From: Silvibacterium dinghuense
GTDB taxonomy: Bacteria > Acidobacteriota > Terriglobia > Terriglobales > Acidobacteriaceae
Length of the DNA stretch: 64,000 nt
Direction: 5' to 3'
Assembly: GCF_004123295.1 (NCBI RefSeq)
Contig: NZ_SDMK01000004.1
Coordinates: 62,001-126,000, forward strand
Both the position numbers and the translations under genes were made by a program. This document shows, piece by piece, positions 1 through 64,000 of the stretch (positions within the stretch are counted from its first letter, which is position 1; each line of letters begins with the position of its first letter). The notes under the pieces are model-generated. The model was given only the letters and a program-made list of their open reading frames with translations, was not told the DNA's origin and ran no database searches.

Positions 1-351
1 GCAGCTGGCCAGCCGCTCGTCGTCGAAGCGGATGTCACCAACAGCGGCAAACTTGCCGGAGATGAAGTCGCTCAGCTCTACCTGCTGCCTCCGGACACAG
101 GCAACAGCGGTCTCTCACCGCTACGCCAGCTCGAAGGCTTCGAGCGCGTGCATCTGAAGCCGGGCGAAACCAGGCACCTGCGTTTCACCCTCCATGCACG
201 GGAGCTCTCCGAAGTGGATGCGCATGGCGCACGTTCGGTACAGGCTGGCGCATATCAAATCTATGTTGGCGGCTCGCAGCCGTCCTCCAGCTCACTCCAT
301 ACGCAGTATGCAAACTTCAACATCGAAGGTAGTGCGGATGTCGCACACTGA
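1..351 (+). CDS. Glycoside hydrolase family 3 (beta-glucosidase-like), C-terminal end only
   Basis: The frame is open from the first base of the window to a TGA at 349-351, so the gene starts outside. The 116 visible residues read as the fibronectin type III-like domain that closes GH3 beta-glucosidases: VTNSGKLAGDEVAQLYL, then SPLRQLEGFERVHLKPGE and a beta-rich end containing AGAYQIYVGG. In this family the domain packs against the catalytic barrel, which is not visible, so substrate cannot be judged. The next gene, a secreted esterase, starts 25 bp downstream on the same strand, which fits a polysaccharide-degradation cluster. The domain call is confident; the specificity is unknown. Confidence 0.85.
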   Translation, partial: AAGQPLVVEADVTNSGKLAGDEVAQLYLLPPDTGNSGLSPLRQLEGFERVHLKPGETRHLRFTLHARELSEVDAHGARSVQAGAYQIYVGGSQPSSSSLHTQYANFNIEGSADVAH

Positions 352-376
352 CACGTCGCACAGGAAAGCAGAACGT

Positions 377-1615
377 ATGATGCATCTCCGATCCCTGCAC
401 GCTCTCGTTGTACTCGCCGCGCTGGCTGCGCCGTGCACGATGCACGGCCAGTCCGATTCTTCGTGGGTTGCATCGTGGGCCAGCGCGCAGCAGGTCCCCG
501 AGCCTGCCAATGCGTTGCCTGCCACGGACCTCACCGACGCCACCCTGCGCCAGATCGTCCATCTCTCGCTCGGCGGCAGCGCCGTCCGCGTGCGTCTCTC
601 CAATGCCTTCGGCACAACGGATCTTCATCTTGGCGGCGTTCATCTGGCGCGCGCCGTTTCACCTGCGTCATCCGCCATCGACACGCGCACGGATCGCACT
701 CTCACCTTCCACGGAGCGCAGGATGTCATCATCCCCGCCGGCGCCGACTACTGGTCTGACCCGGTATCGCTGCCCATCTCCGCAGGCACAGACATCGCCA
801 TCACGCTGCATCTCGATACCGCTCCAGCAACCGAGACCTCGCACCCCGGCTCACGCGCCACCAGCTATCTCGCGCACGGAATGCACCTGGCTGACGGCGA
901 GCTTTCAACACCAAAGACCTTCGAGCACTGGTTCTTTCTGAGCGGCATCGATGTAGCCGCATCTTCACAGGATGCGGCGATTGTCGCACTCGGCGATTCG
1001 ATCACTGACGGCCATGGCGCAACGACAAATGGCAACGACCGCTGGCCCGATGACCTCGCCCAGCGGCTTGCACAAGCCACCAGCCATCGCAGTGTCGTCA
1101 ATGTCGGAATTGGCGGCAACCATGTGCTCACCGACGGCCTGGGGCCGAATGCGCTGGCGCGCTTCAATCGAGATGTTCTGGCACAGAGTCGCGTGCGCGT
1201 TCTGATCCTGCTCGAGGGCGTCAATGACCTCGGCGCACTCGCACGGCAGACTCCTCCGGCCAGCGGCGAGGAGCATGCCGCGCTGCTGCAACGGCTCGAA
1301 GCCGGTTATCAGCAGATGATCGATCGGGCTCACGCGCAGGGCCTCTTCGTCATCGGAGGAACGATTCTTCCCTACACCGGCTCGGATTACTATCACCCCG
1401 CCGTGGCCGACGAAGCGGCACGGCAGGAGCTCAACGCGTGGATCCGCCAGCCTGGGCACTTCGACGCCGTGGTGGACTTCGACTCCGTAACGCGCGATCC
1501 CCAGAGGCCGGATCGTCTTCTCCCCGCCTATGATTCCGGCGATCACCTGCACCCATCACCTGCAGGATACCGGGCCATGGCCGCAGCAATCCCGCTTGCA
1601 TTGCTGCAGCATTAA
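377..1615 (+). CDS. Secreted SGNH/GDSL hydrolase (carbohydrate esterase-like)
   Basis: This is a 412-residue exported esterase of the SGNH superfamily. The start at 377 is chosen because AGGAAA lies about 9 bp upstream and the protein then opens with a signal peptide (hydrophobic LVVLAALAAP ending near HGQ); longer readings overlap the GH3 gene. The family blocks are present in order: GDSITDG near residue 206 (nucleophile Ser), GIGGNHV (Gly), EGVNDL (Asn) and GDHLHPSPAGY near residue 389 (Asp and His). The roughly 200 residues before block I are beta-rich, as in esterases with an N-terminal jelly-roll domain. Its position between GH3 and GH35 genes suggests removal of acetyl or other acyl groups from plant-type polysaccharide, but the substrate is inferred. 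Confidence 0.85.
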   Translation: MMHLRSLHALVVLAALAAPCTMHGQSDSSWVASWASAQQVPEPANALPATDLTDATLRQIVHLSLGGSAVRVRLSNAFGTTDLHLGGVHLARAVSPASSAIDTRTDRTLTFHGAQDVIIPAGADYWSDPVSLPISAGTDIAITLHLDTAPATETSHPGSRATSYLAHGMHLADGELSTPKTFEHWFFLSGIDVAASSQDAAIVALGDSITDGHGATTNGNDRWPDDLAQRLAQATSHRSVVNVGIGGNHVLTDGLGPNALARFNRDVLAQSRVRVLILLEGVNDLGALARQTPPASGEEHAALLQRLEAGYQQMIDRAHAQGLFVIGGTILPYTGSDYYHPAVADEAARQELNAWIRQPGHFDAVVDFDSVTRDPQRPDRLLPAYDSGDHLHPSPAGYRAMAAAIPLALLQH

Positions 1616-1624
1616 CCCTCGAAC

Positions 1625-3319
1625 TTAGTGGTAGCGATAAAGCCGCACCCGGTAAATACGTCCATCGGAGATATCCTGCGGATAAATACGCAGTTGCTGC
1701 CCCTGTCCGCTTTCATCTCCGTTGAGACGCCGCCGTACAACCCACTGGCCATGCTCGTAAAGCTCTTCGTCGATGCTCTCGATGCCGACGATCGGCGCAC
1801 CCGGCCGATCGGAACTAAAAACAACCTGCGCATCTCCGGCTCCGGCAACGAGAAATGTATCCGGCCCCTGCTGAAGAAAGAGCACGCCAATCCGCGATCC
1901 CTGCTCGTTCCCCGTGCGGCGGATTTCTGCCGTGTACTCCCCGATCCGCACACGAGCCGCACGCTGCGCATCGCCTTCCACCAGAGCTGCGGTCGCGGAG
2001 CCACGACGCTGCGCATCGAGAATGAGCGGGCTCAAAGCTGAAAGTTCTGCATACACAGAAGCGATTGCCGTGGTATCAGGCCGCTCGCCCGGCCGTGTAA
2101 TACCAACCAGATCGAGCGGCGCATTACCCTGATCGTCGATTCCAAAGGCCGAGAAGCCCACGGCGGAGAGGCGCCCGAATGCATAAAGCGCATTAGCTGC
2201 GCCAACTATGCCGGGCTGCGCTTCCGGAATGAAGAGAGCATTGCCGGGCCGCGCATAGGCACCGGCCCAGTAAGCAAATTCGTTGAAGTAAATATCCGGA
2301 GAAAGAAAGTCGAGCGCAGGCGCTGCAGCACGCCATACGTCCATGGAATGTGGCAGCGGGCCGCCGCTGTTGTACTGGCCCGGCTCATAATTCGGACGGA
2401 TAAGCGCTGCGTTGGCATACATCGGCAGCGAATAGGCCCGCTTGCCTGCGACAGCAATCTGCTCGAGGTACGAGGCATACTGCCAGGCCATAAAGAGATC
2501 ATCCGTAAGTGAAGATAGCCCGAAGACCTGCTGCCAGCTCCCGCTGGTGCGTGCACCCGCAGCCTCCCATGCCGTGCGCAGTTCGGGCTGCAGCGAAGAT
2601 CGGTGTTGCTCGAGGTAGCGTGTCAGCGTCGCAGGCACATCTCCGCGAAAGGCCGCCTCTGCCGCAGGAGAATGATCCCGTGATTCCGGGATCACACCGA
2701 CTTCGTTCTCCACCTGGACCATCAGCACTGTATGCTCATCTCCATCTGCCTCACGGAGATGCTGCATAAGAGCGGAAAAAGCTTTGCTGTCTGCCGCGCG
2801 CACGGCATCGCTGAAAGGCGACAATCGCTCGGTGCCGCGGCCATCGCTCAACAGCACCCGCGGAAAACGCTGTTCGTCGCGCTTCACCCATCCCGGCGCA
2901 TAACTGGAGAAGGTATTCTTCCACGCACCGAACCAGAGCAGCACCAGCCGCAGATGATGCGCACGCGCACCTTCCAGCAGCCCATCCAGAACATGAAAGT
3001 CGAAGTGCCCCTCTTCCGGCTCAATCGTCTCCCAAGCTACAGGGGTCAGCAGCGTATTCAGATGCATCGACTCCATGCGAGGCCATACGTCCTGCATGTA
3101 CGCAAGACTGGAGGAGCTGGAGTTGTGCAGCTCTCCACCGAGAATCAGGTATGGGTTTCCATCGACGATCAACTGGGTCGCGGCCCCGCGCTGTTCCAGA
3201 TGCGGCAGGTCCTCATGAGAGGCGCCGGACGAACGCCCATGCTGCGCCTCAGCCACGGACGCGAGAGACAACAACGACAAGACGCATGCAAGGCAGACAG
3301 AAAGCTTCTTCCGGTTCAC
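1625..3319 (-). CDS. Beta-galactosidase, GH35 family with C-terminal DUF5597-type domain
   Basis: This is a secreted glycosidase of 564 residues. The GTG start at 3319 is preferred because GGAG lies 4-5 bp upstream and the protein then begins MNRKKLSV with a clean signal peptide ending near EAQ. The N-terminal half has GH35 barrel features: LILGGELHNSS, ETIEPEEGHFDF, LRLVLLWFGAWKN, VQVENEVG (candidate acid/base Glu) and LFIPEAQP (candidate nucleophile Glu). The C-terminal third resembles the beta-domain of Caulobacter-type GH35 enzymes. It converges with the esterase gene (9-bp gap) and lies downstream of the TonB receptor on the same strand, separated by a terminator-like hairpin. The predicted role is release of galactose or a related residue from oligosaccharides in the periplasm. 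Confidence 0.85.
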   Translation of the reverse strand: MNRKKLSVCLACVLSLLSLASVAEAQHGRSSGASHEDLPHLEQRGAATQLIVDGNPYLILGGELHNSSSSSLAYMQDVWPRMESMHLNTLLTPVAWETIEPEEGHFDFHVLDGLLEGARAHHLRLVLLWFGAWKNTFSSYAPGWVKRDEQRFPRVLLSDGRGTERLSPFSDAVRAADSKAFSALMQHLREADGDEHTVLMVQVENEVGVIPESRDHSPAAEAAFRGDVPATLTRYLEQHRSSLQPELRTAWEAAGARTSGSWQQVFGLSSLTDDLFMAWQYASYLEQIAVAGKRAYSLPMYANAALIRPNYEPGQYNSGGPLPHSMDVWRAAAPALDFLSPDIYFNEFAYWAGAYARPGNALFIPEAQPGIVGAANALYAFGRLSAVGFSAFGIDDQGNAPLDLVGITRPGERPDTTAIASVYAELSALSPLILDAQRRGSATAALVEGDAQRAARVRIGEYTAEIRRTGNEQGSRIGVLFLQQGPDTFLVAGAGDAQVVFSSDRPGAPIVGIESIDEELYEHGQWVVRRRLNGDESGQGQQLRIYPQDISDGRIYRVRLYRYH

Positions 3320-3356
3320 ACGGTTCTCCGAATACAAAGTATTCAAAAGATGAAAT

Positions 3357-3386
3357 GGCGGAGAGGCAATCCTGATCCTCTCCGCC
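3357..3386 (-). terminator. Rho-independent terminator-like hairpin after the TonB receptor gene
   Basis: The arms GGCGGAGAGG and CCTCTCCGCC form a perfect 10-bp stem with a 10-nt loop. On the minus strand they are followed by a T-rich stretch containing CTTTTG. The hairpin lies between the receptor stop at 3409 and the GH35 start at 3319, so GH35 expression may depend on read-through or its own promoter. Confidence 0.6.
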
Positions 3387-3408
3387 GGTCTTCTTACTTA
3401 GGTTAAAG

Positions 3409-6400
3409 CTAGAAGTTGATACGGCCACTCAGACGCATCGTCCGGTTGACGTTTGACGTCGTCACCACACCGAAGCTGCTCCCCGAATTGATGGTGGTTG
3501 TGGGGTTAGCGAACTGCGGCGTATTGGTAACGTCGAAGGCTTCTGCCTGCAGGTCGAAGGCGACGTTTCCCCGGATCGGGAAACTGCGCTTCAGGCCGGC
3601 ATCGAGGTTGAAGATACCGGGACCACGCACACTGTCTCGGCCGGAATCACCAAAGCGCGGCGCCGTCGAGTTGCTGGAAGAAACCGAGACATACGCAGCC
3701 GGATTCAGATACTGATAGCCGTTTGTCGTCGTCGAAAGATGCTTTCTGCCACTGAATACGGGATCGACACCGGCTACCTGATCTGCGAGTTGCGTATTGC
3801 CGGGAGCATTGAGGTAGCTTCCTGAATCGGTAATGCTCATAGGCGTGCCGCTCACACGGCTGAGAACCGTGCTCAGACGCCAGTTCCCAAGCACGTAGCC
3901 GAGAGCCCCATGCGAGAGATAGGTCTGCCCCTTTCCAAAAGGAAGGTTATAAACCGTCCACCACTGGAAGTTATGCTTGCGGTCGTAGCTGGCAAGTGCC
4001 CAGTTCCGGTTCCAGTATGTGGGATAGGCAAAGATGAGACCATTCGCTTCGCTGTTATCGGCTGCATCCATCGACTTGGAGTAGGTGTAGACCACACCGG
4101 TCGATGCATGCCTGGTTTCCATGCGGGTCAGCTGCAATTGAAGGCCGTTATAGACAGACCCCTGGAAAGGCTGCAGGCTGTTGATGTCGGTATTGTTCGT
4201 ATTCGCGCCGTACGTGGTGTTCAACAGGCGTCCGGTGTTGCCACCTCCTGGGGGCGCAGCATTGATATTCACCGAGCTCTGCTGGCGGATGGAGTGCGTA
4301 CCGACATATCCCGCCGTCACCGTAAAGCGTGCCGGCAATTCACGCTGCACAGTGAGGTTATAGCTCTCGATATAACCGCGGCGGAAATTCTTCGGAATCG
4401 TCACCGTGGATAGATTCTCCGGCAGCGCGAGATATCCCGAAGAGATATCCGGGATCGTAATGGCAGGAATTCCTACCGAAGAAACCACGCTCGGCGTATC
4501 TGCGTTGAGATTTGTCGCAGCCACGTATCCCGTCGCTCCGGTGATGTTCGTCGTGATGCCCGCCGGATAGGCCTGCAGCAGTCCGCGCAGCGTATCCGGA
4601 TCGTCCGTGATCCCGAAACCCGCACGAATCACAGTCTTCTCATCCGCACGATAGGAAAGGCCGAATCGCGGAACGATCATGCCCCATCCATTCGAGGTGA
4701 AAGCGCTGTTAGGAATGCCGCCCTTTCCACCCACCAGGATCGTACCCACGGTATGCGTTCCGTCGGTATCAGTGATGGTCGTTGCAATCGAAGGATCGAA
4801 ACGCACCGTGCCGAAGTGATCGGCAACTGGCAGAGGGTAGTATTCATAACGCAGGCCATAATTCAGCGTCAGCGACGGCAGCACCTGGTACGTATCCTGT
4901 GCATAAAAAGCAAAGGTGGAATAGCGCAGAGCCTCGGGATTGAAGCTCTGGATGCTCTTCTGGTAGTTCTCAGCCTGCCCGAGGAGAAATGAGGCAAATG
5001 AATTCACCGCCGTTGCCGAACCGCCGGAATCAGCCGTGGCGCCGCCACTGAAGATAAACGATCCGCGCGGCGTAGCATAACTCCCCGAACCAGGCTGTAC
5101 GTGGTTGATTGCAGCATGCAGATACTCGCCCCCGAAACGGACGCTGTGATTTCCATGCAGCCAGCTTGCATTGGCGTTGCCCGTGTACTGGTTATCCCGG
5201 AAGGTGAAGGGGCTGCCCGTATTCGCGTTGCCCAGGTTGGCATAAGTCGTGAAGTAGAACCCGGGAATGCCGCCATAGAGCGGGTTCCCGTTATAGTTAG
5301 TCCCCGGAATTCCAAGCGTATTCACGCCATAGTCGCCGAGAGCAATATCCGGAGCCTCTGCTTCGAGTCTCTGCCGTGTGTACCCGGCATTCCAGTCGGT
5401 TGTGAAATGGGAGGTGAAGGCGTGCGTAAAGCCAAGACCCACATTCTGGATGCGTCCCGTTGCCGCACCGGGCTGGCCGCCGTCATACGTGCCGCCGCCA
5501 GGATTCTCTCCAAAGACCTGCGGGTCGGAGATGGTATTCGGCGAGATGCTGTAGTGCCCAAAAAAGCTCGTATTCTGCGACGGGACATACGTGATCTTCG
5601 TGTCATAGTTTTCGCGCAGAAAAGCATTCACCGCGGACCCGAAGTAGTTATTCGTGAGAGCTCCGGCGCCTCCCGTATTCGGAGCGGGAAGATTCTGCAG
5701 CATGATCGACGCGGCCTGCACGATCCGGCTGCTGGGAATCAGGTCATTCGAGAAAGCCGTCTTCCCTGCGCCGCTCGTATTGCCCGTAGCGGGATCATAG
5801 ATCGTGATGCCGGTGCCGCTGAAATCGCCTGCCCGCATCGCCGCGGTAGGAATCGAAAGCGTACCGTTGATCGCCTTATTGACCGAAACGCGGTTGTAAT
5901 CGAAGAAGAAGAAGAGCTTGTCCCGAATGATTGGACCGCCGATCGATCCACCCACCTCGTTGTAAATATTCTTCTGCAGCACACCGGTGCGATTCTGCCA
6001 GGACTGCGCATTGAACTGCGCGATCGAGTTGTATTCCCACGCCGTACCATGCAGAGCATTCGTGCCGCTGCGAACGGTAACATTGATAGCCGAGCCACCG
6101 GCTGACCCCTGCTCTGCATTGAAGCTGCCTGTCACGACATTGATACTGTCGATGCCATCGGTCGGCGGCAGATAAGCGACCAGGTACGGCAGCCACGGAT
6201 ACGCGTCGACGGCTCCGTCGATACGCGTCGTGTTTGTCGCATTGGAGACACCGTTGACGTTCGTTGCCTGCGCGCGCTGAGGATTACCACCCGCAGAATT
6301 CTGCTCGGCTGGCGGTGTTGCGCCGGGCACGATCTTGTACAGGCTCTGGAAGTTGCGCCCCGTAGTCGAGGTCGTGGGCAGTTCCGAGACCTGTTCATTC

Positions 6401-6900
6401 GAAATATTCGAACTCGTCTCGGCGGTCTGTGTCTGCAGCATCGGCGGTGCGGTCGTGACCGAAACTTCCTGTGTCGCGGTTCCAATCTTCAATTGGAAAT
6501 CGACACGCTGCACCGTATTGGCCAGTACAGGGATGCCCTGCTGCTCGGAGGGACCGAATCCCGTAGCCGAAGTCATCACCTTATACGTTCCAGGAGTCAG
6601 ATCGGTGAAGGTGAAGGTTCCATCTGCATTGCTCGTCGTATGCAGCTCAATCCCTTTTTCAACGTTGACCGCAGTCACGGCGGCACCAGGAATTGCAGCG
6701 CCGGTAGGATCGAGGACGCTGCCCGTCATGGTGCCGTACAAAACCTGCGCATAGAGATTTCCAGTGCCGGATAGAAATGCCACAGGAGCAACGACCAACG
6801 GCATGCCTATGGTCAGTGCAAGGCTCATGCGTCCTGCCGCTTTTTTCAAGGACCTTCTTCTCCCATGAGGGCCTTTATTTTTCTGATCTGTCTGCTTCAT
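3409..6900 (-). CDS. TonB-dependent receptor, Oar-like, with carboxypeptidase-regulatory-like N-terminal domain
   Basis: This is a 1,163-residue outer membrane receptor. The ATG at 6900 has GGAG about 6 bp upstream. A basic N-terminus and a hydrophobic segment (LALTIGMPLVVAPVAFL) form an export signal. Residues of about 55-140 make a CarboxypepD_reg-like beta-sandwich (GSVLDPTGAAIPGAAV, GTFTFTDLTPGTYKV), a plug region follows, and the long beta-barrel ends in the hydrophobic C-terminus LSGRINF. Receptors of this class are abundant in Acidobacteria, and many import oligosaccharides through TonB energy. It is transcribed divergently from the sugar-binding sensor at 7126, with a palindromic candidate operator between them. 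The cargo is inferred from neighbours, not from sequence. Confidence 0.88.
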   Translation of the reverse strand: MKQTDQKNKGPHGRRRSLKKAAGRMSLALTIGMPLVVAPVAFLSGTGNLYAQVLYGTMTGSVLDPTGAAIPGAAVTAVNVEKGIELHTTSNADGTFTFTDLTPGTYKVMTSATGFGPSEQQGIPVLANTVQRVDFQLKIGTATQEVSVTTAPPMLQTQTAETSSNISNEQVSELPTTSTTGRNFQSLYKIVPGATPPAEQNSAGGNPQRAQATNVNGVSNATNTTRIDGAVDAYPWLPYLVAYLPPTDGIDSINVVTGSFNAEQGSAGGSAINVTVRSGTNALHGTAWEYNSIAQFNAQSWQNRTGVLQKNIYNEVGGSIGGPIIRDKLFFFFDYNRVSVNKAINGTLSIPTAAMRAGDFSGTGITIYDPATGNTSGAGKTAFSNDLIPSSRIVQAASIMLQNLPAPNTGGAGALTNNYFGSAVNAFLRENYDTKITYVPSQNTSFFGHYSISPNTISDPQVFGENPGGGTYDGGQPGAATGRIQNVGLGFTHAFTSHFTTDWNAGYTRQRLEAEAPDIALGDYGVNTLGIPGTNYNGNPLYGGIPGFYFTTYANLGNANTGSPFTFRDNQYTGNANASWLHGNHSVRFGGEYLHAAINHVQPGSGSYATPRGSFIFSGGATADSGGSATAVNSFASFLLGQAENYQKSIQSFNPEALRYSTFAFYAQDTYQVLPSLTLNYGLRYEYYPLPVADHFGTVRFDPSIATTITDTDGTHTVGTILVGGKGGIPNSAFTSNGWGMIVPRFGLSYRADEKTVIRAGFGITDDPDTLRGLLQAYPAGITTNITGATGYVAATNLNADTPSVVSSVGIPAITIPDISSGYLALPENLSTVTIPKNFRRGYIESYNLTVQRELPARFTVTAGYVGTHSIRQQSSVNINAAPPGGGNTGRLLNTTYGANTNNTDINSLQPFQGSVYNGLQLQLTRMETRHASTGVVYTYSKSMDAADNSEANGLIFAYPTYWNRNWALASYDRKHNFQWWTVYNLPFGKGQTYLSHGALGYVLGNWRLSTVLSRVSGTPMSITDSGSYLNAPGNTQLADQVAGVDPVFSGRKHLSTTTNGYQYLNPAAYVSVSSSNSTAPRFGDSGRDSVRGPGIFNLDAGLKRSFPIRGNVAFDLQAEAFDVTNTPQFANPTTTINSGSSFGVVTTSNVNRTMRLSGRINF

Positions 6901-7032
6901 GCCTCTCTCCAAACCCGCTCCCGGCGGGCGTATTCATGCCGGCTACGCGGGCTCTTTGAGAGCTCTGCACAAGAAATAAGTGCTCTACCCGCTGCGGATA
7001 GGAACATTAGGCAAGCGATGCAAAGACTCGCA

Positions 7033-7048
7033 TGGTACAGATGTACCA
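7033..7048. promoter_or_regulatory. Perfect 7-2-7 palindrome between receptor and sensor genes
   Basis: TGGTACA-GA-TGTACCA is a perfect inverted repeat in the 225-bp gap between the divergent TonB receptor (start 6900) and the sugar-binding sensor (start 7126). The 7-2-7 geometry is the one used by NarL-family response regulators, and such a regulator is encoded at 10255. A LacI-type site would also look similar. Binding is inferred. Confidence 0.45.
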
Positions 7049-7125
7049 ACCCGCAAGCACACATCTCCAGGAGCCAGCAGTGTGTGCCGGTGTATATACT
7101 TTTTCTGCTCTCCGCATATTGGCCC

Positions 7126-8094
7126 ATGCCTAACTTCTGTTTGAGACTGACGCCTCTGCTGCTCGCTGTTATCCCCTTTGCAGCTGGCTGTCATTCGCAA
7201 TCCGACGCGATTGCTGTCATCCCGCGCACCACGGCAACACCGCTATGGGAGCCCATGCATCAGGGCATCGTCGAAACAGCGCGTCAGGACAAGATATCCG
7301 TGTATTGGAATGCGCCGCCCAATGAGGCATACGTAGAGCAGCAGATGGAGCTCTATGCCACGTTGCAGCGGCGCCATTATCGCGGCTTCATTCTCTCTCC
7401 CGACGAGACTCTGGCTGCCCGAACCGCTGTTCAGGAAACCATCGAGCGCGGCGTGCCGGTTGTCATCGTCGATGATGAGCTCGGACCACCTCCCTCACCC
7501 AGGCTCTCCTACGTCCGCAACGACGAAGCGGCGGGCACCATGCTTGCGGCGCAGACCATATCCCGGCTGCTGCATGGCAAAGGTTCCATCGCCATCATCG
7601 GCATCATTCCTCGCTCAGAGGCATCGCTCACGCGCGAAGATGCATTTGAGAAAGCCCTCACGCAGGTAGCTCCCTCCATTCACATCTCGATCCGGCGCTT
7701 CGGAGATACCTTCATCACGCATCAGCAACAGATTGCGCAGGAGGTCCTGACCGGCTCCGAACCGGTAGATGCCATCGTTGCGCTTTCAGGGATCGCCACA
7801 CGCGGCGCATACTATGCCAAGCTGGCCAGTGAACCAAGATCGAAGATCGCGATCGTCGGCTTCGACCAGGATCTGCTGATGCCTCTCGAAACTGGCGATG
7901 TGGATGCAATCATCGCGCAGGACACGCGCACGATCGGACGCATCGCCATGCGCAATCTGGATGCGGAGATCCATCAGGAGACCGTTCCCGGCATTACGCT
8001 GGTATCTCCAATTCTGCTCACCCGCGACAACGTGCAGGCACCGTCCAATCAGCCTCTCTTTTCCTACTCCATCTTCCGCTGGAGCGGCTCGTGA
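7126..8094 (+). CDS. Periplasmic sugar-binding lipoprotein (RbsB-like), sensory partner of the next kinase
   Basis: This is a 322-residue lipoprotein with the signal LLLAVIPFAAGC, a lipobox that predicts lipid-anchoring in the periplasm. The ATG at 7126 places that signal at the N-terminus, although no strong ribosome site is visible. The body reads as a type I periplasmic binding protein: TPLWEPMHQGIVETARQ near the start, GVPVVIVDDEL in the middle, GTMLAAQTISRLLHGKGSIA and IAIVGFDQDLL later. Ribose-type ABC systems use such proteins, but no permease or ATPase is nearby. Instead its TGA overlaps the GTG of a sensor kinase by 4 bp (GTGA), so it probably reports ligand to that kinase, as in ChvE-VirA or XylFII-LytS. 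The ligand is unknown, presumably a sugar. Confidence 0.8.
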   Translation: MPNFCLRLTPLLLAVIPFAAGCHSQSDAIAVIPRTTATPLWEPMHQGIVETARQDKISVYWNAPPNEAYVEQQMELYATLQRRHYRGFILSPDETLAARTAVQETIERGVPVVIVDDELGPPPSPRLSYVRNDEAAGTMLAAQTISRLLHGKGSIAIIGIIPRSEASLTREDAFEKALTQVAPSIHISIRRFGDTFITHQQQIAQEVLTGSEPVDAIVALSGIATRGAYYAKLASEPRSKIAIVGFDQDLLMPLETGDVDAIIAQDTRTIGRIAMRNLDAEIHQETVPGITLVSPILLTRDNVQAPSNQPLFSYSIFRWSGS

Positions 8095-10271
8095 GTCTCG
8101 TCCCCGAAGGAAGAGACTCGTCCCAGCAGCGCCGGATCACTGCGCCAGGTTGGATAGCCGCCGGTGCCGTGCTTCTCCTGTTCGCCGCGCTCGTCACCAT
8201 CAGGCCATGGATGCACTCCATGCACAGCAGGCCTCAGGTGATGAATGGCGGACCAGCCGCGCTGGAACGCGGCACCTGGACAAGCTACGGCAGCACATGG
8301 AGTATGAACGGCAGCCGGCTCGAAAACGCTTCGGAAGAGCGCGGCGCAAGATACATTCTGACCTCGGAAACACAGGCGGACTACCAGATTGAAGCCGATA
8401 TCCACATCACCTCCGCCGATGGAGAAGCTGGACTCGTGCTTCGCTCGCATGGTGAGGAGACGGGCGTCGATGCTTACCATGGCTACTTCGCTGGTGTGCG
8501 CGTCTCTGATGCCACACTCGAATTTGGCCGGGCCGATTTCGGATGGCAAGTGCTGCAACGCATCAGCCTGCCCGCAACACTCGATCTATCGCAGGGATTT
8601 CATCTGCGCGTCGTTGCCATCGGCTGCTCCTTCGGTGTGGAAGTCCGCTCCCCCTCTGGCGTGACGCAGGCGCTCACGACCGCAGACCAGGCGTGTATTG
8701 CGAGCGGACATTCCGGCGTTCGCTCAAACCTGACCAGCGCGGTGTGGGATCATCTCGCAATACGCTCCGCATCGAAAGAAGACCTCGCAGCCCTTCACCG
8801 CGAATCGGCAGGTGCTGTTGCACTTCCCATCGATGTCCCATTCGTTCCCCAGCTCACGGCGCGTTATGAGACCTCGCTTGAAGCCGAAGCCCGCAAGCGT
8901 GCATTACAAGCCGGAGTGCAACCCATCGTGACCTTCCTGATGCAGCCGGGCCGGCATCCGAATGTCACGCTGCAGGGAACGGTCATCTCTCTTCCTCCTC
9001 TGGTCGCCATCCAGGATGAAACCAACGCACTCATCGTGCCGGCCTTCCACTCGAATGCGCCCTTGAAGCTAGGCGATATCGTCCTCGCGCACGGCACTGT
9101 TCTATCGGAGCGCTTCCGCAGCAGCCTCGAGAATGCGGACATCCGCGTGCTCTGGTCCGATCTCGCCGTGCCTCCTCTGGCCGTCACCGCGGCGCAGCTC
9201 ACGGGCGGAACCTATCGCGGACGTGCTATTTCGATCGAAGGCACGCTCGTCTCTACCTCAGATCACGACATCATTCTGCGTGACGGCGATCTGATCTTTC
9301 GCGGCGTCGTTACCGGCTCTACTGCGGATCTCCACCCCCTGGAACGCGGCAGCCGCATACGCCTGCGCGGCATCGCTACCTCACTCGATCAGTACACACA
9401 TGGAACCTATCCCTTTGCTGTCGTCGTGGAACAGGTCGATGTCGTCAGTTCGCCGCCATGGTGGTCGCCACGGCATATTGCCGTGCTTGGACTGACATCC
9501 GTGCTGGTCCTGCTCTTGATTCAGATCGGACTGCACCGCGCGCAGCAATGGCACCTGCAATCGGTGATGAAAGAGCGCGAACAACTCGCCTTTGAGATGC
9601 ACGACACGCTCGCACAGAGCTTTACCGGCATCGCGTACCTGCTCAACGCCGCCATCATGGAGCGGCGCGGAGAAAACAAGATGCAGACTCACGTGCAAAA
9701 CGCTCTCGAGATGGTTCACATCAGCCATCGCGAGGCCAGCCGCACCATCGCTGCTCTTCGCCCGCAACTGCGCGATGCCACCGCGATTCTTGAAGCACTC
9801 GAACAGGTAGCCACGCGTCTGGTTACAGGAGATTCGCCCAAAATCCAGGGACATCTCACCGGACGTGTCACAGCCTTGTCGGTGCAGGTGACCGATGCGC
9901 TGTTCCGCGTCGGGCAGGAGGCAATCAGCAATGCTATCCAGCACAGCGGCTGCACGCAGCTCGAAATCCATCTAGTCCTGCATCGCCGCGAAGCCGCGCT
10001 CACCGTCCACGACAATGGCCGAGGCTTCGACGCCGCGGCGCAGCGTGGCCTCGGCATCACCGGCATGCACAGCCGCGCGGCAAAGGTTCGCGGCCGGCTT
10101 GAAATCCAGTCGGTTCCGCATCGGGGAACGTCCGTCTCCATCGTCGCCCCGCTTCCCTTGGTCAGCGGCCTGCTAAGGCCGCTGTGGCAAAGGATGCGCG
10201 CCTTTCCTTCACGCTCCATTCCACTCGGCAAGCTCGAAACAAGAAGTAAACCTTATGACTACTCACGCTGA
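8091..10271 (+). CDS. Membrane sensor histidine kinase (HisKA_3/HATPase_c) with large extracytoplasmic beta domains
   Basis: This is a 726-residue kinase starting at GTG 8091, coupled to the upstream stop. A first membrane helix lies near residues 20-40 (AAGAVLLLFAALVTI). Next comes a LamG/DUF1080-like jelly-roll (GTWTSYGSTWSMNG, AGLVLRSHGEE, YHGYFAGV), then two OB-fold-like stretches around VTLQGTVISLPP and ISIEGTLVSTSDHD, and a second helix (VLGLTSVLVLLLIQIGL). The cytoplasmic part has the HisKA_3 box FEMHDTLAQSFTGIAYLL with phospho-acceptor His504, then the ATP-binding motifs GQEAISNAIQHSG, HDNGRGFD and GLGITGMHSRA. It phosphorylates the regulator that overlaps its 3' end by 17 bp. The ConA-like ectodomain suggests direct carbohydrate or partner-protein contact, which is inference. 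Confidence 0.9.
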   Translation: MSLVPEGRDSSQQRRITAPGWIAAGAVLLLFAALVTIRPWMHSMHSRPQVMNGGPAALERGTWTSYGSTWSMNGSRLENASEERGARYILTSETQADYQIEADIHITSADGEAGLVLRSHGEETGVDAYHGYFAGVRVSDATLEFGRADFGWQVLQRISLPATLDLSQGFHLRVVAIGCSFGVEVRSPSGVTQALTTADQACIASGHSGVRSNLTSAVWDHLAIRSASKEDLAALHRESAGAVALPIDVPFVPQLTARYETSLEAEARKRALQAGVQPIVTFLMQPGRHPNVTLQGTVISLPPLVAIQDETNALIVPAFHSNAPLKLGDIVLAHGTVLSERFRSSLENADIRVLWSDLAVPPLAVTAAQLTGGTYRGRAISIEGTLVSTSDHDIILRDGDLIFRGVVTGSTADLHPLERGSRIRLRGIATSLDQYTHGTYPFAVVVEQVDVVSSPPWWSPRHIAVLGLTSVLVLLLIQIGLHRAQQWHLQSVMKEREQLAFEMHDTLAQSFTGIAYLLNAAIMERRGENKMQTHVQNALEMVHISHREASRTIAALRPQLRDATAILEALEQVATRLVTGDSPKIQGHLTGRVTALSVQVTDALFRVGQEAISNAIQHSGCTQLEIHLVLHRREAALTVHDNGRGFDAAAQRGLGITGMHSRAAKVRGRLEIQSVPHRGTSVSIVAPLPLVSGLLRPLWQRMRAFPSRSIPLGKLETRSKPYDYSR

Positions 10272-10896
10272 TAAAAAACAGATTCGGCTGCTCCTGGTGG
10301 ATGACCACCCTATCGTGCGTTTCGGGTTGAGTGCATTGCTCGGCATGCAGGAGGACTTTGCCGTGGTGGCAGCAGCCAGCAGCGGGCGCGAAGCACTGGA
10401 CATCCTCAGGCAGAAAACCATCGACATCGTTCTTGTCGATCTCCGCATGCCGGGCTTCTCCGGCATCGACACGCTCGAACAGATCCGCACGCAGGCTCCC
10501 CGCGTGCAGGCCATCGTTCTTTCAAGCTTCGAGTTCGACGAAGAAATTTATGCTGCGGTCAAAGCCGGAGCCAGGGGATATCTCCTGAAAGAATCTCCGC
10601 CGGAAGAGATTATGTCTGCCATTCGCTCCGTCTTTGCAGGCAGGCAGGCCTTCCCGGAGCGCATCGCCAAACGTCTTTCGGAGTCACGCATGACCGCAGG
10701 ACTGAGCGCACGGGAGCGCGAAGTACTGGAGCTGGTCGCCAAGGGCTTAACCAACAAGGAAGTGGCAAACACGCTGCAAATCAGTCAATTCACGGTCCGC
10801 AATCATCTCAATCACATCACCGAAAAGCTCGAGGCGAGCGACCGCACGGAGGCTATCTTCATTGCCATCCACACCGGCCTCATTACCTTGCACTGA
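10255..10896 (+). CDS. NarL/FixJ-family response regulator
   Basis: This is a 213-residue two-domain regulator. The receiver domain (about 1-125) has the acidic pair in LLLVDDHP, phospho-acceptor Asp62 in VLVDLRMPG and the conserved Lys112 in YLLKESPPEE. The C-terminal LuxR/NarL-type helix-turn-helix is clear: LSAREREVLELVAKGLTNKEVA, then ISQFTVRNHLNHI. Its start lies inside the kinase gene (17-bp overlap), so the two are co-translated. It is the obvious candidate to bind the 7-2-7 palindrome at 7033 and control the receptor and sugar enzymes; that target is inferred. Confidence 0.92.
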   Translation: MTTHADKKQIRLLLVDDHPIVRFGLSALLGMQEDFAVVAAASSGREALDILRQKTIDIVLVDLRMPGFSGIDTLEQIRTQAPRVQAIVLSSFEFDEEIYAAVKAGARGYLLKESPPEEIMSAIRSVFAGRQAFPERIAKRLSESRMTAGLSAREREVLELVAKGLTNKEVANTLQISQFTVRNHLNHITEKLEASDRTEAIFIAIHTGLITLH

Positions 10897-10973
10897 CGTG
10901 CGTTCCATGCGCAGACAGCGCTGCCGTACGCAGGCAGAAGAACAGAATCGAACAAATGAACAGGAGAGACTTC

Positions 10974-11750
10974 ATGGCTAGCTCCTTATTCGACCTCACA
11001 GGCCGGATAGCCGTAGTCGTAGGAGGAACCACCGGACTGGGACACGCCATCTCCATCGGCCTTGCAGAGGCAGGAGCCGATGTTGTGGCCACATCCCGAC
11101 GCCAGGAACAGGTAGAACAGGTGGCCATCGAGATAGAACAGCTGGGGCGAAGGACTCTGCGCGTGACCAGCGATGTCATGCAGCGGGAGACGCTCGAGGC
11201 GCTGCATGCCCAGGTGATCGACGCTTTCGGTAAAGTCGACATCCTCGTCAACGCGCAAGGCATCACGCACAAGGCGCCCACTCTCCAGGAAAACGAGCAG
11301 GAGTGGGCGCGCGTGCTCGAGACGAACCTGACAGGCACACTGCGGAGCTGCCAGATTTTTGCGCCGGGCATGGTTCAACAGCAATATGGCCGCATCATCA
11401 ACCTCGCCTCGCTCGGCACCTTCGTAGGCTTCAAGGAAGTAGCCGCCTACTGCGCAAGCAAGGCAGGCATCGGATCGCTGACGCAGGTTCTCGCCATTGA
11501 GCTCGCTATGTCCGGAGTGCAGGTGAATGCCATTGCGCCGGGCATATTTCCCACCCCGCTCAACCGCGCACTGGTGGAAGGGACAGTCAGAGGAAGCGAG
11601 CTGAAAATGCGCACGCCGATGGGGCGATTCGGTAACGCCAGGGAAGTCGCAGGAGCCGCAGTCTATCTGGCCTCCGAGGCAGCCGGGTTTGTAACCGGCG
11701 AGATCATTGCCGTCGACGGCGGCTTCCTGGCGAGCGCCGTCAATCAATAA
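10974..11750 (+). CDS. SDR-family NAD(P)-dependent oxidoreductase (gluconate 5-dehydrogenase-like)
   Basis: This is a 258-residue classical short-chain dehydrogenase. ATG 10974 is preferred over ATG 10956 because AGGAGAG ends 5 bp before it. The Rossmann motif [10 protein letters not shown], the NAG-type motif VNAQG, the catalytic Ser in INLASLG and the YxxxK pair in YCASKAG are all present, along with [10 protein letters not shown] and the C-terminal [11 protein letters not shown]-like ending. Relatives act on gluconate, glucose or hexuronate-derived sugars. It sits 30 bp before the mannonate dehydratase gene, so it may supply or consume a hexonate such as mannonate. Exact substrate and cofactor preference cannot be read from sequence. 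Confidence 0.88.
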
Positions 11751-11779
11751 AGCCGCAAACAGCAGGAAGGATTATTTCC

Positions 11780-12988
11780 GTGAAGATCACGAACGCATAT
11801 GTGAACATCTGCTCGCCGGGACGGAATTTTGTCACTCTGAAGATAGAAACCGATCAGGGCATCTACGGTCTTGGCGATGGCACATTGAACGGACGGGAAC
11901 TGGCCGTCGCCAGCTATCTCACCGATCACGTGCTTCCCTGCCTGATTGGCCGCGATCCATTCCAGATAGAAGACATCTGGCAATATCTCTATCGCGGCGC
12001 GTACTGGAGACGCGGGCCGGTCACCATGTCCGCCATCGCCGCAGTCGACATGGCGCTGTGGGATATCAAAGGCAAGGCGCTGCATACGCCCGTGTATAAC
12101 CTTCTTGGCGGCCGCAGCCGGCAGGGCGTGATGGTCTACTGCCACGCCTTCGGAAAAGACATCCACGCAGCGCTCGAAGATGTCGCAAAACACAAGGAGA
12201 TGGGCTATCGGGCGATCCGCGTACAAAGCGGCGTGCCCGGACTCAAATCGACGTATGGTGTGGGCAAAACGACCGGATATTACGAGCCCGCAGAACGAGG
12301 CCTTCCCACCGAGTATGAGTGGGAGACAGAGTCCTATCTGCGTTCCGTGCCGGGGTTATTTGCAAAGGTGCGTGAAGTCTTCGGCGAAGAAATCCATCTG
12401 CTGCATGACTGCCATCACCGCCTGACACCGATTGAGGCAGCGCGCCTGGGCAAGGAACTGGAGCCATTCCACCTGTTCTGGATCGAAGATCCCACACCCG
12501 CAGAATTGCAGGAAGGATTCAAGCTCATCCGCCAGCATACGACCACGCCCATCGCCGTCGGTGAGGTCTTCAATTCCCTGTGGGATGCGCATGATCTGAT
12601 CCGAAACCAGTGGATCGATTACATCCGCGCAACCGTGGTACACGCAGGCGGACTGACGCACTTAAAGAAAATTGCGGACTTCGCGGACCTCTATCATGTA
12701 AAGACCGGATGCCACGGAGCCACAGACCTGTCCCCGGTATCCATGGCTGCCGCGCTGCACTTCGATACCGCCATTCATAACTTCGGCATCCAGGAACACA
12801 TGCCGCATGCAGCGGAGACAGATGCAGTCTTCCCCCATGCATATTTCTTCAAGGATGGGTACATGTATCCGGGAGATAAGCCGGGATTAGGCATAGATTT
12901 CGACGAAAAGCTCGCATCACAATACGAGTATCAACGCGCCTATCTTCCCGTGAATCGCAGGCAGGATGGCACGCTGACAGACTGGTAA
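11780..12988 (+). CDS. manD: D-mannonate dehydratase, enolase superfamily (ManD/RspA type)
   Basis: This is a 402-residue enzyme, the usual length for this family, starting at GTG 11780 with AGGAAGG about 9 bp upstream. It begins [21 protein letters not shown], continues through [22 protein letters not shown], and has the metal-binding and catalytic blocks typical of Man[24 protein letters not shown] and [13 protein letters not shown]. Characterised members dehydrate D-mannonate (some also D-gluconate) to 2-keto-3-deoxygluconate, linking hexuronate breakdown to the Entner-Doudoroff route. Together with the SDR gene just upstream it forms a likely two-gene hexonate-use operon at the end of the sugar-sensing cluster. 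Some family members have low activity, so activity is probable but not certain. Confidence 0.88.
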
Positions 12989-13004
12989 TCCACAAAAACC
13001 CCGC

Positions 13005-13041
13005 AACGGCAGGATGCCGTTCTCCTCGAAGGAAAACGGCA
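13005..13041. terminator. Alternative-hairpin terminator between convergent operons
   Basis: Three 7-mers follow each other: AACGGCA (13005-13011), TGCCGTT (13015-13021) and AACGGCA (13035-13041). The middle one can pair with either neighbour, and the 3' pairing is extended by TCC/GGA. The site lies between the ends of manD (12988) and the LprI-type gene (13085), which face each other. The T-tract is weak, so termination strength is uncertain. Confidence 0.45.
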
Positions 13042-13084
13042 GCGTTTATGCCTGACATGCTCTACCTTATATAGGAGAAATGCT

Positions 13085-13444
13085 CTACTGCGGAGTTATC
13101 CCCGATTCGAGCTGCGTTGCGCGGTTCGCGGTCTCACGCACGAGACACACGTTATCGACCGTCTCTCCGTTGATCTTGCACTGCGCATCGCGATGCCGGA
13201 TCCAGGCCAGCTCTTCGCTCTTGAGAGATGCTTTCGCATCGGCGGACTGCGCGGCCTTCATCCGTGTCTGATACGCCCGGTTGAGGCGCGCATCCTGAAA
13301 CGTCATTTCCTTCTGCACGCAGATGCCGACCTGAACGGTATTCTGGCGCGCACGCGCGATGCAGCGATCGTAGCGTGGTGAAAGTTGAGCAACGGCACAC
13401 GCGCTGAACAACAGGAGCGCAGCACCAACGGTGATCTTCTTCAT
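13085..13444 (-). CDS. LprI-family (DUF1311) secreted protein, lysozyme-inhibitor-like
   Basis: This is a 119-residue exported protein starting MKKITVGAALLLFSA, with a signal peptide ending around residue 20. The mature part has the DUF1311 pattern: YDRCIARA, ICVQKEM, DARLNRAYQ, EELAWIRHRDAQC and a last Cys at 100. That gives four cysteines (28, 42, 89, 100) placed for two disulfides. The family is named after mycobacterial LprI, a lysozyme inhibitor; many members are uncharacterised. ATG 13444 overlaps the stop of the KASIII-like gene by 4 bp (ATGA), so it is translationally coupled as the last gene of the acyltransferase operon. That coupling suggests a cell-wall protective role, which is inference. 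Confidence 0.8.
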   Translation of the reverse strand: MKKITVGAALLLFSACAVAQLSPRYDRCIARARQNTVQVGICVQKEMTFQDARLNRAYQTRMKAAQSADAKASLKSEELAWIRHRDAQCKINGETVDNVCLVRETANRATQLESGITPQ

Positions 13445-14397
13445 GCGGACACCTCTTCCGGTGTTACGACTTCTGGTGTGGCGAGCAGAGCCCCCCAGTT
13501 CAGCCCTGCGCCAAATGCAGCGAACAGGACTGGGCTCTGGACCGGCCCGGGATTGGCAGAATGCCATTCGGCCGCGGCAATCAACATCGACGCGGAAGAT
13601 GTATTGCCATAACGCCGAATATTGACGAAACAACGCTCCATCGGCAACCCGATAGACTTCGCCACCTTTTCAATCAGGTTCACATTTGCCTGGTGCATGA
13701 GCATGACGCTCAACTCTGCAGACGTCAAGGCGTTTCGCTCGAGCAAGGTTTTGATCGCTGCAGGAATTTTGCGTGCCGCCTGCAGAATGACCGATCCGCC
13801 TTCCATATGCAGGAGCCCGCCCTCCATGCGCAGAATCTCGCAGGCATTGCCATCCGTGGCCAGCAAAGCGTCTTTCAATTTCAAAAAACCTTGATGCGCA
13901 TCGATCAGACATGCACCGGCGCCATCGCCGAAGAGAATGGCCGTATCCCGACCATCCGGCGTCAGTTGCACGCGGCGGCTCATCACCTCGGAAGCCACCA
14001 CCAGCACCTTGCCGGCCGAGGAGGCAAATTGCATGGCGATATGCATGGCGATCAAAGAGCCCGCGCTGGCAACAGGAACATCGAGCGCCAGAATCTGGCT
14101 CAGGCCGAGCCTGGCGGCGACAGAGGCCGCGGGCCCCGGACAGAACCGGTCCGCAGACCCGCTGGCAACGATCAGCATGCCGATTTCCGCAGGTACAACG
14201 CCCGCATTGCGAAGGCAGTCTTCGGCAGCCGCCACGGCCAGAGAAACCACATCCTCATTCTCGGCCGCGTAATGGCGCTCCTCGATACCGCTCTTGGCGA
14301 CGATATCGTCAGCGGTCATATCGACCAGCGCCGCAATCTCCGCGCTGGTCACAACCCGCTCAGGAACATAGGTACCGAAGGCACGCAGATAGCTCAC
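13441..14397 (-). CDS. Ketoacyl-ACP synthase III homologue with Ser in place of the catalytic Cys
   Basis: This is a 318-residue thiolase-fold protein of FabH type, starting at GTG 14397 and overlapping the carrier-protein stop by 4 bp (GTGA). The KASIII frame is complete: TADDIVAKSGIEERH, FGDGAGACL, MLMHQANVNLIEKVAK with His235, and RRYGNTSSAS with Asn265. The nucleophile elbow, however, reads ALDVPVASAGSL, so the Cys of the usual AACSG motif is Ser111 (codon AGC). Condensation needs the Cys in ordinary FabH. DpsC of daunorubicin biosynthesis is a known KASIII relative with Ser here and uses it for acyl transfer. A likely role is moving an acyl group from CoA to the adjacent carrier protein rather than making a carbon-carbon bond. 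The substrate is unknown. Confidence 0.85.
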   Translation of the reverse strand: MSYLRAFGTYVPERVVTSAEIAALVDMTADDIVAKSGIEERHYAAENEDVVSLAVAAAEDCLRNAGVVPAEIGMLIVASGSADRFCPGPAASVAARLGLSQILALDVPVASAGSLIAMHIAMQFASSAGKVLVVASEVMSRRVQLTPDGRDTAILFGDGAGACLIDAHQGFLKLKDALLATDGNACEILRMEGGLLHMEGGSVILQAARKIPAAIKTLLERNALTSAELSVMLMHQANVNLIEKVAKSIGLPMERCFVNIRRYGNTSSASMLIAAAEWHSANPGPVQSPVLFAAFGAGLNWGALLATPEVVTPEEVSA

Positions 14398-14633
14398 GCA
14401 ACACCCTTATTAGCCAGGTAACCCTGTACTTTCTCAATGGTGTCGAACTTGCGCGCCGAAAGATCGCTGTCCGGAATCTTCACGTTGAACTCTTCTTCCA
14501 GACCGCTGACAAAGTCGGGAAGAGCAAAGCTATCCAGCAGGCCCGAATCGAAGAGCGATTCGTCATCCTGGGGTGTAATCGGTTCGCCTGCAACGGCCTG
14601 AAGAACTTTGATGATTCCCGGCTTTGTATCCAT
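14394..14633 (-). CDS. Acyl carrier protein, DltC-like
   Basis: This is a 79-residue carrier, the normal size. ATG 14633 is chosen because GAGAGG lies just upstream and the protein then begins MDTKPGIIKVLQAV. The attachment motif is SLFDSGLLDSFALPDF with phosphopantetheine Ser35. The GLLDS wording, followed by EEEFNVKIPDSDL, recalls D-alanyl carrier DltC more than fatty-acid ACP (usually GADSLD). It lies 58 bp after the SGNH2 stop and overlaps the KASIII-like start, so both should be made together. It is the presumed acyl donor to the MBOAT protein encoded first in the operon, by analogy with DltC-DltB. No adenylating enzyme such as DltA is present here. Confidence 0.88.
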   Translation of the reverse strand: MDTKPGIIKVLQAVAGEPITPQDDESLFDSGLLDSFALPDFVSGLEEEFNVKIPDSDLSARKFDTIEKVQGYLANKGVA

Positions 14634-14691
14634 AATTTCCCTCTCTAACTCCGTCATTTTCCAGTCTGCGACCACGCATAACTACCTATAA

Positions 14692-16431
14692 CTAATAGTC
14701 CTGAATGGTGCCTCGTTTTACAAACCCGTCGTAGCTCGACATGACGTCCGCAAACAAGGCGTCTGCCAGCACACGATACCCGGTGCCTGTTAGATGCGTG
14801 TGATCCGGTTGTGCATAACCTGCCGCAACCCAGCGCTGCATGGAGCCAAATCCTCCCTGCCGGGCGCTCCAGTCCCAGAAGGCGCAGTGATGCGTGCGGC
14901 AGACCTCGCGCTGAGCATCGATAATTCTTTCCGTTCCCGTATACGGGACATACGCCCTCCGCTGGATACGCCGCCCCCTGCGTCCGATTACATAGCTCGA
15001 CCTTGCGATGGCCCGGTCTCCCGGCCCCAGCACCAGGATGGAGGCATCCGGAGAAACCGTGTGCAGGTGATCGATCAGGGTCGCGAAAGAGGCCTGATAA
15101 TCCTCGCGCGTCCAGCTTCCCGCCGCTTCATTCGTGCCATAGGCAAGCACAATCAACTGCGGCGGCCGCGATGCAAGATAGGTATCGAACAGGCTGCGGT
15201 TCCATCGCAGAATCAGAGGAGCCTCCGCTCCGTTGATCCCGATCGCCTCCCAGGTAATACCGGGCTGCAGGGATACGGTGCCAAGAAGCCGAACCGGACC
15301 ATCCCCGATCGTGGTAAAGCTGAAATCGTTGCGGCCGGGCTGGCACGAGAGTGTCACGCTGCCAGCCTGATCGGGCGACGCCGCCGGCGCTGTAGAGGAT
15401 TCCTGCGTCTGCGCATCGGGCGGCTGAGGAGCCTGAGCCGGCGCGCTCTGAACCTGGGCGTTCTGCGTCTGCGTGGCTGCGCTTGTGACAAGAGCGGTAG
15501 GCACCGTCTGCACCGCCTGGCCGTTGTCTGTAACAGTGAATGACCCGCCGCCCTCTCTGCGCAGGAATTGAACATCAAGCGTCCTGCAGTTCACGCTGAG
15601 CGAGGCTGTCTCGCCTGCGCCCTGGGCTTCGATCGCTACGCCGCCCATGCCCAGCAATGCATCGCCCAGCTGCGTAAAGTGGGTGCCGAGCGTAGTCCAT
15701 CCAGCGCTTTGCCCACGTCCTGACCCCAGAATGCGGTAACCGGCAAACGGATGCCCGGCATACGTGAACCCGACACTGGCATCGCCGAAGCGGGACTGCA
15801 TCTGCGACCGCAGCTCTCCGGTAAACATATCGGCTGCCGTATGCGAGTCCCCAAACTGCAGCACGCGCACCGTCTGGCTCCCCTGCGGACCGCCCTGGGC
15901 GCGGAGCGCCGTGAAGAAGTTCTGCAGCGATCCAGCAAAGTGCAGGGCGCTTCCACCATGCGCCAGCCGGTCCTCGACAGACAGAGCAGTCGCTGCTTCC
16001 GGTGAGGCCTGCGCATAGCTCCTTTGCTCTTGCTCCGCAGCCATATCCGGGGCTGGAACAGCCGTCGTATTCCCATCGCCCGTCTCCTGCGGCTGTGGCA
16101 CTGGACGCGCCTGCGGGACCGGCACATACGATTGATACGCCGGAGCGCTGCTCTTCTTCGACGCTCTGGTTTTCGCATGCGCGCCGGAAGACTTCCCCGC
16201 TCCCAGCCTTGCACCCTTCTTCCGGGCAGCCTTCGATCCGGCGGTATGCGAAGAAGCGGTTGTCGATGCCTTCTTTTTATGAGGCGTGGACGTGACCGCG
16301 GACGGAACCGCAGAGGACGCGACCGTAGACAACGCGACCGGGGCCGCGTGGACGGCAGCGCCACCGAATATCGCTGCCGCCAGGGACAGCGCTGCAGTAG
16401 GAGTGAAAAAGAATCGACTCACGGCTCTCAT
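14692..16431 (-). CDS. Secreted SGNH-family acyltransferase/esterase with Lys-Ala-rich linker (second of pair)
   Basis: This is a 579-residue exported protein. ATG 16431 is chosen because it starts a clear signal peptide (MRAVSRFFFTPTAALSLAAA) 4 bp after the preceding stop. Residues of about 35-110 are low complexity and strongly basic (KKKAS, AARKKGARLGAGKS), followed by a Pro-rich stretch. The SGNH core begins with VLQFGDSHTAADMFTGELR near residue 193 and continues with SRFGDASVGFTYAGHP, VLAYGTNEAAG and the Asp/His block YAQPDHTHLTGTGY. A Ser/Pro/Gln-rich insertion sits in the middle. It is clearly related to the upstream SGNH gene. In PatB and AlgX/AlgJ systems such proteins finish O-acyl transfer outside the cell. 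The basic tail may hold it to an anionic wall polymer (inference). Confidence 0.82.
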   Translation of the reverse strand: MRAVSRFFFTPTAALSLAAAIFGGAAVHAAPVALSTVASSAVPSAVTSTPHKKKASTTASSHTAGSKAARKKGARLGAGKSSGAHAKTRASKKSSAPAYQSYVPVPQARPVPQPQETGDGNTTAVPAPDMAAEQEQRSYAQASPEAATALSVEDRLAHGGSALHFAGSLQNFFTALRAQGGPQGSQTVRVLQFGDSHTAADMFTGELRSQMQSRFGDASVGFTYAGHPFAGYRILGSGRGQSAGWTTLGTHFTQLGDALLGMGGVAIEAQGAGETASLSVNCRTLDVQFLRREGGGSFTVTDNGQAVQTVPTALVTSAATQTQNAQVQSAPAQAPQPPDAQTQESSTAPAASPDQAGSVTLSCQPGRNDFSFTTIGDGPVRLLGTVSLQPGITWEAIGINGAEAPLILRWNRSLFDTYLASRPPQLIVLAYGTNEAAGSWTREDYQASFATLIDHLHTVSPDASILVLGPGDRAIARSSYVIGRRGRRIQRRAYVPYTGTERIIDAQREVCRTHHCAFWDWSARQGGFGSMQRWVAAGYAQPDHTHLTGTGYRVLADALFADVMSSYDGFVKRGTIQDY

Positions 16432-16435
16432 TCTT

Positions 16436-18154
16436 CTATTGAGGTCTTTGCGTTGAGTTAGACGAAGCCGCAGAGGAGCCGGCTGCCTCGGGAACGCCGG
16501 ATGCAGGCGCTGGTACCGCCGTGGGTACCGCTCCGTCAGCCGGAGCTCCGACAGCCGGAGCATGGCCAGCCGGAACATGAACCGCGTCTGGAGCCACATC
16601 CGGCACCGCATTTCCGGCCGGTGCGGCCTCCTGCAGTTTCTTCACCGCTGGCGATGGCTTGGGTCGCGGAGCTGCTACGACCGGAGGCCCCTTCAAAGCC
16701 GTTGCCCCGGTCACAATGCCATGAGTCCGCTTCCAGCGATCGTAACCTGCATTCAGGTTCTCCATCAGCAGGTTCGCCACCAGCAATGCGCCAGGCGGCG
16801 TGGGATGGATCAGGTCTGCCGTCATCAATCGTGGCTGCGCCTCGTACCAGCGCCCGACCGTTCCCTCGCCGCCCATCGCATCGTAGGTATCGAAGAATGC
16901 GCACCCATCCTCCGCGGCAACCTTCTTCTGGATCGCTACAATCTGCGGAATCTCGGCCTGCGTGACGATCTCACCTCCCTGGCGGTCGCCACGATCCATC
17001 GGGGACATGATGAGGATCGGAACACCCGGCGCAGCCGCGCGGATGTTCGCAATCGCCATGGTCAATTCCTTCTCCAGCGTGGAAACCAGGCCGCTGAACT
17101 GGCTCTCGTTGGTCCCATAGTTGATCACCACCAGCTGAGGCCGTGCGGCGCGAAGGCTTTCCGTCAGCAGCTTCGGCTCAAAGGTGCGCGACAGAATCGT
17201 CGTCGTCGCGCCGTTCAGCCCCAGCGAGTCGTAGAGCACGCCGCTATGGTTGGTGCGGAAATCCACGCCAAACTGCTTCACCGTTCCACTCGTCACCCTC
17301 AGCGATACCTTGGTCGCGCCCTCCGGTAAAACAACCTGCTTCGTTGCGACAGCCTCTTCCGGAGCATCTGTACTAACCGTCTCGAGCGTGGCGTCGCCCG
17401 CACCGACCGAGAAGCTGCCTCCGCCCGGATACGTCAGATAGTGAACGATCACCGATGCCTGCGGTGCTCCGGTAAGCGTGTACGTCGTGTGCGCACCGGA
17501 AGAACCGGCAAAGACCGCTCCACCCAGCCCATAGCTCCCCTGCTTATATCGGCCGACCCCGGTGGCGTCTTTCTGCGACGACAACCAGCCGCTGTCGGAT
17601 ATCTCCACATGGCGATGGCCGTACCAGGCCCAGGGCTTCGCCGTCAGGTTAAAGCCATACCCCGCATCGCCGAATCGCTCCTGCAACTGCTCCCGCACGT
17701 CGCCTGTAATCAGGTCTGCGGTAGTCGGCGAGTCCCCATAGTGCACAACTGTCACGACTTCCTCGGCACCGGTTTCTACTGCGACAGTTTCGGTAGTGCC
17801 CTTCTCAACCGTGCTCTTCTCTGCTGCGCTCTTCTTCTGTTCCAGCTGCCATAACGCGGCAAAGAACGGGTCCAGCACCAGGTAATCGTCCACCATCACC
17901 GCGCTGATGGCTTCCGGCTGACCCGGCGCACGGCCGGTGGACTGGCGCGCCTCCGCCTGGGGCGGCACCAGCGGCTTCGGCCGCTGCGGCATGTGGTATT
18001 CCCATGCCTGCAGGAAGGTGGAAGGGTTCCATCCCTTGGAGTGGTCGCCATACCAGTGCGCTCCCGCAAGGATGCCCACTGCAACCGCAATCGTCCCTGC
18101 GGCCTTCCACGGAAAACCATGACCGGACTGCGACGTGGGATCAGAATTTGCCAT
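16436..18154 (-). CDS. Membrane-anchored SGNH-family protein of the O-acylation operon (first of pair)
   Basis: This is a 572-residue protein. ATG 18154 (MANSDPTSQS) lies 14 bp inside the MBOAT gene end; a longer upstream reading is possible. A single membrane helix at about residues 18-33 (AAGTIAVAVGILAGAHW) anchors it facing the periplasm. The SGNH core has VVHYGDSPTTADLITGDVR (GDS at 140-142), ERFGDAGYGF, VINYGTNESQFSG and DLIHPTPPG, giving the Ser, Gly, Asn and Asp/His blocks. The last 85 or so residues are Pro-Ala-Val-rich, a flexible tail that could reach through the periplasm. The gene follows the MBOAT gene and precedes its paralogue by 4 bp. A role in moving acyl groups to a surface polymer is inferred from family and context. 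Confidence 0.82.
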   Translation of the reverse strand: MANSDPTSQSGHGFPWKAAGTIAVAVGILAGAHWYGDHSKGWNPSTFLQAWEYHMPQRPKPLVPPQAEARQSTGRAPGQPEAISAVMVDDYLVLDPFFAALWQLEQKKSAAEKSTVEKGTTETVAVETGAEEVVTVVHYGDSPTTADLITGDVREQLQERFGDAGYGFNLTAKPWAWYGHRHVEISDSGWLSSQKDATGVGRYKQGSYGLGGAVFAGSSGAHTTYTLTGAPQASVIVHYLTYPGGGSFSVGAGDATLETVSTDAPEEAVATKQVVLPEGATKVSLRVTSGTVKQFGVDFRTNHSGVLYDSLGLNGATTTILSRTFEPKLLTESLRAARPQLVVINYGTNESQFSGLVSTLEKELTMAIANIRAAAPGVPILIMSPMDRGDRQGGEIVTQAEIPQIVAIQKKVAAEDGCAFFDTYDAMGGEGTVGRWYEAQPRLMTADLIHPTPPGALLVANLLMENLNAGYDRWKRTHGIVTGATALKGPPVVAAPRPKPSPAVKKLQEAAPAGNAVPDVAPDAVHVPAGHAPAVGAPADGAVPTAVPAPASGVPEAAGSSAASSNSTQRPQ

Positions 18155-19520
18155 ACACGAACCCCGCGGAGCCTTGCCCGGCCAGAAACTCAATTGCGAT
18201 CACGATCCCTGCCAATGCCACACCCTGAGCCCAGAAAGGCATCGCATCCGCCAGCTTCGCGGAGCGGTCAAACCAATCCTGCGGAATGCAGTGCGCCAGC
18301 ACGGCAAACACCAGGACACCGGCGACAGGAAGGGTCACATTCTCCATGCCCCAGGTATGCGAACCGATCTGCTTCAAAACGACAATCGCCCCGGGAAGAT
18401 CGGCAGCGCGGAAGAAGATCCAGGAAAAGCACACGAAGTGGAAGGTCAGAAGAGCCCCGGCAATCCGTCCCGGCAGCGACCCCACCCGTTTCGCTCCACG
18501 CTTCTTCCGCCACACGCTCCACAGGTAGAAAAGCCACAACCCCGTTCCATGAATGGCACCCCAGATCAGAAAGTTCCAGGTGATGCCATGCCAGAGTCCA
18601 CCCAGGAGAAACGTGACCATGAAGGCATAGGCATAGGTAACAGAGGGAAACAGCCGGCTCTTCGGCAGGGACTCGAACAGGTAATCCGTCAGCCAGGAAG
18701 AAAAACTGATGTGCCAGCGTTTCCAGAAGTCCTGCAGGTTCACGGAAAGGTAAGGAGTGCGGAAGTTCTCCGGGATGGACAGGCCGAGCAGCATGGCCAC
18801 GCCCATGGCGATATCGGTGTAGCCCGAGAAATCGAAGAAGAGCTGTAGAGCATAGCCATACACCGCCAGCAGGTTCTCGAACCCGCTGTAGAGCGCCGGC
18901 GTATCGAAGACTCGGTTCACAAAGTTGTTCGCCAGATAATCGGCGACCAATAACTTTTTGACCAGTCCGGTCGCAATCAACAAAAACGCCGTTGCGGCCG
19001 CCGGCTGCGTGAGCCGGAACGGCTCCCGCAGCTGCTTCAGCAGCTTGTGCATGCGGGGGATCGGACCGGCCACGATGACCGGAAAAAACATCGCTCCAGC
19101 CCAATATCGAAGTAAATTTGCTTCCGCCTTTCCTTCGCCGCGGTACAAATCGATGGTGTAGCTAAGTGCCTGAAAACAATAAAACGACAGGCTGAGGTGG
19201 AAGAGCCACCCCCACCGGAAATGCGGTGCCAGGGGTATCAGCTTCTGTCCCAGAAGGAGGCCGATATTGAGTAAAAGCGATAAAATGACAAGAATGCGCC
19301 GGGTTGTCTGGCTGCCTGTGCGGGTCAGCCCGAGTCCAACGGCCCAGTCGATGGACGCAGCAACGGGCACCAGCAGATAGACGGGGCCAAATTTTGCCAG
19401 AAAGGCGAGGTTGGCCAGCAACAACAACACGATCTGGAAGCTGCGATGTCTCGCCAGCAACCAGTACAGCCCACAAATAACAAGAAAGAAGACGAAGAAA
19501 ACCGAAGAGCTCAGGGACAT
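18141..19520 (-). CDS. MBOAT-family membrane O-acyltransferase (AlgI/DltB/PatA-like)
   Basis: This is a 459-residue protein with about ten hydrophobic segments. ATG 19520 (MSLSSSVFF) is chosen because MBOAT proteins of this group start with this kind of segment; a start at 19586 would add a polar N-terminus. Diagnostic blocks are SFYCFQALSYTIDLYRGE, FFPVIVAGPIPR, LQLFFDFSGYTDIAMG, NLQDFWKRWHISFSSWLTDY and GGLWHGITWNFLIWGAIHG, which holds the conserved catalytic His311. Homologues pass acetyl or D-alanyl groups across the membrane to alginate, peptidoglycan or teichoic acid. It is the first gene of a six-gene unit with two SGNH proteins, a carrier protein, a KASIII homologue and an LprI homologue. 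The polymer acceptor cannot be read from sequence. Confidence 0.9.
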   Translation of the reverse strand: MSLSSSVFFVFFLVICGLYWLLARHRSFQIVLLLLANLAFLAKFGPVYLLVPVAASIDWAVGLGLTRTGSQTTRRILVILSLLLNIGLLLGQKLIPLAPHFRWGWLFHLSLSFYCFQALSYTIDLYRGEGKAEANLLRYWAGAMFFPVIVAGPIPRMHKLLKQLREPFRLTQPAAATAFLLIATGLVKKLLVADYLANNFVNRVFDTPALYSGFENLLAVYGYALQLFFDFSGYTDIAMGVAMLLGLSIPENFRTPYLSVNLQDFWKRWHISFSSWLTDYLFESLPKSRLFPSVTYAYAFMVTFLLGGLWHGITWNFLIWGAIHGTGLWLFYLWSVWRKKRGAKRVGSLPGRIAGALLTFHFVCFSWIFFRAADLPGAIVVLKQIGSHTWGMENVTLPVAGVLVFAVLAHCIPQDWFDRSAKLADAMPFWAQGVALAGIVIAIEFLAGQGSAGFVYGKF

Positions 19521-19674
19521 ACAGCCACGCTTGTTCGAGAATACGTGCTCGACTTCAATTCGAGTAGCTCGGCAAGAGGGATACATCGTGGCGGGTAACT
19601 AATGCATCACACCCCCCAGCGTTTTATAAGGATCTCGTCTCGCAGGTATTCGATTGATTCGCACCAAAACCAGG
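19521..19674. promoter_or_regulatory. Divergent promoter region between the acylation operon and rlpA-like gene
   Basis: This 154-bp gap separates two divergently transcribed units and must hold the operon promoter and probably that of the RlpA-like gene. A TTATAA-like box lies near 19624-19629, but no convincing paired -35 was found, so no exact promoter is claimed. Confidence 0.35.
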
Positions 19675-20313
19675 ATGGGACTGGTTGACACCAATTCGCC
19701 CGCAGACCACAGTGCTTCGGCACTGCAGCCTTATCAGGAAGATTCGTCCTCCATGGCGCGCTTCCGTAACACTGTTTCCCGTCAGTATCGGCGTCTGCTC
19801 CAGCACCCCCGGCTTCTTATCGGGATGGGTGCGTTCGCGATCGCTGGCACTGGCTCAGCGGGCACGATGGCATACTACCTGCGCCCTGTCGAGCCGCTCC
19901 CCGCATCGATCTCCACGACGCAGTACATGCAGGCCACCGTGTCGGCCCAGCAGGCGCTCATGGCGCCGCCCAAAAGCACGCATAAGAGCTTCAACCCGCT
20001 CCGCGGACTGGCTTCCTGGTATGGCTCCGTGCTGCATGGGCACACCACGGCATCGGGCGAAGTCTTCGATGAATCCCAGATGACTGCCTGCCACAACAGC
20101 CTGCCATTCGGGACACGCGTGCGCGTAACCGATCTGAACTCCAATAAGTCCGTCGTTGTCCGTATCAACGACCGGGGTGTTCTCTCGAGCGGCCGCATCA
20201 TTGACCTCTCCTCTGCCGCAGCCGAGAAACTCGGCATCCTGCGAGCCGGCATTGCCAGGGTCAAGCTCGAAGTGCTCGGCACACCGGCACACCCGGACCC
20301 GGGCAAGAGCTAG
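19675..20313 (+). CDS. rlpA: RlpA-like double-psi beta-barrel protein (septal ring lytic transglycosylase family)
   Basis: This is a protein of about 212 residues with an N-terminal cytoplasmic or leader part, one hydrophobic segment (LLIGMGAFAIAGTG) and a C-terminal RlpA domain: GLASWYGSVLHGHTTASGEVFD, MTACHNSLPFGTRVRVTDLNSNKSVVVRINDRG and GRIIDLSSAAAEKLG. The Asp and His positions conserved in RlpA are in RINDRG and CHNSLP. There is no SPOR domain, unlike Pseudomonas RlpA, and no lipobox. Characterised RlpA cuts naked glycan strands during division. Starts at TTG 19654, ATG 19675 or ATG 19753 are all possible; none has a strong ribosome site. It is divergent from the putative O-acylation operon, so two cell-wall functions share one intergenic region. 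Confidence 0.8.
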   Translation: MGLVDTNSPADHSASALQPYQEDSSSMARFRNTVSRQYRRLLQHPRLLIGMGAFAIAGTGSAGTMAYYLRPVEPLPASISTTQYMQATVSAQQALMAPPKSTHKSFNPLRGLASWYGSVLHGHTTASGEVFDESQMTACHNSLPFGTRVRVTDLNSNKSVVVRINDRGVLSSGRIIDLSSAAAEKLGILRAGIARVKLEVLGTPAHPDPGKS

Positions 20314-20398
20314 CTATCCCGGCGGTTATCTCCGTCGGTAGCGATCTCCAGAGAAGCTGTGGGCTCCTGTTCGAAACCCACACCAGCCCCCCAAAAGA

Positions 20399-20441
20399 CA
20401 AGAGGGATTCCGCAGCTCAACCAGCCGCGGAATCCCTCTTG
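20399..20441. terminator. Bidirectional terminator between rlpA-like and efflux genes
   Basis: A perfect 15-bp stem with a 13-nt loop: CAAGAGGGATTCCGC pairs with GCGGAATCCCTCTTG. It lies between two convergent genes (stops at 20313 and 20488). The A/T-rich outer ends supply short T-runs in both directions. Confidence 0.85.
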
Positions 20442-20487
20442 CCCATAGTATGGATGCCTATTGCCCGGCCCGGCGCAGACCGCGGCT

Positions 20488-21927
20488 TCAGGGCCTGGCA
20501 ATCTTCGCAGGCTGCAACTGGGGCCAGCCTCCCGCCAGAGACTTATACAGGCTGACCGCCGCGCTGGCGCTGTTCAGATGGCTCGTTGCGTAAGCGTCCT
20601 CGGCCTCGAGCTCCTCCCGTTGCGCATCCAGGAGATCGAGCAGGCCCGTTGCGCCCTCTCGAAACCGGATATCCGCCAGGTCGGCTGCCCGCTTGCTGTC
20701 CGCAGCAGCCTGGCTGAGTTGCGCATCCTGCTCGCGGGAGCGCGCATAGCGCACCAGCGCGTTGTCCACATCCTCGAGAGCCAGCAGCACCGTTTGCTGA
20801 TACTGTGCGAGCTGGGCATCGCCATCGGCCTGGCTCGCCGCGATCCTGGCCTTCACCCTCCCGCGATCGAGAAATGACCAGTCAATATTCAGCGCGGCCA
20901 TGTTTACCGGGCTGAATCCGTCAAAAGGCGAGTCCGAATGATACTCGGCTATGCCTAAAAGACCGGCAAAGTTCAATCTCGGAAACAGATCTGCCGTCTG
21001 GATGCCGATCTCTTCCGTGGCGGCGTGGAGACGCTGCTCCGATGCGTTGATATCCGGGCGCCTGCGCACCAGCTCCGCCGGCGTGCCGGGATCGATCCCC
21101 TCCGGCAAGTCCGGCAGAGGCTTCTGCGCATCCAGCTCGGCGACAAGCGTATCCGGCGACTGGCCGCACAAAACTGCCAGCCGGTGCTCATCGAGAGCAA
21201 TGGCCGACAGGAGCGCGGGAATGCGCGAGTTCGTGCTTTCATACTGCGCGCGAGCCCTTGCGGTATCGAACTGCGTACCGCGCCCGGCAGAGTAAGTGGC
21301 CTCCACGAGCTTGACCGTCCGGCCTTCGTTCTCGGCATTCTGCCGAGCGACACGAAGCCGCTCCTGCTGCCCTCTCAGATCGATGTACGTTGCAGCAACC
21401 TCTCCGACGATCGCCACCTGCATCGCCGCCTGGTCGTTTGCGGTCGCAAGCAACTGCTGGTGCTGCGACTCGATATTGTGACGAACACGCCCGAAGAAAT
21501 CGAGCTCCCAACTCGCATTGAGCGTCGAATTCGAGTAGCGATAATTCCGTGGATAACCGAAGGCCTGACTGGCCGCGAGCTTCTCCCGGCCGACGTCCTC
21601 ACTTGCTGTGACCGTGGGATAGCGATCGAACTTGCTCAAGCGCCAGAGAGCATCCGCCGCATCGTAATGTGCGAGAGCAGACCGCAAATCATTGTTCGAG
21701 GTAAGAGCCCGCTCCACGAGCGTCGTCAGTTCGGGATCATGGAAGCTGTGCCAGAACTGTGGATCTGCAGCTTCCACCTGAGGCGATCCAGTCGTCGCAC
21801 GCGAAGTCCCGGGTGCGACGAACTGAGCCGGAAGAGCCATATCCGGTCGCTTGTAGTGCGGCCCGACGGAACAGGCAGCGCAGCACAAAGCTACGATCGT
21901 TGCGAGCAAGGCATTAGATATACGCAT
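20488..21927 (-). CDS. RND efflux outer membrane lipoprotein, NodT/OprM family
   Basis: This is a 479-residue outer membrane channel. ATG 21927 follows AGAAGG and gives a lipoprotein signal ending CCAACSVGPHYKRP, the usual start of OprM-like factors. The body has the two repeated alpha-helical hairpin halves of the TolC fold, with family phrases such as WELDFFGRVRHNIESQ, PDTLVAELDAQKPLPDLPEG and RRRPDINASEQRLHAATEEIG. It forms the exit duct for the pump encoded upstream. Its start overlaps the transporter gene end by 14 bp, making it the last gene of a three-gene operon. Confidence 0.92.
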   Translation of the reverse strand: MRISNALLATIVALCCAACSVGPHYKRPDMALPAQFVAPGTSRATTGSPQVEAADPQFWHSFHDPELTTLVERALTSNNDLRSALAHYDAADALWRLSKFDRYPTVTASEDVGREKLAASQAFGYPRNYRYSNSTLNASWELDFFGRVRHNIESQHQQLLATANDQAAMQVAIVGEVAATYIDLRGQQERLRVARQNAENEGRTVKLVEATYSAGRGTQFDTARARAQYESTNSRIPALLSAIALDEHRLAVLCGQSPDTLVAELDAQKPLPDLPEGIDPGTPAELVRRRPDINASEQRLHAATEEIGIQTADLFPRLNFAGLLGIAEYHSDSPFDGFSPVNMAALNIDWSFLDRGRVKARIAASQADGDAQLAQYQQTVLLALEDVDNALVRYARSREQDAQLSQAAADSKRAADLADIRFREGATGLLDLLDAQREELEAEDAYATSHLNSASAAVSLYKSLAGGWPQLQPAKIARP

Positions 21928-24900
21928 CGACCTTCTCTCCTTCCTCACGAAACTCTTCCTGAAGCGTCGCCCCGCTCAACTTGCGCAGAGCCACGTAAAA
22001 GACGGGTGTCAGGAAAAGGCCGAACAGCGTAACCCCGAGCATGCCGGAAAATACCGTAACGCCCGTTGCCTTTCGCACTTCGCTTCCCGCGCCGTGTCCG
22101 AGCAGCAGCGGTACGGAGCCGGCGATGAATGCGATCGAGGTCATGATGATGGGCCTCAGACGCAGACGGCAGGCTTCCAGAGCCGCCTCGATGGTGCTCT
22201 TCCCATGAAGCTCGAGCTCGCGCGCGAACTCGACGATCAGGATCGCGTTCTTGCAGGCAAGCCCCATCAGCACGACCAATCCGACCTGAACAAAGATGTT
22301 GTTATCCCCGCCCGAGAGCCAAACCCCGAACAAAGCCGCAAAGATACAGACCGGAACAATGAGGATGACAGCAAGCGGAAGCGTCCAGCTCTCATACAAA
22401 GAAGCCAGCACGAGAAACACAAGCAGAATGGCCAACGGAAAGACGACAGCCGCCGCATGGCTCTGGGTTGTCTGCTGATAACTGAGGTCGGTCCATTCCA
22501 GCACCATGCCTGGCGGAAGGACTTTCTTCGCGATCTCCGTAAGCTTGTCGACGACCTGTCCCGAGGAAAGAACGCGCGGGTCCGAATCCCCGATCACATC
22601 CGCCGCCGGATAGCCGTTGTAGCGCATGACGGGATCTGGCCCGTATGTCTGCTGCACCGTGGCCACTGAGCCGATCGGCACCATCTCTCCGTTTGCGTTG
22701 CGCACGCGGAGATTGGTGATGTCCTCGGGGCGCTGCCGGTACTGGCTGTCTGCCTGCACCATCACGCGGTAGACCCTGCCAAACGTATTGAAGTCGTTGA
22801 CATAGTCGGAGCCCAGATAGGTTTGCAGCGTGTCGAACACATCGGAGAGAGAGATCCCCTGCGCCTTCGCCTTCTCACGATCCACATTCACTTCAAGCTG
22901 TGGAATGTTCGACTGATAGGACGAGATGGGATACGTCATGCCGGGAGTCTGCGCTACCGTAGCCTGGAACGCAGACAGCGCATGCTGAAGAGCTCCATAG
23001 CCGAGGCCTGCACGATCCTCGATGTAAAGGGAATACCCGGAACCATTGCCAAGCCCCTGAATAGGCGGCGGCATCAGCGCAAACGTGATCGCTCCCGGAA
23101 TCTGTGAGTATTTCTTGTTGATCTCCGCAACGATCTGGGACGCGGACTCGTGGCGCTCATCGAAATCCTTGAGACGGATATAGGAAGTCGCAAGATTCGG
23201 TGTATTGGTCACCTGCAACGCGTTGTAGCCAGACATGGCCGGCAGCATCTCGACGCCATCGACCTCATGCGCCTTGCTCACCATCTCCCGCAGCACCGCA
23301 TCGGTACGCGCCAGCGAAGCGCCTTCCGGCAGCTTTGCGCCTCCGAAAAGATAGAGCTTGTCCTGTGTCGGGATGAAGCCGCCCGGCACGCGGTTGAAGA
23401 GCACAAAGATCGATCCCAGCAGGCAGGCATACGCAAGGAAGACGACACCGCGAACGCGGAAGCTGCGTCCTACTGTTCCCTGGTAAGCCTCGGAGCTGCG
23501 CTGGAAGAAGCGGTTGAAAGGACGGAAGAACCAGCCGAGAGCAAAGTCGATAGCCTTGGCCAGCCCGTCCTTCGGCGCGCCGCGCTCGCGCAGCAACTTC
23601 GCGGCAAGAGCCGGAGACAGCGTGAGCGAGTTAATTGCAGAGATCACAGTCGAGATAGCGATCGTCACAGCGAACTGCTTGTAGAACTGGCCGGTAATGC
23701 CCGTGAGGAACGTCATAGGCACGAAGACCGCGCACAGCACCAGAGCAATCGCGATGATCGGACCCGAAACTTCCTTCATCGCACGATGAGCAGCATCGCG
23801 AGGACTCAGGCCATGCTCGATGAATCGCTCCACGTTCTCGACGACCACGATCGCGTCATCGACCACGATGCCGATGGCAAGCACCAGGCCGAACAGGGTA
23901 AGCGTATTGATGGAGTAGCCCAACAGGTAGAGCCATGCAAATGAGCCGACAATCGATACAGGCACCGCGACCAGTGGGATGATCGAAGCCCGCCACGTTT
24001 GCAGAAACACGATGACGACGATGACGACCAGGATGACAGCTTCGACGAGCGTATGTTCAACAGCGTTGACCGATTCCCGCACGAAGACCGTCGGGTCCCA
24101 GACAATCCTGTAGCCCACACCCGCGGGAAACATCTTCGAGAGCTCCGCAAGCTTCGCGTAGACATCTTTTGCCACGCCGAGCGCATTGGCTCCCGGAGAA
24201 AGAAAGATGCCGATAAACGCCGCGTCGCCCGTGTCGATGTAGGTGTGCAGTGTGTAGTCGCTCGAACCCAGCGAGACCCGTGCGACATCCGAGAGATGGA
24301 CGATCTGACCATTCGGTCCGGACTTGAGAATAATGTTCGAGAACTCTTCCGGCGTTGTCAGACGTCCGCGAACATTGATAGAGGTCAGAAAATCAGGCTT
24401 GTTCGGTGAGGGCTCCGCACCGAGCTGTCCAGCGGAGACCTGGACATTCTGTTCCCGGATCGCATTCACCACATCGTCTGCGGTCATCCCGCGTGAAGCC
24501 AGGCGATTCGGATCGAGCCACACGCGCATGGCATAATCGCCTGCGCCAAGCATCTGCACATCGCCGATGCCGGTCAAACGCGATAACTCGTCCTTGACGT
24601 GAATGACTCCATAGTTGCGGAGATAGAGCGAATCCGCCTTCCCGTCCTTCGAGACGAGAGCCACATACATAAGAGGAGTCGGCGATTGCTTTTGCGTCGT
24701 TACGCCGAACTGCCGCACCTCATCCGGAAGACGCGACAAAGCCTGGCTGACCCGGTTCTGCACGCGCACAGCAGCCGTATCCGGATCGACACCCGGGCGG
24801 AAGGTCACGATCACCTGAAGACTGCCGTCCGAACCGGAAACAGACTTCATGTACATGATGCCCTCGACGCCGTTGATGGCTTCTTCGAGAGGTTCTGCGA

Positions 24901-25087
24901 CAGTTTCAGCGATCGCTTTCGGGTTCGCGCCAGGATAGTTCGTGTGAACAACCACACTCGGAGGAACGACTTCGGGATATTCGCCCGAAGGAAGAATGGG
25001 AATCGCGATCAGTCCAAGACAAAAAATGATGATGGACAGAACGATGGCAAAAATAGGACGGTCGATGAAGAATTTCGAGAAATCCAT
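21914..25087 (-). CDS. RND multidrug efflux inner membrane transporter, HAE1 (AcrB/MexB-like) family
   Basis: This is a 1,057-residue transporter, the normal length. It begins MDFSKFFIDRPIFAIVLSII and has twelve expected membrane helices with two large periplasmic loops. The proton-relay motif GIVVDDAIVVVENVER in helix 4 contains the paired Asp residues. Typical AcrB phrases include YPGANPKAIAETVAEPLEE, RVQNRVSQALSRLP and GLACKNAILIVEFARE. It takes amphipathic drugs or solvents from the periplasm and hands them to the outer membrane channel. It lies 12 bp after the adaptor gene and overlaps the channel gene. Substrate range cannot be predicted. Confidence 0.95.
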   Translation of the reverse strand: MDFSKFFIDRPIFAIVLSIIIFCLGLIAIPILPSGEYPEVVPPSVVVHTNYPGANPKAIAETVAEPLEEAINGVEGIMYMKSVSGSDGSLQVIVTFRPGVDPDTAAVRVQNRVSQALSRLPDEVRQFGVTTQKQSPTPLMYVALVSKDGKADSLYLRNYGVIHVKDELSRLTGIGDVQMLGAGDYAMRVWLDPNRLASRGMTADDVVNAIREQNVQVSAGQLGAEPSPNKPDFLTSINVRGRLTTPEEFSNIILKSGPNGQIVHLSDVARVSLGSSDYTLHTYIDTGDAAFIGIFLSPGANALGVAKDVYAKLAELSKMFPAGVGYRIVWDPTVFVRESVNAVEHTLVEAVILVVIVVIVFLQTWRASIIPLVAVPVSIVGSFAWLYLLGYSINTLTLFGLVLAIGIVVDDAIVVVENVERFIEHGLSPRDAAHRAMKEVSGPIIAIALVLCAVFVPMTFLTGITGQFYKQFAVTIAISTVISAINSLTLSPALAAKLLRERGAPKDGLAKAIDFALGWFFRPFNRFFQRSSEAYQGTVGRSFRVRGVVFLAYACLLGSIFVLFNRVPGGFIPTQDKLYLFGGAKLPEGASLARTDAVLREMVSKAHEVDGVEMLPAMSGYNALQVTNTPNLATSYIRLKDFDERHESASQIVAEINKKYSQIPGAITFALMPPPIQGLGNGSGYSLYIEDRAGLGYGALQHALSAFQATVAQTPGMTYPISSYQSNIPQLEVNVDREKAKAQGISLSDVFDTLQTYLGSDYVNDFNTFGRVYRVMVQADSQYRQRPEDITNLRVRNANGEMVPIGSVATVQQTYGPDPVMRYNGYPAADVIGDSDPRVLSSGQVVDKLTEIAKKVLPPGMVLEWTDLSYQQTTQSHAAAVVFPLAILLVFLVLASLYESWTLPLAVILIVPVCIFAALFGVWLSGGDNNIFVQVGLVVLMGLACKNAILIVEFARELELHGKSTIEAALEACRLRLRPIIMTSIAFIAGSVPLLLGHGAGSEVRKATGVTVFSGMLGVTLFGLFLTPVFYVALRKLSGATLQEEFREEGEKVDAYI

Positions 25088-25099
25088 GCCGTGCTCTCC

Positions 25100-26296
25100 T
25101 TACTTCGTTTCTGCCGAGGCAAGCGTGGTTGAGTCCGGGAGCGAAGCATCCATGCTCGTCATCGTTGGCGAAATAGGTGCACCGGGGAAATAGATCAGCT
25201 GCAGTCCGCCGACGATGACCTTGTCCTGAGAAGAAAGGCCGGACTTGACGATGCGGAGGCCATCGACCGTTCCACCGAGAACGACGTCCTTGCGCTGCGC
25301 CGTATTGTTCGGACCGACGACATAGACATACTTGTGGTCCTGATCCGTCAGCACAGCCTTGTCGTCGATGAGCGTGGCCTGCTGCACCGCCGCGCTCTGC
25401 AGCTGAACGCGCGCAAACAGCCCGGGCGTCAGCGTATGGTTGGGGTTCGGGAGCACGACTCGAGCCCGGATCGTTCCCGTGGATGGATTAAGTGAGTTAT
25501 CGATGAAATCGATGTGCCCGACATGCGGAAAACCCTGCTCGTCGGCAAGAGCAACCCGGACTGGATTATCGGAGCCAACGGCAGTACCGTGGCGAGCGCT
25601 CTGCTCAAAACGCAGATAACTCTGCTCGTCGCAATCGAAGTAGACATAAACCGGGTCGACGCTCGCGACAGAGGTCAGCACGGTCTGGTCTGCCTGGGCA
25701 AGGTTGCCCAGCGTCAGCAGGGTGCGGCTTGTACGGCCGTCAATCGGAGAACGTACTTCCGTATAAGACAAGTTCAGCTGCGCCGATGCCAGGGCCGCCT
25801 CTGCGGCCTTAACCCGGGCTCCGCTCTGCAAAAGATCGGAGCCCCTGTTCTGCTCTTCTTCCTGCGAGATGGCATCCGACTTCTTCAGCCTCTCCGCGCG
25901 GTCTTCCTGAATCTTTGCGAAGTCCGCGGCCGCATGCTCGCGCTCGAGCTCCGCCTCCGCGCTGTCCGCGGCATCCTTATATGGGCGCGGATCGATGACG
26001 AAGAGAAGATCTCCGCGGTGGACCATCTGTCCTTCGTGGAAGGCAATGCGGTCGATATAACCGGTAACTCTCGGCCGAATATCCACGTAGTCCGTGGCCC
26101 AGACGCGGCCATTGAACTCGTCGGAAATTCGCACATCTTTGACAACAACCGGTGCCGCGCTGACGAAAGCCGCGGATGCCGCAGGCTTTGCCTGCGGAGC
26201 CTGTTTACAGCCGGCAACGACGATGAGAGCGCAGAGAGCGAGCGCCCAGAGGCTTCGGCTGGCGAGCACCGATCCTTCTTTGGATGTGGCTTGCAT
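25100..26296 (-). CDS. RND efflux periplasmic adaptor (membrane fusion lipoprotein)
   Basis: This is a 398-residue adaptor, first gene of the efflux operon. ATG 26296 has GGAGAA about 7 bp upstream. The lipoprotein signal ends ALIVVAGCKQAP. Lipoyl and barrel halves are recognisable: FNGRVWATDYVDIRPRVTGYIDRI and HEGQMVHRGDLLFVIDPRPYKDA, a coiled-coil hairpin in the middle, then LSYTEVRSPIDGRTSRTLLTLGNL. It bridges the inner pump and the outer channel. Expression is probably set by the TetR-type gene transcribed divergently from 26416. Confidence 0.93.
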   Translation of the reverse strand: MQATSKEGSVLASRSLWALALCALIVVAGCKQAPQAKPAASAAFVSAAPVVVKDVRISDEFNGRVWATDYVDIRPRVTGYIDRIAFHEGQMVHRGDLLFVIDPRPYKDAADSAEAELEREHAAADFAKIQEDRAERLKKSDAISQEEEQNRGSDLLQSGARVKAAEAALASAQLNLSYTEVRSPIDGRTSRTLLTLGNLAQADQTVLTSVASVDPVYVYFDCDEQSYLRFEQSARHGTAVGSDNPVRVALADEQGFPHVGHIDFIDNSLNPSTGTIRARVVLPNPNHTLTPGLFARVQLQSAAVQQATLIDDKAVLTDQDHKYVYVVGPNNTAQRKDVVLGGTVDGLRIVKSGLSSQDKVIVGGLQLIYFPGAPISPTMTSMDASLPDSTTLASAETK

Positions 26297-26308
26297 GTGG
26301 GTTCTCCA

Positions 26309-26399
26309 TTTATTAGAGCGGTCGTTTCAAAATAGATGCAGCGGAATCCAGAGCGATTCAGACCAGCGCAACTTTTTATGAAACGTGTGCTCCAATAAA
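26309..26399. promoter_or_regulatory. Pair of inverted 21-bp candidate TetR operators flanking the divergent promoters
   Basis: The segment 26309-26329 and the reverse complement of 26379-26399 match at 17 of 21 positions, sharing TTTATT, GAGC and CGTTTCA. One copy lies just before the efflux adaptor start (26296) and the other just before the TetR-type start (26416). This fits one repressor controlling both units. Binding is inferred from position and symmetry. Confidence 0.5.
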
Positions 26400-26415
26400 G
26401 AAGAAAGGAGGAGCC

Positions 26416-27060
26416 ATGGCACAACGGGGGCGTCCTAAGTGTTTTGACCCCGCGGCAGCGCTGGATGCAGCGGTGCTGCTGTTCTGGGAGCGAGGATTCG
26501 AGCAGACCAGCGTGGATGAAGTTGCGGCAGCGATGAATCTCTGCACGTCGAGCCTCTACTCCTCATTTGGCGACAAGGAGACTCTCTTCCTCGCCGCGGT
26601 GAACCATTATCTTGCCGGCAGAGGCGAGGTGTACCGCGAGGCGGTGCGAGAGGGAAAAACCGCGCGAGAAGGTTTCGCGAAACTCTTCGAGGTTTCGGCA
26701 AACGAATTGACGCGCACCGATCAACCCCGCGGCTGTCTGCTTTGGCTCGCGCTCCCCACCTGCTCGCCCAAGTATGAAAAGTTACAGGACGAGATGAACC
26801 GGCTTCGAGCTTCGTCGGAAGCAGGCTGGCTGAAGCGATTGCGGGAAGCGGTACGGCTCAAAGAGCTGCCAAAGAATACGGATATCGATCTGCTGGCCTC
26901 CTATTTCCGCACGACTCTCTCGGGAATGTCCCTCCAGGCGCGCTCTGGTGCGACCAAAGAACAGCTCATGAAGATTGGCCAGCTTGCGCTCGCAATATGG
27001 CCGAAACCATCCCGGAAACCGGCACAGAAAACCATGACAACTGCCTCGAAAAACCGATAG
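26416..27060 (+). CDS. TetR/AcrR-family transcriptional regulator
   Basis: This is a 214-residue regulator with a clear N-terminal TetR helix-turn-helix: GRPKCFDPAAALDAAVLLFWERGFEQTSVDEVAAAMNL and SSLYSSFGDKETLF. The C-terminal helical ligand domain resembles the subgroup with FAKLFEVSANELTRTDQPRGCLL. AAGGAGG lies directly upstream of ATG 26416. Divergent orientation from the RND operon and the inverted sites between them suggest it represses the pump and itself until a pump substrate binds. The gene ends 34 bp before the tRNA-Pro fragment that marks the left end of the integrated element. Confidence 0.92.
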   Translation: MAQRGRPKCFDPAAALDAAVLLFWERGFEQTSVDEVAAAMNLCTSSLYSSFGDKETLFLAAVNHYLAGRGEVYREAVREGKTAREGFAKLFEVSANELTRTDQPRGCLLWLALPTCSPKYEKLQDEMNRLRASSEAGWLKRLREAVRLKELPKNTDIDLLASYFRTTLSGMSLQARSGATKEQLMKIGQLALAIWPKPSRKPAQKTMTTASKNR

Positions 27061-27094
27061 CGTTCTTTAGGCAAGAACCCAATGTGTAATTCGA

Positions 27095-27142
27095 TTGGTC
27101 GGGGCGGAGGGATTCGACCCTCCGAACCTCTGCTCCCAAAGC
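27095..27142. repeat. Left attachment site (attL), decayed copy of tRNA-Pro 3' half
   Basis: This 48-bp stretch begins TTGGTCGGGGCGGAGGGA and ends CTCCCAAAGC, the complement of the tRNA-Pro 3' half from anticodon loop to CCA end. It differs from the right copy at three positions (27117, 27120, 27125 approximately), which disturb the T-arm. Past 27142 the similarity stops. It lies 35 bp after the TetR-type gene. Confidence 0.88.
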
Positions 27143-27390
27143 GTAACGAACACCATACTCCACATTTACCCGCAATTACCATTGCGCCACAAACAACTGA
27201 TTTATAAGCACAATTCCATGATCACGCTTTACTCCTGACTACTCTCTCTTCCTATAGATAGTCCCCACAAATATACCCACAGTGTCCCGAATTTCCTTGA
27301 CCTCGGGTCTTTGCCCGTAGATAGTGAAACGCGTCGGCCCGGTGCTACCAACACCGAACCGACGCTGACCATATCGCCTATACGGAGGCA
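27143..27390. promoter_or_regulatory. Left-end non-coding region with strong hairpin and possible integrase arm site
   Basis: I see no gene in this stretch. It holds a long interrupted hairpin at 27331-27365 (GCGTCGG/CCGACGC, then CGGTG/CACCG, 7-nt loop) directly before the serine recombinase start, which could be an operator or an attenuator. GTCCCCACAAAT followed by CCCACA at 27261-27281 recurs near the right end (44077-44098) in the same orientation, a possible integrase arm-binding site. Confidence 0.4.
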
Positions 27391-28012
27391 ATGATGGCTT
27401 CTCGCCACAATAGCACCCCCGTGCCTGTTTCTCAGAAGATCCGGAGCATAGCTCTCTACGCCCGAGTCTCAACTCTCAACGGACAAAACCCTGAACTGCA
27501 GCTCGCAGAGCTCCGCGAGTATGCCACACGCCGCGGCTGGACCGTCGCCGGCGAGTACATCGACCTGTGCGTCTCTGGCGCAAAAGAGTCTTGGCCGGAG
27601 TTCAACCGCCTGATGGCCGACGCGCACCGGCGCCGCTTCGACGCAATCGCCTGCTGGAAGCTCGATCGTCTTGGCCGCAGCCTCAAGCATCTGGTCCTCA
27701 CCCTCGAGGACCTGCAGGCCTACGGCGTCGCCTTCCTGGCCCTCCGCGACAACCTCGATCTCTCGACCCCATCCGGCCCGCCTCATGTTCCATGTTGTGG
27801 CCGCTATGGCCGAGTTTGAGCGTGCGCTGATCCGAGAGCGCGTCTCCGCCGGCATCCAAGCTGCCCGAGCGTGCGGCAAGCGCATCGGCCGGCCGCGGGC
27901 CTACGCGAACCCTGACCAGATCCGCGAACTGCGCGGCCAAGGCGTCCCGTGGCGCGCGATCGCCAGGCAGATGGGCATCGGCACCGGCACGGCGATGCGG
28001 GCGGTTCAGTAA
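27391..28012 (+). pseudogene. Serine recombinase (resolvase/invertase type), frameshifted
   Basis: The first part from ATG 27391 (CGGAGG upstream) has the resolvase catalytic core: ALYARVSTLNGQNPELQLAE with the nucleophile Ser in ARVS, FDAIACWKLDRLGRS and DNLDLSTPSG. At 27777-27779 the run CCC holds one base too many; without it the frame would continue RLMFHVVAAMAEFERALIRERV as in intact relatives, and the DNA-binding tail (GKRIGRPRA, hinge, helix-turn-helix to MRAVQ) follows in the next frame to a stop at 28012. As it stands the product would end at 27819 as 142 residues without a DNA-binding domain. A sequencing error is possible. It is followed 23 bp later by a tyrosine recombinase gene. 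Confidence 0.85.
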
Positions 28013-28035
28013 CCAGCTTGAGAGGAGAGAGCTAT

Positions 28036-29265
28036 ATGACTTTGAAATACGACTTCAAAGCAGCACGTGAAGAGGCTTTGAGCGCATTTGGTACCGCTCA
28101 ACGCCAGCATGTCATCTCCGCAGACATGACTCTTGAAGAGACCTTCGAGCACTACATTTCACTGAGATCGCTTGGCGCACACACCACCCAGGGTCGACGG
28201 CCTGTGGCGAGCTACGTAAGCGCACAAACCCGGCGCATGGACCAGAATCACAGGAAGGCACTCCTGCTGTTCTTTCAAGAAGCCTCGCTTTCAGATATCC
28301 ATTGGTATGACCTGAAAAATTACCAGAGCGCTCGGTCCACCGGAGCTGAACCCTTCATTCGCTATCGTCGACCGCAGGATGAGTTCCCGAGGCGCAACCG
28401 CAAAGGCGAAATTCTCGCTCCGCCCAAAGGGAGAACGCCCTGTCCGGTGAAACCGCAGCAGATCAATCAAGAATTGGCCACCCTTCACAAGATCTTGATG
28501 TATGCCGAAACGTGGTCTAAGGATGATCAGCGCTATTATCGTCAGCTTCGGGCGCAGAACGAGGGCATTGCGCGAGCGTTGACACCGGAAGAGCAGAAGC
28601 TGTGGCTTGAGGCATCCCTGAGTCGGCAGCGATGGATGATCGTTCACTGGTGGAGCGTGGCAAGCATCAATACCTGCATGGGCGCGAATGAACTTAACGG
28701 CCTTCGGATCGGTGACATCAATCTCAGCCAGCAGGTAGTCACCGTTCCATGGTCATCCGCGAAGAATAAGTATCGAAAGCGGACGATCGCTATTGAGAAT
28801 GAAAGCTGCTTATCAGCGTTCGAGCAACTCATCGCCAGGGCCTATGACCGCGGTTCGCGAGATCCTCAGCACCATCTCTTTCCTATTGGAAAGCGGGGAG
28901 GACATGCCTACGATCCGGCGCGCCATATGACAGGAAGCGGAATTAAGCGGGAATGGAATGAGGTCCGAGCGGCGACGAACCTGCCATGGGTGGATCCATA
29001 CGGGATGCGGCACACTGGCGCTACTCGCCTGGCTGAAGAAGGCTTTCCTATCGACATCATCATGGCGCGCATGGGACATGCAACGGAGGAGATGCGCCAG
29101 CACTACACCCAGATCAGCCTTTCGGCGCAGAGAAGATGGATGCAAGCCCATTCGCACGCAACGTCTTTGCCGGACATAACGGATACCTCTGCATCCATTG
29201 CTGAGGCTCTTCAGTTGCTTCGCATAGCTGGAATCACGCCACAGGACCTCGCGGGAGCACACTGA
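28036..29265 (+). CDS. Tyrosine recombinase-like protein with altered catalytic boxes
   Basis: This is a 409-residue protein. ATG 28036 has GGAGAG about 8 bp upstream. The C-terminal catalytic fold is recognisable by SSAKNKYRKRTIAI (beta-hairpin Lys), DPYGMRHTGATRLAEEG (Arg325), ARMGHATEEMRQHYTQI (His348 and Tyr357) and LRIGDINLSQQ. Box I, normally TGLRxxE, reads TCMGANE, so the first catalytic Arg is Gly216, and the His of HxxR is Tyr322. Either activity is lost or another residue substitutes. The N-terminal half has the SAM-like core-binding helices. Its gene follows the broken serine recombinase and faces the tailspikes; it may come from an older insertion rather than from the element's own integration module. 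Confidence 0.75.
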   Translation: MTLKYDFKAAREEALSAFGTAQRQHVISADMTLEETFEHYISLRSLGAHTTQGRRPVASYVSAQTRRMDQNHRKALLLFFQEASLSDIHWYDLKNYQSARSTGAEPFIRYRRPQDEFPRRNRKGEILAPPKGRTPCPVKPQQINQELATLHKILMYAETWSKDDQRYYRQLRAQNEGIARALTPEEQKLWLEASLSRQRWMIVHWWSVASINTCMGANELNGLRIGDINLSQQVVTVPWSSAKNKYRKRTIAIENESCLSAFEQLIARAYDRGSRDPQHHLFPIGKRGGHAYDPARHMTGSGIKREWNEVRAATNLPWVDPYGMRHTGATRLAEEGFPIDIIMARMGHATEEMRQHYTQISLSAQRRWMQAHSHATSLPDITDTSASIAEALQLLRIAGITPQDLAGAH

Positions 29266-29351
29266 ACCTGTTTGAATCTACTGCATGCAACTGTGCCTCA
29301 TCTGATTTCAAGACGGCAACCACCGCGATCTTTGCTGGCTAGATCAAAAGA

Positions 29352-29372
29352 AAGGCCGCGTGTTGCGGCCTT
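29352..29372 (-). terminator. Terminator after the distal tailspike gene
   Basis: AAGGCCGC and GCGGCCTT form an 8-bp stem with a 5-nt loop. On the minus strand it is followed by TCTTTTGATC. It lies 26 bp past the tailspike stop at 29398 and also separates it from the convergent recombinase gene ending at 29265. The rest of 29266-29351 shows nothing. Confidence 0.7.
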
Positions 29373-29397
29373 GTGTTAAAAAGGGATTTGCTTGGTC

Positions 29398-32205
29398 TCA
29401 GTTCGTGACTGCTACCCCGGACCAGACCGCGCACCAGGTGCTTACACCCGATACTGACTTCACAAATACAGGGCATCCGGTACCGGCTCCAGCAGCCTCA
29501 CCAGTGTTGCGTCCATCTATGCAAAAGCTCGTCGCTCCCAACGAGTATTGAGTTGCCAATGGTAAATTCGCAAAGGTGTAGCTGCTGCAACTCAACGGAG
29601 CTAGGGCGGTCGGTCCCGCGAATCGGTTGTAAGGCTTGTAATCGTCAAGAGACATTGTCGGCGCAATGAAATAGAAGGTTCCAGACGACGATGACGAAAA
29701 GGAGGCATTGATACTTAAGCCGGTCAATGACGTAGAGGCACCATCGGCCAACGTGGCACCTTTGGTTATCAAGCGAAAAAACATTGAGGTATTGGCAGCT
29801 GATTGATAAGCATAAGACGTGTTTGGATTGCCAGAGGAGCCAACAGACGAGATTGCTACTTGATAAAATGCTGATGGCCCCGCAACCCAACAGCTCAACG
29901 CAATTGCTCTCGAAGCTTCCCACGTGAGGCCACTTACAACAGGAAGCGTGGCCCTCCCAGACACTTCCGAGGTTAATGTAAGACAGATGACATTAGGATT
30001 GGTACCACATTCCTCATATATCTCTCTTGGCACCGCATAGCCGTCAAGCGCTCCCCCCAGAAGGCTCGAAAGTGTAGTTATAGTGATGTCTGAGCCCGAT
30101 GAGCAGGTCCAGTTTGACGCTGTCTCAGGATCGAACGTCAGACTGCCCCCGGTGGACATACTTCCCAAGCGGAGCCGTTCGGTTCTGCGCTGAAAATCGC
30201 GCTCGACACGAGCAGAGCGATAATCGGCCAACTGGTCGACCCCTAGGTTTTCGAGAACGATGCTGCCCTTAAACACATCCAAGTCTTCATACCACGCATC
30301 CTGGATGTTGGCTTGGGACGACAAACTTCCTATGTACGCCACTGCGAGCAGTATCCCGGTTGATCCGGTGTTTCCCCAACCGTCATTGTGGTCACAGTTG
30401 AATGCGTATAGACCACCGAGTATCTGAAATACATAGCAGCCCATTGTCGGTACAAGGGAAGTGGGCAGCGCGTAAGTTGAATACATGTTGCTGCCGTAGA
30501 TGCCCGTCATGTGCATCTGCACGCTAGCGCTTGGGTGCACATAGATCAAAGCTTCACCAAAGCCCTCGAAGGACACACCATAGAACTCTACGGCGTTGGT
30601 TCCGCCGACTCGCCCTCCGTACTGAGAGTCATTGAACTGGAACAGCCCATAAGGTGCATCCCCTATGTGCGTGCGAATGAACCTTATCGATGCTCCGTTC
30701 AGGCCGGTGGCATAAGACGCAAACAAACAGCCTGTAGTGTCACATGCATACACCAGGTAATCCTGAGTGTTCGTGTAACCGATGTTGAAAATCCCAAATA
30801 TTGCGCCGAAGGCGGAGTTTTCCAGCGATGTGTGACCACCAACCGCATTGAGCCATAGGCCAACCTTAGTGCCGAGGACTCGTGAATTGCGAACGAATCC
30901 CTGGTTGTTGCACTGAATGGCGATAGTTCCAGCCTGGAATGCGGAATAGTTAGGTAGTGCAGTAGCTGTTATGGTGGCGCTTGAAACAGTCTGCGATGCT
31001 CCACTGATCGTATAAGTTCCAGTACCTCCCGTACCTGTACCAAGCGCAGTAATTGTGCATTGCCCTAAGGGACATGGAGACATCCCACTTCCGCTGATCG
31101 ACTGACCGACAGCAATAGTACCGCTTGTGACAGCAGTAACCGTCAATGTGTTCCCTGAGATTGAACCAGTGAATACGGCCTCAGCAATAATCCATCCGCT
31201 TGTCACCAGGGCAGACGGGCTGCTCGGAATACCATCATTCCCAATAATAGTGATGCCATCGCATATAAAACATGCCCCATTTAGCGTTAATGCCGGCAGG
31301 AGATCAATAACCGTGGTGCCTATAGAGGGATTCCAGTTGATTGTGCTCGAGATCTCCGTATATGTTCTTGCATCACCTATCAAGTGCGGGGAATTGAAGA
31401 GCACGGGAGTCTTGAGCCCGTAACACACGCCTTGCGCCGGCAAATAGACTGGCTGACCTGTGCGCGTAGCAAGATAATCAGCCCGAGAGAGTGGCTGGTA
31501 AAGATCAGCCGAGCTCTCAGTAACAGCTCCAAACCAGCGAACATCGATAGTGCCGCTAAACAAACGGCCCCAGCGTCCCGAACTCAAAGCATAGGTGTAA
31601 TTGACGGTAATCGACTGACCAGAGCTAGGGATCGCAGCCGCTGCAGAAGTCAGGCAAACATAGACCCACCATTCATTGTTGGCGATTGCAGGCGTGTTGC
31701 CTGTGTTGGACGCCGTATACGCTTGCCAGATAACCCCGTTATACCAAACGTATGCACCCTTTGCGTAGGTAGTCGTGGAACTCCATGCTTGCACAAAGTT
31801 CAACGTCCATGCGCCAGTCGTGTAATTGATCGTGCCGTATATCCCGGTACCGTAGAGCGTTCCGAAGCCCAAGTCGGTGACCGTAACTCCCGCCGAGATA
31901 GAGATATTGACTGTAGTAGGCAGAATCCCCTGCCCGGCAGTAAGGGTCCCAGTGATACTGGTTGCTCCTGTTGCCTGTACCGTTGTAGAAACAGCCGTAG
32001 TCCGGTCAGAAGGACAAACAACAACACCGCCATCAGGCCATTCTGTAGACGTTGCACTGAAGATAAAGTCTCCGCCACCCCCATCGGGCGAAGAATCAGG
32101 TCCTGCTGTCGAAGAGGAGAAGCAAGCAACAATAGCAACGGTGAGATCACTCAGTGAGGTAGACGATGTGCTGGCTAGCGTAGCAATGGTATCTGTTGTT
32201 AGCAA
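29398..32205 (-). CDS. Phage tailspike-like protein (beta-helix/pectate-lyase-like), copy A
   Basis: This is a protein of about 935 residues with start TTG 32205, preceded by GGAGG 4 bp away. The N-terminal part ([39 protein letters not shown]) and the central region rich in Gly, Ser, Thr and Asn read as a tail-attached head followed by a right-handed beta-helix. It includes [14 protein letters not shown], a phrase often seen before beta-helix spikes, and a [14 protein letters not shown]-type insert common in phage tail proteins. The end is [20 protein letters not shown]. It matches the next gene along most of its length, with near-identical ends and diverged middle. Such spikes bind and often cut host surface polysaccharide. 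No catalytic residues are assigned. Confidence 0.75.
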
Positions 32206-32544
32206 GGTGCCTCCTTAGAATGGCGGATCCGACACATAGTAAATTACATGCCTTCCGCGTCTGAGGGGTATCAGGAGTTCGGGGATACGCCTCGAGTAAA
32301 AAACAAATCATCTAGTTTAGGGACACCGCCAACTCGGCTCGGCGGACCATTGTTTTCAGACAGTTGCCTCGTTATCAGGCGGACGGTTTTCGGAACGCCG
32401 CCTGGCCGGGCTAGGCCATGTGCCACGCAAGGACAGCAGCGCCAGCGATCGTCGTCCGTCTAATCTTGCTGAGCACTACCGCAAGAATTTGACCAGGCCA
32501 CACGTTCGATTTCAACGCGCGAGCGCCCCCTGAAGCAAAAGAAA
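32206..32544 (-). promoter_or_regulatory. Spacer between tailspike genes, holding the promoter of copy A
   Basis: No convincing gene lies in this 339-bp stretch. Just before the copy A start, a TACTAT box (32236-32241) and the following leader to AGGAGGCAC resemble the leader of copy B (TATCAT box at 35484-35489). So the promoter and ribosome-site region was duplicated together with the gene. The remaining bases show nothing recognisable. Confidence 0.4.
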
Positions 32545-32568
32545 GGGGGCCGCGCATCTGCGGCCCCC
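32545..32568 (-). terminator. Terminator after tailspike copy B
   Basis: GGGGGCCGC and GCGGCCCCC form a perfect 9-bp GC stem with a 6-nt loop, followed on the minus strand by TTTCTTTTGC. It lies 20 bp past the copy B stop (32589), so the two tailspikes are separate transcription units. Confidence 0.8.
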
Positions 32569-32588
32569 TAAAAGGAACTTGCGGGATG

Positions 32589-35453
32589 CTAGTTGGTGAC
32601 TGCCACTCCGGACCAAACCGCACACCAGGTGTTCACGCCCGACACAGACTTAACAAACACAGGGCATCCAGTACCCGCGCCATCAGCCTCGCCGGTATTG
32701 CGACCATCTGTGCAATAGCTGGTCGCGCCAAGCGAAAACTCCACAGCAGATGGCAGGTTTGCCAATGCGTAGTTAGTGCAACTCTGGGGAGCTAGAGCAG
32801 TAGGACCAGCGAAACGGTTGTATGGAGCAAAGTCGTCATACGTCAGCATCGGCGCGATGATGTAGAGAACATAAGCTCCCGACACCGACGAAGAAATCGA
32901 GAACTGAAGCGTCGTCAGACTAGTGCTCGCCATATCCGACAACGTCACGCCTTTGCCGTAATAGCGACCGATGGTTTCGTTGCTTAGAGGGATGGTGGTG
33001 CTATACGACTGAAACAAATCCACATAGGCCGCACTTGCATTTTGAGCCCTTACCTGCACGTAGCCCGAATACGTTGATGTGGCGAACCATCCTGACATCG
33101 CAAGGGCGCGAGCAGTATTCCATGTGATATCCGAACGAACAGGTAGGCTAGCGACCACACCCGTCTCCGCAGTGCAGGATATGCAAATCACATTTGGGTT
33201 GGGGCCACACTCTTCGTAAACTTCGCGCGGGACCGTATAGCCACTCAATGCTCCTGCCAGAAGTGTAGCGAGTGGCGTAATCGCCACCGTGGTACCCGCG
33301 TGAAGCGTGTAATTGGCAGTATTTTCCGGATCAAGCGTCATGTTTCCGGTGTGAGCCATGCTCGGCAAGCGAAGCCTCTCCGTGCGCCGCTGAAAATCCG
33401 TGTCGGTCCGATTTGCCCGGTAATCTACAAAGCTCGCCCTACTGAATTGTGTGGGGGTTCCCCACACGACGCTTCCCTGGAAGATATCGAGGGAGGTGTT
33501 CCATCCGGTACTGACGGTGTTTCCAGCAGCCAGCGTCTCGCCTATGTAACATTTGGCGATGGCGCTGTCACCACTCGTGTCCCATCCTCCATTGTGATCG
33601 CAATCGAACACGCTCAGACCGCCGAGGAACTGAAAGAAATAGCTCCATGGCTCCGGGACGAGAGAAGTCGGGAGGTTATAGTTCGCATAGCCATTCGTGC
33701 CCGACAGTCCGCGGAAAACAAACTGAGGATCACAGAACGGAAGCGTGTAAACAACGGCCTCGCCAGGACCTTCAAGGGAAGTGTCGTTGAAGTAAATTTC
33801 CGTGCCGGCGATGTAGTTGATACCAGGTTCCGTCTGGTTCGGGTAGACGTATTGCGAATCATCAAACTGAAAGATGCAATACGGTCCAAAACCGAAGTGG
33901 GAACGATTAGAACTGAACGACAGGCCAGCGCGACCGAATGCCATGGATGCCCAAAATGCACCAGTAAAGTCACAAGCCTGCAAGAAGTAGTCTTGGGTGT
34001 TCGTATACCCGATGTTGAACACATTGAACATGCATCCGGACACCTGCGTGTCTTCGAGGTACGTGTGGCCTCCATTCGCATTCATCCATACGCCGACCTT
34101 CGCTTGGCCTATACGACAATCTCGAATAACACCTTGACTGTTAGCCTGAACACAGATTGTTCCAGCTTGAAATGCTTCATAATTCGGCAGGTTCGTCGAC
34201 GTGATTGTTGTGCTTGCCACCGTCTGCGCTGAACCGCTGATGGTATAAGTTCCGGTCCCGCCTGTTCCAGTCCCGAGCGCAGTAATTGCGCATTGGCCGA
34301 GCGGGCAAGGAGCCATTCCCGCACCGCTGATGGACTGGCCAACAGCTAAAGCGCCGCTCGTGACCGCAGAAACAGTCAATGTATTTCCTGAAATGCTGCC
34401 TGTCACGACAGCTTCGGCAATGACCCACCCACTACTCACCAGTGTGGATACCGTGGGAAGAACATCGCTTCCGAGAATTGTGAGCTTCTCGCAAATGAAC
34501 TTATTAGTGAATGTGAGAGCTGGAAGAAGATCGATAGCTGTTGTGCCTATGGAAGGAATCCATTTGATCTCACTCCCGGCCGAGCTATAAGTATTAGTAT
34601 CACCGTGCAACCTTAAAGAGTTGAATAGAACAGGTGTTTTTAGGTAGAACGTTCCGACGGCCGGAACGTACACGCTTTTTCCAAACGTGGGGTTATACGT
34701 GAAGGCATAGTAGTCGGCACGAGACAAGGGCTCGTAAATATCAGAACTGATGGTCGCTCCATACCATCGGATATCCAGGGCACCTCCACAAATACGCACC
34801 CATCGCCCTGCCGAGGATGCATAGGTATAGCTCGCAGTGATCGCTTGGCCAGAACTCGGGATGGCTGCCGCAGCCGTCGTGAGGCAGACAAGTTCCCAGA
34901 AGCCGTTGTTGGGAATAGACGGGATGCTGTTGAGGTTCGCCTCACCCTGGACCGTATCCTGGTAGGCCTTCCAGATTGCGCCGTTATACCAGACCAGGTT
35001 TCCCGAAATATAGGTGGTCGTGGCCGACCACGCCTGCACAAAATTTAAAGTCCATAAGCCGGTCGTGTAGTTGATCGTGCCATAAATGCCGGTGCCGTAC
35101 AGCGTTCCGAAACCCAGGTCGGTGATCGTAACTCCCGCAGAAATAGCGATCGTCGTGGGCAGAATGCCATCCCCAGGCGTAAGAGTCCCGGTGAAATAGG
35201 TACTCGTTCCATCACCCGTAGCGAGGGGTGCGGCTGAAACAGATGAAGTCCTATCGGAAGGGCAAACGACGATGCCTCCGTCAGGCCATGCGGTAGATGC
35301 CGTACCGAAAGTAAAGTCTCCACCACCCCCATCAGGTGAAGAATTGAATCCTGCACTCGAAGAGGAGAAGCAAGCAACGGTAGCGGTGGTGAGGTCGGTG
35401 ATCGAGGTAGATGAAGTACTGGCGAGCGCGGCGATCGTATCCGTTGTTATCAA
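32589..35453 (-). CDS. Phage tailspike-like protein (beta-helix/pectate-lyase-like), copy B
   Basis: This is a protein of about 954 residues. TTG 35453 is chosen because GGAGG lies 4 bp before it and it aligns exactly with the TTG start of copy A ([17 protein letters not shown] against [17 protein letters not shown]). It shares the N-terminal attachment region, the [14 protein letters not shown] insert, the QRRTERLRL segment and the C-terminal [20 protein letters not shown] with copy A; the central beta-helix and the region before the C-terminus differ. This pattern of conserved attachment ends and variable centre suggests two receptor specificities. Each copy has its own promoter and terminator. 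Confidence 0.75.
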
Positions 35454-35483
35454 TGTGCCTCCTAAGGATGATGGATCTCGCGA

Positions 35484-35511
35484 ATGATAAATCACTTGCA
35501 CCCATTAACAA
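35484..35511 (-). promoter_or_regulatory. Candidate sigma-70 promoter of tailspike copy B
   Basis: On the minus strand, TTGTTA (35506-35511) and TATCAT (35484-35489) are spaced by 16 bp and end 30 bp before the TTG start at 35453. The same -10 type and leader recur before copy A. No gene is seen between 35512 and 35664. Confidence 0.45.
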
Positions 35512-35664
35512 TTGAAGAAAACATTAGAAACTCGGGACACTCGAAGCAGGCCGACCTGACGCTTGCGGCGGTGATCCTCTGAACCAGTTGATCTCGAGGG
35601 CACTTTCATCGTTCGGCGGAATCACAATAGAAGCGAGATCCTTACGACTTCGGATGTGACGATG

Positions 35665-35874
35665 CTAGCCATTCAAGCCATTTCGCCGAGCCAGTTCCTC
35701 CAAGTTGACAATGGACCCATCGATGACCGACTTCACGACGAAGCGGAGTTCGCTGGACTCTTCATTGCCCCGCCGCTCCTCAAGGAGGAAGCGCGCCGCA
35801 GCTCGACTGAAGTGAATGGAGGACTTCCCCCTCCCCCTTCGCTCATTCTTTAGTTTGAAACCGAGCCCCCTCAC
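35665..35874 (-). CDS. Small basic phage-element protein of unknown function
   Basis: This 69-residue reading frame starts at GTG 35874 without a strong ribosome site. I do not recognise a family. It contains SRAAARFLLEERRG, nearly the same phrase as in the next small gene upstream (SRAAARQLLEEKRT at 35994-36212). That shared phrase is the main reason to think both are real, related proteins. The N-terminal part is rich in Arg and Lys and may be a wrong extension. Confidence 0.35.
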   Translation of the reverse strand: MRGLGFKLKNERRGRGKSSIHFSRAAARFLLEERRGNEESSELRFVVKSVIDGSIVNLEELARRNGLNG

Positions 35875-35993
35875 TCTCGCAGCGTTGATTCTCTGGGCCA
35901 GCTGCCCTTGAGGGGAGGGCCTTGCCCGGCAGGATCATCGCTGAAGCAAGGGATCTTCCCGCACCACCATGGTGCGAAATCCTTCTTCTGTGC

Positions 35994-36212
35994 TCATGCC
36001 CTGGGGGAAATAGCACATACGCAAGAAGCTGCCGCAGCACATTCTCGCCAAGGCGTGCACCACGGCCCCGAGTCGTCAGCCCCTGAGCAATCAGGCCGCG
36101 GCACGGACGAGATGATCGTCAAATAGTCTGCGTCAGTGCGTTTCTCTTCGAGCAACTGCCTGGCGGCCGCCCTCGACTTCTCTGACCCTAACTCGTAGTC
36201 ACCGGGTTTCAT
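35994..36212 (-). CDS. Small phage-element protein of unknown function
   Basis: This is a 72-residue protein beginning MKPGDYELGSEKSRAAARQL, with AAGAGG about 8 bp before ATG 36212. The first 40 residues are charged and probably helical; the rest contains five Cys. The phrase SRAAAR-x-LLEE is shared with the small frame at 35665. It sits between the small-terminase-like gene and the tailspikes on the same strand. No function is proposed. Confidence 0.45.
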   Translation of the reverse strand: MKPGDYELGSEKSRAAARQLLEEKRTDADYLTIISSVPRPDCSGADDSGPWCTPWRECAAAASCVCAISPRA

Positions 36213-36308
36213 TTTGCATCCTCTTCTCTGCGGTTAATGAAGCCTGCCCCTAGCTTCGAGTTGTTGCGGGTAACAGTGAGCCTTTGGCAGGCCCTACGCC
36301 GCATTTCA

Positions 36309-36785
36309 TTACTCTTGACCGTCGTTCCCTGTGGCGCTCTGCGCAATCGCGGTGAACCACCGCGGCAGCTTCCAGGACTGGGCATATTCCTCCAGTTCCT
36401 GAGTGCTCATGCGATCGAACAAGTCGTTCAGGCTCACTTGCTCAGTGCGTTCAATCCATTGGCCGGCAGCGTTGATCTTGCTGTATGCCTGGACAGCAGC
36501 GACGACCGCTGCCGCCGTGACGTCGACCTCTCCGGCCTTCTCGATGATCTTCTCGAGAGCTGCGCGGACGTTTCTCTGGCGCTTGGGGAAAAGACCAAAC
36601 GCGTGTGCGTGTCGGTAGACACTCGCGCGATCCGACAGACCGAACTCTTCTGCGATCGCTGCAGGACTGCGCCAGGCGATGAAAGCGGCATCGATATCCT
36701 CGCACTGAGCATGAGCGCAGATGGAGCAGGCGCGCCGATGACGACCGAGGTTCACTGGAGCATTCGTCGGCTGAAGCTTATTCAT
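36309..36785 (-). CDS. Small-terminase-like / phage HTH protein
   Basis: This is a 158-residue protein with GGAG 5 bp before ATG 36785. It has an N-terminal Cys cluster (CSICAHAQCEDID), a helix-turn-helix-like stretch (SPAAIAEEFGLSDRASVYRHAHAFGLF), a helical part (ALEKIIEKAGEVDVTAAAVVAAVQAYSKINAAGQW) and LNDLFDRMSTQELEEYAQS with a tail LPRWF. Such organisation is seen in small terminase subunits and related phage DNA-binding proteins. No large terminase follows it here, which is odd. It could instead be a regulator of the element. Confidence 0.5.
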   Translation of the reverse strand: MNKLQPTNAPVNLGRHRRACSICAHAQCEDIDAAFIAWRSPAAIAEEFGLSDRASVYRHAHAFGLFPKRQRNVRAALEKIIEKAGEVDVTAAAVVAAVQAYSKINAAGQWIERTEQVSLNDLFDRMSTQELEEYAQSWKLPRWFTAIAQSATGNDGQE

Positions 36786-36850
36786 TCAGGCTCCGGAATT
36801 CGCTGTCGATCGACTTCAAGGATTGATAGCGTAGGGCCCAGGAGGAAGCC

Positions 36851-37018
36851 ATGGATCTGATTGTGGTCTTCTCTGTCATCGTTCTGCTCTTCTTCGCTTT
36901 TGCCGTGGTGCATGAGGCATGGCACGACCGCAAATTTCCGCGGGATACCGGCATGCTGTTCCTCACATGGCTACTGGTTATCTGTGGCGCTACCTTTCTT
37001 GGCTTTCTCGCGAGCTAA
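36851..37018 (+). CDS. 55-residue two-helix membrane protein
   Basis: This small gene starts at ATG 36851 with a consensus AGGAGG 5 bp upstream, the best ribosome site in this part of the element. The product has two hydrophobic helices, LIVVFSVIVLLFFAFAVV and MLFLTWLLVICGATFLGFL, joined by a charged loop with His residues (HEAWHDRKFPRD). It resembles small holin-like or stress membrane proteins in shape only; no family is recognised. It lies on the strand opposite to its neighbours and overlaps the 3' end of the gene at 36971 by 48 bp. Confidence 0.55.
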   Translation: MDLIVVFSVIVLLFFAFAVVHEAWHDRKFPRDTGMLFLTWLLVICGATFLGFLAS

Positions 37019-38524
37019 TTGCAGCGCACCGCCTTGGGCTGCCCTCAGCAGGGCTCCAGGAGCGTTCGCGACTCGGGCGGCTGTCATCAGCGTTCTCGGC
37101 GAAGCCAGCACCGCAGGAGCAAGCAGGCTAATTGCTGCCCCTCTGACAGCGCCGGGAATTCCACCACCATTGCCATAGCCGTAAAGGCTGCCTCCAACGG
37201 ATCCGATCAGCGCTCCGGTGTGAGCCTTCAGCCTGCCGGCGACTCTCTGCGTGAAGGGCGCATTGAGATCCGCACTCTCCGCACGCTTGGCGACAGGAAT
37301 CAGGCCTCCGATCCTGCGATCCAGGTCTGCTGCCTCAGGCACGGCGCGATGGAACTCGTCCGTGAGAGCGCCATAGGCTCTGCGTGCGGTTCCAGTGACG
37401 CTAGGCGACACCTCCGGATTCCAGTTGTGCACAAACTCATTGCCGAAGCCGCGACGCAGGTTGAGCAGTTCCCGTGGAGTCACCTGCTCCGGAATCAGCT
37501 CTCCGGTATTGAACCGCTGGCTCAGGAACTTTGACATCGGCTGCAGTTGGCCTGCTTCCTTCTCGGCATTCTGTGCTGTCGCTCGACCGATAGCACTGCC
37601 GACGATTCCGCGGGCTGGGATCAGCGATCCTATCCGGTTCGGCTCAGTCGTAGGAATTACACCCGCAATGGGATGCGGCTGCGTCACGCGGCCGAACTCA
37701 TCAAGAACTGGCTCCTGGAGTAGACCAGAGATCGCAGGCCGCGGGCGAACACTGGCCACATCCGCAATCCGATCGAGTTGTGGATTCAGCTGATTGAGCG
37801 TTGCCTGCGCGCTGTTTGCGACAGCACGCGGAGAGTATCCCTTCGTCTCATCGAGAATCATGCGACCAGGCGTTCTGCCGTATGCCCGATCGGTCTTCCG
37901 GATACCGATGGCTGACTCAGCCAGAGCCGGCGCCACTGCGCGCATGCCCTCGCCGATAGCCCCGCCACCTGCGCCAGCCAGGGCACCGGAAGCAAAGCCA
38001 CCGCCCTGCATGGCATTGATTGCCCCAGATGTGAGCGCGTTGTATCCGACTCGTGCAAGTGGTGCTGCGGCGCGGCCGGCGCTAGGAATCAAAGAGGCAA
38101 TGCGGCCCGCCGCTTCCTCTTCTCCTAAGCCAGGGATGAGGAATTCGCCAGCCTGCTCGATGCCTCGACCAATGCCCTGCATGGTGCCATGCGGAGTGCT
38201 GGCCGCACTGAGCTGCGCACGGGCCTGCTGTGAGGAATGCCCTCCAACCAGCGGTGTCGTCAGCCAATTACCGATGCCTGGAATCTTGGCAACCGCGTTA
38301 TCTATGTTCGATACGTCCCCAGCGATTCCCTTGGCTGCGCCCTTGGCCAGATTGCTGGCACCAGACTTGATCGTGTCCCAAACGCCCTGATGCTGCGCGT
38401 CCCCGGTGCCAGCCTGCCAGAGCTTCCAGTCGTCGTTGCTCGAGACTGTGCTAGGCGATGCGCTGCCCTTTGCCTGCGAAGCCTTGTACTGCGCCGCCGC
38501 GTCTTCCCATGGATCCTGTGCCAT
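36971..38524 (-). CDS. Putative phage DNA-ejection / internal virion protein B
   Basis: This is a 517-residue protein; ATG 38524 gives the start MAQDPWEDAAAQYKAS, a DPW opening common in podovirus-type internal proteins. A Gly-Ala-rich hydrophobic centre (GAINAMQGGGFASGALAGAGGGAIGEGM) and helical ends suggest a protein that inserts in membranes during DNA ejection. It follows the gene at 38557 by 32 bp and probably forms one unit with it. The assignment rests on composition, length and context; I see no enzymatic motif. Confidence 0.5.
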   Translation of the reverse strand: MAQDPWEDAAAQYKASQAKGSASPSTVSSNDDWKLWQAGTGDAQHQGVWDTIKSGASNLAKGAAKGIAGDVSNIDNAVAKIPGIGNWLTTPLVGGHSSQQARAQLSAASTPHGTMQGIGRGIEQAGEFLIPGLGEEEAAGRIASLIPSAGRAAAPLARVGYNALTSGAINAMQGGGFASGALAGAGGGAIGEGMRAVAPALAESAIGIRKTDRAYGRTPGRMILDETKGYSPRAVANSAQATLNQLNPQLDRIADVASVRPRPAISGLLQEPVLDEFGRVTQPHPIAGVIPTTEPNRIGSLIPARGIVGSAIGRATAQNAEKEAGQLQPMSKFLSQRFNTGELIPEQVTPRELLNLRRGFGNEFVHNWNPEVSPSVTGTARRAYGALTDEFHRAVPEAADLDRRIGGLIPVAKRAESADLNAPFTQRVAGRLKAHTGALIGSVGGSLYGYGNGGGIPGAVRGAAISLLAPAVLASPRTLMTAARVANAPGALLRAAQGGALQLAREKAKKGSATDNQ

Positions 38525-38556
38525 TACTTCACCGTCCATCCGTCTTGAGTAGCCAG

Positions 38557-40188
38557 CTATTTTGCCTTGTTCACATCACCACCAGCCATGCCGATGTACT
38601 GATTGATCACCGACTTGTTCGGCGTACGCGCAGGCCCATCATCCGTTGCACCGAGATACTGCGCTTCGTTACGCGCCTTGGTGACATCCTCCACATAGCG
38701 CTCGCGTCCGAGATCGACCATTTGGCGCATCTGCTCAGGGCTCAACGTCACCCCCTGCAGGTAACCATCCTTGTCGAACTTCGCTTGCAGCCCCTGGAGA
38801 TATGGCATCGACTGCTGAGCTTCCTGGATGATGTCGCGGCTGAGGCGCGCGCCCTTCTGAAGTCCCATCGTCATACCGAGGTGATTGGCAAGCAGCGAGA
38901 GCATGGCCTGCTGGTTGTGGTTCTTGACCGCATCTTCATAGTTCTTCGCCATCACGTTGAAGCGCTCAGCCGAATCCATCGCCGGCTGATACGCCTTGAA
39001 GGCTGCCTGGCGCGTAGACACGTCCTGCTTGCCCTGGTCACGCTGATTGGCGTAGAAGTTTGTGACTTGCTGGCCGAGCGTCTTTCGGTCGCGATAAGCC
39101 TTCACGAAGGCGCGCTCGTCAGAAGAGAGTTGCTGGCCTTCGATCGACTTCGCAACCAGGGATTCATACCTCTGATCATCCTGTGCCGCCGATTCGCCCG
39201 GCTGCTTCAGCGCCTGAACCTGCCCAATCCCTGGAGCCGGGCGATACATGCCGGTCTGCTCGTTGTACTCGAGCGGCTCGTTGTTCATCCCGAGCATGCC
39301 GGTCACCGGCTTCCATTGGCCCGCAAGCTTCGTACGCAATTCCGGAGCAAGCTGATCTTCCGGAAGCGGCACGATCTTGTTATTCGCATCGAAGCCAAGA
39401 CCATGCTCGGCGAGCTGTGCCTCCATCTCCTGCTGAGCAGCTTTCCGCGCTTCAGGAATCTCCGCCGTGCGTGCATTCGCCTCTGCAGTCTGCGCTTTCT
39501 GCTCCTCTGTTTGCGCCTCATTCAACTGCTGCTTCTCTTCGTTGCCGATGCGGTTTTCGAGTCCCTGTTTCTGAAGTCCGAAGTTGATCGACGTGCCCGG
39601 AATGAGGGATGCGGCTGCGCCATGGAAAGGCAAACTAGCCCCGATGTCGGCGATGGTCGCCGGAACCTGCGCGATGCCACCGAGAATCTTGCCGAGGATC
39701 GGATGGTTCTGCCCGAAGTTGCTGTGCGTAATGCTGGAATAAACAGACTCGAGCGGCGCGTGGCGTCCGGCCATCATCGCTTGTTCCTGTTTGTCGCCGA
39801 TAAGCGTGCCGCGCGGATACTGCACCTGCTGGTTCACGGGAGCCAGCGCAGCCGTGCGACCGGCCATCTGCGGCACGTCAGGCATGACGGTTGTCGGCGC
39901 GATCGTCATCGCGGATGGCGTGGCCCCGAATGACAGAGGAGCAAGGTAGCCAGCATCTCGAGCGTGCGCGATGCCACCAGGAAGCTGCATAGGGGCAGGC
40001 GCGGCATCGGCCTGTGGCGCTCTATAAGCGGCCATCTGGACAGAATCCCGACCTGACAGGGTCAACGCACGTGTGGACTGCGGAGAGCCAGGAGCAGCCA
40101 TCTGCGGTACATCGCCCGCAGGAGGCACAAGGGTCAGCCTTCTCTGATTTGGATCGAGATTGAGCGTATATGGAGCCATCGTTGCCAT
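38557..40188 (-). CDS. Putative phage structural / ejection protein A
   Basis: This is a 543-residue protein. ATG 40188 (MATMAPYTLNLDPNQ) overlaps a 26-codon leader frame as TAATG. The first 150 residues are Pro-Ala-Met-rich; a hydrophobic stretch (ILGGIAQVPATIADIGASLPF) and a long coiled-coil-like segment (QKQGLENRIGNEEKQQLNEAQTEEQ) follow. The C-terminal half is helical and charged. Pairing with the Gly-Ala-rich neighbour suggests two internal virion proteins. No family is recognised with certainty. Confidence 0.5.
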   Translation of the reverse strand: MATMAPYTLNLDPNQRRLTLVPPAGDVPQMAAPGSPQSTRALTLSGRDSVQMAAYRAPQADAAPAPMQLPGGIAHARDAGYLAPLSFGATPSAMTIAPTTVMPDVPQMAGRTAALAPVNQQVQYPRGTLIGDKQEQAMMAGRHAPLESVYSSITHSNFGQNHPILGKILGGIAQVPATIADIGASLPFHGAAASLIPGTSINFGLQKQGLENRIGNEEKQQLNEAQTEEQKAQTAEANARTAEIPEARKAAQQEMEAQLAEHGLGFDANNKIVPLPEDQLAPELRTKLAGQWKPVTGMLGMNNEPLEYNEQTGMYRPAPGIGQVQALKQPGESAAQDDQRYESLVAKSIEGQQLSSDERAFVKAYRDRKTLGQQVTNFYANQRDQGKQDVSTRQAAFKAYQPAMDSAERFNVMAKNYEDAVKNHNQQAMLSLLANHLGMTMGLQKGARLSRDIIQEAQQSMPYLQGLQAKFDKDGYLQGVTLSPEQMRQMVDLGRERYVEDVTKARNEAQYLGATDDGPARTPNKSVINQYIGMAGGDVNKAK

Positions 40189-40268
40189 TAGAGACTGAAC
40201 CCCCATCTGTTTGAGATTTTCCAGATACTGCCAACTTCACGAATCACGGGAAATATCATGCCATCCAT
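40188..40268 (-). CDS. Possible 26-residue leader peptide coupled to the structural gene
   Basis: ATG 40268 has AGGAGG 7 bp upstream, and the frame (MDGMIFPVIREVGSIWKISN and six more) ends in TAA overlapping the next ATG as TAATG. The downstream gene has no good ribosome site of its own, so the leader could deliver ribosomes to it. It may also be chance. Between 40269 and the replication gene stop at 40482 nothing else is visible. Confidence 0.35.
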   Translation of the reverse strand: MDGMIFPVIREVGSIWKISNRWGFSL

Positions 40269-40481
40269 GGAAGAGCCTCCTGTTCTGTTGCCCGCTCAAC
40301 TTCACGATGATCGAAGAACGACCGGCAGGAGTTACTCAGGCCGACGCATGCCCATGACTCCGAGATCCTGCCAGTCGGTGATGACTCGGCCCGTGCGGAG
40401 TCGTATACGGTATCCGGCGCGCCATGTAAGCAGCACTTCAAGAGCGCACGATCACATGGAGAAAACGCGCTCAGATCGCTT

Positions 40482-41468
40482 CTACGCTCCACGAGCAGCG
40501 TTCTTCTCCGCGCGGTATCGCTCTGCTTCGAGTCGTGCATTGTCCATCTCCCTGAAGTGCTCTTGCGCCCTTTCGGCCATCGGGTTTCTGCGCTTTGCAT
40601 TGGGATCGTGCGGCGGCGATTCCCCTGGCTTCCACGGCCAACTCTCCGGCAGATTCCATTTCCCGGAGATGAAGAACTTGTGCGACGAGCCCCAGACCCA
40701 CTGCAGGCGCTCCGAATGCTCGCCAAGCAAATTCCACCGCGCCGTCATATGCTCCCGAGCTGCCGCCGCATCCACGCCGCTGAGCTTCATGTGCGCCTGC
40801 ATCACTTCGTGCAGATCTCGCTGCTCTCGCATGCCGAAGCAGCCAACGGCTTCGCAGAGGATTCTCAGCTCGAGCGAAGCGTCGGGTCGCTCTTGCGAAT
40901 CGACCGGTGGGGAGATTTTCAGATTCCGAACAGCAGGAACTACAGCGCGCGTCGAGACTGGCAGAGGAGAAGACTTGTCAGAAACACGGGGAGCCGAAGG
41001 CGAGCCGTTTTCTTCTTTCTTTACTTCTTCTTCTTTTTCTTTAGGGGCTACACTTTGTGACATCGCGTGACTGTCACACTCGGTCACGCTCGCGTCACGC
41101 TTTGAAGCTCGATGCTTCTGCTGGCGAAATTTATCCGCTTCTCGCTTCAAATCGAGGTTCTTGAGGTCACGATAATGGGCGAAGTTAACAATCCTCCATC
41201 CCCAAGAACGCTCTGCGGCCAAGCGTACGAGCCTGCGTCCTTCCTCTTCAGCAGAGCGACTGTCCGTATCGGGTTCCTCGAGCACGCTGAGAGCGCGCTC
41301 GACCACATCAAGTGGCACGCCCGTCTGGCGGGAGATGGCCCGGGGCGTCATGTCGACCTCGCCAGTCTTGTAGTCAGCGAGCTTCAGCAGATCTTCAAAG
41401 ACGTGGCGTACCTGCCAGTCATCAGCAATTGTGGAATCTAAGATCTGTCGAAATACTTTGACGAACAC
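40482..41468 (-). CDS. Phage replication-initiator-like protein
   Basis: This is a 328-residue protein. GTG 41468 is chosen because it shares one base with the stop of the preceding small gene (TAGTG) and has GAGGG about 8 bp upstream. The N-terminal 110 residues (VKVFRQILDSTIADDWQVRHVF, KTGEVDMTPRAISRQTGVPLDVVERALSVLE) read as a winged-helix domain of phage replication proteins. A charged linker with KEKEEEVKKEE follows, then a C-terminal helical domain with WNLLGEHSERLQWVWGSSHKFFISGKW. It sits right after the excisionase-like gene, as replication genes do in small temperate phages. No helicase or primase motif is seen. Confidence 0.6.
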   Translation of the reverse strand: MFVKVFRQILDSTIADDWQVRHVFEDLLKLADYKTGEVDMTPRAISRQTGVPLDVVERALSVLEEPDTDSRSAEEEGRRLVRLAAERSWGWRIVNFAHYRDLKNLDLKREADKFRQQKHRASKRDASVTECDSHAMSQSVAPKEKEEEVKKEENGSPSAPRVSDKSSPLPVSTRAVVPAVRNLKISPPVDSQERPDASLELRILCEAVGCFGMREQRDLHEVMQAHMKLSGVDAAAAREHMTARWNLLGEHSERLQWVWGSSHKFFISGKWNLPESWPWKPGESPPHDPNAKRRNPMAERAQEHFREMDNARLEAERYRAEKNAARGA

Positions 41469-41680
41469 TAGGCCGCCCTCGTTTCCGCAGCCCCAGATGC
41501 CTGCCCGTGAAGATCGCAGCACCTCATACCGCCTCCTGCCGGAGAGCTCGCACGCTGCGCTGTGCGGCAATCGTCAGAAGCGAACACTGAAGCGGCTCGA
41601 AGCTCTCTCCCGACCCGCAGGCGGCGCTTCTTGCGGCTGCGTTCGCGCGTGGTATGATTCCGCTTGTTCAAGAGATTCAT
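41468..41680 (-). CDS. Small Arg-rich protein translationally coupled to the replication gene
   Basis: The ATG at 41680 has GGGAAGG directly upstream, and the 70-residue product begins MNLLNKRNHTTRERSRKKRR. It is strongly basic in the first half and Cys/Gly-containing in the second. Its TAG overlaps the GTG of the replication-like gene by one base. I recognise no family; the basic part could bind nucleic acid. Confidence 0.45.
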   Translation of the reverse strand: MNLLNKRNHTTRERSRKKRRLRVGRELRAASVFASDDCRTAQRASSPAGGGMRCCDLHGQASGAAETRAA

Positions 41681-41687
41681 CCTTCCC

Positions 41688-41711
41688 AAGCCCGGTCTAT
41701 GCCGGGCTTTT
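41688..41711 (+). terminator. Terminator-like hairpin between excisionase-like and small gene
   Basis: AAGCCCGG and CCGGGCTT form an 8-bp stem with a 6-nt loop, followed on the plus strand by TTTTGCTTTC. For the leftward genes it lies in the leader of the small gene at 41680, where it could act as an attenuator. For plus-strand transcription it would be a normal terminator. Confidence 0.5.
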
Positions 41712-41735
41712 GCTTTCGCCTGAGAAACTTCCTTT

Positions 41736-41933
41736 TCAGGCAACGTCGCGATGCGCTGGAACAAAGCCTTCCTCGAGCACACGCTCGATCTCAGAAGCCG
41801 CAACCCGCACGCAGCGCCCCACACGGTACACGCTGATACGCCGTTCGCCGATCCAGTTCCGCAGCGTTTTCGGTTTAATAGCCAGCCGCACGGCCGCTTG
41901 CTCGACCGCCAGCAGTTCCTCATGATGTGCCAT
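41736..41933 (-). CDS. Excisionase-like helix-turn-helix protein
   Basis: This is a 65-residue MerR-like (HTH_17) protein. ATG 41933 has GGGGAG about 7 bp upstream. The sequence LLAVEQAAVRLAIKPKTLRNWIGERRISVYRVGRCVRV is typical of excisionases and AlpA-like regulators: winged helix, then a YRVGR beta-strand. It is divergent from the zinc-ribbon gene at 42098 and close to the integrase at 42989, which fits a role in directional excision. Confidence 0.75.
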   Translation of the reverse strand: MAHHEELLAVEQAAVRLAIKPKTLRNWIGERRISVYRVGRCVRVAASEIERVLEEGFVPAHRDVA

Positions 41934-42097
41934 ATCTGCACTCCCCTTGTATTGGGTGCTATCGCCATAGCTTTGCGCCACCGTGGCTACCCTTGAGCGC
42001 AATCATTACTTGACTACCTTTCCGTGTCGATTTATTTTGATTGGAATTTGTATATAGAAATATTCCATCAAAAATAGAGAACGGGAGATCTGGACAC

Positions 42098-42949
42098 ATG
42101 CCGTCGCAAAGCACGTCCAAGCTTCCGCCAATCAGAGTCTTGGCGGATTTGGACCCAGACGAATTCTTGAAAACGCTAAACAGCAAAAGCCTCAATGCTG
42201 GTCGCACTGCCAAGAGGCGTCCACAGGGAGCATTCCTTCACGGATTTTGGCTGGATAGACAAGATGCGAATGATCGTCTTCGCTATTACATCGATGAGTG
42301 GCTGGAGACAGGATGTCTGGGACGCGAAGAGAATCCCGAAAAGCGAGATATCCGAAAAGCAAAGGACGCCCATACCGCTTTTCGGAGGTTCAATAGCCTT
42401 GCGCGCTTCTCATTCGTAATCGATGGCGATGGGCTAGCTGCTATTAGAATGCCAAGCTTTCAAGAGATTCGAATGGCTGGGCCCTCTGATCACCAAGGAG
42501 ACACTTCTGCGGAGGTCGGATTCTCACTCTTCTTCTTGTGCGATTGGCATGTAAAGCTCGCAAAATGCCGAAATGACAAGTGCCGAGACTACTTCTTTCT
42601 TAAGCATTGGAGGCGGAACTATCGCGGAGGAACACTGTGCCAAGCGTGCAGAAACATATCGTATCGATCGCAGAACAGTCAGTCCGCTAAAAACGGAAGG
42701 GCTGAGAGAAAATCAGATTTATATATCAAACTGGCAAAGAAGTTCTCACGGGCAATTGCCAAGAGTGATGAGTGGTATTCAAATTCAAAACTGATAGACA
42801 AATTGGTTGACTACGCAAATGCCTGCATCTCCGAGGATGCGGATCTCGCTGCGCTTTATCGCGAGGGAATACAAAAAAAATGGTTTGGGTGGAATCAGAA
42901 CCGCGTAGGCATTAGTAACGCGGTACGGACCTTCCAAAACAAGCAATAG
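42098..42949 (+). CDS. Zinc-ribbon protein of unknown function (CGNR-like finger)
   Basis: This is a 283-residue protein. ATG 42098 has GGGAGA about 9 bp upstream; a TTG 57 bp earlier has no ribosome site. A four-Cys cluster C157-x4-C162-x18-C181-x2-C184 (AKCRNDKCRDYFFLKHW, then GTLCQACRN) should bind zinc, similar in spacing to CGNR-type fingers. The N-terminal part is helical and charged; the C-terminal 80 residues are helical with KKWFGWNQNRVGISNAVR. Codon use is visibly AT-richer than in neighbours, a sign of separate origin. It sits between excisionase and integrase, the usual place for cargo genes. Function unknown; a defence or regulatory role is only a guess. Confidence 0.6.
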   Translation: MPSQSTSKLPPIRVLADLDPDEFLKTLNSKSLNAGRTAKRRPQGAFLHGFWLDRQDANDRLRYYIDEWLETGCLGREENPEKRDIRKAKDAHTAFRRFNSLARFSFVIDGDGLAAIRMPSFQEIRMAGPSDHQGDTSAEVGFSLFFLCDWHVKLAKCRNDKCRDYFFLKHWRRNYRGGTLCQACRNISYRSQNSQSAKNGRAERKSDLYIKLAKKFSRAIAKSDEWYSNSKLIDKLVDYANACISEDADLAALYREGIQKKWFGWNQNRVGISNAVRTFQNKQ

Positions 42950-42988
42950 CGGACCATGGCTTCAAATAGATAAAAGAAAGGACCTACG

Positions 42989-44638
42989 TTGGCAATCTAT
43001 AAACGCGGCGGCGTCTGGTGGTATGAGTTCGTCTTTCAAGGCCAACGTATCCGCGAGAGCACGCATTCCGCGAACAAGGAAGTAGCGGGACGCGTGGAGC
43101 GTGAGCGTCGACGCGCGCTGGAGCTAGGATCTGCAGGCCTTAAGAAGATCGCCGGCCCCCTGAGCGTCTCACGCGCGATCGATGCCTACTGCAAGCTGCG
43201 CGAGCCACACTGGGCGAAGCGAACCCGAGGCATCCATGAATCGAGCCGCAAACAGCTCGAGCCCGCATTCGGAAAGCTGCTCCTCTCAGACATCAAGCCT
43301 CAGCACATCAGCCGCTACCAACGGGATCGCCAGAAAGCTGGCGTCAGTGGTCGCACTATCAACATCGAAGTCGGACTGCTGCGCCAGGTGCTGATGCACC
43401 ACCGCATGTGGCACGACATCTCCCCAGACGTACGCATGCTACGCGAGCGCGAAGACATCGGCCGAGCTCTCACACCAGACGAAGAGGTTCGCCTGCTCGC
43501 CGCCGCGAAGAAGAGCAGCAGTCGCAGCCTCTACCCCGCTGTTCTACTTTCCATCCATACGGGCCTCCGCAATGAAGAGCTGCGGCTCCTGCGCTGGCGC
43601 CAGGTCGATCTGCTTGAAGAAACCATCACTGTCGGCAAGAGCAAGACCCAGGGAGGCGAAGGCCGCGTTGTCCCCCTGTCAGACACGGCGCTGTCTTGCC
43701 TGAAGGATTGGCGGAGTCAGTTCGCCGATGCGGAACCTGCGCATTTCGTATTTCCGTCGGAGCGTTACGGGCTTCATGGAAAGAAGGGCGAGTTCGGCGG
43801 CGAGGTGAAGGTCTATCACTACGACCCCAAGGTCGCTATCGCCGGCTGGAAGTCGTCCTGGACAACCTGCAGAACCAGAGCGAAAGTCACCTGCCGCTGG
43901 CATGATCTGAGACATACGTTCATCTCGCGCATGGGCGAGAATCGCGTCGCCGATCAGACGCTCCTCGCTCTCGCAGGCCAGCTCTCGCGGCGGATGCTCG
44001 AGCGCTACAGCCACGCGAGGAATGAATCGAAGAGAGCGGCGGTAAAAATGCTGGATTCACCGGCCGAGCCGGAAGTGTCCCCACAAATTCCCCCCACAAG
44101 CGGGCAACTCAAAAACCAAAGATATCATGTAAGTGGTTTATTTTGTTGGTCGGGGCGGAGGGATTCGAACCCCCGACCCTCTGCTCCCAAAGCAGATGCG
44201 CTACCAGACTGCGCTACGCCCCGACATGTGCGCTCCCGGCTCTCGCTCTCGCAAAAGCCCCCGCGCTCATCAGATTGTACCGCAGAGCCGCCCGCCCACT
44301 CCGTCTCGAAACGGAGCCAAATGCTGCCCTCAATAGCCATGCAGCAGACGAGCCACGATCCACCACAGCACCAGACCTGGCAGCGCGAAAATCGCAGCCA
44401 GCACCAGCAGAATCATCCCCAGAAACACCGCATCTTTCCACGTGTGCCGGTGCGGTTCGGCCAGATGCCGCGACAGCAGCGCATAGTTCCGCCGGTTCGC
44501 CTTCCACGCAATATCGAAGGCATCGCCCAGCAGCGGAATCGATCCGATCAGCACATCGATCGCGAGGTTCACCACCATGCGCGTCAGCGTCACATACGGC
44601 ACGCCGCGAAACCACGCCGCCACCACGATCACGCATGA
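42989..44638 (+). CDS. int: Phage-type tyrosine integrase, reading frame extended by the integration junction
   Basis: The TTG at 42989 has AAGGA 6 bp upstream and gives MAIYKRGGVWWYEF, a classical Arm-DNA-binding start. Box I SIHTGLRNEELRLLRW (Arg), HDLRHTFISRMG (His and Arg) and MLERYSHARNESKR (nucleophile Tyr) are present; the position of the late His is Gln in LAGQLSRRM. After about residue 385 the frame enters the right attachment site and runs antisense through the tRNA-Pro gene and on to 44638, giving 549 codons. In the free circle the frame would instead meet TAA just past the core, giving about 402 residues. Residues after 385 are therefore a junction product. Confidence 0.85.
   Translation: MAIYKRGGVWWYEFVFQGQRIRESTHSANKEVAGRVERERRRALELGSAGLKKIAGPLSVSRAIDAYCKLREPHWAKRTRGIHESSRKQLEPAFGKLLLSDIKPQHISRYQRDRQKAGVSGRTINIEVGLLRQVLMHHRMWHDISPDVRMLREREDIGRALTPDEEVRLLAAAKKSSSRSLYPAVLLSIHTGLRNEELRLLRWRQVDLLEETITVGKSKTQGGEGRVVPLSDTALSCLKDWRSQFADAEPAHFVFPSERYGLHGKKGEFGGEVKVYHYDPKVAIAGWKSSWTTCRTRAKVTCRWHDLRHTFISRMGENRVADQTLLALAGQLSRRMLERYSHARNESKRAAVKMLDSPAEPEVSPQIPPTSGQLKNQRYHVSGLFCWSGRRDSNPRPSAPKADALPDCATPRHVRSRLSLSQKPPRSSDCTAEPPAHSVSKRSQMLPSIAMQQTSHDPPQHQTWQRENRSQHQQNHPQKHRIFPRVPVRFGQMPRQQRIVPPVRLPRNIEGIAQQRNRSDQHIDREVHHHARQRHIRHAAKPRRHHDHA
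44146..44193. repeat. Right attachment site (attR), 3' half of intact tRNA-Pro
   Basis: This 48-bp direct repeat of attL (27095-27142) runs from one base outside the CCA end into the anticodon stem of the tRNA-Pro gene. It preserves all tRNA positions, as expected where the element supplies the restoring copy. Confidence 0.88.
44147..44223 (-). tRNA. tRNA-Pro (anticodon UGG)
   Basis: This is a 77-nt cloverleaf on the minus strand. The acceptor CGGGGCG pairs with CGCCCCG, followed by A and an encoded CCA. The anticodon loop is TTTGGGA with TGG; the T-loop is TTCGAAT. It is the target of the integrated element. A TACAAT box lies at 44274-44279, about 50 bp upstream. Confidence 0.95.
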
Positions 44639-44854
44639 GGCCAGGCCGGCCAGGATATCTCCCAGCCCCGGCACCAGACCGATAATCCCGTCGATGCCGA
44701 AGCGGATCGAGGTGCCCGGAATGCGGAACCAGTCATCCAGCACATGCGCCAGCAGGTCCAGGTTCTCGTCGTCGAAGAGCCGCCGTCCCAGCCGCGTCCT
44801 GTTGCGCAGCGGCGGCAGAATCTCGGGCGATGCGACAGCCGGCGTCTTTGCCAT
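44330..44854 (-). CDS. DUF4112-family membrane protein
   Basis: This is a 174-residue protein. ATG 44854 follows GAGGG closely. The family core is clear: LLAHVLDDWFRIPGTSIRFGIDGIIGLVPGLGDILAGL, then VNLAIDVLIGSIPLLGDAFD and KANRRNYALLSRHL. Two or three hydrophobic helices and a C-terminal one (MILLVLAAIFALPGLVLWW) place it in the membrane. The function of this family is not known. It lies outside the integrated element, but the extended integrase frame overlaps its 3' end antisense. Confidence 0.9.
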   Translation of the reverse strand: MAKTPAVASPEILPPLRNRTRLGRRLFDDENLDLLAHVLDDWFRIPGTSIRFGIDGIIGLVPGLGDILAGLASCVIVVAAWFRGVPYVTLTRMVVNLAIDVLIGSIPLLGDAFDIAWKANRRNYALLSRHLAEPHRHTWKDAVFLGMILLVLAAIFALPGLVLWWIVARLLHGY

Positions 44855-44932
44855 ATCCCTCATATGATGCGTACTTCTTCCACAGGACGCCCCAATCTCC
44901 CGCCACCGATGCTACAATCGAAAAAGCGTTAC

Positions 44933-45008
44933 GGCGGCTATAGTTCAGTGGCAGAACACCGGTTTGTGGCACCGGGTGTCGTGGGTTCGATCCCCACTAG
45001 CCGCCCCA
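44933..45008 (+). tRNA. tRNA-His (anticodon GUG)
   Basis: The cloverleaf starts with the extra G-1 typical of tRNA-His (GGCGGCTA, opposite C73) and ends TAGCCGC-C-CCA with CCA encoded. The anticodon loop is TTGTGGC with GTG; the T-loop is TTCGATC. A TACAAT -10 box lies at 44913-44918. Confidence 0.95.
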
Positions 45009-45046
45009 GTCTCTGCATTTCAGACCCTGACGCTTCTCACCTCACA

Positions 45047-45874
45047 GTGTCCTCCTCAGCCAAGCACGGGAAGCCCGCAAATCATCCTGCGGAGCGCATT
45101 TTCGTCGGCTGCTCCGGATGGGCCTACCCCTCCTGGAAACCCGGTTTCTACCCCGCTGGCCTCCCGGCGAAGAAGTTCCTCAGCTATTACGCCTCGCGCC
45201 TCAACTCTGTCGAGGTGAACTACACCTTCCGCACGCTGCCCACGGAGAAAATGATCCAGGGCTGGCTGGAAACTGTCTCGCAGCACAATCCGGACACCCC
45301 ACGTCTCGATTTTGAGACGGGAGAGAGCAACGATTTCCGCTTCTCCTTCAAAGCCCCTCAGCGTATCACCCACATCCTGCGTCTCAAAAACGCTGCAGCC
45401 GACCTCGACGCCTTCCTCGCCTCGCTTGAACCGGTCCGCAGCGCCAGCCGCCTCGGGGTCCTGCTCTTCCAGCTTCCGCCCAACTTCAAGGCCGATCTCG
45501 ACCGCCTCGCTGCCTTCCTCGAAGACTGCCCGCGCGGCTATCGCATCGCCTTCGAGTTCCGCCATGAGTCATGGTTCGAGGAGCCTGCGCTGCCTCATCT
45601 CGAAAAGCTGCTGCGCACGCACAAGGCCGCGCTCTGCATGGCCGAAAGCGACGAGCTCCTCACTCCGGATCTCGCGACAGCGAACTTCGCCTGCTATCGC
45701 CTGCGCCGCTCTACCTATGCGCAGTCCGAACTCGATGCCATCCGTACGCGGATACAGAGCAAGGCGCAGCAGCTGGAAACGAAGGGCGAGGTCTACGCTT
45801 ATTTCAGGCATGATGAAGAGCCCGCCGGAGCCCTGCGCGCCGCCGCTGTTCTTGAGGGCCTCCGCACCGCATGA
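45047..45874 (+). CDS. DUF72-family protein (TIM-barrel-like)
   Basis: This is a 275-residue protein. GTG 45047 is the best start after the tRNA; no ATG occurs before the conserved core. The family signature is IFVGCSGWAYPSWKPGFYP, LSYYASRLNSVEVNYTFRTLP, FRFSFKAPQRITH, LGVLLFQLPPNFKAD and YRIAFEFRHESWF, and it ends VYAYFRHDEEPAGA. DUF72 (YecE-like) proteins are widespread; their biochemical role is not established. The stop overlaps the next gene as ATGA, so the two are co-translated. Confidence 0.9.
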   Translation: MSSSAKHGKPANHPAERIFVGCSGWAYPSWKPGFYPAGLPAKKFLSYYASRLNSVEVNYTFRTLPTEKMIQGWLETVSQHNPDTPRLDFETGESNDFRFSFKAPQRITHILRLKNAAADLDAFLASLEPVRSASRLGVLLFQLPPNFKADLDRLAAFLEDCPRGYRIAFEFRHESWFEEPALPHLEKLLRTHKAALCMAESDELLTPDLATANFACYRLRRSTYAQSELDAIRTRIQSKAQQLETKGEVYAYFRHDEEPAGALRAAAVLEGLRTA

Positions 45875-46968
45875 GCACCATCAGCACCGTGAAAGAAGAA
45901 TCTCCGGCGTCAGCACCGGCGTGGCTGCAACCCTTTGTGCCTTATCCCCGCCTGCGCAACGGCCACGTCCAGACCCTCGCCGGCAACTTCATCCCGCGCC
46001 GCCTCACCCTGCCTGAACCGGAAGAGCTGCTGCTCCAAGTCGAAGGTCCAGTCATGATCGACGGCGAAGCCGTATACGGACCGTCGCATCTGCTCTGCCA
46101 TTGCCACTGGCAGCCCGAAGAGGTGCGACGCGACCGGCTCACGCTGGTCATCGTGCATGGCCTCGAAGGCTCCTCGAGCTCGCAATACGTTCTCGGCAAC
46201 ACCGCGCGCGCGCTGGCCTCCGGATACAACGTCGTCCGCATGAACATGCGCAGCTGCGGCGGCACCGATCCTCTCTGCCCCACCATCTATCACTCCGGCC
46301 GCTCAGAAGATGTAGCAGCCGTGGTTACAAATATCATCGCCACGCACGGCCTCACGCGCATCGCCCTGCTCGGCTACTCGATGGGCGGCAACCTCGTTCT
46401 GAAATATGCGGGCGAAGTCGCCTCCGCGCCGCCGCCGCAACTGGCTGCGGTCATCGGCGTCTCGCCGCTCATGGATCTCGCGCCCTCGTCGGCCGCGCTC
46501 CATCGCCTCTCGAATCGCATCTACGAGCAGCACTTCCTGCGCAACATGCGCAATCGCCTGCGCCGTAAAGCCGAGCTCTATCCGCGTCTCTACGCTGACG
46601 TCAATCTTGACGCCATCCGCACCATGCGCGACTTTGACCAGCACATCGTGGCCCGTTACAGCCACTTCCGCGATGCCGACGATTACTACTATTCCGTCGC
46701 CAGCTCGCAATTCGCCTCTGCGTTTCGTGTGCCGACGCTCATCATCCACTCCACCGACGATCCCTTCATCGTCATGCTCCCGGAGACGCGCGCCGCGCTG
46801 CTCGCCAATCCGAACGTGCATCTTGCGGAAACCACGCACGGCGGCCACTGCGCCTTTCTCGCCCCCGGCGAACCCGCTACAGGCAGCAAAATCCAGTATT
46901 GGGCGGAGGACACGCTCCACGCATGGCTCGCCGCGCTGCCCGTGGATCACAGCTCCGGAGCACGCTGA
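45871..46968 (+). CDS. Alpha/beta hydrolase, YheT-like
   Basis: This is a 365-residue hydrolase. Family phrases are RNGHVQTLAGNFIPR, LVIVHGLEGSSSSQYV (oxyanion region), MNMRSCGGTDPL, LGYSMGGNLVLKYAG with the nucleophile Ser, IIHSTDDPFIV with Asp and ETTHGGHCAF with His. YheT-type enzymes are thought to act on esters or lipids, but the physiological substrate is unclear. It is coupled to the DUF72 gene upstream and followed 2 bp later by a hypothetical gene. Confidence 0.9.
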   Translation: MSTISTVKEESPASAPAWLQPFVPYPRLRNGHVQTLAGNFIPRRLTLPEPEELLLQVEGPVMIDGEAVYGPSHLLCHCHWQPEEVRRDRLTLVIVHGLEGSSSSQYVLGNTARALASGYNVVRMNMRSCGGTDPLCPTIYHSGRSEDVAAVVTNIIATHGLTRIALLGYSMGGNLVLKYAGEVASAPPPQLAAVIGVSPLMDLAPSSAALHRLSNRIYEQHFLRNMRNRLRRKAELYPRLYADVNLDAIRTMRDFDQHIVARYSHFRDADDYYYSVASSQFASAFRVPTLIIHSTDDPFIVMLPETRAALLANPNVHLAETTHGGHCAFLAPGEPATGSKIQYWAEDTLHAWLAALPVDHSSGAR

Positions 46969-46970
46969 CC

Positions 46971-47561
46971 ATGGAAGCCGACTGGGACGCACTCATCGGG
47001 CCGGACGAACCGGCGATCGTCGCTCCATGGGAGGGCTTTGCCGACCTGCGCCTTCACCCCGAAGCCGCACACACGCTGCCGGAAACCGCTGCGTGGCCCG
47101 AGCTGGCCGAAGCACTGCTCACGCTCCATGCTCCCGCCTCGCCTGTCTTTACCTCCAAGTGCGATCTGTGGCCTCTGGCCTCTGAAGACATCGATCCCTA
47201 CGAGTTCGACGCCACACCGGACCATGCGGCCTATGGCATTGCCGCCTATATCGACATCGTTCCCGCGCACGCTGCCGTCCACACCTCTTTTCCTGCAACC
47301 GAACAGCTCGTCCGCGCCCTCGTTGAGGATCTCCGCCGTCAAACCCTCGCTCATCCTGGCCGTGTGGACTGCGTTCTGCGCCCGGCTGACATCGACAACG
47401 GGCCCGGCTTTGCCTTCACGCTCTACACCGCCGCCTGCGGAGCCACCGAATCCTCGGCCCGCGCACACTGGAAAGCTGTGCTCCACGCCGCGGTTCTGGC
47501 TACAATAAGGGCAGCGATTGCAGCCGTAAACAATCGGGATGCCGCAAACGCGGGCGCGTAG
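46971..47561 (+). CDS. Hypothetical acidic protein overlapping a tRNA gene
   Basis: This 196-residue frame starts at ATG 46971, 2 bp after the hydrolase stop. No family is recognised. It is Ala-rich and acidic (MEADWDALIGPDEPAIVAPW), with AYIDIVPAHAAVHTSFPAT and a C-terminal helix. The codon pattern (GC-rich third positions) looks coding. Its last ten bases, with the TAG, lie inside the tRNA-Arg gene that begins at 47552. A TACAAT box within its 3' part (47501-47506) may be the tRNA promoter. Confidence 0.6.
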   Translation: MEADWDALIGPDEPAIVAPWEGFADLRLHPEAAHTLPETAAWPELAEALLTLHAPASPVFTSKCDLWPLASEDIDPYEFDATPDHAAYGIAAYIDIVPAHAAVHTSFPATEQLVRALVEDLRRQTLAHPGRVDCVLRPADIDNGPGFAFTLYTAACGATESSARAHWKAVLHAAVLATIRAAIAAVNNRDAANAGA

Positions 47562-47628
47562 CTCAGCTGGATAGAGCATCTGCCTTCTAAGCAGAGGGTC
47601 GCAGGTTCGAGTCCTGCCGCGCCCACCA
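47552..47628 (+). tRNA. tRNA-Arg (anticodon UCU)
   Basis: The acceptor GGGCGCG pairs with CGCGCCC, followed by A and encoded CCA. The anticodon stem-loop is TCTGC-CTTCTAA-GCAGA with TCT. The T-loop is TTCGAGT. Its 5' end overlaps the hypothetical gene by 10 bp. Confidence 0.95.
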
Positions 47629-47878
47629 TGGCATGGAGCCATTTCAGCCGCCCCGACAGTGCGCAAACATTTCGCTTCAAGTTCACCTTCATTGCTGCCG
47701 GTGTCCGCCAGCGGCCAGCCCCATGCAAATCCGGACAGCACTTCCGGCCTCGCCGCTCTTCGCGCATGGCCTAACCTTCATTCCGTCACAGCTTTTCGCA
47801 CTCTGGTTTCTGGCAGACGGATTGCTTCCACCTCGGCATCCATTTCGCACCTCGCATTGCATCCCGAGGAGTCTCGCC

Positions 47879-48814
47879 ATGTCCATCCGCCGGGTTCTCT
47901 GCCTTTTACTTACCCTGCTCTGCCCTGCTGTTGCCGCTTCAGCTGAAAAGAGCTTCTGGCAGAGCAAAGACGCGTATCTTCGCCAGCCGCATCCCTCCAG
48001 CACACCGCGCCCTTTCGCACCTGCGCTGCTTCGCCAGGGAAACCTCTTCGGGATGGGCCGCGTTGCCTTCTCCGCCGACGGCCGTGAGTTCTACTACGCC
48101 CTCAATGATTCCTGGATCAGCGGTGTCCATGCTCAGCTCCGCTGCCTGCGCTTTACCGGTCACGCTCCCGACCATGGCTGGAGCCAGGACATCCTCATCG
48201 GCGAGCAGTTCCTCTCACCTACGCTGTCAGCCGACGGCAACACCCTTTCCATGCGCCACATCGTGCCTCACGGCAGCATGAATAATGTCTGGGAATCACA
48301 CCGCACCGCCTCGGGCTGGAGCGCGCCCGCACCCTTTCTCGAGGAGAGCTTCGGCGTCTACGACTACATGCCCACGCGTAGCGGCAACGCATACGTAGGC
48401 AGCGAGCCGGACGCCGACGACAAGGCCCACGGCATCGACTACGCCTACAGCGTACTCACCTTCTCCGGTAACCAGCCGCAAGTGCGCAGCCTCGGCCGTC
48501 CAGTCAATGAACCCGGCTTCAACGGCGACCTCTACATTGCCCCTGACGAGTCCTACCTTATTGTCAGCGCAAAGGAGACACCTACTTACCAGTCGCAGCT
48601 CTACATCGCCTTCCACCGCCGCGACGGTAGCTGGACAACACCCGTGAGCCTCGGTGAAAAGATCAACCGCGGCCTCGCCCACCGCTGGGGCCAATACGTT
48701 TCACCCGACGGCAAATATCTCTTCTACTGCCATGGCACCAGCGAGAAAGACTGCGCCATTTATTGGGTACGCTTCGATACACTGCTCGCAAAGCTCCGGC
48801 CGAAGAACCTCTGA
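47879..48814 (+). CDS. Secreted PD40/WD40-like beta-propeller protein
   Basis: This is a 311-residue exported protein. ATG 47879 has GAGGAG about 7 bp upstream and opens a signal peptide (RRVLCLLLTLLCPAVAASAE). The mature part has repeated PD40-type blades: GMGRVAFSADGREFYYAL, FLSPTLSADGNTLSMRH, GDLYIAPDESYLIVSA and WGQYVSPDGKYLFYCHG. Propellers of this type occur in TolB-like and peptidase-associated proteins and usually bind partners. No catalytic residue is seen. The 250 bp between the tRNA-Arg and this start show no clear gene. Confidence 0.75.
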   Translation: MSIRRVLCLLLTLLCPAVAASAEKSFWQSKDAYLRQPHPSSTPRPFAPALLRQGNLFGMGRVAFSADGREFYYALNDSWISGVHAQLRCLRFTGHAPDHGWSQDILIGEQFLSPTLSADGNTLSMRHIVPHGSMNNVWESHRTASGWSAPAPFLEESFGVYDYMPTRSGNAYVGSEPDADDKAHGIDYAYSVLTFSGNQPQVRSLGRPVNEPGFNGDLYIAPDESYLIVSAKETPTYQSQLYIAFHRRDGSWTTPVSLGEKINRGLAHRWGQYVSPDGKYLFYCHGTSEKDCAIYWVRFDTLLAKLRPKNL

Positions 48815-48864
48815 GCCTGCTCACCTTCGCGCAGCTGGCATCTCAGCAAAGAGAGGTCTTAGTC

Positions 48865-49071
48865 ATGGCCACCGACGCCCCCCAGCCACAAAAGCCTGAA
48901 GAGCTTGACCCCGCAGCCGACCAGCTCCCCGCCACGCGGGAGAACTGGCCCGGCCGCTCCGAGCCCGGACACATCCACCGCATCGGCCCCGCCCGCCGCC
49001 CGGAAGACCAGCGCCCCGCAGAGCAACGTCCCGCAGAGCAACCTCCCAAAGATCAGCGCTTCGACAATTAG
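48865..49071 (+). CDS. Small Pro-rich hydrophilic protein
   Basis: This 68-residue frame starts at ATG 48865 with GAGAGG upstream. It is Pro-, Glu- and Arg-rich, without hydrophobic segments, and includes a short repeat (RPAEQ twice, followed by PPKDQ). It is likely unstructured. No family is recognised. It follows the propeller gene by 50 bp on the same strand. Confidence 0.45.
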   Translation: MATDAPQPQKPEELDPAADQLPATRENWPGRSEPGHIHRIGPARRPEDQRPAEQRPAEQPPKDQRFDN

Positions 49072-49271
49072 CGCGGCAAGCCGCAGCAAGAACCATAGCG
49101 CGACGCTCGAGTCCTCCCGCATAGGAGGCACCCAGGTTCTTCTTTGTTATCCAGAGAGAACAGACTCAATCTAGCGACCAGAGAGGCCGAAGGCGAATCG
49201 CCTCGCGCGAAGCGACCTGGGACGTATGCCTCTATAGCCGTATCGGTATAGCAAGGGTTAAGTCCAAGGTT

Positions 49272-49361
49272 GTCATTCCGACCGAAGCGAAGCGGAGTGG
49301 AGGAACCTGCAGTTCTTTGCTCATACAGGCGGGAACAACAGGTTCCTCCACTCCGCATGAC
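49272..49361. repeat. Dispersed repeat, family 1, with 18-bp inverted arms
   Basis: The stretch begins GTCATTCCGACCGAAGCGAA, a phrase repeated at 52996 and 57841. It contains GCGGAGTGGAGGAACCTG (49292-49309), which pairs perfectly with CAGGTTCCTCCACTCCGC (49339-49356). The rest of 49072-49422 includes a family-2-like piece near 49178-49220 (ACCAGAGAGGCCGAAGGCGA) and no gene. Confidence 0.75.
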
Positions 49362-49422
49362 CAAAAACCGTCCTGCTCCGGTCGAAATGGCAATTTGCGC
49401 AATGGCTAGAGGGGGATACAGC

Positions 49423-50595
49423 CTAAATCCGGCCCAGCGCCTGCTTCGCGATCGTCATCAGCTGCATGTTCGATGTACCCTCGTAAATCTTCCCGATCTT
49501 CGCATCGCGATACAGCTTCTCCACCGGCGAATCCTTCACGAAACCATAGCCGCCGAAGACCTCGACCGCCTGGCTCGCCGTCCGCTCGGCCACCTGCGAG
49601 GCGAAGAGCTTGGCCATCGCCGCCTCCTGCACAAAGTTCGCGCCCGCAGCTTTGAGCCGCGCCGCGTTGTAGACCAGCAGCCTTGCCGCTTCGATCTCCG
49701 TTGCCAGCTGCGCCAGCGCAAACTGCACTGCCTGAAACTCCGCAATCGGCCGCCCGAACTGCACCCGCTCCCGCGCATATTTCGCCGCGTGGTCCCACGC
49801 TCCCTGCGCCAGGCCGAGCATCTGCGCACCGATGCCGATGCGCCCCTCATTCAGCGTCTCGATGGCGATCTTGTAGCCCTTGCCCTCTTCGCCGAGCAGG
49901 TTTTCCGCCGGCACACGGCAATCCTCGAGAATCAGCTCGCAGGTCGATGAGGCACGAATCCCCATCTTGTCTTCCTTCTTGCCCACCGTGAATCCCGCCG
50001 TGCCGCGCTCCACCACGAACGCCGTGATGCCCCGATAGCCCGCCTCCGGGTTCAGGTTCGCAAAAATAATAAAGACACCCGCCTCGCGCGCATTGCTGAT
50101 CCACAGCTTGCGCCCGTTCAGCACATAACCGTCTTCGCGCTTTTCCGCGCGCGTCTGCAGCGCAAAGGCATCGGAGCCCGAACCCGCCTCACTCAGCGCA
50201 TAGGAGGCGATCGTGTCCGCGGCCAGCCGCAGCAGCAGAGACTGCTTCTGCGCCGCGGTGCCCCAGCGCAGCAGCGCATTCACACACAGCGTGTTCTGCA
50301 CATCCACCAGCACGCCCACCGCCGGATCGACCGCGGAAATCTCCTCCACCGCGAGGATCGACGCGAAGAAATCCGAGCCCGCACCGCCATATTCCTCAGG
50401 CACCTCGATGCCCATCAGTCCCAGCGCGAACAGCTCCTTCAGCAGCGTCGCATCGAACTGCTGCTCCTCGTCCATGCGCCTAACCAGCGGCGCAATGCGC
50501 TCCCGCGCAAACTCCCGCACGGTCGCGCGAAAGAGCTGCTCATCCTCACTCAGCGCCGTCAGAGGCGCAGCTTTCCCGATTGTCGCGATATCCAT
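49423..50595 (-). CDS. Acyl-CoA dehydrogenase
   Basis: This is a 390-residue flavoenzyme. ATG 50595 has GAGG about 5 bp upstream. Family marks: [39 protein letters not shown] (FAD site), [39 protein letters not shown], and [35 protein letters not shown] (broken here by reading; catalytic Glu in YEGTSN). It oxidises acyl-CoA to enoyl-CoA in beta-oxidation or branched amino-acid breakdown; the short/branched-chain subgroup is most likely. It appears as a single gene, flanked by repeats. Confidence 0.93.
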
Positions 50596-50735
50596 GAAAC
50601 CTCAACAGAAGAAGACCGTTGAGTGTAGCACCTGAAAACGGCAACTAGGGCATATCGACACTAGCCTGTGAAAAGGGTGCCCCATCCACACTCCGCCTGG
50701 GTGGAAGGCACAAACCTCCGGCATCAACACCCAGC

Positions 50736-51749
50736 TCAAACGTGACCAGAGGGAGCGGGGGCCGAAGGCAAAAAGCCTGGACGGCCTGTCCCGCGACCGG
50801 CGGGAGCGGAGGACGAAGGCAGAAGGCCTGGACGGCCTGTCCCTTCGTGGCGCCAGACGATGGTCAGCTTCTCGCGCTCGAGAATCATCTTCACCCGGCT
50901 CCGCGCATGGTTGGACCATGGCCCCACCGGATCGAGCTTGACGTACGCTACCCAGTGCCGCAGCGCCCGCCGCCGCTCGCTCCTGCGCTCATAGGCCAGC
51001 GCGAGGTTGTAGTGAGCATCGGCATATTTCGGCATCAATGCAATAGCCCGCTTATAGGCATCGATCGACTCTTCGACGCGCTGCAGTTCATCGAGCACGT
51101 TGCCCAGGTCGAAAAACGCCAGCGCATACCCCGGATCGGAGACCGTTGCCTGCCGGTAGAGCTCCTCGGAATGCTGAAACTCCCGCCGGTTGTAAAAGAT
51201 CGTTCCCAGGTTGATCGCCGAAGGCGCGTGATTGGCATCGAGCGCGAGAATCTCCTCGTAGAGCGCGATCGCCTCGTCCAGTTTCATCGCTTCTTCGCAG
51301 CGCACCGCGTCGAGGAACAGCGCCGACACGCGCTGCGCCCTTTCGGCCTGCGTCAGACCGCCCTCCACCTCGAACATGCGCTGCCGCCCGTCGAAGTCGA
51401 AGACAAACTGCCGCGTCACCGGCTCCATCCAGGCACCCGAGTGCCGGAAGGCCAGCCGCGAACCGCTGCGCGCCGCTCCCGCTTCCATCAGCGGGTTCGC
51501 CATCCCCGACACTGCCTGCATCGCGCTCACACTCGCCCGGATGCGCGCCGCCGAAAGCCGCATGGCACGCAGATCGCGCAGCTTGCACAGCTGCCCCAGC
51601 TCCTGAAACGAGTAGCTTTCCGAAAATGCAATGAGTCCCGCGCGTTCCCAGCTCCGCAGGTGCCGGGCCGGAATGCGCAGGATGCGCAGGGCGTCGTGAC
51701 GGCTATATCGGGTCACAGTCAGTGTGCTCGCAATGGGACCGTCGCTCAC
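50736..51749 (-). CDS. MerR-type DNA-binding domain fused to TPR repeats
   Basis: This is a protein of about 337 residues. GTG 51749 gives MSDGPIASTLTVTRYSRHDAL; longer upstream readings look non-coding. Residues of about 15-80 form a MerR-like winged helix (ALRILRIPARHLRSWERAGLI, FQELGQLCKLRDLRAM). Residues of about 160-295 contain tetratricopeptide repeats (DEAIALYEEILALDANHAPSAINLG, YALAFFDLGNVLDELQRVEE, ADAHYNLALAYERRSE). This fusion is familiar from Acidobacteria, but its role is unknown, presumably gene control through protein contacts. The last 35 residues come from a 51-bp tandem intergenic repeat and are probably not part of the original protein. Confidence 0.8.
   Translation of the reverse strand: MSDGPIASTLTVTRYSRHDALRILRIPARHLRSWERAGLIAFSESYSFQELGQLCKLRDLRAMRLSAARIRASVSAMQAVSGMANPLMEAGAARSGSRLAFRHSGAWMEPVTRQFVFDFDGRQRMFEVEGGLTQAERAQRVSALFLDAVRCEEAMKLDEAIALYEEILALDANHAPSAINLGTIFYNRREFQHSEELYRQATVSDPGYALAFFDLGNVLDELQRVEESIDAYKRAIALMPKYADAHYNLALAYERRSERRRALRHWVAYVKLDPVGPWSNHARSRVKMILEREKLTIVWRHEGTGRPGLLPSSSAPAGRGTGRPGFLPSAPAPSGHV
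50742..50843. repeat. Two tandem 51-bp copies of dispersed repeat family 2, inside a gene end
   Basis: Copies at 50742-50792 and 50793-50843 share GACC, GGGAGCGG, CGAAGGCA and CCTGGACGGCCTGTCCC. A third copy is at 55096-55146. On the minus strand they encode two 17-residue units beginning GTGRPG at the C-terminus of the MerR-TPR protein. The neighbouring gap 50596-50735 has repeat fragments (GGGTGCCCCATCC, CTCCGCCTGGGTGG) and no gene. Confidence 0.8.
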
Positions 51750-51915
51750 GTATGACGCGATTATCCGTACTCCCGCCCCAGCAAACAAGTAGGCAATATA
51801 AAAATCACGTGGATAACACGGTACTGAACTAGGTGCAAGCCCGGCCTGGTAGAAGTTCGGGATTTCCCTCTTTCGGTGGATTCTGCCCTCCGGCTCTCTG
51901 ACTAGACTGGCGGCC

Positions 51916-52980
51916 ATGCCCATTCCTACAGAGTCCATCGGCAGCATTCCCCGGCCCGCCACGCTGGTGGAAGCCATCCTCCAGTCCCAGACCGGCCTTA
52001 TCACACCCGAAACTCTCCAGGAGCGCTACGACGAGGCCCTGCGCGACACCCTCCAGCGCCTCGAAGCCACCGGCTCGCCCGTCCTCACCGACGGCGAGCA
52101 GACCAAGCCCAGCTTCGCCACCTATCCGCTCTCCGGCCTCACCAACCTGGCGCCCGACGGCGTCGTCATCCCCTTCGCCGACGGCCACACCCGCCAGCTT
52201 CCGCGCCTCACCGCCGGCCCCTTCCGCTACGCCGTCCACGCGCGCAGTTTCCTTGAAAAAGCTGCTACCCTCACCCGCCGCCCGCTCAAACAGGCCGTCA
52301 TCTCCGCCTCCGCGCTCAGCCTGCTCTACCCGCAGGAGCCTATCCCCGGCTACCCACGCGAAGCCTTCCTCGCCGATCTCATCGACGAGGCCGAGCAGGA
52401 TATCCGCGGCGCCCTCGACGTCGGTGCAGCCACTGTCCAGATCGACTTCACCGAGGCCCGGCTTTCGCTCCTCCTCGATCCCTCCGGAGGCCTGCTGCGC
52501 AGCTTCATCGCCCTCAACAACCAGGTTCTCGACCGCTTCTCTCCCGAAGAGCGGCAGCGCATCGGCGTCCACGTCTGCCCCGGCGGCGACCACGACTCCA
52601 CGCACAGCGCCGGTGTCGACTACGCCTCACTGCTGCCCGATCTCTTCCAGATGCACGCCGGCCGCTTCTACCTCCAGATGGCCAGCGAACCCGACCGGCC
52701 GCGCGTCCTCCGCATCGTGCGCGATCTCCTCCATCCGCACCACACCGTCTTCATCGGCGTCATCGATCCCATCACACCGGCCATCGAAACGCCGGAGCAG
52801 GTGCGCGGCCGCGTCCTCGAGGCCGCGGCCATTCTTCCGCTTCACCAGCTCGGCACCACAGACGACTGCGGCTTCTCACCCTTCGCCGACGACCGCTCCA
52901 CCTCGCGTGAGACCGCCTTTGCCAAGATCAAGGCCCGCGTCGAAGGCACAGCCCTCGCTGCCCGGACGCTGGGCCTCTAG
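51916..52980 (+). CDS. Cobalamin-independent methionine synthase-like methyltransferase (MetE C-terminal domain type)
   Basis: This is a 354-residue single-domain protein, about half of full MetE. It starts SIGSIPRPATLVEAIL and has the substrate block SPVLTDGEQTKPSF, then VQIDFTEARLSLLLDP, IGVHVCPGGDHDSTH (His and Cys zinc ligands), a Glu region in YLQMASEPDRPRVL, and the final Cys in LGTTDDCGFSPF. Short MetE-like enzymes lack the N-terminal half and often use other methyl donors than methyltetrahydrofolate-glutamate. Transfer of a methyl group to homocysteine or a related thiol is likely; the donor is not known. It is divergent from the MerR-TPR gene. Confidence 0.85.
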   Translation: MPIPTESIGSIPRPATLVEAILQSQTGLITPETLQERYDEALRDTLQRLEATGSPVLTDGEQTKPSFATYPLSGLTNLAPDGVVIPFADGHTRQLPRLTAGPFRYAVHARSFLEKAATLTRRPLKQAVISASALSLLYPQEPIPGYPREAFLADLIDEAEQDIRGALDVGAATVQIDFTEARLSLLLDPSGGLLRSFIALNNQVLDRFSPEERQRIGVHVCPGGDHDSTHSAGVDYASLLPDLFQMHAGRFYLQMASEPDRPRVLRIVRDLLHPHHTVFIGVIDPITPAIETPEQVRGRVLEAAAILPLHQLGTTDDCGFSPFADDRSTSRETAFAKIKARVEGTALAARTLGL

Positions 52981-52993
52981 CATCCTTCTCACC

Positions 52994-53230
52994 TTGTCAT
53001 TCCGACCGGAGCGAACCGGGGTCCCCGGCGCGCCCGATGTTGGCGCGCTGGGGTGGGGAAGCGAAGTGGAGGAACCTGCGGTTTCGCCGGCACAGGCAGA
53101 GTGCCCGTCCAAGCTCCGCCTGGGTGGGGACAAGATTCACCACGGAGAGCGGGGTGCCCCAGATCGCGACCAACGGGAGCAACGCGCGAAGCGAATCGCC
53201 CTGCGCGCAGCAGTGCCCGCTGTTTGCATG
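52994..53230. repeat. Cluster of dispersed repeats, families 1 and 2
   Basis: Starts TTGTCATTCCGACCGGAGCG and GTGGAGGAACCTGCGGTTTC (family 1), then CTCCGCCTGGGTGGGGACA, then GATCGCGACCAACGGGAGCA and CGAATCGCCCTGCGCGCAGC (family 2). It fills the 319-bp gap between the methyltransferase and the tRNA-Thr gene; no gene is seen in it. Confidence 0.7.
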
Positions 53231-53299
53231 GGTGGGAAGAACTAAATTTTCCGGGGAAAAAAGAAAAACGCGGCGCAAGAGGCGGCCGCACGCCACAAC

Positions 53300-53375
53300 T
53301 GGAGCCGACGACCGGACTTGAACCGGTGACCTGCCGATTACGAATCGGCTGCTCTACCAACTGAGCTACGTCGGC
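53300..53375 (-). tRNA. tRNA-Thr (anticodon CGU)
   Basis: On the minus strand the acceptor GCCGACG pairs with CGTCGGC, followed by T and encoded CCA. The anticodon loop TTCGTAA carries CGT. The T-loop is TTCAAGT. A TAGAAT -10 box lies at 53387-53392. Confidence 0.95.
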
Positions 53376-53503
53376 CTTCCTCCGTGATTCTATCGTTCCC
53401 CGGCCCGAGCGTAAAGTCCGCCACCGGTTGCGCGTCTCTCAGCCGCGAGCCTCGGCTTCCTGCGCGAAGCGCCTCCGCCCGCCCGGCCAGGGCTCGGACA
53501 ACG

Positions 53504-53534
53504 AAAAGGCCGCCCGGCAACAGGGCAGCCTTTT
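53504..53534. terminator. Terminator-like hairpin
   Basis: AAAAGGC-C-GCCC pairs with GGGC-A-GCCTTTT around a 7-nt loop, with T-runs on both sides. It lies upstream of the tRNA-Thr gene and may shield it from transcription coming from the right. The flanking sequence 53380-53842 has no convincing gene. Confidence 0.6.
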
Positions 53535-53606
53535 CTTTAGGGAGAATAGTTCCAACGGAGGCAAAGCCATCAGAACTTTCTGGCGAAATACTAAGTTTGG
53601 GCCGGA

Positions 53607-53684
53607 GGGGTGTCAAGGCAAAATCCCCAACTCTGCAACTTGCCTGAATTCAGTGGATTACAACCGTACCTTCCTTGACACCCC
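53607..53684. repeat. 78-bp sequence with 12-bp terminal inverted repeats
   Basis: GGGGTGTCAAGG (53607-53618) and CCTTGACACCCC (53673-53684) are perfect inverted repeats around an AT-richer centre. No gene lies inside and no target-site duplication is evident. It could be a small non-autonomous insertion or a structured regulatory RNA in front of the tRNA region. Confidence 0.5.
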
Positions 53685-53842
53685 ATCCGCAAATATTCGC
53701 CTTTTATTCGCATCAGGCGGCCATTTTTCTGTATAAGCCGCTTTGTCCTGAGTCGGTTACGTCCGAATCTGCACCACTCCCGGTGCAAAATCCAGAGGAT
53801 CGGAATCAGGCTTGCTACGCCCTGAACCGTGCCCCCCCTGCC

Positions 53843-54964
53843 TTACTCCAGCTTCAGACTGATGAAGTCGTCATCGTTCAGCGTCGAGACAGGCTTGCCG
53901 CGCAGCACGCGATAGAGCGCCCGTCCGCCTCCGAGGAAAATCCCCAGCAGCAGCGCTGCTCCGCCCAAGATCAGCGTCAGCGTCACGATCCCCACCAGCA
54001 GACGGGCGGTCTTCTTCACTTCGTTGCCATAGCCCTCCGGATGGTCGGCCGTCACCTGCGCCTCGTATTTCACCCGGTCGAGCAGTTTCTGGGCATTGGA
54101 CGGCGTCTCAGGACCGCTCACCACGGCCATCAGAGGCCCTGTGTGCTTCGCCAGCGCGTTCTGAAGACTTCCGGATGCACCCGCGCCCTTCAAAAGCGTC
54201 TCAAGCGATTTCTCGCTCCCGGCAGCGATCTGCGGCGTGGGGTACCCGACCACCGTCAGCGTCTCGGCTCCATAGCGGCCCGTTACCACCTCGGCGTCCT
54301 GGCTGAAGTCGATCGTCCCGGACGGCAGCGCCCCTCCGCCAGCGACATAGCCCTCCGGCCCGATCGCATAGCGTACCGAGCTCCGGTCGAGCCCCTCGTC
54401 CGGCAGATACTTCGGCAGCGGCGGAGCCACTCCGTCCGGGCCGTAATTCTTGGGCAGCGCCGCGGCCAACGCCGTCAGAGCCTCGCGCTCCTCGAAACCG
54501 ATGTGCGCAGCCGCAGCCGTCACCACCTCGGTCCCCGTCCAGAAGATCGCCGTCCCATCGCCGACCGCGGCTTCGTGTCCCTTTTCCAGGTTGAAATCGG
54601 CCGGGTGCATCGCAGGCGTGCGATAGAGCGTGAACGCACCATAGGCCCCGGTCGCATCCGGAAAGCGCAGCAGCTTGACGGCGAGCGTTGCGCCGCCATG
54701 CCGGTAGGTTCCCGCCGCGTAGCCCTTGAGTCCGTATTCCTTGAGTGGGCCGGCCTGTGCCGCATCCAGCTGCGCCGGATCGGTCCCGGTCTGCGCAGCT
54801 CCATCGAGTTGCCAGCCGCCCAGTGTCGCCGGCAGCGCGATGGCGGATTGCACCGCCGCAGTCGAAGAAGCCACAGCCGTTCCCTGCGCCTCGAGCACCG
54901 GAGCTCCGAGGCTCACCACCCCAGCCAGCACAACCAGCGCCGGCAACCGCCTTCCACAGACCAT
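53843..54964 (-). CDS. Exported DUF6599-like protein with C-terminal membrane helix
   Basis: This is a 373-residue protein. ATG 54964 opens a signal sequence (LPALVVLAGVVSLGAPVLEAQ); GTG 54967 is one codon earlier. The mature part has LPATLGGWQLDGAAQ, GAYGAFTLYRTPAMHPADF, YLPDEGLDRSSVRYAIGPEGYVAGG and FSQDAEVVTGRYGAETLTVVGYPTPQIA. A membrane helix (LLVGIVTLTLILGGAALLLGIFLGG) precedes a short cytoplasmic tail. This resembles the DUF6599 family of Acidobacteria, whose role is not known. It stands alone between repeat-containing gaps. Confidence 0.7.
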   Translation of the reverse strand: MVCGRRLPALVVLAGVVSLGAPVLEAQGTAVASSTAAVQSAIALPATLGGWQLDGAAQTGTDPAQLDAAQAGPLKEYGLKGYAAGTYRHGGATLAVKLLRFPDATGAYGAFTLYRTPAMHPADFNLEKGHEAAVGDGTAIFWTGTEVVTAAAAHIGFEEREALTALAAALPKNYGPDGVAPPLPKYLPDEGLDRSSVRYAIGPEGYVAGGGALPSGTIDFSQDAEVVTGRYGAETLTVVGYPTPQIAAGSEKSLETLLKGAGASGSLQNALAKHTGPLMAVVSGPETPSNAQKLLDRVKYEAQVTADHPEGYGNEVKKTARLLVGIVTLTLILGGAALLLGIFLGGGRALYRVLRGKPVSTLNDDDFISLKLE

Positions 54965-55095
54965 CACAAGGAGAGACTACCACTGCGCGTGGGGCGAATC
55001 GCCTTCGGTCGCGCTCATGCTTCATGCAGCCGCCGGAAGCGCCACAACCTCTGGCACCGGCACGGGTTGGCGCCCTGAGCCCTGAGCCCTGGATC

Positions 55096-55175
55096 GCGAC
55101 CAGAGGGAGCGGAGGCCGAAGGCGTAAGGCCGGGACGGCCAGTCCCCGAAGGCAGATCGCCCTGCGCGCAGCAGC
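55096..55175. repeat. Dispersed repeat family 2, single copy
   Basis: A 51-bp unit at 55096-55146 (GCGACCAGAGGGAGCGGAGG to CGGGACGGCCAGTCCC) is followed by GATCGCCCTGCGCGCAGCAG. It matches the tandem copies at 50742. The gap 54968-55180 holds no gene. Confidence 0.75.
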
Positions 55176-55180
55176 CCTGA

Positions 55181-57715
55181 CTACTTGCTCCTCGGCGAAG
55201 CGTCCGCGATGCGCACGCCGTTCAGGCTGCCCACATACCGCGCCACACCGCGATAGAGCGACTCGGCAATCCGCTCGCGATACTTCGGATCGCGCAGTTC
55301 CTGCGCATCGTTCGGATTGGTGAGAAACGAAATCTCCGCCAGGATCGACGGCATATTCGCGCCGATCAGCACCACGAACGGAGCCTTCTTCACGCCGCGG
55401 TCCTTCAGCCCCGCGTTCCCGTCCTCGAGCCCCGAGTACAGGCTCTGCTGCACATCCGTAGCAAATTCGCGCGACTCGTTGATCTTGTCCGTCAGCGTGA
55501 TCTTCTTCACCAGGTCGGAAAGCTGATGGATCGACTCATCCGAAACCGAGTTTTCACGCGCCGCCGTTTCAAGCGCGTCTGCGGACGTCGTGAAGTTCAG
55601 GTAGTACGTCTCCACCCCGCGCGCCGAGCTGTCCGGGCTCGAGTTTGCATGCACCGAGATAAACAGGTCCGCCTGCGCCTTGTTGGCAATCGCCGTGCGC
55701 GTCTCGAGCGGGATAAAGGTGTCGTCATCGCGCGTATAGATCACATCCGCGCCCAGCTTCTGCTTGAGCAGCGCGCCCAGCCGCAGCGCCACATCCAGCA
55801 CCACGTTCTTCTCTTCGATCCCGCCCGGTCCGAGCGTGCCCGAATCATGGCCGCCATGCCCGGCATCCACCACAATGCGGTTGATCTTGAGACCGAGCGC
55901 ACGCACCATCGACCGCTGCCCGTCCGCCGTCGGCGGCGCTCCCGCGGAGATGCCCGTCGCGCCTAAATCGACGGGCGGAGCACCCACCGGCGCAGTATTC
56001 GTGGCCACGGCACTCGTCGAGCCCGAAGCCGTATCACCATGCCGCTTTCGCTTCTTCCCGTTCGTCGTATCCCCATTCGTATTCGCGGACGCCGCAGGCA
56101 CATTCGCCGCCGCGACCTCATCCGGCTGCGGAGCCGGCTGCGTCCCGGCCACCGACTGCACCACCGGCGCCATCGTCGGATGCCTGGTCGCCTTCACCGT
56201 GTCGCGCTGCCTGCCCAGCGTCGCCACATCCGACAGCGCCGCGGGATCACCCTGCCCTGCGGCATCGTTCTTCGTTGTCACCGGCGTGCCCATGGCCGTC
56301 ACCGGCGTCGTCGCCGGCCCCAGACCTACCGTGCCGGAACCACCCGCCTGCACAGGACGGGAAGCCGCGCTCTGCGCAGGCTGCTTCGTTGCAGAGGGAG
56401 CAGAATACGCATGCGGCGCACGTACCTCCGGCAGATTCGACGGCGACTCTGCAGCCGGAGCCGAAGCGGTGTACACCGGCGATCGGCTCCCCGACTTGCT
56501 GCCATGAATATCGATAATCAGCCGCGAAGGATTCGGCAGAAAAAACGCCGAGTACTCGCTCACGTCGCTCACATCGAGCACGATGCGCGTCACATCGTTC
56601 GAAAACTGGGCCGCGCGGATGCGCTTCAGGAATCCGTCGTCGATCACCTCGACCGACTTGCCGATCAGCTCCGGCGACAGCTTCGCGCCATGCAGATCGA
56701 AGAAGATGCGGTCCGGATGCGGCACACGCACCGCCTCATACTGCACCTCATCCTGCAGGTCGATCGCCACCCGCGTATACACCGGCGTCGACCAGTGACG
56801 AATCCCCGTCACCAGCGGCAGCTTGCCGCGCCTCGGTGGCGGAGGCGCATTCAGCACAGCCTCTTCCTTCGCGGCCTCGCTCGCCGCGGCGGCATGGGCC
56901 GAAGCCGTATTCGCCGGTGCGTTCGCCGCAGTCGGGGAGACCGATGTCAAAGCCATGCCGCCCGTCGGAGGCGGTGCAAGGTCCTGCTCCTGGAAGCCGG
57001 TCTGCTGCTGCGATTGCCTTGCCGCCGTCAGCACCGTGTTCTTGCCCGATTTTTTCTGCGGCGGATTCACACCCGCGCGCACCTCGGGCAGATTTTCTAC
57101 AGGAGCCGCTGTGCTTTGGGGAGCCTGCGCCGTCGCCGCACTCCGCCCCGCACGCGTCTTCGCCGGACCACCGCGCTTGAGGCTGGCCAGCTCCGAACGC
57201 GCCTCATTGGCCAGCGGGTTCTGCGGATACAGCTTCAGAAACTCCTGGAAACTCGCCCGCGCATGGTCCTTATCGTCCAGGTCGCGCAGATAGATTTCAC
57301 CCGTCGTCAGCAGCGCGCTGAAGCGGTAACGGCTCCCCGGATACTGCGCACGCAGAAAGTCATACTGCCCGATCGCATCATGCAGCGCCTTGTCGTCCTG
57401 GAAGATGCGCCCCTCTTCGGCCAACAGGTCGGCTACCGCAGAGATCGAAGCATCGGCATGGGACGAGCGCGGATCGCCGTGATACACCGCGCGATAGGCA
57501 TCCATCACGCGGTCGTATTCGCGCCGCGTGCGCTCGCGCTCCGGCCGCCCTTCGAGCGCCTCGCGCAGACGCTGCGCGTGGTCGTAGGCAGAGAGCGACG
57601 GCGCGCGGCCCGCCGCATCCGCCGGCCCCGGAGCACCCATCAGGAGCGAAAGCATCAGTCCGCCGGCAATCGGGAGCAGGCGATGGCGTCCTGCAGAGGG
57701 AGTAGAAACCGGCAT
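55181..57715 (-). CDS. N-acetylmuramoyl-L-alanine amidase with TPR-like and AMIN domains
   Basis: This is an 844-residue exported enzyme. After the signal (LLPIAGGLMLSLLMG), residues of about 35-185 form TPR-like helices (FLRAQYPGSRYRFSALLTTG, FQEFLKLYPQNPLANEARSE). A Pro-Ala-rich linker leads to an AMIN domain at about 305-410 (IRHWSTPVYTRVAIDL, RIVLDVSDVSEYSAFFLPNP), which targets the septum or wall. After another long linker, the Amidase_3 domain (about 615-835) has the zinc ligands in VVDAGHGGHDSG, GGIEEKNVVLDV, ISVHANSSPD and the catalytic Glu in LAEISFLTNP. It cuts the amide bond between MurNAc and the stem peptide. The domain order with N-terminal TPR is typical of Acidobacteria. Confidence 0.92.
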   Translation of the reverse strand: MPVSTPSAGRHRLLPIAGGLMLSLLMGAPGPADAAGRAPSLSAYDHAQRLREALEGRPERERTRREYDRVMDAYRAVYHGDPRSSHADASISAVADLLAEEGRIFQDDKALHDAIGQYDFLRAQYPGSRYRFSALLTTGEIYLRDLDDKDHARASFQEFLKLYPQNPLANEARSELASLKRGGPAKTRAGRSAATAQAPQSTAAPVENLPEVRAGVNPPQKKSGKNTVLTAARQSQQQTGFQEQDLAPPPTGGMALTSVSPTAANAPANTASAHAAAASEAAKEEAVLNAPPPPRRGKLPLVTGIRHWSTPVYTRVAIDLQDEVQYEAVRVPHPDRIFFDLHGAKLSPELIGKSVEVIDDGFLKRIRAAQFSNDVTRIVLDVSDVSEYSAFFLPNPSRLIIDIHGSKSGSRSPVYTASAPAAESPSNLPEVRAPHAYSAPSATKQPAQSAASRPVQAGGSGTVGLGPATTPVTAMGTPVTTKNDAAGQGDPAALSDVATLGRQRDTVKATRHPTMAPVVQSVAGTQPAPQPDEVAAANVPAASANTNGDTTNGKKRKRHGDTASGSTSAVATNTAPVGAPPVDLGATGISAGAPPTADGQRSMVRALGLKINRIVVDAGHGGHDSGTLGPGGIEEKNVVLDVALRLGALLKQKLGADVIYTRDDDTFIPLETRTAIANKAQADLFISVHANSSPDSSARGVETYYLNFTTSADALETAARENSVSDESIHQLSDLVKKITLTDKINESREFATDVQQSLYSGLEDGNAGLKDRGVKKAPFVVLIGANMPSILAEISFLTNPNDAQELRDPKYRERIAESLYRGVARYVGSLNGVRIADASPRSK

Positions 57716-57838
57716 AAAAGTAGAAACTACAAGGCGATTATAGGGGGACAGCCAAACCCCGATCCATCCCGGGGAATCCAGCTCGCAACCTCATCGTGAA
57801 CAGAGTGTGAAGGCAGCGACGATGAGTCCATCTAAATT

Positions 57839-58018
57839 TTGTCATTCCGACCGAAGCGAAGTGGAGGAACCTGCCGGGTGCCTCACCCATGACAGGTTTT
57901 GTCATGGGTGGGTCTCCGAAGAACCCGGATCGCGACCAGAGGGAGCGGGTGCCGAAGGCGAATCGCCCTGCGCGAAGCAGGGTGCCCCACATCTCGATTC
58001 TGAGACGTGGGATTCCAC
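57839..58018. repeat. Composite dispersed repeat (families 1 and 2) with two hairpins
   Basis: Starts TTGTCATTCCGACCGAAGCG and continues GTGGAGGAACCTGC. CACCCATGAC (57884-57893) pairs with GTCATGGGTG (57901-57910). Then come GATCGCGACCAGAGGGAGCG and CGAATCGCCCTGCGCGAAGC, and CCCAC-A-TCTC pairing with GAGA-C-GTGGG near 57987-58012. It fills the gap between alaS and the amidase gene; no gene is seen. Confidence 0.75.
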
Positions 58019-58022
58019 AGCT

Positions 58023-60842
58023 CTACCCCAGCAGCTCGCCAACCACCTTCACAGCACTCGCGAGCGCCGCGTCCAGCTGCGAAGCATCCTTACCGCCGGC
58101 CTCGGCCATATCCGGGCGTCCGCCGCCCGAGCCGCCGACGAGCTTTGCCACCTGGCCAACTACCTTGCCCGCCTGCACCTTCGCCGTCAGATCCTTGGTT
58201 ACGCCGACAATGATCGCCACTTTGCCTTCGCCATCCGCCGAGCCAAGCACCACCACGCCCGAGCCCAGCTTGTTGCGCAGGTTATCGACGAGCGTCCGCA
58301 TCTGCCCGCGATCGAGCGCATCCACGCGCTGCGAGAGCACCTTGATGCCCTTCACCTCGACCGCCGAGTCGGTCGCATTCGAGAGCGAGCTCGCCGCCGA
58401 CTTCATCCGCGCCTCATCCAGCTCGCGGCGCAGCTTCTTCAGCTCGTCCTCCTGCGAAGCAAGACGCACACGCAGAGATTCGGCCGGAGTCAGCTCCGCC
58501 GAAGGCGCAAACTGCGACGCCAGTTGCGCAACAGCAAATCCGCGGCGGAACTCATCGAGCGCGCCCAGACCGGTGACGGCCTCCACACGCCGCACGCCCG
58601 ACGACACCGAGCCCTCGCCAATCAGCTTCACCACGCCGATCTCGCCCGTCGCGCCGGTATGCGTGCCTCCACATAATTCCGTGGAGAAGTCGCCGATCTT
58701 CACCACGCGCACTCGCTCGCCGTACTTCTCGCCGAAGAGCGCCATGGCGTGATACTCGTTCACGGCCACGTCGATCGGCACATCCACAATGGTGTCGACC
58801 TTCGTGTTGCCCAGCACTTCCTTATTGATAAGGCTCTCGACATCGGCCAGCTCCTCATCGGCAATCGGCGCAAAGTGCGAGAAGTCGAAGCGCAGACGGG
58901 TCGGATCGTTGAGCGATCCGGCCTGCTTCACATGCTTGCCCAGTACCTCGCGCAGCGCCGCATGCAGCAGATGCGTCGCCGTGTGATTGCGCTGCGTGGC
59001 ATAGCGGAAGTCGGCATCGACAACGGTATCCACCTTCGCGCCCACCGCCAGCGGCGCGCGCAGCACAGCCTTGTGCGCGAAGACACCCTGCACCGGCTTG
59101 GTGCAGCCGCTCACGTCTGCGATGACCGCGTTGTGATCGTCCGAGTAGAGCCATCCACGGTCGCCCACCTGTCCGCCCGAGTCGGCATAAAAGCTTGTGT
59201 TGTTCAGCACAATTTCGACCGCATCGCCCGCAGCCGCAACCGGAACGCCCACGCCGTCCTTCACGATGGCCAGCACTTCCGCCCCGTCGACGCGCAGCGT
59301 CTTGTAGCCCTCGAAGTCGGTCTTCGCCAGCTCGCGATAGACCGGGCTCGCCGACTGCTTCGCGCCACCCTTCCACGAGGCACGAGCCCGCGCCTGCTCC
59401 TCCGCACGCGCAGCTTCAAAGCCATCGAGATCGAAGTGAATGCCCGCATCATGCGCCGCATCGGTCATGAAGTCGAGCGGCAGACCGAAGGTCTCGTAGA
59501 GATGGAAAGCCTTATCGCCGGGAACACTAGGATTGGCCTGCGGAGCAATATCCCCCCAATCCTCTTCGCTGATCGGACGACCAAACCAAGAGCTGAGCTC
59601 AGCGAGTGCTTCATTCGGCATGCTCGCTAGATTCTTCTCTGCTTGCTTTGCCTCCAGCAAGCGAGCATACGTATCTTTGCTCTTAGCTAGAAGCTGATCC
59701 AACTGTCGAGCGCCAATTTCCAGCACACGCGCAAACTGCCGCTCCTCAGCCTCGACCACCTTGGCCACGCGGTCCGCACTCTCGTTCAGCTCGGGATACG
59801 CTCCGGCCATCTCATCGCGCACCGCGTAAACCATCTCGCGCATGAAAGGCTTGTCCTGACCGAGCAGGCGTCCATGACGAATGCCGCGACGAAGAATCTT
59901 GCGCAGCACGTAGCCGCGTCCTTCATTCGCAGGCAGCACGCCATCGGAGATAAGGAAGGTCGCCGCACGCGCGTGGTCCGCAATGATGCGCAATGAAGCC
60001 TTCTGGCGATCGTCCGTTGCTTCCGCCGTCAGCTCCGCAGCCCGCTTGATCAGCGGCGTAAACAGATCCGTCTCGAAGTTCGACAGCACGCCCTGCATCA
60101 CTGAAGCCATGCGCTCGAGACCCGCGCCAGTGTCAATCGAAGGCTTGGGTAGCAGCGCCAGCTCGCCATTGGCGCTGCGGTCGAACTGCATGAACACCAG
60201 GTTCCAGATCTCGACATAGCGCGCGTCGTCTTCGCCGAACGGCTTGTTGACACCCGGCGTCTCCGCCGCCTCGATGCCCATGTCGTAGAAGATCTCCGAG
60301 CACGGCCCGCACGGCCCCGTGTCGCCCATCTGCCAGAAGTTATCCTTGGCGCCCATCTCGAAAATGCGCTCGGCCGGCACGCCCGTCTCGAGCCACAGCT
60401 TGTAGGCCTCTTCGTCCCGAGGCACGCCGTTCTCGCCCTTGAAGATGGTGACGTAGAGCCGGTCCTTCGGAATCCCGAACCACTCGGGCGAGGTCACCAG
60501 CTCCCACGCGTAGGCGATCGCATCCTTCTTGAAGTAGTCGCCGAAGCTGAAGTTGCCCAGCATCTCGAAGAAGGTGTGATGACGGCGCGTGAAGCCCACG
60601 TTCTCGAGGTCGTTATGCTTGCCGCCCGCGCGCACGCACTTCTGCGAGGTCGTCGCCCGGTTGTAATCGCGGTGCTCCACGCCCAGGAAGACGTCCTTGA
60701 ACTGGTTCATGCCCGCATTGGTGAACAGCAGCGTCGGGTCGTTGGCAGGCACAAGCGAAGACGAGTGCACACGGCGGTGCCCCTTCGTCTCAAAAAAGCG
60801 CAGAAAGGTCTCGCGAATATCGGAACCGGAGCGGTATTGCAT
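58023..60842 (-). CDS. alaS: Alanine--tRNA ligase
   Basis: This protein of about 939 residues is complete. ATG 60842 ([18 protein letters not shown]) is chosen; a GTG two codons earlier is possible. Catalytic domain: [61 protein letters not shown] and FMQFDRS. Editing domain: [16 protein letters not shown] (two zinc-binding His) and [15 protein letters not shown] (Cys). The C-terminal DHHA1-type domain ends [13 protein letters not shown]. Around residues 384-440 there is an insert of about 50 residues ([20 protein letters not shown] and on) just before [18 protein letters not shown], absent in the common form, which explains the length above the usual 875. Confidence 0.95.
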
Positions 60843-60949
60843 TCCCACAGTTTACTAGGAGGATTCCCCTCTGCGGCGGCGGGAACGTCCGCTGGCAGAA
60901 CGAAAACGGGTACCAAATTCCTGCGAATGTGCCCCAGCCGGAGAGAACG

Positions 60950-61178
60950 TTCGCGCGGAGTCCGCAAAGAGACGCCAAGCGCGCGATTGCTTTCGAGGAT
61001 GTCTTCGCGGTTTTTCTTTGCGAGCTTTGCGTCTTGGCGCGAACGGGATGCGCGGGCAGCGTTCTACCGTCGCTCTTCATGACGGTGGCCCATTCAAGCC
61101 TGGTTTTGGCTTAAGTGGGGAAGTATGAGGCTTATCCTGTACCCACCCAAGCAATAGAAGCTTGGATGGCCACCGTCA
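60950..61178. repeat. Intergenic repeats upstream of alaS and at the recX end
   Basis: CGCAAAGAGACGCCAAG (near 60963) faces CTTTGCGTCTTGGCG (near 61026), an imperfect inverted pair built from a Gly/Cys-codon-like CGCAAAG phrase common in intergenic repeats. Next, TGACGGTGGCC (61080-61090) pairs with GGCCACCGTCA (61168-61178), the latter overlapping the recX stop. No gene is seen in 60843-61175. Confidence 0.6.
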
Positions 61179-61721
61179 GAGCTCGTGATCGAACCCTGGC
61201 TCCAAGCCCGCCAGCGCCTCATCCTCCACATCCCAGCTCTTGAGGATCTTGAAGATCACGCCGGTCGAGAAGCCGGCCCGCACCAGCAGACGCATCACTC
61301 TCGCCGCATCCTTGTCAGTGGCAGGCTTTTTCACGCGCTTGCGCTCCAGATGACGGCGCGCCAGCTCTTCCTCGTTCACCTCACCGTAGGCGGCTTCGAG
61401 CGTCTCCGAGATCAGCTCCTTGTCCACGCCCTTCACGGTAAGATCCTGCCGCACGCGCCGCTGGCCCAGCGCCATGTTGTCCTGCCGCAGCCGCGTGTAG
61501 GTCGCCGCGAAGTCGGCATCGTTCAGATAGCCATACTCCTTCAACCGCTTCAACACATGGTCGATCTTCGCCTGCCCCAGCGCGCCTTCTTCCACGCGCC
61601 CGCGCAGCAGACGCGTCAACTCGGCCACGGTGCGCATCCGCCGCCCTAGCGCCTTCACCGCATACTCATGCAGCGCTTCGGCGTCGAGCGGCTCGGTCTT
61701 CTTTACGCGTCCAAACGGCAT
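61176..61721 (-). CDS. recX: Regulatory protein RecX
   Basis: This is a 181-residue helical-repeat protein. ATG 61721 (MPFGRVKK) is chosen; a TTG at 61730 overlaps the stop of the upstream toxin-like gene. RecX marks: YAVKALGRRMRTVAELTRLL, VLKRLKEYGYLNDADFAATY, LGQRRVRQDLTVKGVD and the third repeat VMRLLVRAGFSTGVIFKIL. It limits RecA filament growth. recA itself is not in the window. Its last codons overlap one arm of an intergenic inverted repeat. Confidence 0.88.
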   Translation of the reverse strand: MPFGRVKKTEPLDAEALHEYAVKALGRRMRTVAELTRLLRGRVEEGALGQAKIDHVLKRLKEYGYLNDADFAATYTRLRQDNMALGQRRVRQDLTVKGVDKELISETLEAAYGEVNEEELARRHLERKRVKKPATDKDAARVMRLLVRAGFSTGVIFKILKSWDVEDEALAGLEPGFDHEL

Positions 61722-61726
61722 CGGGC

Positions 61727-62146
61727 TCAAACTCTATCGATAAGCAGGTGAAATGGATTGTGACGCCGCCAGCGGTAAGAACGGAAATCGCTGTCGAGCG
61801 TAAGAATATCGCCGGTGTCCAACTCATCCGCCATCTGTATGAGGCATGCATCCGCCAACGACGCCGGAATGTCACGATACTTTTCCATCAAGGCGCGTAC
61901 AGCACTCGCTGCATCGACAAGCCGCCATGGCATTTCAAATGAGCCGCTTTCGATATTTGCAACCACGGCATCGACCGCGCCCACCGATCTTTTCAGCAGA
62001 TGACAGCTCTCCATGATGACGGGCTCACATGTCACAAGCGGTCGATCTAACTCCTCGAGTGCCCGGACACACATCGCATGGTACGCATCTCTTTGATGGA
62101 AGAGAGCCACAATGACGCTGGCATCCAACAAAACCGGAGAGATCAA
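61727..62146 (-). CDS. PIN-domain protein (VapC-like toxin)
   Basis: This is a 139-residue PIN-fold nuclease starting at TTG 62146, which overlaps the stop of the antitoxin-like gene as TTGA. The acidic residues that bind magnesium are in LLDASVIVALF (Asp), VIMESCHLL (Glu), SLADACLIQMAD (Asp) and TLDSDF (Asp). VapC toxins cut tRNA or rRNA when freed from antitoxin. The pairing and order (antitoxin first) support a toxin-antitoxin module; the target is unknown. Confidence 0.82.
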   Translation of the reverse strand: MISPVLLDASVIVALFHQRDAYHAMCVRALEELDRPLVTCEPVIMESCHLLKRSVGAVDAVVANIESGSFEMPWRLVDAASAVRALMEKYRDIPASLADACLIQMADELDTGDILTLDSDFRSYRWRRHNPFHLLIDRV

Positions 62147-62373
62147 CGCCCGAGGTCTTCCAGGTATTTCTTGTTGGTCGAAAGGTCACTTGGCCCGGCA
62201 TCGAACTGCCCTATCCCGATGATCTTCTTCCTCGGATAGGTCTCATGTTGCTTCTTCACCAACCGCAGTCCCTCGCGGATCAGCTCCGAAGCACTCGAGC
62301 CTGTACGCTGCATGAGCAGGTCCAGATCCGCCCGCTCATCCTTATCCAGCCGTGCCTGCACGATGCTCTTCAT
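62143..62373 (-). CDS. Ribbon-helix-helix antitoxin-like protein (VapB/CopG type)
   Basis: This 76-residue protein starts at ATG 62373 (MKSIVQARLDKDERADL); GTG 62391 would add six residues. The first 45 residues have the ribbon-helix-helix pattern: a beta strand, DKDERADLDLLMQRTG, then SASELIREGLRLV. The C-terminal tail (IGIGQFDAGPSDLSTNKKYL) is the kind that wraps around a PIN toxin. It should repress its own promoter and neutralise the next protein. Confidence 0.8.
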   Translation of the reverse strand: MKSIVQARLDKDERADLDLLMQRTGSSASELIREGLRLVKKQHETYPRKKIIGIGQFDAGPSDLSTNKKYLEDLGR

Positions 62374-62415
62374 CGCTTTATTGTATGACACCTTTTATTT
62401 TTCGTATGACAATTA

Positions 62416-64000
62416 TTACTTCGTCCACTGATCCACCCAGTCATTCACCGTCTTGTACCAGAGCTGCGAATTCTGCGGCTTCGTCACCCAGTGGCTCTCG
62501 TCCGGAAAGTACAGCATCTTCGACGGCACACCCATCCTCTGCAGCGTGGTGAAGAGCTGATAACCCTCCGAGACATCCAGTCGATAGTCGTGCTGCGAGT
62601 GGATCACCAGTGTCGGCGTCTTCATGCGCGGCGCCGAAAGCATCGGCGACCAGCGACGATACATCGCTCGATTCGTCCACGGCGTGCTGCCGAACTCCCA
62701 CTCGTTGAACCACAGCTCTTCGGTCGTCCCATACGCCGACTCCGGATTGAACATCCCGTCGTGCGTCACAATGCAGCGAAAGCGGTCCGTGTGGCCAAGA
62801 ATCCAGTCCGCCATAAAGCCGCCGTAGCTCGCGCCCAGCGCGCACTCACGGCTCTTGTCGATAAACGGATACTTCACCTCTGCCGCCGTCATCCCGTTCA
62901 TCAGGTCGAGATACGGCTTGCCGCCCCAGTCGCGGTTCACCCGATCCACAAACGCCTGCCCATAGCCGACCGACCCGCCCGGGTTGATCATCACCACCAC
63001 ATAGCCATTCGCCGCAAACAGCTCCGCATTCCAGCGATAGCTCCAGCTGTCGCCCCATTCGCCCTGCGGTCCGCCATGGATCAGCATCTTCACCGGATAC
63101 TTCTTCGTTTCATCGAAGCCCGGCGGCCGGAGGATAAAGCCCTCCACGCGCACCCGACCCAAGGACGAGAACCAGTAGTGCTCCATCTTCGACAGGTCTA
63201 ATGCTTCGAGCAAAACAGCGTTCAAGTGAGTGACATCCTTCTGCATGAAGAAGGTCTGCGTCATCCCCAGATCGGTCGGAGAAGCATACGTCACTCTGCG
63301 ATGCGCCATTCCTGCCGCCGCTTTTCTTACTCTGTCCGTCTCGAGCGCCACCACATCGCCCGGCACGCGCACCGTCTGCCGTGCAGCCACGATCGTCTTC
63401 CCATCCGGCGTTACATGCAGATCGCCGTAGGTACCCTCATCCGTCAATTCGCTGCTCTGCTTGCCGTCGAGCGAAGTCACAAACACCGGCTCTTCGCCCA
63501 AGTCCCCCGCGGCAAAATAAATCTTCTGCGAGTCCGGAGCCCACACGAACTCGTCTATCCAACGGTCAAAGTCAGGCAGGGGCTCTGTAATCTTCTTCGA
63601 CGCGCGGTCGTACACCACCAGCCGGAAGCGGTCACTCTCATAACCCGCACGCGCCTGCGAGCGCCACGCAATCGACTTCCCATCCGGCGAGTACGCAGGC
63701 GAATGATCGCCTCCTGCCGCGGTTGAAATCTTCACCGGCTTCGCGTTCGCGTCGTCCAGCCGCAGCGTGAAGATATCCGAGTTCGTGCTCGTCGCCGCCA
63801 CTGGGTCGAGATTCTCCTCGAAGGCGATCTCCTTGCCGTCCGGCGCAAAGGCATATTGATCCGGGCCGCCCATTGAGAACGGCGGCACATCGTGCCCGTC
63901 ACCCGGCGTCAGATCGCGCAGCGCGCTCCCATCGGCGCTCACCAGAAAAAGATGGCTGCGCTTGTCGCCCGTAAAGTGATCCCAGTGCCGATAAAGCAGG
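62416..64000 (-). CDS. S9-family peptidase (acylaminoacyl/dipeptidyl peptidase-like), 5' end outside window
   Basis: The frame is open to the right edge of the window (LYRHWDHFTGDKRSHLFLVS before residue 1 of the visible GTG), so the N-terminus is missing. The N-terminal part shows propeller repeats (YAFAPDGKEIAFEE, SPAYSPDGKSIAWRSQ, DLHVTPDGKTIVAAR). The C-terminal alpha/beta-hydrolase domain has ECALGASYGGFMADW with the nucleophile Ser, SQHDYRLDVSEG with Asp and PDESHWVTKPQN with His. These enzymes cut short peptides in the periplasm or cytoplasm. Substrate preference cannot be told. Confidence 0.9.
   Translation of the reverse strand, partial: LLYRHWDHFTGDKRSHLFLVSADGSALRDLTPGDGHDVPPFSMGGPDQYAFAPDGKEIAFEENLDPVAATSTNSDIFTLRLDDANAKPVKISTAAGGDHSPAYSPDGKSIAWRSQARAGYESDRFRLVVYDRASKKITEPLPDFDRWIDEFVWAPDSQKIYFAAGDLGEEPVFVTSLDGKQSSELTDEGTYGDLHVTPDGKTIVAARQTVRVPGDVVALETDRVRKAAAGMAHRRVTYASPTDLGMTQTFFMQKDVTHLNAVLLEALDLSKMEHYWFSSLGRVRVEGFILRPPGFDETKKYPVKMLIHGGPQGEWGDSWSYRWNAELFAANGYVVVMINPGGSVGYGQAFVDRVNRDWGGKPYLDLMNGMTAAEVKYPFIDKSRECALGASYGGFMADWILGHTDRFRCIVTHDGMFNPESAYGTTEELWFNEWEFGSTPWTNRAMYRRWSPMLSAPRMKTPTLVIHSQHDYRLDVSEGYQLFTTLQRMGVPSKMLYFPDESHWVTKPQNSQLWYKTVNDWVDQWTK

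Follow-up and report, generated by a model that had tools for sequence, protein, structure and literature searches.

A candidate Pat-like envelope O-acylation system of Acidobacteriota in which a KASIII homologue would load a DltC-like carrier

Five adjoining genes in the 64,000-nucleotide stretch of Silvibacterium dinghuense DNA analysed here (the window) are best read as a Pat-like envelope O-acylation system, in which a KASIII homologue loads a DltC-like acyl carrier protein (ACP) that feeds an MBOAT acyltransferase; we place the probability of this reading at roughly 0.58. The initial annotation described an operon of six minus-strand genes, and open reading frames and Pfam matches, all six above the curated cut-offs, locate every one of them where it was claimed to be, with an RlpA-like gene running divergently from the operon:

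18141-19520, minus strand, MBOAT membrane acyltransferase, 459 aa (PF03062, 87.5 bits)
16436-18154, minus strand, SGNH1, membrane-anchored Ape1-like SGNH protein, 572 aa, likely a transferase (PF13472, 66.6 bits)
14692-16431, minus strand, SGNH2, secreted Ape1-like SGNH protein, 579 aa, likely an esterase (PF13472, 45.7 bits)
14394-14633, minus strand, DltC-like ACP, 79 aa (PF00550, 31.6 bits)
13441-14397, minus strand, KASIII with a GTG start, the proposed carrier-loading enzyme (PF08545, 51.9 bits; PF08541, 84.4 bits)
13085-13444, minus strand, LprI-domain gene (PF07007, 53.7 bits, cut-off 22)
19654-20313, plus strand, RlpA-like (DPBB) gene, divergent from the operon (PF03330, 84.5 bits; TIGR00413, 137.3 bits)

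Overlaps of 14 bp (MBOAT/SGNH1) and 4 bp (both ACP/KASIII and KASIII/LprI) and gaps of 4 bp (SGNH1/SGNH2) and 58 bp (SGNH2/ACP) tie the genes together; promoter-like and terminator-like sites numbered 1 and 6, against 1.7 and 6.2 expected.

MBOAT, SGNH1, SGNH2, the carrier and a KASIII with serine in place of the catalytic cysteine (Ser-KAS) are a real module of Acidobacteriota. The same-strand order MBOAT-SGNH1-SGNH2-ACP-KAS is found again in 27 of the 44 related loci that have 5 kb or more of upstream sequence, so that the set extends past this one genome, and of the six families in the annotated operon it is these five whose order is conserved. LprI, which had been counted as part of the system, was found in none of 85 related loci (tblastn, E <= 0.01; some loci overlap or represent half of a split module), nor did a Pfam profile place it beside the module in any of 13 other module-bearing genomes, five of which hold a PF07007 match somewhere (three above cut-off). 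Its absence near the module elsewhere rules it out as a member, and by these sequence comparisons it is a local addition outside the conserved five genes.

Rearrangements preserve the association. In other families the ACP-KAS pair is convergent with SGNH1-MBOAT-SGNH (L131, L132) or the order becomes SGNH2-MBOAT-SGNH1-ACP-KAS (L175, L176, L177), and where the module is split, MBOAT, SGNH1 and SGNH2 lie together in 10/10 fetched loci. Twelve named genomes have an ACP-KAS pair with no SGNH gene beside it; 10 of them encode SGNH1 elsewhere, and so does G288 (G385 and one of the 12 are a single genome). Across 396 genomes of the phylum, Ser-KAS occurs in 12 and SGNH1 in 15, with both in 11 (each at E < 1e-100), a co-occurrence with a Fisher p of 2e-17 when kinship is ignored. 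The other four SGNH1 genomes have a carrier adjoining SGNH1 and MBOAT, with a KASIII of the Cys type. Three genomes with weaker SGNH1 matches (G419, G423 and G443; E 2e-54 to 2e-45) stand outside the 15; locus L181, from G423, holds MBOAT and SGNH proteins, and L180 and L182 hold SGNH proteins alone. SGNH1 is missing from five of 28 Ser-KAS genomes (G038, G021, G213 and those of L074 and L090). Taken together, the conserved order, the rearranged clusters and the co-occurrence of unlinked genes bear out the earlier expectation that the carrier and KASIII genes accompany those for MBOAT and SGNH proteins.

The MBOAT ends in the hexapeptide FVYGKF (18144-18161), an FxYxxF motif that includes Tyr456. 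This motif forms the C-terminus in every member of two sets of homologues (32/32 and 23/23), and His311 is kept in all 30 rows reaching that position; with the Ser, Gly, Asn, Asp and His residues of the SGNH partners, these are the features of MBOAT/SGNH envelope acylation. FxYxxF, known from DltX and PatA, has an acyl-shuttle function described in PMC12148441. The MBOAT thus resembles that of the PatA-PatB-Ape1 system of Neisseria and Campylobacter, which O-acetylates peptidoglycan, and differs from Dlt (teichoic acid D-alanylation; DltA, B, C, D and X) in having the shuttle peptide fused to it and not on a separate DltX microprotein. The small carrier, with its phosphopantetheine site at Ser35 (codon 14529-14531), has its best PDB matches in DltC but scores under the cut-off of the DltC model NF003464 (43.9 against 68 bits). 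Also shared with Dlt are an MBOAT related to DltB and, presumably, thioester-fed acylation. Dlt differs further in that its DltA adenylating ligase has no counterpart among the operon genes and the scanned flanking genes, and in that the SGNH proteins here are Ape1-like. Likeness to DltB was dropped as proof of carrier use: two other MBOATs of the same genome score about as high against the DltB model (five tested, 166 to 200 bits), and the arginine aligned with DltB Lys312 also occurs in a same-genome MBOAT that has no carrier neighbour. The case for carrier use by this MBOAT therefore rests on gene association, and the shuttle motif, likewise present in that other MBOAT, marks a class and not carrier use.

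Both SGNH proteins combine an Ape1-type SGNH domain with an inserted binding domain, and for both the nearest PDB relative among the matches listed is Ape1, a peptidoglycan O-acetylesterase. The predicted SGNH1 model lies nearest 4k3u (Ape1; Z 38.1 over 344 residues, among the matches listed), far above polysaccharide esterases (Z 17.0), and profile comparisons with 4k3u gave E 5e-27 for SGNH1 and 2e-51 for SGNH2. The catalytic residues are Ser142, Asn349, Asp447 and His450 in SGNH1 and Ser196, Asn434, Asp543 and His546 in SGNH2; the full set, block II Gly included, is kept in 36/36 rows of SGNH1 (Ser in 35, with one gap) and in 39/40 of SGNH2 (one row gapped). With one member anchored and the other secreted, and both nearest Ape1, the SGNH pair recalls PatA-PatB-Ape1. 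That system differs in lacking the carrier and KASIII, and PatB itself was not recognised among the PDB matches listed for either protein; both retain the block II Gly (Gly315 and Gly401), unlike PatB, which has Ser or Asn there. Since S. aureus OatA has this Gly and transfers all the same (PMC9487903), the retained residue is compatible with transfer. SGNH1, membrane-anchored by an N-terminal hydrophobic helix, is likely the transferase and SGNH2, the closer Ape1 relative of the two, likely an esterase. The pair had been cast as placing enzymes; SGNH1 fits that role, but soluble SGNH2 would sooner remove acyl groups. Alginate O-acetylation by AlgI-AlgJ-AlgX also combines a single MBOAT with two SGNH-like proteins, as in this set; it is not known to involve a carrier or KASIII, and the SGNH proteins here match Ape1.

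From the fold similarity and one neighbouring gene, the target polymer is probably peptidoglycan. A secreted or surface polysaccharide is a credible though less probable acceptor, the Ape1-like fold then reflecting a shared SGNH-plus-binding-domain design only: a fold match says nothing on substrate, and sugar-nucleotide and glycosyltransferase genes occur close to some of the lone ACP-KAS pairs. Set against this are the presence of two Ape1-like proteins, the wide gap between the Z scores of SGNH1 and the lack of any polymer-synthesis gene in the conserved set. The RlpA-like gene adjoining the set in the window's family argues in the same direction; it flanks the set divergently in 7 of the 85 related loci and is a possible peptidoglycan link from outside the core module.

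In the KASIII, Ser111 (codon 14065-14067) takes the place of the FabH cysteine, and His235 and Asn265 are retained. By alignment this Ser-His-Asn triad is neither the Cys-His-Asn of FabH nor that of DpsC; the best matches, that of the predicted model included, are FabH. Ser111 is shared by a clade of 68 rows, the window's included, and every row checked save the broken L090 has lost the Cys and kept the His-Asn pair. This pair serves decarboxylation in FabH. DpsC, the priming ketosynthase of daunorubicin synthesis, likewise combines a KASIII fold, a Ser nucleophile and an adjoining ACP, and PMC12664062 has it acylating itself and handing acyl groups to its ACP. Its triad is Ser-His-Asp in that review and Ser-His-His in PMC9573744, where a C116S change abolished transfer by the KASIII-like acyltransferase CerJ. 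This change, like the Cys retained by the sister clusters, counts against the Pat-like reading. Because Asn265 here follows FabH and not the His-Asp of DpsC, decarboxylation or condensation may persist. Position 86 (E. coli Phe87 by alignment) holds Phe in 60 of the 68 rows; seven, the window's included, have Cys and one has Ser. According to published work, this residue does not by itself set KASIII specificity.

It is conceivable, if unlikely, that within the same system the KASIII does not accept acyl-CoA but decarboxylates malonyl-ACP to acetyl-ACP on the dedicated carrier, which housekeeping FabD would have malonylated, so that the MBOAT would use acetyl. The His-Asn pair, retained where the Cys is lost, favours this, but the Cys-His-Asn sisters would be expected to condense and not to stop at acetyl-ACP, and acyl-CoA is what DpsC, a natural enzyme of the Ser type, works with. 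Still less probable is that carrier and KASIII belong to another lipid or metabolite pathway and sit by chance or co-regulation beside an acetyl-CoA-fed MBOAT-SGNH set. Lone ACP-KAS pairs (11/44 loci) and two divergent KAS genes without an ACP neighbour would suit it; the conserved order, the several rearrangements and the co-occurrence when unlinked speak against it. Clustering of neighbours yielded no lipid or polyketide family recurring beside carrier or KASIII, and among the neighbours examined the two do not keep mainly such company, so that their assignment to lipid or polyketide synthesis was set aside. The neighbours of lone pairs varied: glycosyltransferase, RmlA-like, flagellin, GDP-fucose-synthase-like and sugar-transferase genes (part named by eye). 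Least probable is a working condensing enzyme that leaves a 3-ketoacyl group on the carrier and hence an unusual 3-ketoacyl or derived ester on the polymer, for although the FabH-like His-Asn, the predicted fold match to FabH and the sister enzymes of the Cys type that belong to the same set of genes lean that way, the nucleophile is Ser and the conserved set has no dedicated reductase or dehydratase gene.

Returning to the Pat-like reading, we postulate that a short acyl group is first transferred from acyl-CoA to Ser111 of the KASIII and from there to the carrier's phosphopantetheine arm; by analogy with DltC and DltB, the loaded carrier would then dock with the MBOAT at its cytoplasmic side. 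The MBOAT would move the acyl group to its own Tyr456 on the outer side; anchored SGNH1 would accept it on Ser142 and place it on a wall polymer, likeliest peptidoglycan, and secreted SGNH2 would take it off again. Overall this would amount to PatA-PatB-Ape1-like action, carrier-fed as in Dlt, with the KASIII replacing the DltA ligase. The original KASIII-carrier-MBOAT-SGNH scheme gains in part from the shuttle motif and from the likeness of the SGNH proteins to a peptidoglycan-acting enzyme. Its most specific form, an acidobacterial Pat counterpart in which a Ser-His-Asn KASIII loads the carrier and a shuttle MBOAT and two Ape1-like SGNH proteins acylate and deacylate peptidoglycan, is tentative, at slightly under even odds.

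MBOAT/SGNH pathways other than Dlt were said in 2025 to operate without a carrier protein (PMC12148441), and by gene content the five-gene set is a counter-example to that rule. The parts are familiar, yet carrier and KASIII feeding of such an MBOAT-SGNH set appears to be new, as this gene combination was not found described among the matches listed from the open-licence PMC literature. A conserved Pat-like set with carrier and KASIII would show that carrier feeding is broader than Dlt and its loading enzyme swappable; if true, feeding by carriers would be a more general feature of MBOATs, with interchangeable loading enzymes (the DltA ligase, this KASIII, possibly FkbH), and acyl groups other than acetyl could be involved. 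It would also point to a new modification of the wall in a phylum that is common in soil. A natural Ser-His-Asn KASIII with Cys-type sisters in one gene set would further allow the role of the nucleophile to be compared within a single pathway.

Membership of the Ser-KAS group was decided by the residue at position 111. A KASIII tree, from a quick search with L090 left out, adds that all members fall to one side of a branch, with Cys-KASIII of the sister gene sets in a separate clade; long branches lead to L036, L037, L074, L102, L103 and L176. L115 has Gly at position 111 in one alignment and Cys in the tree alignment. The L090 contig (4.4 kb, labelled Opitutia) carries a broken KAS and may be stray; Ser-KAS was found in none of 240 genomes of its genome's phylum at E <= 1e-80, a search with no positive control and a level that the broken L090 gene itself does not reach. 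A second cluster of the window's genome includes FkbH as a possible carrier loader, and Granulicella aggregans M8UP14, a soil isolate, also has the five-gene set (at locus L042).

Gene calls re-derived for the window (positions 62001-126000 of contig C4), whose source genome spans 5.1 Mb in 9 contigs, reproduced exactly the overlaps and gaps that the initial annotation had given for six minus-strand genes at 13085-19520, and matches over the Pfam cut-offs bear out the families named for all six:

18141-19520, minus strand, MBOAT
16436-18154, minus strand, SGNH1
14692-16431, minus strand, SGNH2
14394-14633, minus strand, ACP (carrier)
13441-14397, minus strand, KASIII homologue with Ser for the FabH Cys (Ser-KAS)
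13085-13444, minus strand, LprI-domain gene, 4-bp overlap with the operon

The first five probably make up a variant of the MBOAT/SGNH acylation systems; its individual parts are known already, and no description of the five-part combination was found in the open-licence PMC literature searched. Directly observed are which genes are present, how they are ordered and with what they co-occur, together with their motifs, catalytic residues and fold matches. In the scheme we propose, KASIII would load the carrier, the carrier would dock on MBOAT, the acyl group would pass to MBOAT Tyr456, and SGNH1 and SGNH2 would divide roles on an acceptor polymer, with a conceivable effect on lysozyme.

A KASIII scan of genome contigs yielded 52 loci (51 with Acidobacteriota titles, which assigns the window to this phylum), and four from a family survey brought these to 56. 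Upstream sequence of 5 kb or more is available for 44 of them. In 27 of the 44, MBOAT-SGNH1-SGNH2-ACP-KAS stand on one strand; ACP alone is undetected in one (L059), MBOAT is undetectable in another (L057), two have SGNH2 and ACP beside KAS (L045, L088), 11 have ACP as sole module neighbour, and two (L036, L037) have no module neighbour. The conserved module has five genes, not six. LprI, included in the system by the initial annotation, was detected in none of 85 related loci; searched with its Pfam profile in 14 module-bearing genomes, it occurs beside the module only as the window's own gene, being absent there in the 13 others, five of which have a match elsewhere. Downstream of the module, a DUF3857 protein pair, one with a transglutaminase core, occurs at L061:11004-14255 and likewise in L060, L063, L066, L076 and L081.

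The association of ACP-KAS with MBOAT/SGNH holds through REARRANGEMENT, i.e., split, rearranged and unlinked cases. Twelve genomes have the ACP-KAS pair with no SGNH neighbour (the 11 lone-ACP loci and L090), and ten of them, as well as genome G288, encode SGNH1 elsewhere (G385, the genome of L083, is counted once). All ten fetched SGNH1 loci from genomes with lone ACP-KAS hold MBOAT, SGNH1 and SGNH2 together, one MBOAT being cut by a contig end and one SGNH1 being in two pieces. In other families, ACP-KAS is convergent with SGNH1-MBOAT-SGNH (L131 and L132), SGNH1 is visible before the contig ends in L129, and an MBOAT lies 3.7 kb downstream in L130; L175, L176 and L177 read SGNH2-MBOAT-SGNH1-ACP-KAS. 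The lone pairs of L049, L069, L072, L078, L083, L086, L087 and L089 have diverse envelope genes in their vicinity, among them genes for flagellin and for GDP-fucose-synthase-like, RmlA-like and sugar transferase or GT2 proteins.

Across 396 genomes of the phylum, KASIII at E < 1e-100 was found in 12, all with Ser, and the next 18 loci below that level read Cys in 17 and, in that alignment, Gly in one. SGNH1 at E < 1e-100 occurs in 15 genomes, 11 of them among these 12 (Fisher p 2e-17 for co-occurrence with Ser-KAS, kinship uncorrected). In the remaining four (G178, G189, G395, G442) the carrier adjoins SGNH1 and MBOAT and KASIII is of the Cys type, near these genes in three and on a separate contig in G395. 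Five of 28 Ser-KAS genomes miss SGNH1. In G038 and G021 the KAS is divergent and no ACP adjoins it; G213 does have an MBOAT; in the genome with L074 a different MBOAT adjoins ACP-KAS; and in the one with L090 the reading frame of KAS is broken. Ser-KAS is present in 5 of 120 genomes of the family survey, and its distribution is therefore patchy. At L074:10942-14816, ACP-KAS is convergent with the different MBOAT (C-terminus FLYFKF), itself flanked by two same-cluster proteins with no Pfam match at E <= 0.001. Divergent Ser-KAS genes with no adjoining ACP lie at L037:9405-11933, downstream of a PMT_2-type membrane protein gene, and L036:5469-6404.

Alignments place Ser111 of the window KASIII at the FabH cysteine position, as initially read, with His235 and Asn265 retained, and its predicted structure (mean pLDDT 93.4) has TM 0.92 to E. 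coli FabH. A tree from a quick search, with 115 rows, sets the 68 Ser rows, the 6 Cys module-cluster rows (from four genomes) and the 41 other FabH rows each apart from the rest by a branch, with SH-aLRT 99, 96 and 99, respectively. A passage of PMC12664062 describes FabH-like priming enzymes as Cys-His-Asn and DpsC as Ser-His-Asp, self-acylating and transferring to its own ACP; an excerpt of PMC9573744 gives DpsC as Ser-His-His, assigns Cys-His-Asp to both CerJ and ChlB3, and states that CerJ C116S was no longer active. The window enzyme thus differs from FabH-like enzymes in its Ser and shares this residue with DpsC, having Asn in place of Asp or His, so that Ser-His-Asn is a third KASIII triad combination. 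Acyl transfer from CoA is its likely reaction, and the retained His-Asn pair leaves room for the alternative that it may decarboxylate malonyl-ACP, or condense.

The carrier that KASIII would load has DltC as its top NCBIfam model (43.9 bits, under the cut-off of 68) and as its best PDB matches. At the DltC positions contacting DltB, i.e., Met36, Val39 and Glu40 (part of PMC11035591), it has Phe36 in 52 of 52 rows reaching it, Pro39 in 30 of 52 and Asp40 in 51 of 52, with Glu in the remaining one. MBOAT matches only DltB among PDB sequences at E <= 0.01; two further MBOATs of the source genome score about equally on the DltB model, and DltB likeness is therefore no proof of carrier use. The MBOAT C-terminus, FVYGKF, fits FxYxxF, a motif that ends 32 of 32 homologues (two partial genes) and, among additional loci, 23 of 23. 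Sections of PMC12148441 describe FxYxxF as an acyl shuttle in DltX and PatA, with its Tyr becoming acylated, and state that MBOAT/SGNH pathways besides Dlt have no DltC-like carrier. A second carrier and MBOAT set of the source genome (L039:5928-10932, contig C1) is possibly carrier-fed by a different loader:

5928-6167, ACP
6293-8224, FkbH-domain protein (281.7 bits, cut-off 146.65)
8128-9492, SGNH protein, weak AlgX match
9496-10932, MBOAT, C-terminus IVYKAF

The SGNH1 model (mean pLDDT 76.6, linkers low) matches the peptidoglycan O-acetylesterase Ape1 4k3u with Z 38.1 over 344 residues and Campylobacter Ape1 with Z 34.5 and 34.0, the next fold reaching Z 17.0, and Foldseek concurs. By profile, SGNH2 is nearer to 4k3u (E 2e-51) than SGNH1 (5e-27). 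Hydrophobicity and inspection by eye give SGNH1 an N-terminal anchor (helix 16-36), paralleling anchored PatB, and SGNH2 a secreted-type N-terminus, paralleling Ape1. Both retain the block II Gly, which is missing from PatB; S. aureus OatA also has this Gly and is nonetheless a transferase (excerpt of PMC9487903). An RlpA-like gene (window 19654-20313) is divergent from the operon, an arrangement shared by 7 of 85 related loci (L034, L042, L122, L125-L128), which belong to Granulicella and the window's family; the KASIII tree shows L042 and L126 as close kin, and L082, titled Acidobacteriaceae, has a flank too short to judge. Because of the Ape1-like SGNH pair, the RlpA-like neighbour and the complex of the lytic transglycosylase LtgA with Ape1 in Neisseria (part of PMC7083599), we consider peptidoglycan the most probable acceptor, somewhat more likely than not. 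Following the putative SGNH2 signal peptide is a Lys/Ala-rich stretch (window ~16145-16285), similar in many SGNH2 homologues, that may bind an anionic polymer.
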